A stretch of 64,000 nucleotides of DNA, from assembly GCA_949130485.1 (NCBI GenBank), contig OX422183.1:9576636-9640635 (forward strand), in the 5' to 3' direction. Shown piece after piece: positions 1-64,000 of the stretch. This DNA comes from Agelas oroides (taxonomy: Eukaryota > Porifera > Demospongiae > Agelasida > Agelasidae). Positions within the stretch are counted from its first letter, which is position 1, and the number at the start of each line of letters is the position of its first letter. The notes under the pieces were generated by a model. It did not search any database, was not told where the DNA came from, and saw nothing but the letters and a program-made list of their open reading frames with translations. The translations under genes were made by a program, and so were the position numbers.

Positions 1-91
1 AACAAGAGCACAGACTATAGCTACCATCATTAGCCACACATGAAGACCTCCCATGCTTTTGTTGCTTCAGCTGCTGCATGTAGTCCTAGGG

Positions 92-641
92 TAGCCTCGT
101 TCCCAGGCCACTCCCAGATTTTATCTCGCAGCCGTGGAGAAAAATCGGGAGGTGAGGGCAAACGCGTCGCTCCGTGTCAAAGTAAGTGTCTGCACTCGGA
201 CCACTATCCTCAAAGAGGCTCAGAGCCAGGGCTAAACGGCTTAGATAACTTGTACATACCTACAAGTAGCCTTGCCATCTGTTTCTCCGTCCTTGAGGAT
301 GGTGGCCCGAGTGCAGAGACTTAATTGTTTTGACACGGAGCGACGTGCTTGCCTTGAGGCCTGCTGTTCCTCAGTTGACGTACACGCATAACCCCTTCCA
401 CTTACGTCTATACATCCTTCGTTAGCAACTTGGTACTTGCGAAGTCTGTAGCTGTTGGCATAACGCCTGGGCAAGCTTTACTATTTGATCGCTTGCTGTA
501 TTGGCCGCTTAATGCGTGAGCATCATTACGAAACCGAGTCCACCATTTCTGGTCCGTGACGTAGTATTGCTCCCAGGCCTTCTCCCGAGTTTTCTCCACG
601 GCTGCGAGATAAAATCTGGGAGTGGCCTGGGAACGAGGCTA
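92..641. mobile_element. TIR element of the TAGCCTCG family (550 bp, 9 bp TSD)
   Basis: The ends are inverted repeats of about 60 bp starting TAGCCTCGTTCCCAGGCC, with an almost perfect match between 92-152 and 580-641. The element is flanked on both sides by the 9 bp direct repeat GTCCTAGGG (83-91 and 642-650). No transposase frame is present, so it is non-autonomous. A 9 bp duplication fits Mutator-like elements, but the superfamily is inferred. Copies with the same ends lie at 61010-61613, 6329-6398 and 50507-50545. Confidence 0.85.
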
Positions 642-1082
642 GTCCTAGGGCTTGTCTGGAAGTGCACAGGTGTAGGGAACTGTCTGATCATCTGTTGGGC
701 AGTTACCCACTTTGTAGGTGCACTTCAATTCATTTGAAAAGAACTTGTGCAGTAGCCTTCCACTTAATTGGATTAGTCAAAATTCCAAGAATTGAATTTC
801 TTCCGCTAGATTGAGTCTACCATTCTATTAGAATGATGACGATATCTGAAACTGCTCAATTACAGAGGTATATGCTATAGAGAGAAAATCCGTTAAAAGA
901 GCTTTCACTGCATTTCCAACTTGTTTTGCTTTGGCGAGGGGGTGGATAGGAGGGAAGTACAGCATCTTGATTGGACACGCATGCATGTGAGCAATGTAGG
1001 AGTAGAGTTTGTATGCTAAATCATTGTCTTGTGCCATGAACCGTCCTATTTTATTTATGATTGTTTTGCCTTATTCTTGCAG

Positions 1083-1403
1083 GCATGTGACATTGATGTC
1101 GACAGGGAGATAAGTGAAATTGCTCAGTCAGCTCCCTACATTGTACAGACTGGAAGAGCCGGATCTGAAAATGTGCAATTTTTTATTGCATGTGAGAGGC
1201 AGGTTGTATGTGAGAGCAAGTCATTACTGGATGCTGTCATTGACTTAATTGCTTGTTACTATGTCTTCGATATTTCTTATCCAAAAGGAGTGCAAGGCAT
1301 TTTAGTTTTTTTTGAACACTGTGTGTTTTGTATGAAATTTTCACAGCCATTACCTCTTTGTACGCAGAAACTTGTTACTAGTTTAAAAAAGGTTGCTGTT
1401 TAA
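1083..1403 (+). CDS. Terminal exon of an unidentified gene entering from the left
   Basis: A polypyrimidine tract and TTGCAG end at 1082, and the following frame stays open for 106 codons to a TAA at 1401-1403. The protein piece begins ACDIDVDREISEIA and contains a central block ending in YYVFDISYPKGVQGILVFF. That block resembles the C-terminal part of the SAM-domain-3-like or transposase-like proteins common in fish and sponges, which end in a similar YYVF-x-YPK hydrophobic segment. The family match is from memory and is weak. No signal peptide or membrane segment is needed; the hydrophobic stretch looks like a buried core. Upstream coding exons lie outside the window or are not recognisable in the first 1,080 bases, where a MITE sits. 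The reading is supported by the acceptor and by reading-frame length only. Confidence 0.5.
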   Translation, partial: ACDIDVDREISEIAQSAPYIVQTGRAGSENVQFFIACERQVVCESKSLLDAVIDLIACYYVFDISYPKGVQGILVFFEHCVFCMKFSQPLPLCTQKLVTSLKKVAV

Positions 1404-4400
1404 TTGTTGTTGTTCTATAGAACTAGCTAATGTATCTTTAGGATTGTACATTATTTGCTTGTAAATCTAAACTGTTCTTATATAACTATACGATCAATTT
1501 TAGAAGCACTACAAAATTGCTATTGCATGATCACCATGGCAAATTTACAGTAAAATACAGCATAGTGGGTGTTCATTATATCCCTGGGGGGCATTGATAT
1601 AAGCTGCATCTGGTGTACAGTATATTCCTTTGGGGTGTATCTTATATCACCTTGGGGTGTAGTTTTAAACCCCTAGGGGTGTATCCTTTCACCTCATGGG
1701 GTGTGTCCTAGAACCCTGTGGGGCACTATGTCTTCCTGGCTGGTAGAGCACCCTTAAGGGTGTATTGTTCGCACCCCACTTTTTACAGTGTATGTGCCGT
1801 CAGAACTCCGTTAGGGGTCTACCGGAAAACTCTCTCCATCAGGAAAGAACCCATGCTGAGTGGTTTTCTCACTCTAAATGCTCTAGAGTGTTTTTTTTTT
1901 GTAACAAAATATCAACAAGCAAGCAGCATATACATATATAAATCAAGGGCATAGGCAAGGGGGGGGGGGGGGGGGTAGGTATAGGGGAGCTGAAGCCCCC
2001 CCCAGATTATAAGCTCATGTTAGTATGTGTACAAGCAGTTACCGCAAAGGATGTCCAAGATTTATTATTATAGAAGAACAAGAGAGGGAAGAAAAGCTTT
2101 CAGGTTATAGCTAAGCAGTACGCATACAGGAATCAAAGCTTAGAAGTGTCCAAATATACAGTGAGGAAACAGTGAAAAATAGTGCTAGACAGCAAACTCT
2201 TAATTCAACAGGTGGGGTATAACTGTGATAATTCCTCTCCCTGAGGGCTACAAGGGAAATTATGGCTCATAATTCCCTCTAGGAGCGGCGGAAGCAGCTC
2301 AAGAGTGGTCCGGTTCCTAATACGGAGGCTGTGCAGTGGCTGTCCATTTCGCGCACAGCATGAAATTTTTTTTACCTTCGTTAATTGAACTGTCAGGAAG
2401 CAGCTCTCAGCATGAAGATGTGCAGTCAATACACGCGGGGTGGAATGCTAGTATAGTGGAAGAAATCGTAGATGATTATATAATGTGTCAAGTTTAGTGA
2501 AAAACTTCTGCTTCTGCGCTGCACCATTTGAATATTGATTACTTGATCGCTGAAAAGTGGTCCGGCCAAAACCGGACCAGCCGGACCGGTTCTGCTGCCC
2601 CTGGTCTAGTCTACTACTATAGTACAGATTTTACATACAGTAGAATAGTGTTGAAGTTACTGTAAACACTTGCACATGTACAGATGTGTTTACAGTAATA
2701 ACAACAAAGGACCAATCAGGTGGGATATATAATAGTTATAGCAAAGGTGGCTAGGGATTTATAGCTGTAGAGTAAACAAACCTCGTCCTCGGGCTATGCC
2801 CTTGGACTCGGTCTACGCCCTCGGACTCAGTCTATGCCCTCGGACTTGGTCTGTTTATTGCCGTAAATCCCTGGCACCATGCTATAACTATAACATAGCT
2901 AATTGTCTCCCACAGATATTTGGATCCAGGGCATGCATGTGTTCCATTTCCATCTCTGTGATGTGCTGTCCTGGAACAAAAGAGTGAAGTGTGACTATGC
3001 CCACTTCTCTATCCTGATGACCAATACTTTCACCAAATTAGATTATTCATGACTAATTAAGATAGTGAAAGAGAAACTCATTACTCGATAATTTTCAGTG
3101 GTGGTTTGGGAGACACCCTCTTCTACCTAAACTTGAATTGGCAACAAGTGCACTACATTTGCGAAACCAACAGCTAAGTTGTTTAGCAGGCTTCATAAAA
3201 TAGTGAAACCATACCATATGCATGGTTCAGTATAGAGTTGTGCACCATTGCAAAATTTGCTGTACCATATCTTATGTGTTGTTTATTGAAACTAAGGGTC
3301 TTCTTGAAATGCTGACATAGTTGGGAAACATGTAGAGACTAGAAACGTTGGGAAGCATTTAGCAATCTGTATAGGTTTGTGCAAGTGTAGTTCTAGTTTA
3401 GAAACGTTTTACACTGCGCTCTTCTCATCTACTGATTCTCAGTTCATTTGCAGCTTTGAATGGCACATACTATAGTACCCCAATTGCTGAAACACTCACT
3501 ATCCCCTGGTTTCATGTACAATGGATATATATGCAAACTGTTGGTAGCTCATGGCAAGCCTGTCAGCCATAATGAAGGGACAGAGACAATGGAACAGGGG
3601 CTTGTAGGATGTAATTCAGATGAGTGATTCTTTCTTTCTCTTGCTATAGCTCAAGTTTGAATCCCAACTAGCTATTCACTCAACACAGCTGCAGTATAGC
3701 ACATACCTGTCATTGCTATCTTGCATAGCACTTGCACTAGTAGGGATTTCCCCAGGGGTTTTCAGGTGGATAATATAATAGTGGGGAAATACCTGTTGGG
3801 AAATACCATGGGGGTGTACCTGAACAACCACACACACATGACAAGATTCATTTGCTAATAATTATTGTAGCTACAGAGTAGGCTGGTTTCCTACTTACGT
3901 AGTAGCCTGCAACTTCATGTTTTTGCAAATAGCTATCTGTTACACTATCACCTTTCAGAGTCAATTTTTGGAACCACCAGCCATGTTTTTAGTCCACTAG
4001 CTACTGAGTAAATTCATCACTGATAGGGTCTAAAGTGTAGCAGCAACTTGTATAAGTCAGCTGATAACTATTGTTGAATTTACGCAAACAAAGCTCTATT
4101 CCCTTGCAAATGTAATTGAAAGTTTAGGAAAGGACAAGAGACCTGCATGGGTAGCGCTGATCAACAAAACATTATTAATTGTGATGTCACTGGGTGGCAC
4201 CAATGAAGGCATGACTTGTGTGTGTACCATGTATTGAACTTGATTCTAACCACTAGCCATGTGTCTCTTAATAATTAGGATACATCCTTAAAATTGGATA
4301 ACTAGATGTCTATTAGCAGCATTAACACATATGCAGGCAGATTGCCAGCAACAGTAACATTGCCTATTGAGTATTCTGTTCTTATTGCCCAGAATATTGG

Positions 4401-5640
4401 CATGCTCAACTATAAGGGCTCCAAATGGGTTATTTCCCCATAAATTCCCCCTTTGTTTCACTTTCAGTATAGATGCATGTTTTCCACACCAGAAACACTT
4501 AAAATGCCAACCCTTAACCATAGTAACTGCGATATTTAGAAATACATTTCTTTGACCATCTTTTGCACCAAAACTTTTACTGCTGTGCATGCTGTATTGT
4601 CATTAACAGACATTGCTAACACTTCAATTGTTGTTTGTGCGGTAGCTGCCTTCCTCTGCACATGTGTACTCTTTTATGGGTTTTGTCATCAAATGGAAGA
4701 GTTCAAGAGATTTGGTCTTGGGTAAAAGTGCCTGTAGAGTTGGATACTAGGTGCTGTTTGCTGTCTGTAGTTGTACTGTTCGTTCACAGTGAGATGCCTT
4801 TCATAAGGAAGAATTTTATGATGCAGGGGAGAATCGATGTGTATTTTTCTAGATCGCCCAAACCTTCTCCCAACAGACTCAAACAATGCAAATACACACA
4901 TCTTTGATGACAGTGGTGCCTGTAGAAACTTCTGTGGGATATTTCCTGTGCAGTCAGCTGCGTTTCTTTAGGTTAGCCTTGTTGTTCCCAAGTCTTCATC
5001 ACCTCCAGTATTTGATCTGCTGCCAGATGCAAATATACTCATTACATATAGTGTTGCCATATAAACATTAAGTAGATGGACGGTAGACACATAGCTAGAA
5101 GGCAATGTCTACCACTATAATTCTGTGTTGATCAGTCCTGAGTCTTACAATATGTTTTGGCAACAACAGGTAAGGGGCTTCGACAGACATTACGGCTTCA
5201 AGATTGTTTGTCAGGCACTCCCATTGTGCATGTGTCTACCTTCTGTCTATGTGACATTACATGACATCACCACATGTGATGAGATCTTCCCAGCCTCTCC
5301 CTCTGTATTTGCATACTGAAGTGATCAAAATCCCGCAGGTAGCAAAGGCATGGGACCTTAGGTAGCTAGTAAACTTAGGGTGCTGCTTTGATGGTTGATG
5401 TGTAAACTTACAGTTTAGAGTCCTGAGAAAGTAGTGCACTGTATGTTGTAAACAGAATAATAATTAACGGAATTTTAGATGTTATGAGATAACATCTTTA
5501 TTTTCCAGCTTGAGGCAAGATGCTCTGAGCATTTAGAATGAGAAAAACCACTCAGCATGGGTTCTGTCCTGATGGAGAGAATTTCCCGGTCGACCCCTAA
5601 TGGAGTTCTGACGGTACATACTGAGTGGCTGCTGGGTGTG
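1404..5640. other. Noncoding stretch with minisatellites and old repeats
   Basis: No convincing exon was seen. At 1570-1790 there is a degenerate repeat whose unit centres on GGGGTGTATCC. A G-run at 1960-1977 starts a repeat (about 1945-2160) that recurs inverted at about 30110-30290. Segment 1790-1890 matches the 5520-5620 segment in opposite orientation. The rest is unique-looking AT-rich DNA without long open frames. Confidence 0.5.
2781..2853. repeat. Tandem 19 bp repeat, about four units
   Basis: Four imperfect copies of a 19 bp unit, of the form CTCGGACTCAGTCTATGCC, follow each other. They form an open frame on the plus strand, but the frame has no splice or homology support. Confidence 0.7.
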
Positions 5641-5816
5641 CAACTGGGGCATTCAGTACCACCTGTGCAGTACATATAGAGGATTGCAAGGGCTGGTGGT
5701 TGTCTGGTTGCCATAGCTCAGTGGCAGGGCACTGGCAGCTCAAGCCAGGTGTCCTGGGTTCGACTCCTGGTGGCTGCCGGCCTTTTTCAGTTTCCTCTAT
5801 TTTCGCCTCATAACAT
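5641..5816 (+). repeat. tRNA-derived SINE, copy 1
   Basis: The stretch contains an A-box-like TAGCTCAGTGG and a B-box-like GGTTCGACTCC at tRNA spacing, followed by a non-tRNA tail ending in CCTCATAAC. The same body occurs inverted at 22078-22248 and in decayed form at 22375-22476, so it is a dispersed repeat rather than a tRNA gene. It is flanked by a related 40 bp direct repeat containing TTTATTTT.CAGCTT and GGCAAGATGCTCTGAGCA at 5500-5560 and 5825-5863. Confidence 0.75.
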
Positions 5817-6328
5817 CTAGAATTCCTTTATTTTACAGCTTAATTGAGGCAAGATGCTCTGAGCAGAATACGTAATATTTTTTTAGGGAACCCTCTTAAT
5901 GCATGAATACTTGGATATGTAGGTATGTACAACTGTGTGTGTTGATAATGTGTGGGTTCCCCTTGTGCTATCATTGTGGTTGTCATGCATTTGGCAGATT
6001 TACCTAGTTGCCATGGCAACTGTGTGCTGGTAAGATCTCTGTGGTTGTAGTACATGGTTACTATAGAAACATGGTATACTAGTAGCATACATTTCAGGCA
6101 TGCTGTAACTAACCCTCAGCTTTGCCTTGGCCAAGTTAGGGAATACCTGCCTATGCATGTAACAACTAATCTGCCAGTTATGTCAGTAGCTAGCTAGCCA
6201 GACAATCCAAGAAGGGGTTGTTTCGTTATGAAGGAATGGTGCCATTCCATCTTGTAATTTTAAGTGGTGATAATTATGTGACTGTGATGGTTGGTCCCTT
6301 ACTAAGTATTTTTACAACTGCTCTACTA

Positions 6329-6398
6329 TAACCTTGTTCCCCTGGCTCAAAGCAATCATAAACTGCATGGAGCCGGGGAAGGCCTGGGAATGAGGCTA
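6329..6398. mobile_element. 70 bp minimal TAGCCTCG-family element
   Basis: Its right end reads GGCCTGGGAATGAGGCTA, the inverted end of the family, and the left end is a diverged TAACCTTGTTCCCC. It is flanked by CTCTACTA direct repeats (6321-6328 and 6399-6406), so it looks like an insertion of an internally deleted copy. Confidence 0.6.
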
Positions 6399-7842
6399 CT
6401 CTACTAAGGGTAGTAAAGTTGACAGAACATTTGGCTCAAGTTCGTCATCAGTCAACTGATTGGGGGGGTTTCCTCCTCACATCTCCCAACAAACGCATGC
6501 ATAATGTTCTTTGACCAAAGTTTCAACCTTATACTGACTGTACCACAGTCTAGATTTCAATGGAGTCCAGTATAGCCTATACATCACAGTCTGGAAAGAA
6601 AAACAAACTACATAGCTGACAACCAGTTTCAAGTGGGGATATTTCCCATGATAGTAAATTCTTATTGGAACATCCAGCAGTAAGAAAGTTAATGTAGCAG
6701 AAATAACACAACTAAACTGTCAAACTAAAGATGCCTACATGTGTTGTTTGAAAATTGAAAAATTCATTTCTAAACAGAGTAAGCGAAGGGCAGTGACAAT
6801 GGAAGCTTCATCCTTTATCACGGACTTCGGTTGTGTCGTTCAATGCTGGACTAGATGCACTGTCAAAGGCCCCTGCAATGGTGAGAGGAATACACCAAGT
6901 TCAACATGTTAAAAGTTTGATCACAGAATGTAGGTAGGCAAATGTACTTTTTGTGGTTTTAACTTCTGGAGAAGGTCTAGCTATTTGCAGGAACATGCAA
7001 CACATAAAACCTATTAGGCATTGCTTTCTAAAGCACATTTATATTTCACCAGAGTTTACCATTATGACATTGTGTTGAAAAAAGTCAAGACTGGTTGCTA
7101 CTAGGCAACTATTTGTTGCATATCAGTTTCTCATCAGCAATTTTCCCAGAAGTTCATGTGCATGGCCATTATAACATTATTCATTAATCACAACAAAACT
7201 TTGGCTCCCAGACTCGAGAGGTCACACTCCTTATTAAAGAAACACGAAATATAACATCTGAGTGCTTCAATGTTTTAGGAAAGGGGATGTATTTTGGTTG
7301 TCTTGCAGTATGCCCAGTCAGAGTTACAAATTGACACACAAAGTCAGCAGTATCGATGCGTACAGAGCACAAGATTGATGGTGACAGAGAAGTGGATACT
7401 AAAAAGAGTGTGTGCTGGGGATGAGTAAATTATGTGCAATAACTAGTCTACATGCTAGAGCATACATGAATACACACAGGAGAGTCTCGTGGGAAGAGAG
7501 GTATTCAGGAGCTAATTTGCATAATTATGTAACGGTTGTGTGTGTCTACGCCGGTCAGCCTCTCATCTCCAGGAATGATTCTTTGCTCAACAATGTCGCT
7601 GCACTCATAGATTAACCACATTACGAGTGCAGCGACACTGTCGGAAGCAGCAACGATGATGTAGATACAAATGAGGTTGTGCCTACGTCAGTGAGCCTCT
7701 CATCATTACTGCTTCCGGGAATCATCCTCTGCTCGGTGGTGTCGCTGCATTCATAGGCTAGTTAATCTCCTCCTCTTTACATCCGACTCTATTTCAACCT
7801 CACTATCACGCACACATGTCGCTGTAGATTGCATTCCAGAGT

Positions 7843-7920
7843 GTTGCAGATGAAACCGAGATTCGAACCCCACACTGCACAATTATTTTCCTGCTCGGCA
7901 ATCATGTGTGGCTCATACTA
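7843..7920 (-). repeat. Possible tRNA-derived repeat
   Basis: On the minus strand a B-box-like GGGGTTCGAATCTCGG is preceded by TGATTGCCGAGCAGG, which resembles an A-box. The stem pairings expected of a functional tRNA are not evident, so a SINE or tRNA pseudogene is more likely. Confidence 0.35.
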
Positions 7921-8480
7921 AGGGGACTTAAGGTCTGGCTCCAGTGCTTTTATCATATTTTTTGACCTGATTCATGGTTGCTGTTGGATGTGAAGATTCA
8001 AGTAAAACCACAGAGAGTTTACTTTATATGTCAGCCCCACCCATCTACTTGTTTCTTGACCACACCCCCTGCTCCTGCATAGGAGTGGGCGTGTTTTTTT
8101 TCAAGCTTCCCTGAGCATCCTCGGTGGTTCAAGGTGGAGATCTCAGTGATGGTCTTAAGCTATCTGAACAGTATGCATGTGGTGTATGTGATGTATGCTG
8201 ACATTCCGTCGGATGGCTTCTCAACACAACCTTCCTAACCATAGAATCCAGCAATTTCTGCAGGTGTGGAAGCACGAGTTTATTACAGTAAGAGTTTGCA
8301 ACTCCCATATGGCTATACTGATTGTGGTGTAGAAACGGACTCAAACCATATGGGAATTGCACACTCTTAGTGATAGTTACATTCCTCCCTGGTGGCCGGG
8401 TGGTCGGTTAACACATTGGTGGCAGGCGTAGCCTGACACCAATATGCAAGACCACACCCCAGGGAGGGATAGAACTATTA

Positions 8481-8562
8481 TATAACCTGTTACCTAGGCT
8501 ACATCACTGTAGAAGAGAGTTATAAGCAACATTCTTAGATTTAGCCTAGGTAACAGGTTATA
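8481..8562. repeat. Hairpin with perfect 21 bp arms
   Basis: 8481-8501 and 8542-8562 are perfect inverted copies around TAACCTGTTACCTAGGC. A second imperfect inverted repeat, with arms containing CCCTGG and GGTGGTC, lies just upstream at 8385-8468. Related sequence occurs at 11880-11995, so this is a dispersed family. Confidence 0.7.
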
Positions 8563-9561
8563 CCGTATAGCAGGCAAATTTGGCGAGGGTTTTAATTTGG
8601 CGATTTTGGATTAAACCGCCAAATTAAAAGGTCACCAATATTATATCCCTAGCCTGCAGCCAGCTGCATGGGTACGGCCGGTTGCCCAGTTCACTGTGCG
8701 TCTACACACGCATGTACAATTATCACGAGCTCAGCTAGCTAGCTAGAGAGAAGTGCGGCTGTCATAGCGATATACAAGCATTTTGCTAGGAAAGACAGAT
8801 TTGTGCTGCCTACCATACACATGTGCGGAGATTCATCTCTGTCAAAGTGGGAGGTCGACAAGGCTAATGACGGTGTATGCATATATCATGCTGCCACTTT
8901 TGGTGGAAGCCATGGTTAATCAATTAGTAGCACTATAACTATATAATCATTTTCAAAAGCCACCTGACAGAATAGTACATCTTTCCAACCTCTATAGTGC
9001 TACAAGAACGGACCTTGTATAAGGTGGCGTGTTTTGTGCTCCACCTGTACACAACTCTCTAGATTCCTTTTTCGTGTGGCCATTTACTAGTTTGCTCCTG
9101 CTAGGTACACGGTGAAAGTTGCATTACATTATGATTATATTGCCTCAAGTGGCTACTGACATTGAAGTATTGACAAATGTCAGATCGGGAGAACAAGACA
9201 AAGATGTTTGTCAAGATGGTCAAAAGAAAAAAAATCCCTGTCCCTAGCCTAACCCTAACTATAGCACTAAGCCCAACTGATTTGGCCACTAGCAACTTCA
9301 GACAACTACGTACACTGTTCCGTCTAATGTGTATCACGCAAATGTTATGCATGTGCTGTATCGTCCTGTGCATGCACAATACCAACGTACTATGACATAA
9401 TGTGACTTTTACTACCCTTTACCTAGCAAGAACCTTACTAGTTCAGTCATGCCATTGTCATGCCCATACGGCCAATAGATCACGTTCCTTTGGCTTCAAA
9501 CTGGCTGATAGATACTACGTGGATACCTAGCTGGTCTGCTTTACCATTCTAGGAGCACTGA

Positions 9562-9850
9562 ATAGATCCTTTCGCGAATTGTATGTGTGAGAATTTGCAA
9601 ATTATATTTAAAGCAATAACCAGAAGTTCTGGTCATGCCCCTTGGTGGGAAGTTCTCTCCGCTAAGTAACGTATGACATCTTCGCGTACCGTAAATACCC
9701 TTTTCAGGATACTTTCAAGGCTGCCAGACCAGCATCAAACAACTGCCTCCATAGAGTGCAATACAGTTATTTCCCACCAGGAGGTATGACCGGAACTTCC
9801 TGTTATCACTTTGCAAAATTCTTACACATGTAATTCGTGAAAGCATCTAT
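9562..9850. mobile_element. MITE-like element with about 80 bp imperfect TIRs
   Basis: The left arm from ATAGATCCTTTCGCGAATT through GGTCATGCCCC matches the inverted right arm, which ends AATTCGTGAAAGCATCTAT. It has no coding frame. A target duplication could not be defined with certainty. Confidence 0.65.
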
Positions 9851-12450
9851 AAACTATCTCGAGGAGTCAGCAAATCACTATGGAAAGACTAAGGTGGTTT
9901 CTGGAAGTCAGCACCATCATTTGTTGTTTGTTCAGTATTGGTCAGCCTTATACTATAGCCACCTAACGTAGGTTTCGACAATTTTGCTGTCAGTAGCTAT
10001 AGGTTCACCAGTCGCTGCAAAAGAGCAAAGAAGCAACAAAGTAGAAACAACAGCTAAAGCATGTCCAAAACTACTCATCAATTCATGTGACTATTACGCA
10101 AACCACAAAACCACATGTGGCATGTGCACGCAATCTTGGCGCATGTGCCCAAAAATGGACCCCTGAGTAAGTGCCTACATAATATATAAAAGAAATGAAA
10201 ACTCCATCTCAATTCCTTCTTTAATGTGATTCATGACCATTGTATTTTCAAGGAGATATGGACTCCATGACAATGTAGAAGTTCTTTTGTGTAGCTGCAA
10301 ATGTGAACTAGTTAGTATCATCGTTTAATCCCTCAAGTGTTGCCTTAGAGGTTGTCTCCACAGAACGACTTCTTTTTCTTGAAACCATAGTTCTGATACA
10401 ACTAAATTGTCTTAATTTCTTCTTTACACTACACTGAGTCCTCTGAATTCAAGCAAACAGTTACACCATATTCTAAGAAAGGGGCATGCTCATATTTTTC
10501 CCTGTGAAATCTGTGCCCAGTAACCTGAGTGTACAGGTACGTATGGTATTCTGGGAAATTACCCACTTTGAGCCTAATTGAAATTGCATACACAAGTATG
10601 AAATAAGTGTTTCTATGTGTAATTGGGGTGAGCCTGAGCGAGCCCGACATGCACTAGCGTGACTGCATTGTGCACGCATGTGTGTATCTATGCTTGTTGG
10701 TTTGTTTGTTTGTTTGTTTGGACCGAACACTTACCGTAAATTTCAAATGAGTGCATTCAAATATTTCATGAAGATCGATAATCGTGAAGCATGTGAAGAC
10801 CCAGTGGAGGGCTACTGTCAGAGTGCAGCGTTGACGACCCGGAGCGAAGACGACTGAAGTTGAAGCACGTGTGGTAACTTAATTCTGCTTTACCGACCAT
10901 CAACGGCAGTCCGTTCACAGGCGGTACAAATGGTGGTTGAGGTCAATTCACTGAGGTAAGGGCCATGCAAAAACAGCACTCATTTAGCTCATGATTTCGG
11001 TGTAAAGCTTAGTCCATGCAAGTGTAGCCGCATTTATTGCCCTGCCTGGAGAAATGGCTGGCATCTGAGATACTTAGCTATCTCTGGTGAGGACTTAGCG
11101 TTGTCAAGTTTGGCTTAAACAGTCGACAGTGACAAGCCCTGCTGTGTGTCATGACAAATTAGTGAATCAGTAGTTTGCTGCTTGCTCGGCTCACCCCATG
11201 ATGATGAATTATCTCGCTAGTTATTACCATTGTTTTCTCCAGCTGATTCAAAACCCACGCATTCATCATCAGCACGCTGGTTGGTATCCTATAAAGAAAT
11301 GAATAAATGATAATTAACCCCTTAGAGTTTAATAACCTTTTTATACACTGAAATCTCCTCAATCAGATGCCTAACAATATTTGTGAGCTTTCAAAAGAAA
11401 TGTACAGCTAGGCAAATAGTTTTGTTGACTGTGTAACTTATAAGTGCATCCTTCCCCCTGTCTCTTCTTTCTTCCTCTCCCTTCCTTGTCACATTCTCTT
11501 CAGTCTTGCGCTTGTAACCAATGAGTTGGTTTTATGAAGTGATGTAATCAGTTTTTCCGGCAGACTATAGTAGGATTTGAACTGTTGCTATTTATATCAA
11601 CTCCAATAGAACTTACTTCAACCGGGACTTTGTACATGTCTCTATTCAGAATCTGTAGTGCAGGATCCACACAAGCAAGGTAGCCTGCATGTGTAGATTG
11701 ATGACTGCATGATACTAGTTAATGAAAATTGTTACACAATGCAATCTAAACTAGGTAAATGTCTGCTTACTCTGATTGCCTTGGGTGTCTGGCACCTCAT
11801 AGATAGGCAGCTAATGAGAGAAGTGACGTGTATGCTTAATGTTGTATAGATGTGTATACTTCGAGATAACTTCTAGTTATAGCCCTCCCTGAGGTATGGC
11901 CATTTTTGTATCAGACACAGCCTGATACCAATGTGTGAGACCACCAATCAGGTAGAAACATAACTTATGACTCATCGCCTAGCTAACAGGTTATTACCCT
12001 CTTGATAATCTATTCTTGATCATTGGCTTCATAGGAAATATTATATTTGAAGGGCTTTATAACTCACTCACTGTTGTTGCTACTTGTATATCAAAGTTAC
12101 CATGATGGATGTGTATAAGAATGGTAATTGCAAACCATTGTTCTTTGTAGGATTATGACGTTTCACAAGTTACAAGCTTCTACACTGATGGTAAAAAGTG
12201 CATACATGCAGCCATCTAGTCTTCTGATGGTATTTGTAAGTGTGACAACAAACAGTTTGGTATAATTATAGCAACTAGCAACCACATACCCTACAGCATG
12301 TCCAGTAACTAGCACTAAGATTTTGCGTAACCAGTATTTACAGTGAGTGAGTTTGTCTGCTTTAGTTTTTAGCACTTCATTTGAGTAAGTCAATTCAACT
12401 CCTCAACGATACAATATACAACTTGTGCTACTAAGATATAAACTACTTAC
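9851..12450. other. Noncoding stretch, no gene seen
   Basis: Mostly unique AT-rich sequence. It contains a (TTTG) run at 10699-10720 and, at 11880-11995, a diverged copy of the hairpin family found at 8385-8562. Short open frames here have no splice or composition support. Confidence 0.4.
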
Positions 12451-13723
12451 TTGAATGGAGTATGTATGTCCACCACTTGGTACATGTGTCCGGCTATACA
12501 CATAAAAAACAACATAATTATTAGAGAGATCGAGTAAGGATGCATGACAAGTAAAGATAAGTTGTGTAATTCTAGTCAAAGTTCTGAGTCACAAGTGTGC
12601 AGGTTATACATGCAGCTATAAAGCTGTAAACTATGTCCCTGTACATTATGTTTGTCCTTGCAATGAAAAGTTAATATTTACATTGTTAGATCATAATAGT
12701 TGAAATCATACATATTTTTAACAACTTACGAACTGTTGTGTTTTTGGGTATAAATGACAGATCCTATGTGATAGTAACATGAACACATCAAATCCATGTA
12801 CAAGTCTTAAATCAGTTGTGCAACAGAAGCACGTTACCAGCAACAATGTGGATCACTCTGCTCCTGGTGATGACAGTGGTCTCAGTAGTGTACTGAACAA
12901 GAGGGCCTTCAACAAACTATAAGGGAAAAAATTCACCAGTAGGATTTAGTAAAGTGCTAATTAGAGCACAAATTTGGCAAGCTGGTACAGACGTCATAAA
13001 TAGAGAATTTCTGCTATTCAATTACATTAGCTAACCAATACCTCTTGAGGGACATTAACTTCACCATCATGAAAAGGTTCTTCAGCATGGTCTACAAAAA
13101 AGACAGCAACAAATGAATTTACTACTGTAAGGGAAGAATACATGAAACATGATCACTATTACAGTTGCACAACATTTTAGGACAGCTTCACCAAAATGAA
13201 TGTGATCAATTTGAACTAACAAACCTGCAGTGCAGCTACAGTAGTACAATCACGCAACTGCATGCTCACAGAGTATGAACGACTGAAAGTCTAGCATATA
13301 AGACTGCATGTAGCTATGTGGACATTTCCGGTACCTTGTGGTTCATTAATTATTCACGCATGTAAATGAATGTGTAGGAGTGGTATAGCTGAAGCTTTAA
13401 TTGTAAGTATTTGCGAAACAATTTTTAGCTGTCATGACTCAAATCTAGTGTCTCTTACAGTATCTAAATGCCCACTCACACTGAAAATAACAGACTTACC
13501 TACAAACACCCTGGGTACTGATACCCCCAACAGACACTGTGATTCTTGGGATTGCGATACCGGTAGCTAGGGTTTAGGGACAGTGTGACAATGGTGTGAA
13601 TCTGAAAAGAATACATAATTATGCTACACATCTAATAATATTGATGTGAATTACTGAGTTGAACTTACGTGATCTGTTGATTGATATGGTTTTCCTAAAA
13701 CTTCATCAGGTACATGTAGCTCA
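12451..13723 (-). CDS. Unrecognised multi-exon gene (at least three phased exons)
   Basis: Three minus-strand exons have good splice borders and agreeing phases: 13042-13091 (ends PFHDGEVNVPQE), 12838-12916 (starts FVEGPLVQYTTETTV) and 12451-12493 (AGHMYQVVDIHTPF). The phases run 1, 0, 1, 2. Two further candidate exons lie upstream: 13669-13723 (ELHVPDEVLGKPYQ) and 13500-13601. The second joins the first in phase but reaches a TAG exactly at its donor, so either it ends a separate gene or the model there is wrong. I do not recognise the protein. The alternating polar and hydrophobic residues suggest beta-rich structure. The gene lies just downstream of the Death-domain receptor on the same strand and could be a relative or a fragment of such a gene. 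The 5' and 3' limits are unknown. Confidence 0.4.
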
Positions 13724-13982
13724 CTATGGGAAAATGTATGTAGTGTATGTAAGTCAAGCCCCTACCCCCTTTTCATACAAAATTTCTTGCTAGAAAATTA
13801 TGATGTTCCCATTGTGTTCCATGCTGAGGTATTTTGCTGACTCAGCATTGCCGCTTGTGAATGCAATGGATTTTGCCATTAATGTACAGATTCAAAAGAC
13901 ACAAAATAAAGACACCTTATACCGAAGGCCTCTTAATTATAATCAAGGAGAAACTTGCTAAGGATACGTTAGTTCTAACCGC

Positions 13983-14319
13983 CAGTGGCGTAGCTACACC
14001 CGGGCATACCCGGGCCTGTGCCCATGTTAAATTCGCTGGTGCCAGGGTAAAAATAATGTAGAAAGCTAAGGTCAAAGACCAGTTATTAGCATGTGTGATT
14101 GCAAGTTTCATGCAGACATGAAGCGAGGATACAGGTAAGTCTGAAGGATGGTATTTGAGGCTGAAAACGGCCTCAGAAGCAATCTCACAGAGTGTGTAAT
14201 TGAAAAAAAAAATTTATGGCAGGAGCATGCCCCAGGTCCCCTAGCAAATGCGTGTTACACATGCACTGAGTGTGCCCATCCGGTGCCCAGGTAACTTGCT
14301 CATCCTGGCTATGCCACTG
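13983..14319. mobile_element. hAT-like MITE (337 bp, 8 bp TSD)
   Basis: The ends are CAGTGGCGTAGCTA and the inverted form TAGCCA..GCCACTG-like GGCTATGCCACTG. The element is flanked by the perfect 8 bp repeat CTAACCGC (13975-13982 and 14320-14327). An 8 bp duplication with CAGTGGCG ends is typical of hAT non-autonomous elements. A related, less well bounded copy lies in the intron at about 48004-48345. Confidence 0.85.
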
Positions 14320-14681
14320 CTAACCGCTATAAATTGTACATATCTCTGGTCCTTTTGTAACTGTTTGGACTGTGTATTCAGTGCCCAACCTGTTTTCAGC
14401 TACATGAGCAGTGAACAAATATACTGCATATAGGTTATAGATACACTACAGGCTAGCGGCAGTTACAGGATATACGAGGCAGGTATTGAATTAGAAGCCA
14501 AGGCACAGCCAAGGCTTCTAATTGAATAACTGAGTGTATGTCCTTTAACTGCTAGCCTATGGTATACCTAGCTTGTGCTACACATGGCTTCACTGCCGGC
14601 CTTCTAACTGCCTTAATCGGAAGTTACATGATGGGGTCTAACTATCCTAATTGGCACTTGTAACTTAAGTGGACATTCTTG

Positions 14682-17600
14682 CTACAATGTCAATAAGTAA
14701 TAATGACCTAATGATAACAGTATTATGTATGTATATTGACACCTTTCATCTCCTTTTTCCTCAGTAGCATTCTCTAAATCAGGATCACAGCTTGAATAAC
14801 CCTTGTTTCCAGTTTCATCTATAGCAATACCAAAAGGTAGAGGTTGAAAGCATCCCCTCCCTCTTTCCCCACCCCCTTCTCCCTTCCCCCTCCCCCTCCC
14901 CCTCCCCCTCCCCTTTCCCAGCCAGGTAGTCCTTACCAATATTTGAAAAAGTGTCATCCACGTCACTCCACTTTGAGTTGTTGGATTTCCGGAGCCACAC
15001 CTCCAGCACAGCCCTAAGATGTTCCTCATTAGTCTTGTTATTTGTAAAGATCTCATCCAACCGGTGTTCATCCATTCCCAGTAGCTCCCCCAATTTCTGC
15101 CACTTTGGAGACACAGTGGAATTTAGCACACTGGAGTGGGTGTCCAGGGTAAGAGGTCTGCCATGACAAGCTGAATATACATAGTGTAGGGAAAAAAAGA
15201 ATGGAATTATATCATGGTAAACAGATTCACATCTGTAACAGACCACTTCATGCATATTTTTGAGAAAACAGGTGTGTGGTGTCCAACCATGTCCCATGTA
15301 GGTACATGTAACATTGTAAGTTCTGACTTGAGACCTCAAACTATATGTTATTACAAAGTTCATCTATAGCTGCCTGTGATGCAAAACCAATGCAAATGTA
15401 CATACTTTTGCATGCAATACAATTTTTCAGTAACACAAAATGCAACAACACACTTTTGGTTGGCAGTGGTGGAGGTGGAGGTTCTTCACCAAATATGGTA
15501 CTTGCTGGCAGTGTCTTCCGAGGTACAATATCAAAGTTTGGAACCTGATCCCTGGCAGTCATGAGAAGACTACCAGGATGAGCTGCACACAGTGATGACA
15601 AGAGACTGAATTACAAAGCAGTAAGCAGACTAATCTCTGACTTATTAATTCAAAGGCTTTGGAGGCAAACACATAACACAAGAAGGCAGTTTGTGTACTG
15701 ACTAACAAAATCTATTTGACTTGCCTCAACCTAGAAAGTACCACAATATAATGTATGAGTGACAATTTATAGAGACTGTGATAACATACTTTGGTTTGGC
15801 AGTAGTAGAGGAGTATTCCCTTCATTCAGGACAATGGTGGCACTCTCAGGCAGTGTCTTCTAAGGGAAGATGTGACCATAGTGAGGGCACAAGATACTGG
15901 ATATTGCAGGACATAAGACCTTGCTCTGTGCAACATGCACTTTCATAAGTAGGTATATAAAGAATTACTACATTTTCACTGCATTTGTGATTTAAATTTT
16001 GCCTTCTAATCATGCATGTTCTGGAGTTTGCTTCTGTGTGTCCATTTTCTAGGCTTCAATGCCAGCCTCTGCATGAAACTTAGCATGAGCACTTGTGTGG
16101 TCAAAGTGCTGGACTACTGTGCAAACCACACCAGCTATCTGACATCTGATGTTTGTGCAAATTTATGCACACAGATAATGGTATGCATAATTTTATAGAA
16201 CTACAGTTATGAATGCTTAAAACTGTTTCTAAGAATGTGAGTAGAGACTCAAGCATCAAGATATATCCTTATCAAAAAGGCAAACAGTTGCACACAAAGT
16301 ATGTTATACACTAAAGCACCATGAACTCAAATAATGACGACTTCCACATACTAAAGTTAAATAATGGTAGTTATTTTTGCTACATCAGCTGATTCAGTAC
16401 AGCATACTGAAGGGTTTTCATTGCTTTTTTGTTGGGTATTCACAGCAGCAGGCATTATCACTCCACTGATGGGAGTAAGATAACTGTGAATCTGTAGTCT
16501 AAACACAATGGATCACAAGAATGTTATCAGTGAAGCAGTTTCCATGATGTAAGTGTGACTCAAGCACCAAGATCATACTTGCCAAAGAGGCACTAGACAA
16601 AGCAACATAAACCCAACAGTTCAAACAACAAAGAGTACAAGATCTTTTGTCCGGTATATAGATTTACACTAAAACGATAGTTGAATGCAAACTTGTAAAG
16701 TACAGTATAGTTACCTGAAGGCTTTCAGGACTGTCAGTTGGAGAGTTATCTAAGAGTTGGGAAATGCAAAAAGACAGTATTATTAACATAACATCATTCC
16801 CAGGTTCTCCCCTGGGAAGGCCTGGAAATGAGGACTAAAATGTACACACCTCACAGGCAATAGTGAATACTCACCTGCATGCTGTTTCCACTTCCAGTAC
16901 AGCAACATGGCCACTGTATCTATCACCATGATAACTGCTGAAGAAAGAGTTATATTTGAGCGTAATCTCAAATTTGCAGAGTCACTAGGGGTGTGTGGAA
17001 AATCTGGAACACCAGAACAGCCGGAACAAATGGAAACTAGGAGGAAATTAATCCTATACCTCAATGTGCATGTGCAGAAGTCGATCACGCCACTCATTGA
17101 AAAAGGACGATTTTGTGCCGTGTTGATTCATTGCATTACATTGTGAACTCGCTGCGTTCAGGCACTAGTATTTGCACTTGTTTGGTTGAAACCAAACCTG
17201 CTTATTTGAAAAGGAGTCACACTAGCTGACAGTGAACTCTGAATAAACTACTACGGCTGGCACTGTGTAGCTATTAGGAAATCAACTTGTAACCCACAAC
17301 AAAAGTTGGTTGGCAGTTCCAGCGAAGGTACGTTTCGACAGTTGATGACTAGCCAGTATAACTCAGTAGAACAAGTAGTATGTAGAATAAGAGCTGTAAG
17401 GTTTACTGTGGCATTCACATTCAAGTAAAATATGATCAGCTTGTAAACTTCCAACACAATTTCACCTCAGTAAGGGTACCTAGCTAATAACTCTCTGACC
17501 CACGACACTACAGTACCAAAGTGCATTTCAAAGCTCTAATCTGATTGGTTGGGTTAGGGGTTATTAGGGTTAGTTTAGGGTTAATTTAGGGTGTTGTTAA

Positions 17601-20600
17601 GGCAACACCACATATGTGCATACAGTTGTGTATAATATATTGACCAACAAGTTTAAAGATAGCTTCTACGACAAATCCTTTTAGTTGTCGCTTGAAGGTC
17701 TTTAGGATAGTGATTGACTACCCGGTACCTTCGCTGATTTTTCAGCTTTGGTACGTACGAGGCTAGTGTTCACATTTGTGCCAGTCTTCGAGGTGCGCAC
17801 ACCCAACTTCCATATTGCTCCTAATTTCTGCTTGTTCCGGCTGTTCAGGCCGTTCAGGCATTCTGGGTTTTCCACACACAGTCACTAGCAATAGTCCAAA
17901 TTGCGATATCCTTACCGGAAGCCACAATAACAGTAATCACAATTTCAGAAACACAACCAGCCACACCTATCACATCATCTCTGTTTGGCACTACAGGGAA
18001 AGCAACACACAGCAATGTTACTACATGAAAGTAAAGGGAACAGTAATCACTATGGTGTGCTGCTAGCTGCTGAAGTAGCTGTGTGGATAAGACATCACTG
18101 TTAACTTGACTCACTTGTAGCTGGAGTTGATACGTAGACCATAGCGATGGTATAGTTATGGATTGTGGTATCAGTCACATTGACAATCAGATTGGGCAGG
18201 CCACTTCCTTCAACAACAGTAATGTTTTCAATAGTAACCACTTGGCCATTGTAAACATAAACATCCAAGTAGCTCTGAAGGTGCAAGAAGAAATAATAGA
18301 TAGATCTTTGGACTACAAAATGTACATACATTAACAGTACTTTGGAAACAACATAAAGACACAGGTTACCCAGCAGATGTTACTTACCGAGAACAATATA
18401 TTTTCTTTGATTTCCAGGATTGAAAAGGATTCTACCTGAATAGTAACAGGTTCTATACATGGGTTGAGAACAACAAAATATCAGCATTCAGTGCAGTGTT
18501 AAAGTTAATGTCAGGAGAGTATCATTTACTTTTGTTAAAGGTTCCATTGACAGATGTCACACTCCCATTCCCAACTTGATTCACTGCAAATACTCTGAAT
18601 TCAAATAACTCGCATGGACTGGGGTTTGGTGCAGTGAAGTAGAACTATGGCTTATATACACTGCAGTTGGTGATGAGTGGAGCCCTCCCCCGGCTGATGT
18701 TGTAGACCTGCACACAGTACCAGAGGTCAGGGTCTACTCCAGTGATGTCCAGGGAGAAGGGAGGGGTCCAGGTGAGGAGGATAGAGGATCGCTGAGAGTG
18801 CACTGAAAGGTTCCCCACTGCAGATAGGAGACCTAAGCAGAAAGCATACATACATGACAAACCATGGTGTCATGACTCATAAGACAAATGTTGTAGGTGC
18901 TATTCAGCTGGTGTGTGTCCTTTTAGTGAATAAGTGCTCCAAGATTCTGGGAGTATAGTTTTAAGCAGACTCAAAAGAACTCTAGGCAAGTTTACGTAAG
19001 TACTGCTTTTTGGGCTAGCAAAACATAATTCAATCGACACTGTAGTTTATGAAACTTGAGACAAATTTTGCCCACACAGTTCTTTTACGTAATAATTTCA
19101 ATGTATGAACAAGATCATGCTGTATGTGTGTTATGATGGATGTCTCAGGTTGAGCCTGCTGTATTGAAGTAGGAAAATGTCTGACCATTTTCTATAGAAG
19201 CAAGTTTTGTGTGCTTGGCTGGTTGGGTATTTCTGGAAGACAGTCAAATTCATTTGAGAGATAAGATAATTAAGTGCCAGCTTAAACAAAATGTGGGCTA
19301 GTATAGGCGAGCGGACTGCTACAACAATGACTAATAAGCTACAGTATTTACTATAGGTCCTTTGACATACAACACCACCCCATGCATGATATATGGTAAA
19401 ATGTTGTGTATGATGAGGCCTGGCACTGGCTGAAATGTGTCCTACACATGTACAGTGTGTGACTTTACAAATTGTCTAGGCCTGCTTTTTTTCAGGGAGA
19501 TGTGGTTCATTGATTGTTTATGTATATGTGCAGATAGCAATATAGATAACTAAGTGCTTTTTGTCACAATACAGTATTCATAGCATAGTGAATATGTTCT
19601 ACGGCATATGAATACATATGTGTTTTTGTACATTATTGTTTACCATGGTCAAACTACACCATTTATTGCACAGGTACAAAAGGAATTATATTCGCCATAC
19701 ACATGCACAGAGCAGTCGCAGGGTAAGCAATTGATTCATTCCATATTCCAGTCATTCAGCCATAAATATTGGATTGTCACACACAAACAGGTGAATTTAG
19801 ATGGCTTTACGACTCATGCATGTGACAATCGGTGGCACAAGTTAATCTTCGTATTCTAGTGCATGGGTACCTGAAAGAGAGAGGTCCTCTTTAATGTATC
19901 CACTATGCCCATCCCCTGACAAATAGAGTCTCATGACCAGATCCAACCCGGAGTGTTTTTATGAAAGTATGCTTCCATTGATCAACACATCCATAGACTA
20001 TCATGTCATTGTAAATTTCAAAACTACTCACACTCGAGTAGTTAACAAATCTTAAGCCACATCCTCAGGCTAATACCAATAAAATTCTATGCCCTCCCAA
20101 TATTTAAGAAAGAGCATATGTCAGTGTTCATCATTTAATTACTGTATCTTGCAAAAGAGCACCCACCCACGAAAGAGCGTCCACCCCCTACTTTTGGTCC
20201 AATTCTTCCTTGCATAGGGTCAAAGTTTACTCAAATGAGTGCCCACCCTGGAGCGAGCTTCATGTGACTATTTGAGTGCACTCATGGAGTTTTGAGAAGC
20301 ACAGCCTCAAGCGCTTTGCAAATCTTGGGTAAGAAACTTTGTATTACACTTCACTGAAGGTTATTACTAGGTGAATGTGGCCACTACAAAGTTGCTTTGC
20401 ATAGACAGATGTTGCTAATACAGTTGTGCTCCGCTAGCTTCACCGTGTTCACAGTGACATGTTGCCATTTGAGGGCATGAGTTGCTGACATGGGTGCTCT
20501 TTCGTGATTAAATGCTGAAAGACTCGAAAGACTGCCCACCCCCCTATGGACACTCTTTCGCAAGACTATGGTATATCCACTTTTCAATCATACGTAAGCA

Positions 20601-21802
20601 TCTGATACATAGCTACATGTACCCTTGGTGAGAGAATGCTCTTTCACATACTAAACATACCTTGCACTCTTAGAACAACTGGATCACTGTACAGATCATC
20701 TCCATTTTCACCAAGAATGGCAAGTCGACATATCACATTTGTGTTGTTGTACTTCTCTGTAGCTGGGATATGCAAGCAAAATGTAGGTCCAACACTACTG
20801 GTTGTTATATCTGTGTTCAGCTGTGTCAATAGTGATCCATTGACCATCCAGTCAACAGCTCCTGCAGTAGCACTGCAGTTGAAAGTAGCAGTAGACCCCA
20901 GTGTGGCATTGACTGATGTGGGAGTGCTGACAAAAGCTAAATAAAAACAAAAGTGCATTAAGTACTGAAGTCAGTATAACAGTGTAGCCAGCATGTTATT
21001 AACATGGACTGCATTTTTACATATGCTGAAAAAGATGGAGTAGATACTGGGAGCAATGCACTTCCAACTACAACTATTCACCTTCTACTGGAAATAATCT
21101 ATTTTGCCCACCACCAGAGAGCTTGCTTTAGTCAAGTGCCATCTATATGCAGGCCTGCCAATTTATTGAGTTCAAAAGCCTTGAGGGTGCCTACTGGGTA
21201 TACATTGCATGCTACATCAGCTAGGTGGGTGTGGTCCCAAAGGGATTGCTTCTGAGGTCATTTCAGTGTTATAAGTCACACAATTTGCACAGTTGTAGAT
21301 GATTCTGAGTCAGAGGCCACATCACACTAGTGTGGTGTCGCCGACCTTTGCTTACATAAATTGAGTATATGCATTTAAGTGTCATGAAATAGCCTACTTC
21401 TGCAACAAGCTCAATCTAGTCTCATTCCCTGATCGTGACCACATTTTAAAATCCTTGACCCGTGAGATTAGTTAGCAGATTTGTGAGACTGTGAGACTAC
21501 AGCTGAATTCGTGAGACTCATGGTAAATCTGTGAGAGTTGGCAGGCCAATAGCTTATGCTGAAAGTCTCATCTAAGCAGTCAAAATGGATTCCAGCTGCT
21601 ATGTAATAATATAAAGACTTTTAGGTGACATGTCTACAGTTCAAGTTTCACATATCACATGATGTGATGCAGTTAACTTGCATGCAACCTTAGGATACTT
21701 GTATATGAACATTGATACGAACAGCTTACCACATAGAATGGTAGGAACTTTACTTGACAGGATCAACATCGCAATTTGACAAGCAGTGGAAAGGTGTGCC
21801 AT
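14682..21802 (-). CDS. Ig-FN3 transmembrane receptor with cytoplasmic Death domain (12 exons, one in-frame stop)
   Basis: Exons in transcript order: 21730-21802, 20661-20936, 18530-18832, 18388-18452, 18115-18274, 17916-17990, 16875-16937, 16715-16749, 15790-15859, 15454-15582, 14937-15170, 14682-14818. All have GT..AG borders, and the phases agree throughout (mostly 1-1), giving 539 residues. Residues 1-24 are a signal peptide. About 25-116 is an Ig domain, with Cys in FNCSAT and VICRLAI and Trp in VDWMV. 117-217 is FN3 (ILLTWTPPF, FEFRVFAVNQ). 218-292 is a second beta domain with N-glycosylation sites. About 298-333 is the membrane segment, ending LLYWKWKQ. 351-416 is a proline-rich tail and 417-494 a Death domain (WQKLGELLG, VLEVWLRK). 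Such receptors signal through Death-domain adaptors; the ligand is unknown. Codon 179 is TAG (18645-18647), so the allele may be null, or the base may be wrong. Confidence 0.7.
14868..14920. repeat. Pyrimidine-rich (CCCCTC)n array
   Basis: A simple repeat in the intron just 3' of the Death-domain exon. Read in frame it gives an artificial Gly-Glu run, which is not part of the protein because the donor precedes it. Confidence 0.85.
14937..15170 (-). CDS. Death-domain exon of the receptor
   Basis: The acceptor is TATTCAG and the donor is GTAAGG directly after ...FSNI. The exon holds the whole Death domain of 78 residues, including SPKWQKLGELLGM, LDEIFTNN and HLRAVLEVWLRKS, which match helices 1, 3 and 5 of the fold. 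A plus-strand open frame over the same bases is only its shadow. Confidence 0.75.
20147..20565. mobile_element. Probable MITE in receptor intron
   Basis: The ends TCTTGCAAAAGAGCACCC and (inverted) ACACTCTTTCGCAAGA pair imperfectly over about 40 bp. A second internal inverted match uses GAGCACCC and GGGTGCTCTTTCG. There is no coding frame and no certain target duplication. It lies in the 1.8 kb intron between the Ig and FN3 exons. Confidence 0.45.
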
Positions 21803-22077
21803 TGCTTTAGATATCCTGTGTGGAGTTTGATGGAAGGGTTCTTTAAAAGACTAGAGACTAGCTCCTCACAAAGTGACCACATACAGTTCATACTACACAC
21901 CAGTATATCTACATACATAATTATTTTAAGCAAACATTTGCATGACATCATGTGTGGTATTGCTACTTGTGGTTGATATTCCACACACTGCACACACTGT
22001 GGGTTTGTTCTTATGTGGCTCCTTTTGTCATGTGATTTTGTTGTGGCAACATATTGATTAGTAAAATCATGTTTGCT

Positions 22078-22248
22078 GTTATGAGGTGGAGGAAAGGAAA
22101 TTGAAAGCCAGTAGTGACTGGAAATTGAACCAAGGGCCCCTGGCTTGAGCTGCCAGTGCTCGTACCATTGAACTGCGACTGCTGGGCAACCACCAGCCCT
22201 CACAATCCACTGAATATAGTGCAGCACAGGTAGTACTGAATGCCCTAG
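22078..22248 (-). repeat. tRNA-derived SINE, copy 2
   Basis: This is the inverted copy of the SINE at 5641-5816. The shared segments include GGGCTGGTGGTTG, CACTGGCAGCTCAAGCCAGG and the 3' end CCTCATAAC. The A and B boxes are more decayed than in copy 1. Confidence 0.7.
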
Positions 22249-22374
22249 TAGTACTTGTTTATAGCTAGCTGACAAAGGCAAATTTATGAATGAACAGTCT
22301 GATAGAGATGTAACTACTTGTTAGGTATATGCACTGCTTTACATCTTGCATCAGCTGGAAATAAATACATGTTT

Positions 22375-22476
22375 GCTGTTAGAAGAGAAACGTGAAAGCT
22401 GCCTGTGTTTTGACCGCTGAGCTACAACCACTACCACCCACAATCTTCTCTAAATTGGTACTAAATGCTCCAGTCG
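22375..22476 (-). repeat. Decayed SINE fragment, copy 3
   Basis: On the minus strand it keeps GGTTGTAGCTCAGCGGTCAA and an upstream ACTGGAGCATTTAGTACC, matching the other two copies. Its B-box half is largely lost. Confidence 0.55.
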
Positions 22477-24135
22477 ACTACCGGTTTTCACTTTCCTTTC
22501 ATAACAACAAGTACAAATGTATTCTGTGAGGTTATGGAGTTTCTGGTGCACCAAATCGAGTGTGAGCCAAGAATAGCTAGTTTTGAGAGGTAAGCCAGCA
22601 CTTTTTGGCTAATTTACAGCATGTTCTATTTGGTTCATGCCATTGATATTGGGAAGTCCCTGAACCCAATCTCTACTGTGATTGTGTCAGCACTATAGCC
22701 AGCTTCAGCTGCTTTTGACACCAGGATAAAATATCAATCTTCCTTTGTCTTGACAGTATCCTAGACAAAGCCCCATTGTATAAGTTGCAATGCATGGGAA
22801 GATTGAACTCATGACCAGATCAATATAGTAGCCGAACAGAGCAGCCAAGCAGGAGAAAAAAGCAGGTGCTGAAGTTGAAAAAGATGACCAGTGAAATACG
22901 AAAAGGCAAATTAAAATAAAAGATGAAGTAGGGGTAATGTGGAGATTTGGGCATAGACTTCTAGAAAAGAAACCATATGATGCAATATCACAATGAAGAA
23001 ACCCACAATGTTCATCGTGCCAAAGGTATATGGCCCTCATCACCACAAGTGCAATGTGAGTGTCTGAGAGAGGAACACAGCCGTTTTCTAACCTATATCT
23101 GCTTGCCTTGGGCATGTGCATGACATTGGAGTGTAGTAGTGAAAAGGACATTGTAGCCATTCCATAATGGGACTGTTGGGCTGCTCACATTTGATGGCGA
23201 GTAGCAAAACAAGGTAAATTTTCGTAGCTTTTCCCAACTTCTATGATCCTTATCATCCTCATTCTAATGCAATGATAAAAGAGATTAACAGAGATAGCTA
23301 TGTCTAATACAATAGTCAATAAAGTTCAGTCCTGGTCATTCGAAAAAGCGAGCGGATAGCTATCCTTGATTGGTCACAGTTCAAAATATTGTCAATGGTT
23401 TTTGTGCAAGTGTTTGGGAACCCCAAAGTGAGAGATGAATTCTTGGACAGGAACAATGGCAACAGTTGCCTCTTCCATGTTATCTCATATTGAAGCCAAG
23501 AATGACCACTGTATTTGCATTCAGATTTCCATTCTGCTTAACATTTATGATCATGACATTACTACCTAGTATGTATGAGCATGGATAATATAGTACAAGC
23601 ATACAATAGATGATCTAAAAGTTAGCTTGAAGCTGCCATTCTTAAATGCCACAATTCATATATCTTCTTTCAAGGTGAAGAGGATGGTTAACAAGAAAAA
23701 GTACTGGAGAGTACAGGGCCACTTACAAACTTCAGATTAAGCAGCCTTGACATAACCTCATTCCCAAACTCCTCCCTTCCACGAAACTAGACTTAGACAT
23801 GGAATGAGAAAAAAGAAAGTGGTTGTGGATCGTGAACGTGAATTGGAACATGAATCTGATTGACAATGTTTGCTTCTGTACAATCTAGAGTGTACGTATA
23901 TTTCACACCAGGTGGCCTGCTGTCTATGCATACAGCCATAGTATTATTAATAAGTCAATACTTCTGTCACAAACCGCTGTGTTGATCCAGAGCTAATTAA
24001 TGTCTGGTATATAGGTCAACCTTCAACAAACCTATCAACTAGCTACTAGTGTAGAATTATTGTTTCTTCACTTGTATGTGATTGACTTGTAACTGTGCTG
24101 ACTTTCTTCTACATGGGCAACCTCTCCCTCACTTA
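22477..24135. other. Stretch without a supported gene
   Basis: A 151-codon minus-strand open frame (22705-23160) is rich in hydrophobic residues but has no splice support and no recognisable motif. It is recorded as doubtful. The remainder is AT-rich and featureless. Confidence 0.35.
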
Positions 24136-24144
24136 CTGTGATTC

Positions 24145-25565
24145 GGCCGTCTACAATCACTGGACTGGACTAGTGGACTGGACTGGTGGACTGACACTAA
24201 AAATCATTTTTACGCTTTGTAACAAGACCTACTTGCCTGTGGAGTTGTCTGAAAATCCTGCAGCCTTCTCTCTGTGCATACAGTCACGGAGCAAAAACGT
24301 TAGGCCTACATTAACAGCGAAGGTCTTCGTCCCCAGCAATGTAATGGCTTTATCCTTGCCATATGTTACAGTGTTGACAACCTGACTTAAGTTCCTAGGA
24401 CTACAGATGGTGTCTGGCAAACTGTTAAGCTTTTATTACACCATAATAGCATACTATACACTGTAATGCTCAAGTGTATATTAGTGAGCAATCTGACCAA
24501 GTACAATACTTGTTCTTTTCTTCCTACAAGCCTTGGGTTAAAAAGTTTCCTTGGAGGTAGAGTGCAACAACATGAGGTCTCTAATCGCTGGACTGGAATA
24601 TGGAACGGAACAATGGAATGGAAAATGGAATGGAACAGTGAACGTACAGAGTTACAGCTAACTCGTGTAACTGACGCTGCTCAGTCTAGGTTGAACTACC
24701 TAGTGTATCTCCAGGGCTGTTATCTCACTGCAGAAGCTTTAATGAACAAGTACGGCATTGCCCACCGTCATGCTTCATTATCCTAGCATGGTACTGTTGC
24801 TGGCTCATCATCAGATGCTTTGTTATTCTAGTCTTGCAAGCCTGACTCTCGAACGAAAAACAAGGGTCTGGCTTCGCAAGACCATAGTTATAGTCTTCGT
24901 AGAAAAACTTGAATGTGCTTGATGGCAGAAATTAGTGCTCGATCCTCAGTTTCTTTGCTTCGGTCTTGTCTGTGCACCTCAATCCTTGGTCACACAACCT
25001 TAGTAGCAGCCTTCCTTTACAGTAGTAAGCGTGACTCCTATGTATGGTACTGTAGCTGGTCTCCGGGGACTCTGAGTTCTGACCATGATACCAGACAAGG
25101 AAGAATGCTGCCAACATGCATGGGACTTGCTCATACAGCCTCTACGGTGAGATAAGAACCCTAGACACATAGCTCAACCTTGAAAAACAGCGCCAGCTAC
25201 ACGAGTTAGCTGTAACTATGTACATTCACCGTTCCATTCCATTTTCCATTCCACCGTTCCATTCCATATTCCATTCCAGCGATTAGAGACACCCCATGAG
25301 GTGTTGCTCCCTCAAATCTATAACTTTTCATCTTGACAATTTTTGGAAATGAAACTCCCATTAAGCATTGGCTATTTATTGTCCTTAACACATTTACTAA
25401 TAACTTGCCATCAAATCAATCCTGTGGAAGAAGAAGGCTGTTTGGGGGTTAGTATATGATGCACCATGCAACCCTACAGGCAAGTAAGTCTGATTTTTAG
25501 TGTCAGTCCACCAGTCCAGTCCACCAGTCCAGTCCACTAGTCCAATTCAGTGATTGTAGACGGCC
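24145..25565. mobile_element. Foldback element with long TIRs and a 9 bp TSD
   Basis: The ends GGCCGTCTACAATCACTGGA and the inverse ...GATTGTAGACGGCC are flanked by the perfect 9 bp repeat CTGTGATTC (24136-24144 and 25566-25574). The long arms continue inward: TGGACTGGACT repeats (24160-24195 and 25508-25550), a GGAATGGAA-rich block (24590-24640 and 25225-25280), and TACACGAGTTAGCTGTAACT near 25200. There is no transposase. The 9 bp duplication suggests mobilisation by a Mutator-like transposase. Open frames inside the arms are not genes. Confidence 0.8.
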
Positions 25566-25574
25566 CTGTGATTC

Positions 25575-26648
25575 TCCTCAGCTTTGGTCAGCTTGAAACT
25601 AAGTTGAGTCGAAGGAGAAGTGGCGCAATTCTTTTTACGAGTCTAAGGTACAGTCGAAAGTTCCACAAGCTCTAGATGTTTTGTGACAATAAAGTTGCTC
25701 GAGTCACAGCGTTGCTGTAGCCAAAACATCATCCGTGGCTTCTCTTCTCCTGTAATAAAGTTGTTGCCATACTTTGTCCTGTTCTTTAGTTGGGCGGTAT
25801 TCTTCGTCTAGGGGTTGCGGCAGCGTATTGACCAGAGTACGCTCATTCTTTGACGTCGGTCTCGGCCCTTCCACGATAGATAAAATCTATGCTTCCACCT
25901 ACTAAGTTGGTGAACAGTTACCTCGGAAGTATTTAAAACGTATACAAAGGTACACCAAGGGTCTAGTCGTTAGTTTGTTGTAGTAGTTTCTCATTACTTC
26001 CACACAGTCACACTGCATGCTAACGGTATATAGCTCTAGTAACGCTCACAGCCACTCTCGCGATAGTGGCGAAAGGATTTAAAACAAGTCGGTAAATTTA
26101 TCTGACTGCCTGCTTATATGCTTCAGTTTAGTCTTTCTCGAACTCGCTCATGGTTTTCGTTTTAGCCAAACGTATCGCTCAACGCAGTCTTGTTTTCATC
26201 TATGAAAATTTGCGCCGCTGTAGTTACTTTATGCTATTATTACTTTATTGATTAAAACAGCAACAACAATAGAAAAATAAATAAACACAATAGCAAAAAA
26301 ACAAACAAACTATTTTTCGGCCAAAATAATCTGATAGCTCGCTGGCTAGCAAATGATTTGGCTAGCTAGTGGAGCTATAGCGACACACTCTCCGAACTTG
26401 AACAACTATCACTTACCAGGCAACGTGGAAGACTGACCTTCTTGAAGGAAACAGCTTGTTCTTCGACGCCAAAACAAAAATGGCGAACACGAGCGACCCG
26501 CCAACATTATACTAATTGTCTCGTGCTCCCTCACGTGTCTGGGAGCAAGATAATGAAATATTAATACGAACCTCGTTTCAGGGCCATTCAGTTTTTGATC
26601 GCTATAAAGCGATAAAATCTGGGCGGTGGCTGGGAATGAGAGCATTTA
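25575..26648. other. CpG-containing stretch with a possible first exon
   Basis: On the minus strand an ATG at 26514-26516 starts MLAGRSCSPFLFWRRR and reaches a GTAAGT donor at about 26412-26417. The surrounding bases are richer in CpG than the flanks, so this could be the promoter and first exon of a minus-strand gene. No downstream exon was found. A diverged TAGCCTCG-family fragment sits at about 26568-26643. Confidence 0.25.
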
Positions 26649-26974
26649 GGCCAGACCTACTTAATGTTTTGTTGCTCGAGCTAGCTTTTAATCACAAAGT
26701 AGACCCGGGTGGCCGGTAAAAAAATCTTTAAAAAGCCACGTGACCAATTATTTTCTTCCTTTTCCAGGTGGCAATGACAAACTGGACCCGAATAGCTCAG
26801 TGCAGCCTAAAACAACTTTCACGCTGAGCCACAAACGAGCCATCGGTGACGAAGCCACGTGCACGTGTGTATTAAATCAATCACGTGATCAAATTTTTTA
26901 TTTTTTTTTTTCGAAAACGGAAAAATTTTGACCCGCTTGGCTCGGGCAACAAAACATTAAAAGTAGGTCTGGCC
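26649..26974. mobile_element. MITE with GGCCAGACC ends and TA duplication
   Basis: The arms GGCCAGACCTACTT..AATGTTTTGTTGC (26649 onward) and their inverse (26947-26974) pair over about 30 bp. TA lies on both sides, which fits a Tc1/mariner-type target. No coding sequence is present. Confidence 0.7.
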
Positions 26975-27001
26975 TAACTCACATGTAACTTGTACAGTAT
27001 G

Positions 27002-27168
27002 CAAGGCCGTAGACAAGTGAGTGCTTGGGGGTGCTGCACCCCCAAATTTTTGGCATTTGTAAGGTTATTTGAAGGATATAGCACATAGCGCTAGCCACAG
27101 CACACAACTGCTTATGATGTATAGTGAAAGTTAGCACCCCCAAACTAAAAAACTTGTCTACGGTCCTG
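27002..27168. mobile_element. 167 bp MITE with 5 bp TSD
   Basis: The ends CAAGGCCGTAGACAAG and (inverted) CTTGTCTACGGTCCTG enclose internal GGGGGTGC and GCACCCCC arms. The repeat GTATG flanks both sides (26997-27001 and 27169-27173). Confidence 0.75.
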
Positions 27169-28182
27169 GTATGTTAGCAGTTTATGCGATATCGATTGAA
27201 AAAAAAAAAAAAAACACAGGTAAGCGTAGCGCATTATAAGTATATCGCTCTATTCGCGAAGATAAAGCTACTATTTCGTTGTACACCAACATGGCGGCGG
27301 TTTTCCGTTTCCACGAAGGTGATGACGTCACATGAAAACGCTTCTATTAGGGATTCCCAGGCATTTTTATCTTGCAGCTAAAAACCGAGCGCTTGGGGAC
27401 TATGTTAATAGCTAGCTATCCGAGAACATAACACAATCAGTCCACAAATGCCTTAGTAGGCTAAGGCTCATTAGGCTCCTGTAGCTATGTTTTCTTTCAA
27501 TGCCTCCAAGGATTACGTATGACTTCTTCTGCCTGAAAACTTCCTAATGGTCTATAGCTTTTAATATTGTAGCAGTATTATACTAATTATATGTCCTGTG
27601 ATCAGTTGTCTATACTCCGAGAGCCAAACTTTTCTTGGAGAGCATAATGATCTACAGCAGCCAAGTGTACTTCGTGCAGCCCTGGTTCAGAAGATTCATG
27701 GAAAAGGTAGACGAACGAAGCTCATCCATATGGAATAAAAAAACTTTAACTATGGCATAGCTAGATAAGCTACACTGACAATTTATAAATGTCCAAAATA
27801 CTGCTCTGCAAACAATCACACACATGAACACAGAAGAACAATGTTATTGCCACTTAACAAAATTTGAAGTAGTTAGCTAGTTGTCATGTGCAATACACCC
27901 GCAGCTTGCACAGAGTGCATGCTGGCAGTCTTATATTTTTTGGAAAAGAATTACATGTAAAGGCTAGCTGATGAAAGCTTTTGCAGGTTGTGTGGAGTGA
28001 CATGACATTTTCCAACTTTCCACTGCTGTGCAGTTTATTGTATCTGCGTGACGAAGGTGTTATTCTGTCTACGATCTTCATAGCCAGGTACGAAATTACT
28101 GCTGCTTACACAACATAGCTATACATAGCTAATATGCTAGAAATGCATGCCCTGCACTGTCAATACTATTATGGGAATCGAC

Positions 28183-28345
28183 CAAAAGCCTGCCATTCCA
28201 CACTACTGGCTTACTGACTCTTACCTCAAGTGGCAATGCAGTCAGTCTTCCCACAGGAGTATTTTGAGGCTCTGAATCGCTATTTCCATCTCAATGATTC
28301 TGAGCAGGTGCATGCCATGATGATCCTGCATATGACTACCTCAGT
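28183..28345 (+). pseudogene. Decayed piggyBac-type transposase fragment
   Basis: One frame reads FPQEYFEALNRYFHLNDSEQ, and neighbouring frames give YWLTDSYLK upstream and DPAYDYL downstream. Together these match the start of the piggyBac transposase core (YWS-TD..., F-x-LNRYFHLND, P-YD). The frame changes at least twice within 160 bases, so this is a relic. Confidence 0.6.
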
Positions 28346-28673
28346 ATGCAGTACTTAAATAAAACTAAACCACAAATACTTACTTAGCTAAAGTCATTCT
28401 CTTTGATGATGAGGTATATTATGATCCTATAAAGGCCATAACAGTTAACCCGAAGCAATGCGAAGACAGTTAAACACAAAAGTGTGTGGAGTAAAAGTGG
28501 CATTCCACTTTACCACTTGTTCCACCATAAAGTCTCACACCCCGGACCTTTACTGCATAATATTTCATTCCAAGCTTTTAACAATTACTAAACTGTTAGT
28601 GCTGTTTCAAGTTATGGGGTATAGTTGTTGATCGAAATGGTGTTTACTTGAACGTGAGTGAGCCTCACACCCA

Positions 28674-28732
28674 TAACCCCCCCCCCCCCCAACCCTAACC
28701 CCCCCCCAACCCTAACCCCCCACCACCCCCAA
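28674..28732. repeat. C-rich simple repeat with AACCCTAACCC units
   Basis: Poly-C runs are interrupted by AACCCTAACCC. The two telomere-like units are too few to be a telomere. Confidence 0.7.
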
Positions 28733-30964
28733 AAAGTGCCGAGTAAAATGTGTAGGGATGACATGCCAACCATTATACAAACAAGGAAAGGAGGATATAG
28801 AAGTGAGGCTTTGTGTATTTACATTCACTTTTATATCCTCCCTTCTTTTTACTTTTTGGCATGTTATCCCTCAATGAATGATTTGTTGTCAGGATGAGAG
28901 ATCACACTGTTGTATGAGTTAATTTCTCCTGAATATACAATATAAAACTGCCTGTATGACTCAGAGCTGTAGATAGTGAACGCATATGCATACACTAATG
29001 CGTATGTAATAGTGAGTCAGCGCATGCTAATATGTGGTTAAAATTTACCATAATTTATGCGCTGTTTTTGAGGGAATGCAAACCATTACAAAGTCCTATG
29101 GAATTCAATGTAGGTATACAAGTTGCCATGAAGGTGTCGTAGCTGAATGTCCTTTAGGAAATGTCCTCTCTCTGTAGCCAGGTCACAGATGATGCTAGGG
29201 CATTGCATGGTCCCACTGTGTTTCTGAGGAAATTTTTGAATGCATGTTTAGATTCTCTCAGGTCGGTCGTGACGTTATTTCTAGGTGATTGACTTTTGAT
29301 GATTTCTGTACGTGCGGCAAAGTTGCGAACGGGGACGGGAACAGTGTGAATGAGACTGCATAATACTCTAGGTACAGATAGCTACACTAAATGATATTTG
29401 ATTTTTGAGGTGGATTTTTAACACCCGATTTGTGATCAACAACGGTGACAATTGGCGCCAATGATTGAGAGGTACACCTGCACTGGTGGGGCAAAGCCCC
29501 TAGTTGACATGTGCCCCAGTATGCCCCACCTTGGCTATGCCATGCACTGCTGCATGGTGTCAAATAGTAGAGTTGTAGGGCTTTGGCCCTACCAGTATTT
29601 TGGCCAAGTAAAATGCATACTGCTACGTGATCCACATAAAGCATCCATTCTCAGATTTTTGAGGAGTCAGACCTTCCTCCATCCCTTATCTAATTAGCCC
29701 TTTGTAGCCTCCTTCATTGGGTTTGACAGTTTTGCCCCGTAATTGCCTTAGAAGTGTTCTCAGAGCATCTAATTGCCTGAGGAGCATGCCCCCAGACTCC
29801 CCTAGTTGTGTATGCACATGTGCACTTCACACACTAGCTAATGGAAAATTCTTCAACCATTCATTCTTTTATTGCGTTCAGATGTCTATAAATTGTATGC
29901 TAGGGGGTCTGGATGCATGCAAGTCTCTCCCTGTGGAAAAGTTTGGATTTCAAATATTCTAAGATCACTTCTGGGGCAAACTTGGGGTAAAACTCCTCTC
30001 CTTGCAGGGGCGTAGACAATGTTTGAGAAATGGGGGGGCTTAGCCTCTAGATCACCAGGGAACGAGTTCTGAGGCCTCCCGCTCAAGTCTGGGAACGAGA
30101 CTGCACCTATTTGGACACTAAGCTTTGATTTTTGTATGTGTAACACTGCTTATAACCTGAAAGCTGTTTTTTCCTCTCTTGTTTTTCTATAATAATAAAT
30201 TTTGGACGTCCCGTTGCAGTAACTGCTTGTACACATAGCTTAAAATCTGGGGGGGGGGGGCTTCAGCCCCCCCCAGCCCCCCTTGCCTACACCCTTGAAC
30301 CAAGCTGTCACTTTGGAAAGTTAAATGCTTGAGTGTAAAAGTGCTACTAACCATGTTGTGTTCGGATGCTTACAGCTGGAGCCTAAGATCTGGGTGTGGC
30401 TGAAGTGCTGCACCACTTTAGGCACACTCACGCTTTGTGTTTGTACCAAGGTGTGTGTAAATTTGGTCTGGTAGCTGCCCAACCTGTCAGACCTGCTCCT
30501 GTGGGCCTGGTGTGTGTGTGTGTGTGTGTACATGTATGTATATGCTCCCTTAATATTCTCAGTCAATATTTGAAGGAGCAATGTTGCTACTTGGATTTTA
30601 TAGACTCCACACTTTTTGGCCCTTTTTTTTGAGGAGGAGCCTGTAAAGACAACCAAACAAAAATCCAAGCCAAGTTCCCACAAAGAAGTTGTGGAGTTCT
30701 AATTCTCTTGCTTGACCTACACCAGTACATGTTGGAGTGGCTTGAATTTGCATTGGGTTGTAGGCTGATTGTATCAGCCCCTTGAACATAAGTTAATGTT
30801 CTATAACAGTCTCATCATGGGTCTCCACCTTACCTCATAACAGCTGACTCTGTAGCTCAGCCAGTTGGTCTTCCCTCATCTTTCCAACGCATCTCTCAAG
30901 CTTTTAGTCATGGATTTCTAGAGTCACTCCTCCGAGGCAATTGCAATTCTCACATCTCTGATTA
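28733..30964. other. Repeat-rich noncoding stretch
   Basis: Includes a probable hAT-like MITE at about 30004-30297 (ends CAGGGGCGTAGACAA and TTGCCTACACCCTTG, with internal long G/C runs) and a (GT)n run at 30510-30528. The segment 28470-28510 recurs at 63952-63996. No supported gene was seen. Confidence 0.45.
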
Positions 30965-31251
30965 TCAATATACTGTGACATCCAGTAGATCCCCATCCCC
31001 AGGTTTCTTCCATTTGAGATTTGTTGAGGAGGCTTCTGACACAGTGAGCTGCATATAGTGGAGGGAAGAGGAGCATCTACATAGAGACTACCCATGTATG
31101 ACTGTAATTGAGACTTATATTGCTAGCTAATGACCAGATTTAGCCCAAGACAGCAGCAAAATGTACCTGACTGCCATAAAAGTAACTATAAGGAACACAT
31201 ACAGTGCTCCAGAGCAAGTCGTCCAAATCCTCATTGAAATCTTCCTGAACT
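30965..31251 (-). CDS. 3' end of an unrecognised gene, two exons
   Basis: Exon 31167-31251 (TTTTAG acceptor, GTACAT donor) encodes VQEDFNEDLDDLLW...YSYFYGSQ. Exon 30965-31048 (ATGCAG acceptor) continues in phase 0 with LTVSEASSTNLKWKKPGDG and stops at TGA. The acidic first part and basic end suggest a small soluble domain or a cytoplasmic tail. No family was recognised and upstream exons were not found. The support is splice borders plus a phase match only. Confidence 0.35.
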
Positions 31252-31630
31252 CTAAAACAGTGTGATATGTATATCACTTGTTGTTTTAAGTGTAAAGTAA
31301 GTGATCTAAAGAAAGTCATTTTTCTCCATATATATGGCAATAGAAAGATCATATAGCTAAGTGCACCACCACTTTTAGGACTTGGGCAAGGTTTTGACAT
31401 AAAAATGTCTGTATATTCAGATTGGAAAGGTCTAAGAGTTAAAGTCACATCGCTAGCTAGGGCATTACCCACACAAATTTGCAAGTTTGGGATCTTAACT
31501 ATAGCAGTGAATAGTGATTTGTAACTAAATAGTTTTATACCTATGAAACAGGCGTTTTGCTGAATATTTACCACATTGTTTAGAGTTGAGCTTTCAAACT
31601 CTCACCATTTGTGTTTCTTCAGATAGTAGC

Positions 31631-31769
31631 TACTGTATTTTTTCAAATAAAACACATGATCTAATCTAACGCAAGAAAATCAATTCCTGGAATTTATGGG
31701 TGGATCTAACTTAACGCATGCCCACTCAAATTATTTAATTTGCATGCGTTTATTCGAATGAATACGGTA
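31631..31769. mobile_element. 139 bp mariner-like MITE
   Basis: The ends TACTGTATTTTTTCAAATAAA and (inverted) TTTATTCGAATGAATACGGTA pair imperfectly over about 28 bp. The A/T-flanked ends are typical of small Tc1/mariner derivatives. Confidence 0.55.
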
Positions 31770-32477
31770 TGTTCAGTTCGAATTTTAGCTGTTAACTACA
31801 ATTGGCTAAACAGATCACAACAAAAAGTGTTTCGTTCACTAAGTGAAGCCATAGTGAAACACCTACATCACAACATGTGACTTTCTGCAAAGCTGTACAA
31901 GTGCTTGTTTTTCACTTCCATAAATTCAAAACTAGCCCCTCTTTGTATGCTTTCTTGAATATAGCAGAAAAACCACAAATTTGCAGTGGCGTAGGAGGAT
32001 ACGTCAGGTTGGGGGGGGGAGTAATGTTGCATGCGTAAGCATCCAGCAGGTAGGGGAGTGGGCATGCCCCCCTAGGAAAATTTTTAAAATGAAATTATCT
32101 GAGATTGCATCTGAGGTCATTTTTGGGCCAAAACAGCCACTAGAACAGTTCTTTCAGTATAGCTAGACAAAAGTGTGCAGGCCAGGCTAAGTGTAAACAT
32201 TGCATTTTATGTCACTTGGCGGCTCAGTCAATGGCCAAATCCATGCTGCAAGTTGAAATGGCAGCAACACGGATATATTATAGGCTACTAGTCTAGTATA
32301 GTGTGGGAGCAATGACCCCCCTTTTTCATATGGGGCATCCACTGCCACCCCCTGTTTCCTATGCCTATGACTTGGTTCTCTTGTTCTGGAGTATTGTAGC
32401 TACCTCTTGGAATGAGTTTAAGAGAGACAAATTTAATGTGCCAGGACTATCTGTAATACAATAAGCCTTGTTTCCAG

Positions 32478-32522
32478 GTCCCCACCCAGCCTCAGACGTT
32501 GCTTTCAGTACAGAAAGGCCTG
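32478..32522 (+). other. Isolated exon-like segment
   Basis: A 45-base open segment between TTTCCAG and GTACGT reads VPTQPQTLLSVQKGL. No partner exon was found, so it is only a candidate. Confidence 0.2.
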
Positions 32523-33155
32523 GTACGTATTCTAGCCAACTTGAGAAAGTAACTTAGACTTGTAGCGTGTAATGTGTCCACACCAGAGCTAGCTGTTTGT
32601 ACAGAGTGTATGGAGAGGCTGAGCTCGAGTACTCAATGGTCATGAACCACACACTCATTTTGTGGTTGTCAAGAGTTTATCTTTTTGCATGGCAAGTCTC
32701 TCGGGTGGATTACAGTTTGCACTTTTGGAAGCACACACTCTATATAGCTGTATCATCAGCCTTGCATCTCATGGAAATGTTTACTCAAAGGTTGGCATCT
32801 CTGTTTTTAAATTTCAAAGGTACACCCAGCAACTGTAGTCTCATTCCACAAGAGAGGGAAGGGGTGTGGCTATGTAAGACTACCACAAACTATAGGTCTA
32901 CATGCAGTTAAAGTTTGTTGCCATAGCAACACATATTTGACACTGATGTCATCAGCCACACCCAATGCAACCCTCTATATGTACAGCTAGGTCTACATAG
33001 CTATGAGGCCATGTAAATTTCTCATCATTGCCCCTTCAATGAGGGTGCCCCCTTCGTATTTAAGAGTGAAAACAAGTTGCCAAACAAGATGCTGAATGTG
33101 CTGTAGATCGAGTGTGTAAATGTGGTGTTGGCAACTTAGGAGACATAGCAGCTCC

Positions 33156-33203
33156 CTAGTCTGGACCCCAGACTCTTCTGGCAGGTTCTGGGGTCCAGAC
33201 TAG
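33156..33203. repeat. Perfect 17 bp arm hairpin
   Basis: CTAGTCTGGACCCCAGA (33156-33172) and its inverse (33187-33203) form a short palindrome typical of very small MITEs. Confidence 0.7.
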
Positions 33204-33318
33204 CAGACCCCCTCTCACGCTCGCTATGAAGCCTAGCCTTTCTGGTGTCTGGTTTTCCTCTTTCTCTCTCACTGTAGCGTAGCCACAAGAACATAGTAGG
33301 CACAATAGCTATATTCAC

Positions 33319-33975
33319 CAGTGGCGGATTTAGGGGGGGTAAGGGGGGTGCAAATGCACCCCCCTTTGGCGGCTAGTAATGTATTTTACGTACATAACTG
33401 CACGAGTCCATCAAATGGTTATGCAGCAGTGGCATGCAGCAACAACCACCAGGCACAGTTACACACTCACGTATCAGTTCCTTACTGATCTCCAGACGTT
33501 TGACTAGGCCTAGAGTTGCTTCGAGATATTCAGTTCGGCCCGAGGGGTCCGCCACGGCGCGCCTCAGCGTACGAGATTTCGAAATCCACTGGATTTCACG
33601 TGGATTTCGGATTTCAGAGTGGATTTCTGGATTTCACGGTGGATTTCTGGATTTCAGTTTGGATTTCTGCCGACAGGTTTCTTCTTGTATGTTCTTGGAT
33701 ATTTTAGTTATAGTTCCCAGCTTAGTTGGTTAACTAAATTTTAAAAAGGCCATACTAAAATGTATTTAGTTAAAGTTATAGTTAACTAAAACAACACTGT
33801 CGGACAGTGTACGAGATTTCTTTTGTGACGGACCCCTCGGTTCGGCCTTCCAGCTACATATATAGTATGAATGCGTTCACGTGACCGAAAGTGGGCGTGG
33901 GAACCCAAAAATTTCCGGCGCGCTTTGCGCGCCGGTGACTGAACCCCCCTTTCTAAATTTCTAGATCCGCCACTG
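33319..33975. mobile_element. CAGTGGCGG-ended element, host of a nested MITE
   Basis: The left end is CAGTGGCGGATTTAG and the right end CTAGATCCGCCACTG. TTCAC lies immediately outside both ends (5 bp). Internal G- and C-rich blocks resemble the 27002 element. The 299 bp MITE at 33541-33839 is inserted inside it. Confidence 0.6.
33541..33839. mobile_element. MITE derived from the 42.7-49.8 kb transposon (299 bp, 8 bp TSD)
   Basis: It starts CGAGGGGTCCGCCACGGCGC, as the right end of the large transposon does when inverted. It ends with the inverse of that transposon's left end (...GAGATTTCTTTTGTGACGGA, then CCCCTCG). The direct repeat GTTCGGCC flanks it (33533-33540 and 33840-33847). It keeps a GGATTTCTGGATTTCA-type array (33588-33665), like the subterminal arrays of the large element, but no coding sequence. 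Confidence 0.85.
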
Positions 33976-34199
33976 TTCACACTCAATGAATGCAACATTG
34001 TGGGGTAGGGAAACTGTAGGTGCACTTGCTTGCAAAGCGTGGCACCACAAATCAAACCCCAAAGGTACATCTAACAGTGTTTATACACATCAGAAACATC
34101 TGAATCTTACGCCTCCACCAGCTGGGGAGGCAGCTTCCATGCACTCGTCTTTCTACCAAAGTTTGCCAATGATGAATCTCATTATGTGTATGTAGACCT

Positions 34200-35090
34200 A
34201 GCTCATGAGTGAGTTTAGGACAACACTTGATTTTAACCCTGTCTTATGAAGTACCACTTCGTTAAAGTTCTGCTTGCAAGCATACATTCGAGAGTATACA
34301 GCACATCAAAGGAAAAGAGAACAAGTAAGCATGGTATCAGTATGTTATTAAGCGGTCAGTATTAAATAACAGACAAGGGATGTGTTTCTGGATGGAAATA
34401 TATTCTGCTGTCAAGCAGTAAGGACTGTACTTCATCCATTGCTGTTGTGTTTGGTACATATTAAGCAAACCTTACACAACTGTGCACATTTGTGAGCTAG
34501 CTAACTTGTGCTGCAATCTAACTATGCACCAAGGGGTCCAACGTGGTTGAAATTGTGCACACTGTATATAGCTATGTTAAAATCAAGCTTAAAAGCCAAT
34601 GATTAAATGAATAATTCTAATGAAAATCAAAGGACATGGTGGTTCACTAATAGTGAGACCCTGAACAACTAATCAATGCATTACATGTATGTCTGTTTAT
34701 GTGGTTCAGGGAGAGCCTGAAAACGAGGCTATGTCCACATGCTATCTTTAAATTTGTCTATGCACTGTTTGTCTGAATATGAAAATTTTCTAGCAACTGA
34801 ATGAGCAGAAATGTATATCCTTCAGACCTTCAAGTTGAACCACTTCTTCTCCACTGACTACTTAAACTGCTTACTGGTTCTGTTTTACCACATTCTCAAT
34901 CCGTATTTAGGCTTCCATACTGTTTAAAGGATATCTAAAACGTACGCATTTTGTTTGAAGTTCTGATGATGTCACAGTCTATTTCTCTAGCTAGAGATGC
35001 CAGAAATACATCCCTTCTCTCTTATTCAAATAGCTACTGACTACATAACTGATACCATGCTACTTGTTCTCATTATGCACCTATCATTGT
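34200..35090. mobile_element. Diverged copy of the long-inverted-repeat family
   Basis: 34200-34480 resembles 49920-50280, sharing for example ACATCAAAGGAAAAGAGAAC and AAGTAAGCATGGTATCAGTA with small changes. 34990-35085 resembles the inverted right arm. It is older and more degraded than the 49.9 kb copy. Confidence 0.55.
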
Positions 35091-35499
35091 TATGCCCCAC
35101 CTCCCCCAGGTGGGGGTTGGGTGGGGCAAGGTGGGAGATTTCAACTTCAAACTATCAAACTCCCCACCCCCTCGGTGAAGTCCCCGAGTCAAATCCCTTA
35201 CTTTACTCCCTCAGTTTTCACTTTTTTTCAGCTTTAATTTCAAAAATGATATCAGGGTCCTGGTCTCCAAACACATCATGGAAACATGTGTTGGTTGCAG
35301 CAGCCTACAGTCCCGTGCCCAGACGACTTTTTCCAGCAGGCATGAAAATGTGGTCTGGGAACGAGACTAGCAGCCGATCCAAAATAAATCACTGGTGGTC
35401 TGAGCAAGCTGTTCGGACACTGGAGTTGGAAGAACCTGAAACAGGTTATCCGCATACAATAGAGTAGTAAACTCGAGATGAAGAAGACGAGAAGCTGGA

Positions 35500-35840
35500 A
35501 TCCAGGTTTGACCTAGTATTGCAAGCCAGACCCACTTCTGTAAAAAAAGGGAGGGGAGGGAGGAGGGGGGTGAACTGCGTGTACAATCCATGTCCCTCCG
35601 CACCATACGATGCGGTCCAATCACGTTACAGTATCTTGTCACATGACACACTACAGCACCGTTTTAGTAGCAATAATGGTCTTGAAAATGGTGACAGAGA
35701 GCTAGGACATCTTTTCTGTTACTACATGAGTTGTAAAACACTTTCGACTATACTTCTTGGAGAGTGTGCGTTCTTCACAACAGGTATATGTTTCAAGAGT
35801 GCAGATCTGGTTATACGTCATCTAGCTTGTAGCTATAACA
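35500..35840. repeat. Dispersed repeat shared with 52.3 kb and 60.0 kb
   Basis: Segments such as TTGTCACATGACACA, ATCTTTTCTGTTACTAC and ACTATACTTCTTGGAGAG recur with changes at 52320-52425 and 60020-60220. The 125-codon open frame across it is therefore likely repeat sequence, not a gene. Confidence 0.5.
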
Positions 35841-36263
35841 CAGTTCCCTTCCCTTATTTGCTGAAGTGGGCGACTTGCGAGACTATAGCTAAATAAGGCA
35901 GCTCGTACTATTTCTTTGCGAAACTTTTAGCACTTAGGTAAATCCACGCACAAACCGTCACTGTGATCTTTGGGGGGCTCTTTCAACGCTTCAACGCCTA
36001 ACAGTGAGCTAACTTATCATTGATTCAGTAGAATGGTTGTGACGTATACCGGCACGCATCACGTAATAAAATATACCCGGTACCCGGCCTTCTGCTCAAA
36101 TTTCGTACTGCAAGCGACTGGTAGAAGGTGAACTGACTGGGAGGATAGCTATAGCTTCTTCATGTGACCGGATGTTCTATTCAAGTTTAATTAGTTGGAA
36201 ATGCTCCAGCAGGCTTCTATGGGAATTACACATTTTTCCTTTCCCCACCTATTCTCATGTGTT

Positions 36264-36557
36264 CTCCGTGTGTACAAGAGTTCATTAGAAGAGTGTGAAA
36301 CTCCCAAATGGTTTCTATACCCACCGTTTGGAGTATGACGTAGCCCTCAGCAGTGAATATGCTTAGCAGGTACTTAGCATGAAGCCATTCTAGTGCTAGT
36401 GTACGTTATTAGCTAATCCACAGCAAAGCCTGCCACTTTACTGCTGTGTTTTTACAGCATATTCACTCTGATAGCCTACGTCATACTGTCCAGTTGGTGG
36501 GTATTGAAACCACATGGGAGTTGCACACTCTTCTAATAAACTCTTGTACACACGGAG
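36264..36557. repeat. Inverted repeat with about 110 bp arms
   Basis: The left arm from CTCCGTGTGTACAAGAGTT through TGACGTAGCC pairs with the right arm ending AACTCTTGTACACACGGAG. Related sequence occurs at 8250-8360, so it belongs to a dispersed foldback family. Confidence 0.7.
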
Positions 36558-38940
36558 AGTTGCACTCCTACTGTAATAAACTCTTGGTGTGTAATAGCGT
36601 CTTTTAAGCCACATGAAAGATATACATAGAAATGAGGGCAATTTTCACTGCTAGTATTGCCCAGTAACCCACTAATCACATAAGTTTTAACACATTAATA
36701 TAATTTGCCTCAACAAAACATAGCTGCAGGTTTGTCTTGTAGCTTTTGAGCCCTTAGAGGAGGAGCCAGACATTAGTTGCTTATCAACTTACTGAAAAAA
36801 AACTTAAGGTAGATATTGAAGATGGGTCTCCTCTTAGCAGTACCACCTCCCACTATTGTTAGGGTTTAGGGTTACACCCCTCAAGTGGGTGCTCAAAGTT
36901 CCAATAAGGTGTGAATGTGTATATAACATGCATGAATACTGCCCACCAATAATACATGAATATAGTCAACATTCCACCCCTTGTCAGGTACAAACATGCA
37001 ATTTGATAATGAAATTTTATCTGCAAACTATATTCATACTTAACTGGAACCTTGAATAGATGAATACCATGGCAAAGGAGGTGGGTCATGGCCTGGACCT
37101 GCAGTGAACCCAGACTGCAATTGAGGGGACCTAGCTGTTTTGGGTTGAATTAACGTCCAATTTTTACAGTATATTAACTCTTGTGTGTGTGAATAGTATC
37201 ATAAAAATGCTAGGCCATATTTTAAAGGAATGCTACCTTCCATTGGGGAGCTCCTTAATTAGTCAGAAGACCTATTTGGCTATATTACTGGGCATTTCTA
37301 CCACAACCATGCAACCAAGGAACTCTTCCAGGGGCAAATGTATAAGGTCAAAGCAATCAACAAACCTCACCAGAATGCTGATTTATAGGCTTTCTGATGG
37401 AGATACTAATTTAACAAAAGGGAGAACTTCTCAAATACGTACTCCCTAATTCTGGAAGCACTTGTGAAGTTTACTGTCACCAACACAAAAAGAATGCAAA
37501 TTATGTTACCAAAGTATGGTAAAAGTAACTCAAACCTTTTTACAGTGTATATATATATATAGCTAGCTACCTGCTCTGTAATGTGCACTCTGAACCAGCG
37601 TCAAATTGTCACTTTCAAAACCAGTTACAAGTCTCCTTTGCAAGGCTTAAGGAGTTGAAACTACCTTCCCATTTCAGTTGCGTATGTACGGGTACAAAGA
37701 GCCCCCATAATTGTTGAGCAGCTGCTTGGCTGAACTCACAGAGTTTTAGTCAGGTATTATAATATAATAATAATAGCTGCTCAACAATTATTATATTAAT
37801 GCAGATCATACTTATGTCATCTCAGTTGCATGTGTAGACATATGAGGAAGTTCAAGGAATGTCTCCAAATAAGTTTGAAACTGGCCTAAAATTCATGACT
37901 GTGAGATGACATAAGTTCAGCCAAATAGTAGGCCGGGACGATAACGATATTTTATCTGAAATCTGACAATATATGCGATGTTACTACAATAACAGTCACA
38001 ACCAAATCAGTACACACGCGTTCTTACGCAATATGTTAGCTGAATCAGCAAGTATTAACTACCGAGTAATTTTTTTTACAAAACACATCTTCACCTGCAA
38101 GCAAGCTATCGACGCAGAATAGAGACCAACACGTACCCAAGAATGAGATAAAAAAATTCCTAGGAACAGGAATATGGTGTTTCAAAGCGCTGTAAGTTGG
38201 TGAGGCGAGGTTTGGCGCCGATCGACTGGTTCTTGAACAGCTACAGACATGGGACAATGACTGTTAGGAAGAGGGACTGTAGGCCTAAAATAAATCGCAG
38301 CTTGAGCAGAGTTTGACATAAGGTGCCGCTATTATAAACTTTCAAGTAACTTACCACTCGTGACGCCATTTTTACACGTGCTTAGACTCTACTGGGCATG
38401 CGTATGCTCGGATGATACAGCAAATCAGTTATCGAATGTGCAACAGAAAGGGCTTACTCACGATTGGTCGGACTATCGCTATTATCGCCCAGGCCTACCA
38501 AATAGGCTTCTAAAATAAGAGGATTACAGTAAAACCTCTGAACAAAGGACACATTGGGGACGGGCCATTTGTCCCTCGTAGAGAGGTTGTCCTCGATCTT
38601 CTCGGAGGTTTTGTTTTATACCTATTAGAAATCACTTAAAGACAAAAATAACACTTAAAGTCTTATATTCTGCTTCATATTCTGCTTCAATTTGATGGTT
38701 TCTTCAATAGCAAGATGGTAAGAGCAACACTACTAGAAAAAATATGTAGAATGATGCAATTGTTACATATATAATATATAGTAACTAAATAAACACTCGA
38801 TTGTATTTGTAACAGAAATGTTTCTTTTGCGAGAACAGTGGAAAGGACCACCGCTGCGGGTCCAGAATACGGAGGTATCCCGCATTCGGTATACTTCCGG
38901 TAGGCGTGGTAATGCGTGATCGGCCGTCAATGAACTACTC

Positions 38941-39033
38941 ACTGTTGATCATTCCATGCTAGTCATCTGTGAAATTTTGTGTCAAGCTTCATTTAAGACA
39001 TCCACAGATGACTAGCATGGAATGATCAACAGT
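38941..39033. repeat. Perfect 31 bp stem hairpin
   Basis: 38941-38971 and 39003-39033 are exact reverse complements (ACTGTTGATCATTCCATGCT and onward), separated by a 31-base loop. It could be a tiny MITE or a pre-miRNA-like hairpin; the perfect stem favours a recent palindromic element. Confidence 0.8.
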
Positions 39034-41999
39034 ACATGTTTTTCGGAAACATTTGTATAAGCGGGCTAGCAGCATAACCACATCTCTAGTTCATATTTGA
39101 TGATACCGTTAGAGTTCACTGATCGAAAGGAGTTCTTCCAGTTTTATAATACACTATAATAAAATACCGAGCAAGTTACAAATATTATCATGGAGTAGGC
39201 ATTACTTGTTCATAACATAGCACACATTACATGCCTACCAAATGTTATACTGGTAGTTTGCTTCTTAGTAAGTAGTTAATCCAGTTACTAGCACTACTGG
39301 TTGCTATACACACTGTTTCTTGCCCATCAGAACATTCCTTATTGCTTCAACAAGGTACTTGGTTAATACACATCATGAGTACTATATCCTAATTTATTGA
39401 TAATTTGAATGCAGTGATGGAAAAATATTCAGTGGGTGTTGATTTATATAAACTTCACTATAGCCTCCCACTAGTACTTTGCAAGCCACTACATTGTTTA
39501 ACATAACACGGGAAGGATATAGTCATGTACACCTGTGTAGCAACCAGATTTTGCTGTAAAGCGATGTTCACAGGTAACTGTTTTTGACTTCCCAGTGAGT
39601 GACCATCCATGCTCAAAAGCTAGCTGCCTGAATGCAGTTCAGGTACAGACGCACGTCTGCAGTGCCGCAAAAGAGCCACACCCTTTTCTCGGCTGTTTAG
39701 CTTCAGCACTAATTGATAACCAATGTAACCGTTTATTATAACCCCATGCAGTGCATCAGAATACTCTCAGTTTAACAACTCACCATAAAACCTTCCGAAG
39801 TACATGGAAGCAAATAATCCGGACGTGTACACGAACAGTCAGCCGTTTGTGTATCCGATACTGTCGGCTTGGCTACGTTTCCAGCCCTCATGCCACTTTT
39901 GTTGCTCGCAGTATTAAATGCTCGCATTTTGTTGCATATGACACACAACTGTGGTAGGATATTTTGCTAGAAGAGAAAGCAGCGCAAGGGGCGTAAGCTG
40001 CGAAACGAATGTATATGCATGTATATATACGGTTTGTAGCGGAGTGTGGGCGTCAGCATCCGATAAGTACACCCACGCGTTACCATTGTAGAAACCAAAC
40101 TCTGGGCGGTTACTCTAGGTTGCAGTGAACTACGGGTAAAAATTCAATGCCGTATGAAGGGAATTCTGGAACATTCATCATCCCAGTCCCATACAATAAT
40201 CGTAGCTGTTCATGCTTGAAAATATATTGTCTTGTTCAAAACCAGATAATAGCTAGCAGATGGTGCATAACTAATTGGTAATCTAGATGTCTAGTACACA
40301 TTCAGCTAGTAAACAAGTGTCTGTGCCAGTCGTTTGCTTATGAAGCTTGATGAAATTGCAAAGGAACTGATGCATGTCAACTATGCTTCTGAATGATGTA
40401 TTTAATGTCATTCCAGTGAGCTAGTAACACTCATGCAGTTATTACATGCATGAACCTGTCATTTGTGGCTAGCTAGTTCTGCTTTAAGGACAGCTCAAGA
40501 GAACACTGTGCAGGGGTCCTCTGAAGAGCTACGTAGCTAGATACTTATATTACATACTGCTTCAGCTTAGTCTATAGTCAAGATCAAGTGCAATTGATTT
40601 AAAACACCAGATATCTTTCATCCTTGTAGAATGGGTTTGATCCAAAGGACTTTAAACTCCATCTTTTGTTTTTTAACAGCTCAATATAAAGAGCATGAAA
40701 CCTAGCTCCCCTCCTCTCCTGGAATAAATCTCTTCTGGAGAATTACTTGGTTACTCCACTTTTGGCTGTTGAGTAGCTATACTACACAGGACGAAAATAA
40801 AAGTGGTTTATTTACACTGTTCCTGGCACTTGTAGCAACTTCAATTGTTACAATACTCCAATCTCTAAAAGGTACTGACAATTGTTAAGATAACAATTGG
40901 AAGTTGCTTGGTAACTGTACATATGCCATGCACAGATAGCTTGAGTCATAGCTTCACATGACAAAGATCATTGTTGAGTGAACAATGCATTTTTGTTGTC
41001 TAAGCAAACTTCCCAGCCCTTGTAGTGTACTGCATGCATGTGCTTTGTATTTGGCCATAGCTGGATGTACACCTGACAATAAGGACAGGGTTTAATGAAT
41101 GCTTGTTCTTCATCCAAGCAAATAGAAGAGGATCCAAACCAAGCATTTCTCAGCTATACTATGTTTAATACGAAGGAGCATCTGCCAAGATAGGAATCAG
41201 TTTCTTCTCTTGCTCTGTTTACGAGGTGGTTAAAGGCAGAACTATCTTCTTGCTGGTCCACATGGAATAGCTGTTTTTCCTACACACTATATATAGCAAC
41301 CTCTCATATTCACACATTGAAGTACATAGCTATAGATATTTCTGCATGCATGCATGCATATATATATCACTATAATAAACAAAATTGTAAATTTAGCAAA
41401 TTATTTGGTTACTACAATTTGCGTGACTGTCTTTCCTATGCTAATTCAAAGAATGTGGTGCTTGTAAAACATTTTGTGGGAGACTAGTAAAAATCACTCA
41501 AATATCAGCTCCTTTTCCAGTCCTGCATTCATAAAATTTTTGTAGTAAGGATAGTCACATAATTGTGGTAACCAAATACTTCGCTAACCGATAACGTTTT
41601 TGTGGCTCTTATTATATCCTTACATCTGCATACTCTGCTGTCTTTAAATAAATATATACTTGATATCTATCTCACACTTATGTATCATACATTTCAAAGA
41701 GTTACAGGGTTATTATACTTTAACCCGCACTTATGACCCAGCTAAATAGCTACTGTCTTGAGATAAAGCTACTTTATCATGGGGAAACAGTTACCCACAG
41801 TCTGGGAAACAACGCTAAATTTGCCAAATATAATATGCTATAGTGATGTCTGTTCAGGTGAAAGCTATTACTACGGAAATGTGTTCGGGGGCACATTCCC
41901 CGGGAAAACACGTACCACTGTAACGTCGTCATCAAATAGAGGGCACATCCCCCGGGAAAACACGTACTACAGTAACAACGTCATCAAATAGAGGTCACA

Positions 42000-42293
42000 C
42001 TTTTGCAATACGAAATGCGCGCGCTGAGGCACGATACATACATTCATCAAGCGGACGTTGCCGCCTTCCACTGCTGGATAAACCTTTGCAAAAGCGAAAG
42101 GGCTAACCGGCGTGAGGCAAGAGAGAGAGAGAGCTGTAGATATGGTAAGTATCTCTACACTGTAGGCTACAGCTTATAACTCACTAAGCTAGCTGGCATT
42201 GTCCCTAAACAGCATGGTGGGTAGCTGTTTGGGAAGCAAGGAGTCCACCATTTCTGGCCATTCGATAGTCTCGCGGAGGCAACTCCTGCTTTT
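42000..42293 (+). other. Possible 5' exons of a host gene
   Basis: A CpG-rich block ends in GATATG|GTAAGT at 42144. A second block follows CCTAAACAG and contains ATG at 42214 with MVGSCLGSKESTISGHS, ending at a GTGAGT donor at 42294. This looks like a promoter region with a first coding exon, but no further exons were recognised before the transposon at 42733. Confidence 0.25.
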
Positions 42294-42494
42294 CGTGAGT
42301 GAAGCAGCGCTTCAGTTACGAGTCCCTATTGCTCCCCTCTCTCCACGAGCGGGAAGTAGAATCGATCAACAAACCTTTGTATATATCATCTTCACTGAGA
42401 GAACGAGGTCTCTTGCACTTCTGTTTGAACGGGTCCCCATATTACCGGGAGAATGTGGACCCGGGGTCCCCATTTTCCCGCGAGTGTATAGGAT

Positions 42495-42541
42495 CGGAAC
42501 GGAACGGAACGGAAAACCCGGAACGGAACGGAACGGAACTG
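42495..42541. repeat. (GGAAC)n simple repeat
   Basis: Repeated CGGAACGGAACGGAA units give spurious open frames on both strands. Confidence 0.8.
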
Positions 42542-42770
42542 GAAGTAATTGATACACAATATAGATTTGGACGCTGGACACATGGCCAGAAATTAGCGTT
42601 AATCAGTAGAACAGTTCGTCTTTGTATGCGGACTCCGATCTTGCGTTCTGTAACAGCTACAAACGGACGGGACAAGCACCAGCAGAGACCCACGTAAAGC
42701 GTATAAAACTGCTGAGGTAGGATACAGCCAGCCGAGGGGTCCGTCACGAAAGAAATCTCGTACACCGTCG

Positions 42771-42912
42771 GCAGAAATCCAAACTGAAATCCAGAAATCC
42801 ACTGTGAAATCCAGAAATCCAGAAATCCACTATGAAATCCAGAAATCCACTCTGAAATCCAGAAATCCACTCTGAAATCCGGAAATCCACTCTAAAATCC
42901 GGAAATCCAATT
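42771..42912. repeat. Subterminal GAAATCC array, left outer
   Basis: About ten copies of CCAGAAATCCACTCTGAAAT-like units, 10-20 bp each, lie just inside the left end of the transposon. Confidence 0.85.
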
Positions 42913-43022
42913 CAGGATTCTATTAAAATACTCCGCAAATATCCGTATACTTTACATTAATTACACTACAAGGACGTGCACGTGCACCGATTTTCTATGA
43001 CGTAATAGAACGTCACCACAAT

Positions 43023-43073
43023 GAATGACCTTTGTACCCGGCCGATCTTCGCGGTCGGGTACAAAGGTCATTC
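43023..43073. repeat. Perfect 18 bp arm hairpin inside the transposon
   Basis: GAATGACCTTTGTACCCG (43023-43040) and its inverse (43056-43073) flank a 15-base loop. Directly after it, a 45-50 bp tandem repeat containing ATCAACGAACACGC runs over about 43105-43210. Confidence 0.75.
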
Positions 43074-43324
43074 TTCCAAGGTGATGTAATTGCAATTGTC
43101 AGATGTATTATGTATGACGAACATGCAGTACGGTATGAATATGTATGATAATCAACGAACACGCAGTATGCGTATGTATATGTATGACAATCAACGAACA
43201 CGCTGTCTATGCGCTATGTAGCGGTGAACTGCCTGTGACATTGTATTCTGTTAGCATATAGGCTTAGAGGAATGTGGTTCATGATTGTTCATGAGTATAT
43301 TTTAGCTGTAGGCCTATCTTTAGA

Positions 43325-43465
43325 AATAGCGAAATCCAGAAATCCGCTTTGAAATCCAGAAATCCACTTTGAAATCCAGAAATCCACTTTGAAATCCAGA
43401 AATCCACTTTGAAATCCAGAAATCCATTCTGAAATCCGAAATCCACGTGAAATCCAGTGGATTTC
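43325..43465. repeat. Subterminal GAAATCC array, left inner
   Basis: Regular AGAAATCCACTTTGAAATCC units, about seven copies, end with GTGAAATCCAGTGGATTTCG, which is itself palindromic. Confidence 0.85.
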
Positions 43466-43597
43466 GAAATAGACGCCGTAAAGTACAGCGTAAACTCCGC
43501 ATTGAACGTATAAATACAACTTACGGTACGATAAACTGCGCATGCGCGCTTCTAAATTTGTCGCGGGTACTTCGCGGGCAATAGCAGCGATAGTAGC

Positions 43598-46500
43598 ATG
43601 GCGAGCAAAGAGAACCCGGCAGGGAATGAGTCTGGAAGGCAAGAGATTAATGATCTGCCGGTAAAGAGTCACTTGGGCAAGCCAGAAATTAACAATGACA
43701 AGCGCAAATTGGACAAAGGTAGGTATATAAAAGCATAGAGAGTATGGCAAATACAAAACATGCCTGTATTATAATTTATGTGGATGGACTGGCACTTTGC
43801 AGTTTAACAGTGCAACCTTTCTCAACTACACTTTGAAACAGATACATATATACTGGGTCGCTGCATCTCATGCTACAAGAACAAGAGAGGGGCAGAGTAC
43901 TGTCGGTTGGTGCAGCAGCACAAGGCTGTTCGGGCAACTGCATGCTGTGAATGTGAACAAAATGGGAACAGTGTCACAAAATGTCGACAAGAATTACATC
44001 ATGATGGTGAAAATGCATTCTACATGAACGAAGTTACCTCAACAGGGTCAGAACTCCCACAATGTTGCCTGGAACTACAAGGTCTCCAGATGAAGTGCTA
44101 CTCCTCAAGACCTGAAGAAATGAATGAGCCATATGTAACAGGGTACATGGTGCCTTACAGTGATCGCAACTGGGAAGATTGGTTTCAACGATTCACTCTA
44201 CAGACAGGATGTGAATACACAATTCATTCAGGAAAGCAGAGCAACACACAGTCAAGGGAGACAGGAGTGATGGAGACGGAAGGAAAACTCTTCACATACA
44301 CTTCTGCATGGTCACACGCCTACAGCTGTTTGCGTGGTGGTACAGGTCGATTCAAGTCACTTTGTCTTGGGAAGAAAAATCGCTCATCACTTGGAACTAG
44401 ACGATTCGGATGTAAAGCAAATTTGCAGGTGCGACTCTTGAATGTGAGTAATGGTGTGCACGTTTTGGAAATCCAAATACCAATGAGTGCTCACTTACCT
44501 GCACACAACCCATCCTCGGTCACTGACCAACTGACCATGAAGCCGCTTCCACAGATAGAGGAGAAAATTGCTGAGCTTGTTCAAGAGTCCTTTCTGAACC
44601 AAAGGGCTTTAAGGCTTTCCCTAAAAACATGGGTGGAGAAGGAGTTGATACCCAAACACCTCAATGAAGGTGTGATAACCAGCAAGCCATCTGATTACAA
44701 TCGAGCATACTACCCAACGGCTGAAGACATCAGAGTAATGGTCAAAAAGGCAATTACACGAGAGCGAAATTCCCTTTTTGACCAGGAGGCAGTACTTCAG
44801 CTTCTAAAAGAAGAACAAGCCAGGAATGGTTTGAAGTACTATTTTCGGCAGTACAGCAAATGTGATAAAAGGTAATGCAAATCTAAATCAGTAGCCATGC
44901 ATGCACTTCATGTCTTGTACAAACAGTATACTAATTGCCAGCCATTAACCCGCCTCTGTTTATGTAACACTATACTCTGTGGTATATATGGAACATAAAT
45001 ATATGCCTCAGTTGTGACAACTACTTAGGGCAAAGGAAGTGGTCCTCTTTTGAAGTATAGGTGATACTGAGCTCAGGGCAATAGGAAGCAATAGGAAGTG
45101 GGTTCTTTATTTAGAGTACTTACTTCACTTTTGCTTCATTCCTAAAGGAGTCGTTCAAGTGGAGAACAGCCAGATAACCAAGCACAAACTGAAAGGTAAG
45201 TTTTGCGGAAATTATGGAAGATATATTGTAAGTATACTAATCTCTATACACAATTCACTTTAGAAATCCAGACATTCTGAAGGAGATACATGAGGCAGTT
45301 AAAAATCTGTGAGAAGTTGAGTCAGAGGGGCTTATTACTCCAGATGCAGACCAATCATTCCTCTTAGTCCTTCAAACCAAGCAGCAAAGTAAATGGCTGC
45401 AGCAGTATGGGAACATAGTCACATGCATGGATGCAACATACAAAACACTACGGTATGGATTCCCGTGCTTTTTTCTGGTGGTAAAAACTGCACTTGGAAT
45501 TGGTCGTGTGGTGGGGACTATCATTCCTCAATATGAGACAGAAGAGTTTATACAGGAGGGGTTACAGAAGTTAAAAGAATGGAATCCAGGATGGTCTCCT
45601 CAGTTTTTCATGACTGACAAGAGTGCCCAAGAGCTAGGTACACAATTGTATGGGGATGTGATGTATAGTATAAACAATGAATTGTTTTTGTTGTACCTGA
45701 TCCACCAGGGGCTGTTGGTGAAGTTCACCCTCACTGCATCAGGTTGATCTGTGACTTCCACACTTTCCAAGCACTTGAGAGATGGGTTAACTGCTCACAG
45801 CATGGTGTTCCACCTGAAGTGAGAAGCATTGTCAAGGCAGCATTCAAGGAGCTTGTTTATGCCAAGAGTGGTTAGTAGATTGAACAGACAGCATTTTCAC
45901 ATGTACCGTTGTACATACTGTACTTTCCCAATCTGCAGAGGGACAATATGATGAAATGCTGTCTAAGATCAAGGGTTCTCACTGGTACACAAACAATGCT
46001 CAGCTACAGGCCTACCTAGAAAATGAGTGGCTCAATTGCAAACCTGTAAGTGTATCCCACCTCTTTAAATAGTATGAGTAGTAATGGTATTGTTATTGGT
46101 TACCACAGCTCTGGTCTCACATACATCGACAACGTTTCCACAACAGTGTTGACACCAACAATTTTACAGAATCTTTCAACAATGTCCTCAAAAACCATTA
46201 TCTTACCCTTCGCAATGACAAGTCAGTCTTTTCTCTTACCAAGATTCTCCTCCAGTGTGTCTTCCCAGACCAAGAAAGAGAATATACGGTTCTAACAGCC
46301 AGACAGACAACAGCTTACCGACAGCCAAGAAATGCCTTACCTCATTTCTTAACAAATCGACCAAGTTCAGTCACAAGTGCCTGCTTACTTAACATTGAAA
46401 AAGGTAAAGCAATAGAAATCTCTTCCATCAAAGAAGAGGATGCTGTGAATGGTGTGTACAGTGTAAAATCAAACAGAGGAATGTACAAAGTACAAATCCA

Positions 46501-48941
46501 GGAAGGAAGTTGTTCATGCCCTTACTTCACACAGAGTAGAATCCCCTGCAAGCACATCTTCAGCATTATCCAGAATTTCAAGTGGAGGTGGGAAGACTTA
46601 CCTCACTCCCTCACAGAAAGCCCATTCATGACACTTGACAATGACATACTACAGGATGAACACTCTGATTTGTGTATTGTTGAAGAGGACAAGTCGGCTC
46701 CATTTACATCAACTCCAACACCACTCCATCAGACACCTGGCTCCAAACTCCTTCGCCTGCAAAAGCAGTTGAGGGATGAACTTGCCAAGTGCAGTGCAGC
46801 TGTTTTCATGGTTGATGATATAGCCATCTTGGAAAATGTGCAGAGAAAGGTACACAGCATCCATTCAGAGCTGCTATCAACATCTTCCATCTGCGAGAAG
46901 GAAGAGGAGCTACCCATTCTCAAGAACTTAATGAAGGAGGAGGTGTCAGAGTATCGGAGAAAAGCAAAAGTCATAGCACGAGCAAATCAGCTGACTCGTC
47001 GATACAAGAAACTGAAGCGAAAGAGCAACACAGGATGTCCAATACAACCCAAACGACTAAGACTAAAGGACGATCCCCTCAATGCAGCAACAAGACCTAG
47101 TGTGGGTCGCCCTAAAAGCAAAAAGGCAGACACGAATAAGAAAACGACTGGCACAGGTATGAGTCACCCCATCTATCACCAGTATTTTCCTTCAACCTTC
47201 TTACTTTTTCATGCATTTGGCTATCAATAATTCTTTTGCAGGTAACAGTAACATTGCATTTGAGCACCAAGAATTGGACGCATTACCCTTGATTGAAAGC
47301 AACAAGGTACCTTTCTTTTCACCCTAGTAGTATTGTTGATAAAGTCTGTTCACATATCAATGTTTCTTTTGCACAGGAAATGACTGATCTCCCCAGCAGC
47401 ATTACCACTTTGGCACAAAGTCAACTTAAACCAGGTACCTTACACATACATGTAGGTACATCAAATAAACAATCTGCAGTTAAACACAATCAACAGTCTA
47501 GTGCAGACATCCTTGGGACCAAAATATGTAAGGTGTCTTCATTTTCGGAGGAGATTAGGATCATGAAGTTGGACATAGTCGAATGTCCTGATCAGATTTA
47601 ATTCTAGCATGTCCTTCAAAAGGGATTGATTATGCTACTCAGGAACCAAAAAAAGAACATGTGGTCAGTGCAAGAGTGTGGATTGTGGTCAGTGCCGATA
47701 CTGCTTGGATAAGAAGAAGTTTGGCGGGCACAACCGGCTAAAACAATGCTGCATCCACAGACGGTGTAATACCTACAATACTTCTTTGAGTGAAAACAAA
47801 CGACCTCCACCCACACAATCAGCTGTTCACGACACAACCAAGGAATTTCGTGGTATGTTTGGCTGATGTTTGTTTACAAACTACTACATGCAAGTGTTCA
47901 ATGCAAGCTTACCTCCATTAGGGCACAGTGTGTCGCTGCTAGGATGTCAAACACCTGCAAAATCAAAAGAAGAAGTACTGAAAGTAAGTGATACATGGTG
48001 CTGCATTGCAATGGCGTAGCTACACCAGGACCCATGCAGGCCTAAGACCTGCTGAATTGAGTGAGTGCCCAAGTAAAACAATATAGTAATCCAAGGTCAA
48101 AAATCATTGCCCAAAACTAAGGTGCTTGCATCCTCACTCGTTGATGCATTTGCCACCTTGTTTGCATGCTTACTGTCTGTTTGGTGGGGATCAAGATACT
48201 GTATGCAACTATGTGCATACACTACTGTAGGTATAGTAAGAAGTGCTCTTGGCAGATGACAATGGCCTAAAAATGGCTTCAGAATGGCTCTAAATTCAGA
48301 GATCATGCTGTGCCCGAGTATCTTTACAATCCTGGCTACACCACTGGTTCAGTATATCATGTGATTGCATAAATTATACATCTACTACTATAGGAATTAC
48401 TAACCAATTCAGCGTATGTAAAAATTGGAGACTTTCCTGACGAACCTATCCCACCTGAAGTAGGGAACCCCTCCAAGATGCCCAAGTTCAAGGCAGAAGA
48501 CATTGCACACATTTTGAGCTGTAGTGGTAGGAAAGTGAAGAAAATGCTACCAGATGGAAACTGTCTCTTCAGAAGTCTATCATTTTGCCTTCATCGTTCC
48601 CAAGACAGGCATCTAGAGATAAGGAAAATACTTGTGCAATTCATTGAAAGAAATGGTAACAACTACAAACATTTACTTTTTGGACGTACACTTAGTGAAC
48701 ACTTGGAGAGTATGATGTGTGGGGTACTCAGCTTGAACTTCAAGCTGCTGCAGACTACTATGAGATGTGTATTTATCTTCTCACCAAGAGACAGCAGCAA
48801 GAGAGGTACCATTGGCATCGATACACACCCAGGAACAGTGCACCTACAGACAACTTGCCACACATCGAACTTGCTCACCCAGGATCAGTACACTTTGATC
48901 CCATCCTTGATGCTGCCACACTTCAGATTCCGAAGACGTAG
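43598..48941 (+). CDS. MULE transposase with SWIM, CXXC and OTU domains (12 exons, two lesions)
   Basis: Exons: 43598-43718, 43842-44871, 45148-45195, 45264-45637, 45709-45870, 45939-46045, 46109-47156, 47242-47306, 47377-47434, 47643-47852, 47922-47983, 48394-48941. All have GT..AG borders and agreeing phases, totalling about 1,277 residues. Start: ATG in AGTAGCATGG. Residues about 45-85 are Cys-rich (CISCYKNKRG, CCECEQNG). About 175-262 is a WRKY/GCM1-like zinc domain (FGCKANL, SAHLPAH). The DDE core has D456 (MDATYKT), D518 (MTDKS), C-DFH at 539-542 and E635 (FTESFNN). The SWIM finger has CSC at 749-751 and CKH at 761-763. A Lys/Arg-rich linker follows. CXXC lies at 1011-1046 (DCGQCRYC, KFGG, KQCC). 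OTU runs from about 1130 to 1270 (DGNC with C1152; H1262 in VHFDPIL). TGA at 45310-45312 (codon 416) and a one-base frameshift near 48713-48718 break it. The role is transposition; CXXC targeting and OTU deubiquitination are inferred. Confidence 0.8.
47643..47852 (+). CDS. CXXC zinc-finger exon of the transposase gene
   Basis: This exon lies between CTACTCAG and GTATGT. It reads RTCGQCKSVDCGQCRYC, followed by KFGG, RLKQCC and RRC, which is the signature of CXXC fingers found in DNMT1, MLL and CpG-binding proteins. The canonical finger has a third CxxC step before the DCGxC block; here it is missing, while an extra Cys follows KQ. Confidence 0.8.
48004..48345. mobile_element. hAT-like MITE in an intron of the transposase gene
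   Basis: It starts CAATGGCGTAGCTACAC and ends GGCTACACCACTG, like the MITE at 13983-14319. No clean target duplication was found. It sits between the exon ending at 47983 and the OTU exon, so an intact splice is still possible. Confidence 0.55.
48394..48941 (+). CDS. OTU cysteine-protease exon of the transposase gene
   Basis: The acceptor is CTATAG. The exon contains LPDGNCLFRSLSF (catalytic Asp and Cys), HLEIRKILVQFI, then in the next frame WGTQLELQAAA and GSVHFDPIL (catalytic His). The frame changes at 48713-48718, where one base appears lost. It ends at TAG 48939-48941. These are the standard blocks of OTU-family deubiquitinating proteases. Confidence 0.8.
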
Positions 48942-49063
48942 GGGTCCCAACAAAAAATCCAAGAGCGAACGAACTTGACTCAAGTATGCTGAAATCCAAG
49001 AACCAAGTGACCTTGTTTGTAAACTACAGTTACAATAGTTTCTATGACTTTCGTTCTTCCGAA

Positions 49064-49073
49064 AATAAATAAA
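49064..49073 (+). terminator. Poly(A) signal of the transposase gene
   Basis: Overlapping AATAAA hexamers (AATAAATAAA) lie about 125 bases after the stop of the last exon, inside the transposon. Confidence 0.55.
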
Positions 49074-49891
49074 GCGAACAGACGGTTATGTGCCAAAATA
49101 TGGCCATTATGGGATTTTTGATTATATATGGAGGATTATATATGAACATACCTTTAACAGATATCCACGCGAGTGGTCAAGCTATTTTAATACTCTACCA
49201 ATAGTAAATAATCAATTGCACTGGTGCTTGCTAAATTTACTTTTCAAAAGTCACTTCAAACTATCAATTATTCTTCTATGGGAGAAATGTATTGCAACAT
49301 AAAATAACAGCTAATGTAGTCTCTTGACAGTTATAAACTTGAGTGGTCCAGGCATTTTTGCACAAGATACATCAAGTGAAATCCATCAGTACCACTAGTT
49401 TCATAGCGAAGCTTCAAAAGTCACTTGAACCGAACTGCGCCCAATTTTCGGCACTTGACCCTTTCAAGTCCAAGACGAATTGACTGAAAATAGCTTTGCA
49501 GCACCAACTTTTATAGTCCGGTTTTTATATATCTCAGATAGATAGTTAGTTCTAGTACAACAGATTTGAAATCGGAGCACCTTCGATTTTTTCGTTGGGA
49601 GCCCTAACTGGCGAAGTCCGTCCCTCAACTGGATGGTGCCACAGAGTACCTTGAAGACATTCTTTAGTGTTTACAGTACGTAAGAGTTAGGCTATGAATA
49701 TCAAATTCTATTTATACGTTCAATGCGGAGTTTACACTGTACTTTACGGGATCCTCGTACGCCGAGGCGCGCCGTGGCGGACCCCTCGCAGCCAGCCTAG
49801 TCTCGCAAGCCCGACCCACTTCCGCTAGAGAAGGGAGAGGGTCTGGTGAACAGCGTATACAAGCCGTGTCCCGCCGCACTGTACGAATCTC

Positions 49892-52311
49892 GTTATGTAC
49901 AGACTTGCTCATGAGAAAAAAATTACGGGTTTACCCCAAATTTAGATTTTAACCCTCTCCCTACGAGATTTAACTTCACCGAATTTCTGCCTACAAGCAT
50001 GCATTCAGAGAGTATGCAGCACATCAAGGGAGAAGAGAACAAGTAAGCAGGGTATCAGTATAGTATTAAAACTAGTCAGTATTGAATATCAGAAAAAGGA
50101 TGCATTTCTGGCAGCTGTGTAGCTAGGGGGAAACAGACTGACATTTCAGAGCAGCCTCCAGCAGCACAGAAAAAAGCTTGAATTATATTTTCTATTTCTA
50201 TCCATGAGTCTTGACTGGCCAACAGTCTTGTGTTTGGTGCACAATTAGTAAACCTGCTGTGCAATGCTGTGGTGTGCATTTGTGTACTACGTTGCTGTAC
50301 ACTGCTGCGTTGCTGTCAAACATTGTTGAAATTGTCAACGCTGTGTGATGAAATCGTCAACGCTGTGTGATGAAATCAGGCTTAAAAATGAAGCTATTTT
50401 ACGTCTGTTCAATGTGGTAATGTTCCTATGCTAGAGGCAAAAATTTATTCTCTGACTGATATATTTTCGGAACTCAGACTTCAAAGGTCTGAGCAGGGTA
50501 GCAACTTAGCCTCGTTCCCGGGTGCGGAGGATGGGAACGAGGCTAGGTAGCAGATCATCAGAGCAACAAGACATGCTGGCGCTGGGATAGTTTTCGACAC
50601 CTGAAGCTACTGTAGTACGCGGGGATAGAAAATCACGCCCAAAAATACATTGTAAAACAACGCGTAACTTCCTTGCCACCTCCTCCGAACAGTAAAGACT
50701 AAAATACTTGCCCTTCCACTGGCCTTGCCTATGAACCCATACCATGCTGCAGCAGTTGCCAAATTTGGCTAGCAATGTGATATAATACATGATTATCAGA
50801 CTTGTCTGCTAGTAGAACTCTTTTTCCGAGGATAGATGCTTGAACAGATGTAGTATTTCTTTTGCTAAATCCCGGGTAGAAGACTGTTTGGAGTTGAATT
50901 TCAAGTATATACTATCAAACATTAGCCCACCTATCCTACAGTTCTGTAATCCAGAAATTATGAAATTGTGCATGCTTTAGAGCTTCAAATTGAACCCACA
51001 CTATGCATGCACGTATTAAAATTATGCATACCTTCTGCAATGTCTAATCCTTACCTAGTTCAATTGCACCGTAAATGCTGTGTTCTTATGTTTACATATC
51101 AAGCAAAATTCTCATTTCTATACTGTCGCACTTGCATGTATACGAAACCAGTCTCACACTGCAAGCTCAGGGTGTGAGGAGAGCCTGGGTAGGAGACTAT
51201 GATACACTTCCCCACCATTGCAAAATATAAACAAACAAGCTGTGCATATGAATATAATTATGTGGTAAACTTCTTTACAGGCTAAATGGCACCACATAAT
51301 TATATTCATATCACAGCTTTTTGGCTTGTATTTTGCAAGGTCAATGCAAACAGCAGTGAATACAGACATCCTTCTTGGAGATTACATATAAGTTCTCCCA
51401 TAGCACCCCTTTCAGAGCACCAGATGACTCAGGACACACTGCGCACAGATGAACCTTCCCCTAGCATCCCTCTCTTTGAGCACTGGAAAAGACAGCATAA
51501 TCAAAGAGAGGCTGGGGATATACATTTTACTTCAAGTGTTAGGCATCCCATCCGTAATCCTGTGCTATCATCTCCAAGCTGGATAAAGCTTGCATTGGAC
51601 TGATATTCACTTTTTCGATAAATGCATGATTTTTTCAGTAACCACGCTTGTAGTGTGTGGCTACACTGACAAATAAACTATCCCCTCAAACTATATATCT
51701 TCCTGGCACTTATGAGGCAGTGTTCAACTTGCTCCTTTGGATTCTTTGTTCTATCATCGAACATGGCAGCTATATAGCGTGCATGCACAGCTTTGACAAG
51801 ACTTAGTGTGAACAAGTAGATCAACCTGAGAGCCCTGATCCCACATGCAAAATGTCTGCATGTGCACCGCTGCCATGTAGAGTCAACTCATATTTTGTCC
51901 ACTCTATCGTGTTCATAAATAGTATACTCAGAAAAACACACACCACAGCATTGCACAGCAGGTTTACTAATTGTGCACCAAGCACAAGTGTTGACCAGTC
52001 AAGGCTCATGGAAAATATGAGCAAGCTTTTTTCTATGCTGCTGGAGGCTGCTCTGAAATGTTGCAGTCTGTTTCCCCCTAGCTACAAAGCTGCCAGAAAT
52101 GCATCCTTTTTCTGATATTCAATACTGACTAGTTTTAATACTATACTGATACCCTGCTTACTTGTTCTCTTCTCCCTTGATGTGCTGCATACTCTCTGAA
52201 TGCATGCTTGTAGGCAGAAATTCGGTGAAGTTAAATCTCGTAGGGAGAGGGTTAAAATCTAAATTTGGGGTAAACCCGTAATTTTTTCTCATGAGCAAGT
52301 CTGTACATAAC
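49892..52311. mobile_element. 2.4 kb element with about 380 bp inverted arms
   Basis: The left arm, starting GTTATGTACAGACTTGCTCA (to about 50290), matches the inverted right arm (about 51940-52311), nearly identical at the outer ends and more diverged inward. A smaller palindrome around ATGAATATAATTATGTGG lies at about 51244-51312. Short open frames in the loop (minus 50506-50790, plus 51286-51603) show no known domain. No target duplication is clear. Similar sequence at 34200-35090 shows it is a family. Confidence 0.7.
50507..50545. mobile_element. 39 bp TAGCCTCG palindrome
   Basis: TAGCCTCGTTCCCGG and the inverse GGGAACGAGGCTA are separated by only about ten bases. Imperfect GGTAGCA repeats lie on both sides. 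It looks like an extreme internal deletion of the family. Confidence 0.6.
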
Positions 52312-52433
52312 TAGTCTCCACTGTACAGTGCGGTACAATCAGATTGCAGTATTTTGTCACATGACGCATTACATCACTGTTTCAGTAGCAATAGCAGTCT
52401 TGAAAACGGCGAACATGAGGGGGATGGATAAAC

Positions 52434-52505
52434 TTCGAGTTCGAGTTCGAGTTCGAGTTCGAGTTCGAGTTGACTCGAGTTCGAGTTGACTCGAGTTCGA
52501 GTTGC
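52434..52505. repeat. (CGAGTT)n hexanucleotide array
   Basis: Twelve or so CGAGTT units with two TTGACTCGAG variants. The same array, inverted and with the same variant, occurs at 59931-60009. Confidence 0.85.
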
Positions 52506-52739
52506 TTCCACGATTTCCGGTGCGCACTGTAAGGAATAATATTGCAAGCCAGATCCGGATCGTTTTATGTCGAAGTTGTTTGGTCGGGTTTGACTTCAAG
52601 TTCGAGGCTAGACAGAGAAGGGTTGCAGGTGTGCGCAGAGCCCGCTTCTGACTGAGATCCGGCGAGGACAAGTGCTAAGGGGTGTGGTTCGATGCAATTT
52701 AATACATGTACGCAATGAAAACCATTCTCTCAACAATCT

Positions 52740-54362
52740 TTACTGTCCCTATGTAGTACCTACTACCCCTAAGATTTTCTACAGCCAAGCACAGCATCAG
52801 CCATTACTGTGAGAAGTGTATTGCTCAAAATTATAAACCTGAGACTAGCTATTACTCCAGTCACGTCCACTACTCGGACTGAACTCGGTAATTTCTACAA
52901 CCCTCTGCAGTGAGGCTCGTGCAATGGTAGCCAGGTGCATTGTCAGCCAGGCACAATGTCATTTAGCGCTCTTCTATATACTGTGTACTCCTGTTCTGCC
53001 CCTCATGCAGCATTCTTGGACCCAAGCATTAAATGGCAAACCATACATGCATATATAGCTCTCAACCGTATCTATGGACCTCGGTATTTCAAAGACAATT
53101 TCACTTGAAAGTGTTTGAATTTACGATGACTTTGTTCTTTGTGGACAACAAAGTTACTTTCCTTCTATATATACTACTTAGAACTATACCAGAGCATTAA
53201 ATAAAGTACAACAGCAGTCATAATTCTTAGCATGCAATCTCTATTTACTGCTTTCTAGCTACTATCCCCTCAGCATTTTTTTGAGTCAATGTCGCATTAA
53301 TTCATTGGTTGCCTTCAGCTCTTTCTACTACACCTCAGTATTCCTTGCTACTCTCAGCATTTCTCTGGAGTAGCAGGAACTGCGAAGGAGCAGTTGAGAC
53401 TGCTGAGAAATAATTATGGCAGAAGTGAACAGTGAGAGTAACTGAAAGGTTATATTGGTTGGAGGTGGCAGAGGACAATTCACGTCTGCCCTCAGTCATA
53501 ATTATCTTTCAGCAGTCTCTATTGGAACTCAACAATTCCTGCTAGCTAGTTCTGAGATTCTCTAAAGCCAAGTGCAATAATCTCTACTGCCACTCATTCC
53601 TCTGCACTATCTACTGCTTATTGGCTTTTTTTTTTTAGCAAAGTACACGATGATAGCAATGCCCTCAGAAATCTTTGTTTTGCCTCAGCGATCCTCTCTA
53701 TACACACACACCCTCACAGTCTGTACATACTGCCTCCCTTTTACCTTTCCCACCTTAGCGTTCTCTGCATTCAGCACAATGGCAGTCATACATCTCAACA
53801 TTCTCTAGTGGCCCTTAACATTCTCTAATTCCATTCAGCTTACTATATGTAGCTAAACACAAGGGCAGCCAATCCTTTCAGCAGTTTCTACTTTAACTTT
53901 TTCAACACGCTGTACTGCCCTTCGACATTTTCTAAAACTATAGGAACAATGGCAGCCATACGTAAACTTAACAGGAATTCTGCGTCCCTTACTATCCTTC
54001 AGCGTTTTCTACTGTCTGGCAGCAATTTCAGCACACAGGCACAAATGGCTAGCCACACCTCTCATCAGTTTCTAATACTGCTGAGCTTTTGGTAGATTGG
54101 GCTCATACAGGCATGAAGGAGGTTGTTAGAGGCTTACATGGTTGAAGTACAGGCAGGGTTAGCTCCACTGTTGAATAGCAATAGCTATAGTGTGTAAAAT
54201 GAGGATGCAAAGCATGCAGTTGGATTGTAGGAGATTGAACTTATTTGTCAAGAAAATTTTGGTTCATGCTGCAGAGTTCTAGTGCAACCGATGTACACCT
54301 AGATGCTTGTGTGCTCATGGAGAAGAGCTACCTTTTCAGCTTGGAAAAAATGCAGTGTCCAC

Positions 54363-54452
<90 letters not shown>

Positions 54453-54730
54453 CTAGAAGGTACATATAGTCTATAGCATGCTGCCAAGCCTATAATAGTC
54501 ATTTGTACTTGCCACTTCTCTACTACCCCTTGTCATTCTCCACTACCCATCATCATTCTCTATTACCCCTCAGTATTTACTCCGGTCCTGCCACATGCAC
54601 CTAAGCATTTGGTGTCATGCACCAAGCACAATGGTAGCCATCCTACTAAGAAATCTCTCAGCATTCCCTACTCCCTTCAGCATTTTCTACTGTCCCTACT
54701 GAGGGGTAGCAGAAATTGCTGAGAGCTAGG
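52740..54730. repeat. Degenerate long-unit satellite
   Basis: Motifs such as CTCAGCATTTTCTACTGCCC and GCACAATGGCAGCCATAC recur at irregular intervals, sometimes inverted, over about 2 kb. This is an old decayed tandem array; no coding signal was seen. Confidence 0.55.
54364..54451. repeat. (TTA)n microsatellite, about 29 units
   Basis: A pure ATT/TTA tract. It explains the poly-Tyr and poly-Ile open frames on the two strands. Confidence 0.95.
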
Positions 54731-54749
54731 TACTTTATGCTGCCATTGT

Positions 54750-54955
54750 TGTGGTATAAACTGCTAATGACTGTGAATGTGTTACCAGTTAGCACCTAGG
54801 GAGTGTTTGTTATTGTTATGTAACACCTATGTAGTCACACTTGTATTCTACCACCTGCATGTCCTTAGCAACTGAGTGTGTATAAATACTGTTGTATGCC
54901 TGTCAGAAAGGGGCTTCAGTAATAGTCACAAATTGCAACATTGGCAAATGCTACA
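54750..54955 (+). repeat. 5' LTR
   Basis: 206 bp, beginning TG and ending CA, with GTATAAATACTG as a possible TATA box near 54889-54900. No difference from the 3' copy was noticed. Confidence 0.9.
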
Positions 54956-54989
54956 TGGTGGCAGCGGCGAGTAAGTGGAGTATCAAAGG

Positions 54990-56321
54990 ATGGCTCAACT
55001 TCGGCTGGAACCTCCAGAACCGTTTAACTTCCGCACCCCCGACGACTGGCCCCGCTGGAAACGCAGATTCGAACAATTTCGTATCGCGTCAGGTCTGCAA
55101 AGGCAGAATCCAGTGCAACAAGTGAGTACGCTCCTCTACTGCCTCGGAGAAGAAGCCGACGCAGTACTCTCCTCGACAAACGCGACGGAAGACGAGCGCA
55201 AGGTCTATGCAACCGTAATCGACAAATTCGACGCTTTCTTCAAGGTGCGACGAAACGTAATATTCGAAAGAGCCCGATTCAACCGACGCAACCAGCTCGA
55301 TGGCGAAACGGCGGAGCAGTACATAATGGAGCTCTACAGACTAGCCGAAAGTTGCGATTACGGCGATCTCAAAGACGAGATGATTCGGGACAGACTAGTA
55401 GTGGGTATCCGAGATGCGGTCCTATCCCAGCAACTACAGCTCGACCCCGACCTCACGCTGGAAAAAGCCAAAAAGATGGTTCGACAGCGGGAAGCAGTCC
55501 ACGATCAGCAGCAAGTACTCAAAGGAGTCAGCAACGAGGCGCACGTCGTCGAAGAGTTGCGAACGAAAGGACGCTTCACACAACCGAGTGGCACAACTAA
55601 GCCCAAGCGGCCACAGCAACGTCAGCCACAGAAGCACCAGAAGCAGTGCACACGATGCGGCAAAGGTCAGCATCCAAAGGACAAATGTCCAGCAAAAGAA
55701 GCTACGTGTTACCGTTGCCAGCGCAAAGGTCATTTCGGCTCGCAGTGCTTCTCCAAATCCGTTGCAGAATTGTCAAGCGCCAATTATCTGGACGTGGCAT
55801 TCCTAGACACAGTGTCATCCACTCACGCGTCAGCATGGCTTGCAAAGGTGAAGCTGTGTGACCGAGATACAGTGTTCCAACTGGACACAGGAGCTGAGGT
55901 AACAGCAATCTCTCAGCACTCTTTCAAACGCCTTGGAGAGCAGAAACTTGCTCCTCCTGGGAAAGCTCTGTATGGGCCATCACATCAACTGCTACAAGTA
56001 GCTGGACAGTTCCAGGGCAAGTTCTCGTACAAGACCAAAACAGCAGTCCAAACGGTGTACGTGGTGAATGGACTCAGGACTAACCTCCTAGGGTTGCCCG
56101 CCATTACTGCCCTCAATATTGTAGCCAGAGTAGATGCCTCAATGACAACATCCAAGGGAAACAATACCCCTGAATTATGCCCAAAAGTCAAGCAGGAACT
56201 GGAGTTGATCGGAGTGTTCCCCAAAGTGCACGAATCAGGCATCCATACATCCATCCCTGAGGAAACCACAGTGATTCTCTGCATGACCGAAAACCAACCT
56301 GCCCCACCATGGCCGGACTAA
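54990..56321 (+). CDS. Gag-protease polyprotein (443 aa)
   Basis: The first ATG after the 5' LTR starts MAQLRLEPPEPFNF, which is preferred over upstream non-ATG codons. Residues about 1-190 are a retrotransposon Gag core (WPRWKRRFEQFRIASGL, ARFNRRNQ, ETAEQYI, MIRDRLVVGI). At about 215-255 are two zinc knuckles (CTRCGKGQHPKDKC and CYRCQRKGHFGSQC). At about 285-380 is an aspartic protease with FQLDTGAEVTAIS. The frame then runs LCPKVKQELELIGVFP, resembling the start of a reverse transcriptase, and stops soon after, as though the polymerase region had been removed by a large internal deletion. GC content is higher than in the flanks. The frame is intact, so the protein may still be made; it would package RNA but cannot copy it. 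Confidence 0.85.
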   Translation: MAQLRLEPPEPFNFRTPDDWPRWKRRFEQFRIASGLQRQNPVQQVSTLLYCLGEEADAVLSSTNATEDERKVYATVIDKFDAFFKVRRNVIFERARFNRRNQLDGETAEQYIMELYRLAESCDYGDLKDEMIRDRLVVGIRDAVLSQQLQLDPDLTLEKAKKMVRQREAVHDQQQVLKGVSNEAHVVEELRTKGRFTQPSGTTKPKRPQQRQPQKHQKQCTRCGKGQHPKDKCPAKEATCYRCQRKGHFGSQCFSKSVAELSSANYLDVAFLDTVSSTHASAWLAKVKLCDRDTVFQLDTGAEVTAISQHSFKRLGEQKLAPPGKALYGPSHQLLQVAGQFQGKFSYKTKTAVQTVYVVNGLRTNLLGLPAITALNIVARVDASMTTSKGNNTPELCPKVKQELELIGVFPKVHESGIHTSIPEETTVILCMTENQPAPPWPD

Positions 56322-56348
56322 GACCAAACCTTTCCCAAGAAAGGGAGA

Positions 56349-56554
56349 TGTGGTATAAACTGCTAATGACTGTGAATGTGTTACCAGTTAGCACCTAGGG
56401 AGTGTTTGTTATTGTTATGTAACACCTATGTAGTCACACTTGTATTCTACCACCTGCATGTCCTTAGCAACTGAGTGTGTATAAATACTGTTGTATGCCT
56501 GTCAGAAAGGGGCTTCAGTAATAGTCACAAATTGCAACATTGGCAAATGCTACA
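56349..56554 (+). repeat. 3' LTR
   Basis: Second 206 bp copy of the LTR, followed directly by the ATTGT target duplication. Confidence 0.9.
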
Positions 56555-56872
56555 ATTGTTGCTGTAGTTAGGGTTGCTATTGTGCCTGTTGACATTACAA
56601 GATCCTATAGTAACCAACCAGTTCCTACATTAGTCCCACAAGCCACACCAATTTAACCAACCCACGCACATATTGCTTTCAGTACTGAAAGTCGGGTCGT
56701 TTGGGTCTCGTTTGTGACACTATACTCCAAAGGCACTGAATTGGGAAACTATTTTTCTCAAAATAACATTGTCGTGAACTTAAGTTTTTTTTTTTTCTAT
56801 AATAGTTTTGTCATTAAAGACAAGGATACATGTATATAGCAACAGTGGCTAATACTAGACATGATCCATAAA

Positions 56873-57205
56873 CTAAACTAGTGAAGTAGAATGTACATGT
56901 AAGTATCTATTAAAGGCATGAACAGAAGAAGCACAAACGATAGATGAATCTAATTTATTCCAGTGGAAGATGGTTTTCGGAACGAAATACGAGTTAGTTC
57001 TTGCGAAGGGACGATTTAACACAAGATTGTGTGGTGCATGGTGACTAAGGGAAGTGCTTACAGTGAAAGTTCCTTCATCAAAGTAACACAGTTTGTTGAT
57101 AATCTTGTACAGTAGGCTGAGCCGAGTTTCCAGCCTTCGGCATTCAAGTGTTGGAAGGTCAACAAGTTCCAGGAGATCTTGGCCCCCCCCTCCCAATAAG
57201 GTCAT
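56873..57205 (-). pseudogene. 5'-truncated LINE, C-terminal end of ORF2
   Basis: The minus-strand frame has LPTLECRRLETRLSLLYKI, then RTNSYFVPKTIFHWNKLDSS and a final AFNRYLH. This pattern (L..RR...RL.LLYKI followed by R..S.F...I..WN.L) is the tail of reverse transcriptases of the CR1/L2/Jockey kind. It is open to a stop at 56873 but lacks the catalytic RT part and the endonuclease, so it is a truncated insertion. Confidence 0.7.
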
Positions 57206-58082
57206 ACATAACTGTCATTTTCAATTGTTTTAGTAACATTTGCATCTACATACTCATTATAATGTCCCACAGTTTACAACCCTCCTCTTTGAATTCACAG
57301 TGACATTATTTTGGAGCTTAAAAAAAGCTCTGTGCCAAATGTAGAAGTCTATCCCCTGATCAATACAAGGCATATACACCCAAATGGTGACACTCACTGA
57401 CCTGTCAATACCATCCACGGAAAACAATCCCATAGATGTGGTTAAATGCAATGCCACTGACCGGTAGATTCCCTCGCAAAAGCCATAGACTGGCTTTGAA
57501 AAGCTAATGCACCTATCAATGGTATGCCCCACCTGGCATACCTGGGGCAGATGTTGGAGAAAGGAGGGGAATTTGCTGTCGGAGTGTTCCCCAAGGGGTT
57601 GGTACTTAGTTGAGTTTGTCCAAATCCACTCAAATGGCATAATATATACTATCTTTCATTGTGTTAAGTGTCTTTGAAAATTTCATGGATACCCATATCT
57701 CCCTGTCACACGCTGTGCATGACAGGGAGAGTATGGGGTATCTGTAAGGAATATGTAGGGGGATTGTACGCTTGTTTTTCCACTCCTATCCCCCATCAAG
57801 CCCCAGGAATTGGAGGTAGGGCATACCACTGATAGGCTTGTGCCACAAATACCACACCCCATGGGACCTTCTGCTCTCCTCAGTACACTGTCTGCCTTTC
57901 CAATTGCCTCACTCTCCCAACCAATTTACTCCAGCTCATCAAGTTCATGAAGGCAACCACCAATTTTCCAATGAACACAAAATTCCTCCCTCCATAATAA
58001 AGCCGCCAGATAGGGAAGCCTATTGGAAAGCCATCTACGATTCCAGCAGGTAAGCCTCACTGAGATTCTGCACCGTCTACTC
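57206..58082. other. Stretch without a supported gene
   Basis: A 127-codon minus-strand frame (57257-57640) has no recognisable domain or splice context. Repeated TGCCCCACCTGGCATACCTGG-like palindromes suggest old inverted repeats. Confidence 0.3.
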
Positions 58083-58134
58083 AGTCTCGCAAGCCTGGCA
58101 CACCCTCACTACGAAGGGTGTGCCTTGCGAGACT
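58083..58134. repeat. Short palindrome AGTCTCGCAAG
   Basis: AGTCTCGCAAG..CACACCCT and its inverse AGGGTGTG.CTTGCGAGACT enclose eight bases. The same end sequence recurs near 49799 and 24830, which suggests a MITE family. Confidence 0.65.
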
Positions 58135-58316
58135 AGGGGGGGAAACCAACTTCATTTCGAGTGAAATATATACATGTACATACAGAAGACGGACCCCAGA
58201 ACTCAAGATAAACAAGTATAAAACTTGGGCTTGGCAAGGGCAAAAACTGCACAATATGAACTAGACAAAACATAAAAACAATGACCGGAGAAAAGCAATA
58301 ATGTTATGTATGAACA

Positions 58317-59762
58317 TTAACAGAATGGTTGAGTTGAGTTCCATAGTGGGTTGAGGCGAGCACAGAATATTCTGTGTGAAGCAGTTACTGCAGCTTTAGC
58401 TGCTGAATCAAGAAGGTGTGTGGCAGCTGACTTGGAGAGTGAAGAGACCTGCTGCCGTAGTGAGGAGCGAGTGTGTGGCAGCCAGTGGCCTAATGCACCA
58501 ATTTCAACAGTCACTAGTTCAGATATCATTCCTTTTGTTTCTAGATCGCTCAAAGCATGCTGGTATATTTCCTTGCTCTCTTTTCTCGATTTTGCATTTT
58601 GGAGGCAGTCAGGTGAGTTATACGGAACAGTTAGTTCAATAAGGATGATTTCTCTAGCACTGACTATGACAATGTCCGGGCGGGCTGAGGTGTCCAGGAT
58701 TTCAGCTGGGATGGTAGATGGGGGGTTATCAGTAACTCTCAATCCCGGTAGATCTGCGTATAGCCTTTCTCCTGGTTGGAGATACTCCCTTAGACCATTA
58801 GCCAAGATCTTCAAGGCACTGTCATGTCGCCAGGTATACCTTCCTTGTGTGAGAGATACAGGGCAACCATTTAATATGTGCTGGACAGTAGGCCATGGGT
58901 TGTTGCAGAGAGGGCACTTGGCATCTGGCCTTAATCTCCATCGTCGCAAGTTTAGAGGAGTGGGGAGCGTGTCTGACCCAGCCCTCAGCAGAAATGACAG
59001 CTGTCCAGCAGGCATTCCTTTCTGGATACGCTTCCAAACATTGTTCTGGGATTCTAGTTCTGTGATGTCGGTGAATTTGCTCTGGACTGTCAATTCACTA
59101 AGTTTGTCATTCCAGTGTTTGACACGACTTTCCCGATGGATACTTGTGCATTTACGTGACAGAGTTTTGGTGGTGATAGTGGATATGGAGTTCTTTGCCA
59201 GAGCCAAGAGCTGATTCACCTCAGAGGGTATGCGTTGACTTCTAGTGAAGCCCTGATCCAATAGCAACTCAGAGATTTCAGTGATCATTGGGTCCTTCGA
59301 GGTAAGGATAGAGGAGAGAAACGTTAATTTTGCTTTCGTACGATACTCTGAGATGGCTGGGATGTCAATAACATTGGGGTGGTGTATAACAGCATTTGTA
59401 ACTCCTCTTGTGAGGCCGAGCCAGCTCTTGATCTTTCTGGTGCATTGAGACTGAACTTTCTTGATGCTTGAATCAGGTATCACATCTACTGATAAGACGA
59501 AGTGAAATGAGGGAATAAGGAATCTGCGAAGAATCCATAGTTTGTATTCCCCTCGAATAGGAGATGTGTCCAAGCTATCCAGCTTCTCCAGGAAGGAGAT
59601 CATGAATCTCTTGCCTGACTCCTTAGTTGTTGCTGGCAGGGTTTGGCAAAGGGTGTGTCCTAGGAACTTAGTGGGACCTGTGGAGATGTTCCTAGTGGAA
59701 CCATCCTTGAGTGAGAACGTTATATTGCTGAGCACTTTCTTGCCATTATAGACAAAGGACAC
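58317..59762 (-). pseudogene. 5'-truncated R2-like LINE with restriction-like endonuclease
   Basis: An intact frame of 481 codons covers the C-terminal half of a non-LTR retrotransposon protein. It opens in the RT thumb (SKCVSFVYNG just upstream, then TGPTKFLGHTL). A CCHC zinc motif follows at about residues 285-302 (CPLCNNPW...H...GC), and then a restriction-like endonuclease core with RPDIVIV and IELTVPYN. This order (RT, CCHC, RLE) marks the R2/R4/NeSL group. The RT catalytic part is missing and a stop lies about 15 codons upstream, so the copy is 5' truncated. Its 3' UTR runs to about 58145. Long plus-strand frames here are shadows. Confidence 0.8.
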
Positions 59763-59930
59763 ACATTTAGAAGGCTTCAGTGTCAGATCATTTGTTCCCT
59801 AGCACAGACATCGCTACCATGGTCTGCTCCTACCTCCTTGGGCTAACAAAAACCTAACTCCCGCCTTACTGGTGCAACGCAGGCGCACGTAGCTTTAGCG
59901 CATGTACGCAGCGCAAGTGATCGCCATCTC

Positions 59931-60009
59931 GGAACTCGAACTCGAACTCGAACTCGAGTCAACTCGAACTCGAACTCGAACTCGAACTCGAACTCGAACT
60001 CGAACTCGA
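59931..60009. repeat. (CGAACT)n hexanucleotide array
   Basis: Thirteen or so CGAACT units with a CTCGAGTCAA variant. It is the inverse of the array at 52434-52505. Confidence 0.85.
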
Positions 60010-60616
60010 CAATTATTCTATACCGAACATGAGCTAGGGCATCTTTTCCTCTACTGCAGAAGCTGTAATTGTAAACACACTTCGGCTATACTTCTCAGGG
60101 AGCGTGCTTACTCCGCAACAGGTAATTCAAGAGTGCATTATTTGAAATCTGGTTTCGTCATCCAGCTAATTGCATTCGGTTGGGACACGGCTTGTATCCA
60201 TAAAACTCTCTAAGATTATTTATTGGTTCATTTGCTCACAGCAAGTTGAACAACACACGAGTTTATACAGTTAACATAGGCAGTCGGGGATCTCATAAAA
60301 TAGTTGTTTTATAAACAGCTGTTCTCAAGTACAGTAATATGTACTGACTCAGGGGCGTAACTCACTCTCTTTATCCTATGTCCCACTACCACCCACCAGG
60401 GCAGATGACAAGCATTAATTATGGAAGTTTTACTGAAGAGGCTGCCCCTATAGTCGAGAAGTTGACGATGCCTAGAATACCACAATGTTATTCATATACT
60501 GCATATAATGTAGTTAAACAGTAATCTCCCACCCACTGTGTGAGGGGATTTGATTACAGGATCTGCCCCATATAATTAGTCTTACCCTTCCTCACACCAC
60601 TGTTGCCCTTGGGGGG
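60010..60616. other. Noncoding, includes a repeat copy
   Basis: 60020-60220 matches the dispersed repeat at 35697-35830. The rest shows no gene. Confidence 0.4.
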
Positions 60617-60621
60617 TTAGT

Positions 60622-60917
60622 CAAGGGGTAGTCACTTATATGTCGCCTGTAGAAGCGTTTGCGACCGCGATCAAGTTTTTTGATTGGCAAAAAGTGTGCT
60701 TGATCGCTTGATCGTTCCCTTCTGAGGCCCTTGATCGCTTGATTTCCAAGGGTCAAAGGTCAAATTGCAGCCGCGCGTTCTTGATTGTTGATTTTTAGCT
60801 GTTCGGAGGTCGCCTTGATCGCTTGATCGGCCACCAAAAAGGGCTTTGATCGCTTGATTCAATTTTGATCCCGGTCGCAAACGCTTCTACACGGGACATA
60901 TAAGTGACTACCCCTTG
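60622..60917. mobile_element. TIR element filled with TTGATCGCTTGAT repeats (296 bp)
   Basis: TIRs of about 45 bp (CAAGGGGTAGTCACTTATAT and its inverse, continuing to GCGTTTGCGACCG) enclose at least five copies of CTTGATCGCTTGAT. TTAGT flanks both sides (60617-60621 and 60918-60922). No coding sequence. Confidence 0.8.
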
Positions 60918-61009
60918 TTAGTGGGGCATAATATTGATAGGCACTTAATTAATAGACAACCGCCTCTTGATAAGCCTATGGCATATCTTCAACACACCCC
61001 AGACATGTC

Positions 61010-61613
61010 TAGCCTCGTTCCCAGGCCTTCCCCGGCTCCAGTTTTTGATCGCTTGCAGTATGCAAAAACGGAGGGAGAAGGCCTGGTGAATCTTACCACG
61101 TGATCCGCGGCACACATGACGTCACAAGTTCTAGACACGAAGACATAGTCACATTTATATCTCCAGCTACAGAGAAGCTAGAGAAACAAGACAAGTTCCA
61201 GCCGAAAGACAAGTCCTACCTCTAGAACGTACCCGAGTCTGAAGCAGAACCGCTGAAGGACGGTTCCGCTGCAAGCGTTGCAAATCCAAAAGCGGCTGCT
61301 TTTTTTCGCTACGTGGTTAGCTAAATTTTGTCACTGCAGATATTTCACACATGTCGTTCGGCAACCCTTCGGAGCTATTCCTTCTAGCTCGGATATGTTT
61401 TTTACGCTTGATGTTGTTCTCCATCAGCGCTTGTTTCATCTTCGTAGCTAGTACAGAACGCAAGATCGGTCTTCTCCCTTGCATGGCTATACATATAAGC
61501 GTGACGCCTGTGCCGCGGATCATGTGGTAAGATTCACCAGGCCTTCTCCCTCCGTTTTTGCATACTGCAAGCGATCAAAAACTGGAGCCGGGGAAGGCCT
61601 GGGAACAAGGCTA
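61010..61613. mobile_element. TAGCCTCG-family element (604 bp, 9 bp TSD)
   Basis: The ends TAGCCTCGTTCCCAGGCC and (inverted) GGCCTGGGAACAAGGCTA continue as TIRs of more than 100 bp through TTTTTGATCGCTTGCAG and CACGTGATCCGCGGCACA. The perfect 9 bp repeat AGACATGTC flanks it (61001-61009 and 61614-61622). Its interior differs entirely from that of the 92-641 copy. It contains a short minus-strand frame (61317-61523) with MQGRRPILRSVLATKMK; a similar PILRSV.AT string occurs at about 42630-42665. Confidence 0.9.
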
Positions 61614-61622
61614 AGACATGTC

Positions 61623-62506
61623 CACATACAAGTCACCATCACTTGCATAACTATCCATGTGATGTTACCCTCACCTCACACACATTACACTTACACCATT
61701 GCATACTGCAGTATCCTGGTGAAGATAGTTACAGGGAGGGAAGTATCAGGCGATTTAATGATGGGTACAAGTGTCATACTTTGTATTAGTACTTGAATGT
61801 GGATGAAAGTGGCTGGATTTCCTTTTCAGCAATTTTTCCTCCTACTCAGATCCGGGAATCTGATCATCTGCGTGAGACAGCAAGTGAATACTGGTCACAC
61901 ACATCCCAGAAATGTGCACACATCCAATTTTCTTTGGGATGGAGCCGAAGAAAGTGTGCATGGAAAGTGCTCTACTTGGGACCTCTAGTGTATGCAAACT
62001 AAACACTAGTGCCTATGATCCAACACCAAGACCTCATGTCGCAAAGTAGACTAAGTTGTTCTGGTGGCTAACCTTCTTAGCTAACAAATGCTTCTCATCT
62101 GAGCTGTTTCCTAACATCATATTGATATAAAAATCCTTACACATGCTCAAAAATTGTATGTCATATATTCTTGGTAACCTAGCACTCCCTTACACAAAAT
62201 GATTGACATGGTGGGTATTTAGAGGCAGAGGATACTGCAACACAGCAATCAACCAGCTGAATCGCTACTTGTTATACCCCTTGAAACATGACTGTCAGAT
62301 CAATAGACATATTGTGGTATATTACTTAGTAATTGTATACTTGAATGGTTACATAACATTATGAAAAGTAATCATTTAGCTATACTGTGTTGTGCAATCT
62401 TGATACTATCAATTGTTGAATGCCTGCATATGAAATGTAGTCAATGTTCTTATTCCTTGATATGTATACTAACATATATGCCTCAATAGACTAACAGTCA
62501 GCACAG
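61623..62506. other. Noncoding stretch, no gene seen
   Basis: AT-rich sequence downstream of the minus-strand terminal exon at 62507. Probably its 3' UTR and intergenic DNA. Confidence 0.35.
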
Positions 62507-62682
62507 CTAAAATACATCTTCATACATAGGTGAGGGCAAATTAGACTGAGAAGATAGCTGCTGTTGCTGCTGGTGAGGACTGCTGCCAGAACCATCCTTA
62601 TGGTCCTGTGGGCATTGCTTCACAATCTCATAGGCCGGATTTGGCTTTGTCTTAGGTACATCCTTGTGTCCAGGTATTGTTG
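62507..62682 (-). CDS. Terminal exon with tyrosine motifs, gene entering from the right
   Basis: After the acceptor CCTATAG (minus strand) the frame reads TIPGHKDVPKTKPNPAYEIV, a Gln-rich stretch (HQQQQQLSSQ) and the end SPMYEDVF, then stop. NPAYEIV and PMYEDV are Y-x-x-V/I-type motifs of the kind bound by SH2 domains or acting as ITIM-like or sorting signals, so this is probably the cytoplasmic end of a membrane receptor. The exon is entered in phase 1, as in the receptor at 14.7-21.8 kb. Upstream exons would lie at higher coordinates and were not identified before the window ends. Confidence 0.55.
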
Positions 62683-64000
62683 CTATAGGATAATTTATAT
62701 ATGTACATAGCAAGTTAGAAAAAATTTGCAATTCTATATATAAACTAGCGATGGAAAATGTACTACAGTAGGAAAATACTTATCCTAACATGCTGAGAAC
62801 AAGGGGTGTTCAGATAACTTAAATATTCAAATAAGTACAATATCTATGTAGGGATGGTGCAGACACGCAATATAATTATGCAATACTTAAGGTAGGACAA
62901 CCTTGAATCACAAATCATGTGGACGGATGGATGGGTAATGTCTAAGTGTACACAAGATTCACAAAAAGTTAGTACCAAACTGCTTTCTCTACCTGATAAT
63001 GCCAAAAAACTCAATTTTTAGTCACTCAGCTAAAATAAAAATTTGCACCCTCTCCAAGGCTCCACCCCCAGTCTGACCACATCATCACAAAACAAGTAAA
63101 AACATTACGTATGGATTTGTCCTGGGACCACTTCAACTCCAGTCTACAGGGCAAAACACACATTTGACCTCAAAAACAGTAATTTTGGCTGTGCTGGCTT
63201 TCAAGAAAAATTCGACACACCTCCACTCAAACCAACCAAAACTGAGCCCAGTTTCAGAAAGCTCAACTCCCCCCCATGTATGCTTTTTCCCGCTCACCTC
63301 CAGGCCAGGGAGTTATGCCCACAAACCTACTCCCTGTCATTGCCCCTAGAATGGAGCCAAGTTACACACATTCCCGCTAGCATAAAATCGGGCAGGGCCT
63401 ACAAGCCCGAAAAGTCAGCTTTCTACAGTACCTTTGCCAGACAACTGTGTGATGACACCCGTCTTCCAGGATGGCTCTCTGCCTTTCCACCACACTCACA
63501 AACATTCAAGCCCACTCAAGCAAGCTTTGCACACACAAATAGCCAACCATCACATTCAACGAGCTAGAAAATCTTTTTACTGTGTTTTTTTTTGTTTGTT
63601 TTAAGTATTGGAGGATTTTTTCAAAGTTCCGCCCAGCCACATGAAAGTGCCGCCAGACCACTAACAAAGGGCTGCAGGCCACATCAAGGGGACACCACCC
63701 CTTGTTGATTCTGGTTGCCGCCATGGGAAAGTGTAAACAAGCCAATGAGTTTCAATCGCGCTATTATGGTCACCTGACTCATTAATTATTCATGAGCAGA
63801 ATCGGCCCAATTCGCAATTCAAGGTTGTCGTACCTTAAGTTAAGCAAAAGCAATAAGAGATATACTAAAAGCTTATTTAAGCACCTATAGCTTTCCTCTT
63901 TCAGGTCTTTTTTGATCAGCAAGACTCATAAAGTTGCCCAAAAGCCACATGGAAGACTGTTAAACACAAAAGTTTGCAGTAGCGAAAGTGCCATTTTTCT
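62683..64000. other. Stretch with no recognised exon
   Basis: Presumably intron of the gene ending at 62507. Several open frames (63164-63567 plus, 63506-63745 minus) show no domain. The last 50 bases match 28470-28510 and are a dispersed repeat. Confidence 0.3.

Follow-up and report, generated by a model that had tools for sequence, protein, structure and literature searches.

Does a single transposase of the sponge Agelas oroides combine a Mutator-like (MULE) DDE domain and a SWIM finger with a CXXC finger and an OTU protease domain, and if so, what might these additions do? The question arises from a 64,000-nucleotide stretch (contig OX422183.1, positions 9,576,636 to 9,640,635 of the forward strand; hereafter the window), for which a sequence-only reading had described a 7-kb element with 8-bp target site duplications (TSDs), bordered at 42733 and 49788 and encoding such a fusion in one frame. 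Compared at the sequence level with its relatives, the window element is a decayed MULE copy of a multi-family lineage.

The borders of the element had to be redrawn, as related copies stop elsewhere. The MULE copy itself occupies 43475-49754 on the forward strand: L021, L022, and L023 begin at the equivalent of 43475, preceded by a GGAT that the window copy lacks at its extreme left, and L021, L022, L024, L025, and L026 all end at the equivalent of 49754. Exact 9-bp TSDs flank L021 and L022 at these same inner positions, and the corresponding ends of the window copy are terminal inverted repeats (TIRs)—43475-43522 on the forward strand, 94% complementary to 49703-49749, and 49703-49754 on the reverse strand, terminating in GGGATCC. 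The right TSD of the window copy, TCGTACGCC, lies at 49755-49763, and its probable left partner, TCGTACACC, matches it at 8 of 9 positions and lies at 42758-42766 (neither is stranded). Between the latter and the left end sits an unstranded 708-bp insert that includes GAAATCCAGAAATCC tandem arrays (42767-43474); in L021-L023 nothing comparable separates the TSD from the left end. The insert's opening 14 bases occur once more in the window, at 33661-33674. The supposed outer arms, CGAGGGGTCC (16 bp, 94% complementary), and the CAGCCAGC repeats present on both sides belong instead to a CpG-rich target of 59 bp that the MULE appears to have entered, leaving the target's left portion, the former outer arm, at 42733-42766 and its right portion at 49764-49788; rejoined, the site contains 10 CpG. 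That the outer arms are the transposon's own ends is extremely improbable despite their complementarity and flanking repeats, as relatives terminate at the inner positions, two of them with 9-bp TSDs of their own, and none of the 127 fetched loci contains the outer arm pattern exactly; we rejected 42733 and 49788 as element ends.

The 12-exon gene model proposed for this locus proved correct in outline. All exons lie on the forward strand, beginning with an ATG at 43598 (exon 1, 43598-43718) and continuing with exon 2 (43842-44871), which encodes an ALS2CR8-like N-terminal region that falls below the Pfam cut-off in the window copy's own family and reaches 2.8e-29 in family L034. After exon 3 (45148-45195), both the model and Pfam place a ZSWIM/MULE RNaseH-like (DDE) domain in exon 4 (45264-45637) and its continuation, with the motif LICDFH, in exon 5 (45709-45870). 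Exon 6 (45939-46045) is followed by exon 7 (46109-47156), where model and Pfam place a TNNFTESFN motif, the SWIM finger (~46484-46558), and a basic linker; the linker extends through exons 8 (47242-47306) and 9 (47377-47434). The CXXC finger (zf-CXXC, 47645-47767) falls in exon 10 (47643-47852), and exon 11 (47922-47983) leads to the OTU domain in exon 12 (48394-48941).

The single frame that had been described does not hold in the window copy, which bears an in-frame TGA stop (45310-45312, forward strand), a 9-nt deletion at 47668 that removes Cys3 of the CXXC finger, a 10-nt deletion near 48715 that shifts the OTU frame, and two inserts—the left one of ~0.7 kb and an unstranded one of ~680 bp (48936-49611) that lacks a counterpart in L021-L026 and of which ~450 bp is similar to the 3' portion of family L038. 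Here PF21056 (ZSWIM-type RNaseH, 7.5e-16), SWIM, and zf-CXXC exceed their Pfam cut-offs, whereas MULE (PF10551) falls slightly under (23.9 bits vs a cut-off of 27.6; E 6e-5), as does OTU, which is divided between two frames (E 0.05 and 0.08). The description does fit a sister copy, L021, which is 98% identical to the window copy: its 12 exons and 11 GT-AG introns yield one open frame of 1300 amino acids, with the OTU domain in a single frame, and all four domains exceed their Pfam cut-offs (CXXC 3.6e-11, MULE PF10551 1.1e-7, SWIM 1.1e-6, OTU E 2.1e-10 to 1.4e-9), as does the RNaseH domain PF21056 (1.1e-15). The motifs MDATYK, LICDFH, and TNNFTESFN, candidates for carrying the catalytic D, D, and E, can be recognized in this protein by eye. 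The model was shown to be open from end to end in L021 only; it is broken in L022 and L023 as well as in the window copy.

That one gene fuses MULE, SWIM, CXXC, and OTU, as first proposed, is supported by the genomic sequence of several families, because the L021 frame is uninterrupted, a single continuous ORF in L031 spans the CXXC finger and most of the OTU domain, the AG|G splice acceptor ahead of the CXXC finger has an identical phase in eight of eight families, and seven of the eight have no in-frame ATG ahead of the CXXC finger. The eighth, L034, has ATGs upstream in its CXXC ORF, and this, together with the shortness of linker exons 8, 9, and 11 in a model built from genomic sequence alone, would suit a second, separate CXXC-OTU gene carried within the element alongside the transposase. 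Given the 1300-codon open model and the shared acceptor phase and ATG pattern, however, we consider a separate gene improbable and reject it.

Judged from alignments, the zinc ligands and OTU motifs of the two added domains are conserved in most families compared. Ten of ten aligned relatives retain the eight zinc-binding cysteines of the zf-CXXC signature with its [KR][FY][GS]G ... KQ loop (the KQ pair in 9/10; in L037 the spacing from Cys1 to Cys2 is shorter by one residue), and among the 11 sequences aligned Cys3 is absent from the window copy only, which rules out decay of the finger as a family trait. The solved chains nearest to this finger are those of KMT2B/MLL, followed by FBXL19, KDM2, DNMT1, and CFP1. 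The OTU domain matches Pfam in L034 (8.1e-15; nearest to OTUD5/OTUD1/OTUD3) and L037 (1.3e-17), and the catalytic motif DGNC...H[FY]D is present in L021, L034, L037, and L027. Not every family keeps the domain intact: in L038, Q replaces the catalytic His, L031 stops early, and the alignment rows of L031 and L035 are incomplete.

Across the genome, the association of CXXC, OTU, and MULE domains is real, recurrent, and beyond chance. Of 99 CXXC matches, 50 are followed on the same strand by an OTU domain no more than 3.5 kb downstream and none has one upstream, and at 36 an RNaseH domain lies upstream as well—colinear places that rule out an assembly artefact or accidental juxtaposition. At least a dozen families show the architecture, and some of them include recent copies and have TSDs of 9-10 bp. 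In an RNaseH tree of 51 rows, all 30 CXXC-associated rows fall inside one group of 41 with modest support (86/33), and 10 other ZSWIM/MULE rows fall outside. Eleven rows of the group have no CXXC match inside 10 kb, and the 10 in-clade rows labelled as without a nearby CXXC are most simply decayed copies; L063 was counted as not CXXC-associated (its nearby match is OTU only), L079 was omitted because its coverage was short, and L026 also failed to qualify. Viral contigs scanned with the L034 transposase exon yielded no relative. Seven pairs were compared for dN/dS, with values of 0.41-1.44 in the five that gave a usable one, based on few sites in mostly young or broken copies.

With its MULE DDE domain, SWIM finger, TIRs, and 9-10-bp TSDs, the lineage resembles the ZSWIM/ALS2CR8-like branch of the Mutator superfamily, from which it differs in adding C-terminal CXXC and OTU domains to the same protein. 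A FLYWCH finger is typical of Phantom-type animal MULEs. It occurs in 13 of 14 Aedes MULE families, according to part of PMC5225508, and unlike in these elements, no FLYWCH family was found in the L021 protein (Pfam, up to E 0.1). Fungal KDZ transposons are DNA transposons with a DNA-methylation-linked enzyme (TET/JBP), as far as the portion of the source considered goes, but their transposase belongs to another family. The CXXC finger shares its 8-Cys and KQ-loop pattern with MLL/KMT2, KDM2, DNMT1, and CFP1, which are host chromatin proteins rather than transposases. In KDZ transposons we know of no OTU domain. Ginger1 has a transposase with a C-terminal OTU domain, but its DDE is of the Gypsy-integrase type, and CXXC is absent from the main text of its description in the sections covered (PMC2836005); Pfam searches of the L021 protein up to E 0.1 found no integrase family, and hence no Ginger1-type core. 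Ulp1-bearing Mutator elements, cited in the same sections, likewise pair a MULE with a protease of ubiquitin-like modifiers, though this is Ulp1 rather than OTU and CXXC goes unmentioned there. OTU-bearing Helitrons also encode a transposon-borne OTU, of putative activity as of the portion of PMC9741609 considered, but are rolling-circle RepHel elements without a DDE transposase. We found no description of a MULE with both CXXC and OTU in the literature searched, a scope that excluded Repbase and most subscription journals; within the parts covered, a review of MULEs (PMC6446971) uses neither term in its main text.

New here are the CpG-rich flanks of insertions, with a CpG/GC shoulder beside the element end. 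Flanks have CpG observed/expected (o/e) ratios of 1.08 and 0.91, compared with 0.39-0.43 (genome ~0.4), and the shoulder, 10-20 bp outside the element end, is present at 35 of 44 half-sites, with 55 CpG per 440 positions vs 260 per 4400 farther out (L102, with a differing end, and one duplicate flank were left out). It is also GC-rich (GC 0.586; 49 GpC vs 55 CpG) and hence not purely a CpG signal. A control MITE family with 9-bp TSDs lacks such a shoulder (6 of 20 half-sites, P 2e-4 vs the 35 of 44 of the CXXC-MULEs; 6 CpG per 200 positions). The control is a small sample, with 17 half-sites from loci fetched for CXXC hits, and was reduced from 25 by excluding five ends whose flanks overlapped CXXC-MULEs; in the wider flank, the contrast between the two is weak (P 0.012). 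The abundance of CpG in the flanks and the shoulder at the target lend indirect support to the idea that methylation is read to choose targets, the role of the CXXC finger being putative.

The element's own ends are CpG-rich too: across six families, the outer 50 bp contain 19 CpG on the left and 20 on the right, each in 300 bp, an o/e of ~1.15 vs 0.35 inside. The CXXC finger might thus mainly bind these ends, so that the transposase would act on unmethylated copies only, as a form of self-recognition or anti-silencing; VANC proteins, in the part of PMC5735166 considered, bind motifs within VANDAL elements. We regard this as unlikely: the flanking target DNA is equally CpG-rich (37 CpG in 600 bp), which self-binding leaves unexplained, the left-end excess reaches only P 0.003 against random windows of the window, half of the six families (L031, L035, and L036) have approximate ends at which no TSD was found, and CpG-rich ends could reflect a promoter trait.

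A somewhat less doubtful alternative, though one we still lean against, is that the CpG bias reflects a general entry of MULEs into open, hypomethylated chromatin, with CXXC and OTU being accessory or captured domains that have another role or none in targeting. To our knowledge, maize Mu carries no CXXC finger. Flanks rich in CpG fit CXXC-guided targeting but fall short of proving it, because maize Mu likewise prefers hypomethylated DNA—its insertion there is 5x likelier, and it also favors GC-rich DNA, according to part of PMC2774946—and the wide flank here is just weakly richer than that of the control family. Counting against a general habit are the lack of the 10-20-bp shoulder in that family, the retention of all eight CXXC cysteines among the relatives, and Muta1, an animal MULE without apparent target sequence preference in the portion of PMC5225508 considered.

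On balance, we lean toward the window element being a decayed member of a MULE lineage whose better-preserved copies encode one transposase of ~1300 amino acids, in which an ALS2CR8-like N-terminus is followed by the RNaseH-like DDE nuclease, the SWIM and CXXC fingers, and a cysteine-protease domain of the OTU type; this protein would use the CXXC finger to steer insertion toward CpG and the OTU domain to trim ubiquitin. The finger may tether the transposition complex to unmethylated CpG next to the cut site, steering insertions into DNA that resembles CpG islands and is presumably open, so that new copies could be less prone to silencing. The OTU domain, a putative deubiquitinase, may trim ubiquitin off the transposase or off target-site proteins. 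More tentatively, the same could apply lineage-wide, with the transposase's own CpG reader docking on CpGs to either side of the cut, its own putative deubiquitinase alongside, and copies landing in CpG-island-like DNA; the OTU domain might there erase a ubiquitin mark, such as on histone H2A, or protect the transposase against degradation. KDM2B-type CXXC proteins assist in placing ubiquitin on histone H2A. If true, such docking would be a natural case of an integrase-like enzyme steered by DNA methylation state.

The lineage bears on why transposons gain ubiquitin-protease domains and how MULEs locate open, hypomethylated DNA, and its CpG-reader-type finger, CpG signature at insertions, and near-identical recent copies make both questions testable. 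Its Mutator affiliation is seen in the MULE/RNaseH-like DDE domain of L021 and in TIRs with TSDs in the 8-11-bp range: exact TSDs of 9 or 10 bp flank L021, L022, L034, L029, L039, and L027, and TIRs of 41 bp are 100% identical in L029, L034, and L039. At the left end of L034, seven of 11 long matches are identical across 120 bp, and the first 32 bp are common to 17 more ends.

The sequence-only reading had proposed one spliced gene joining MULE, SWIM, CXXC, and OTU domains, and this architecture is borne out not in the decayed window copy but in L021, its 98%-identical sister in the same genome. Applied to L021, the 12-exon model gave 11 GT-AG introns and a 1300-codon open frame from ATG to stop, and the 1300-aa protein scored above the Pfam cut-off for RNaseH, CXXC, OTU, MULE, and SWIM; two other related copies (L022 and L023) were broken under this model. 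Taking L021 as the reference, the window copy carries a TGA at 45310, a 9-nt deletion costing the CXXC finger its third Cys, a 10-nt deletion that puts OTU out of frame, a 708-bp insertion in the left end, and a ~680-bp insertion near 48935, and the full protein cannot be made from it. Even so, its ZSWIM-type RNaseH domain (7.5e-16), SWIM (1.3e-7), and zf-CXXC (1.5e-9) exceeded the cut-off, with MULE (6e-5) slightly under it and OTU below it, spread across two frames. Within the 3' insert, 449 bp (window 48939-49387) are 91% identical to the 3' part of an L038-type CXXC-OTU element, a possible sign of nesting or between-family recombination. In the L031 family, a single 231-aa ORF spans CXXC and most of OTU; in all eight families compared, the CXXC block follows a splice-acceptor-like AG|G of identical phase, and the CXXC ORF lacks a preceding ATG in 7/8. 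Upstream of the L031 element lies a 406-aa ORF (L031:907-2124), judged by eye to be similar to a pogo/jerky-type transposase.

Comparison of copies within the source assembly (G000, eukaryotic, 259 Mb; window on contig C1) redraws the element's borders, initially read as 42733..49788 with 8-bp duplications. The segment 43475-49754, bounded by an inverted repeat of ~50 bp beginning GGATSCCGTAAAGTACAG, is common in whole or part to L021-L026 (mutual identity ~87-99% in aligned parts), with the left end visible in L021, L022, and L023 and the right end in L021, L022, L024, L025, and L026. Exact 9-bp target-site duplications (TSDs) occur at L021 (TTTTAATTA) and L022 (TTTAAATTA); the corresponding flanks of the window copy are TCGTACACC and TCGTACGCC. 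Because the related copies end at the equivalents of 43475/49754, because the outer arms, joined by removal of the insert, make up 59 bp containing 10 CpG and flanked by CAGCCAGC repeats, and because the arm pattern had no exact match in 127 fetched loci, these arms are most likely target sequence rather than transposon ends.

The domain combination recurs across the genome, where profile searches found at least 99 CXXC matches (95 above cut-off), at least 100 OTU matches, and at least 90 RNaseH matches, all lower bounds. Among the 99 CXXC matches listed, 50 had a same-strand OTU up to 3.5 kb downstream and none had one upstream, and RNaseH lay within 8 kb upstream of 43 and downstream of one, there as part of an adjacent element; both were near 36 and neither near 42. 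One of these 42, L033 (638-aa ORF), resembles by eye a host CFP1-like gene, and many others are partial or contain stops. When 51 RNaseH rows sampled from these genomic matches were placed in a tree, all 30 with an associated CXXC joined 11 others in one group (support 86/33) of two subgroups (94/90 and 96/96), comprising by eye at least 12 families, with 10 further ZSWIM/MULE rows outside. Separately, L051-L055 represent a MULE group with no CXXC match within 10 kb, frames of up to 1134 aa, and several near-identical copies; on contig C2 of the same assembly, an element closely related to the window copy has RNaseH and OTU matches only ~0.4 kb apart with no CXXC match listed, perhaps an internal-deletion derivative.

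All eight Cys of the CXXC finger are present in 10/10 aligned relatives and the KQ pair in 9/10; in the same alignment Cys3 is missing from the window copy. Among solved chains, the finger is closest to KMT2B and MLL (5e-12), followed by FBXL19, KDM2B, DNMT1, and CFP1, and the L034 OTU to OTUD5, OTUD1, and OTUD3. The catalytic motifs DGNC and H[FY]D were found in the OTU of L021, L034, L037, and L027; that of L038 is without the catalytic His, and those of L031 and L035 are incomplete.

L034-type copies are recent: L034, L029, and L039 share 98.6-99.4% identity across their longest aligned stretches and have 10-bp TSDs and 41-bp terminal inverted repeats (TIRs), left identical to right within each element. 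With 40 of 52 candidates scored, the L034 left end had 11 long matches, seven of them identical across 120 bp, and 17 additional ends, presumably of non-autonomous relatives, matched only its first 32 bp. Such ends (L081-L097) then diverge and are very CpG-rich; in L086, L088, and L096, the opposite end apparently lies, by eye, within ~100 bp.

The genome is CpG-poor (observed/expected, o/e, 0.39 at 14 arbitrary points and 0.43 in 183 window tiles) and has a DNMT1-like locus, with a methyltransferase-domain match and a CXXC match 4 kb upstream, so CpG methylation is likely. Against this background, 300-bp flanks had CpG o/e of 1.08 at 17 of the 32-bp ends and 0.91 at 21 full-length-type ends (Mann-Whitney P 6e-10 and 2e-9), with GC of 0.46-0.47 versus 0.42-0.45; as copies are near-identical, this composition should predate insertion. 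Across 44 half-sites (those 38 plus six from L021, L022, and L027), CpG peaked 10-20 bp outside the element end (55/440 positions versus 260/4400 farther out, P 2e-6) and occupied 11/440 positions in the AT-rich TSD. This shoulder, also GC-rich and raised in GpC, appeared in all three half-site sets (118, 129, and 133 CpG per kb). In a small control family with 9-bp duplications (20 half-sites, 17 from loci fetched for CXXC matches), CpG occupied 6/200 shoulder positions; shoulder CpG occurred in 35/44 CXXC-MULE half-sites versus 6/20 in this small control (P 2e-4), and wider flanks held 52 versus 37 CpG per kb (P 0.012).

The DDE part of MULEs cuts and joins, and here would do so as in other MULEs. 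The CXXC finger would most likely dock on unmethylated CpG beside the target cut. Maize Mu prefers hypomethylated, GC-rich DNA, as portions of PMC2774946 describe, which speaks against CXXC being needed. Alternatively, or as a second role, the finger may bind the element's own ends, whose outer 50 bp have CpG o/e of ~1.15 versus 0.35 inside (six families, three without confirmed TSD). The predicted OTU domain probably strips ubiquitin. Sections of PMC2836005 describe OTU in Ginger1 and Helitrons and Ulp1 in some Mutator elements, and passages of PMC9741609 give the activity of transposon OTU domains as untested.

Full-text literature searches (Repbase and most subscription journals being outside their scope) found no MULE with CXXC or with CXXC plus OTU. 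Both terms were absent from the searched main text of a MULE review (PMC6446971), PMC10027918, and PMC12062965, and CXXC refers to host genes in the relevant passages of PMC12460157 and PMC11244446. We file the element as a MULE whose CXXC-OTU combination is new relative to the literature searched. Elsewhere in the window, a MITE-like element at 92-641 (TIR TAGCCTCGTTCCCAGGCC, 9-bp TSD GTCCTAGGG) is abundant, with 897 first-look candidates and nine places identical across 100 bases, and a TIR element at 24145-25565 (GGCCGTCTACAATCACTGRA; 9-bp TSD CTGTGATTC) has 727 first-look candidates genome-wide.
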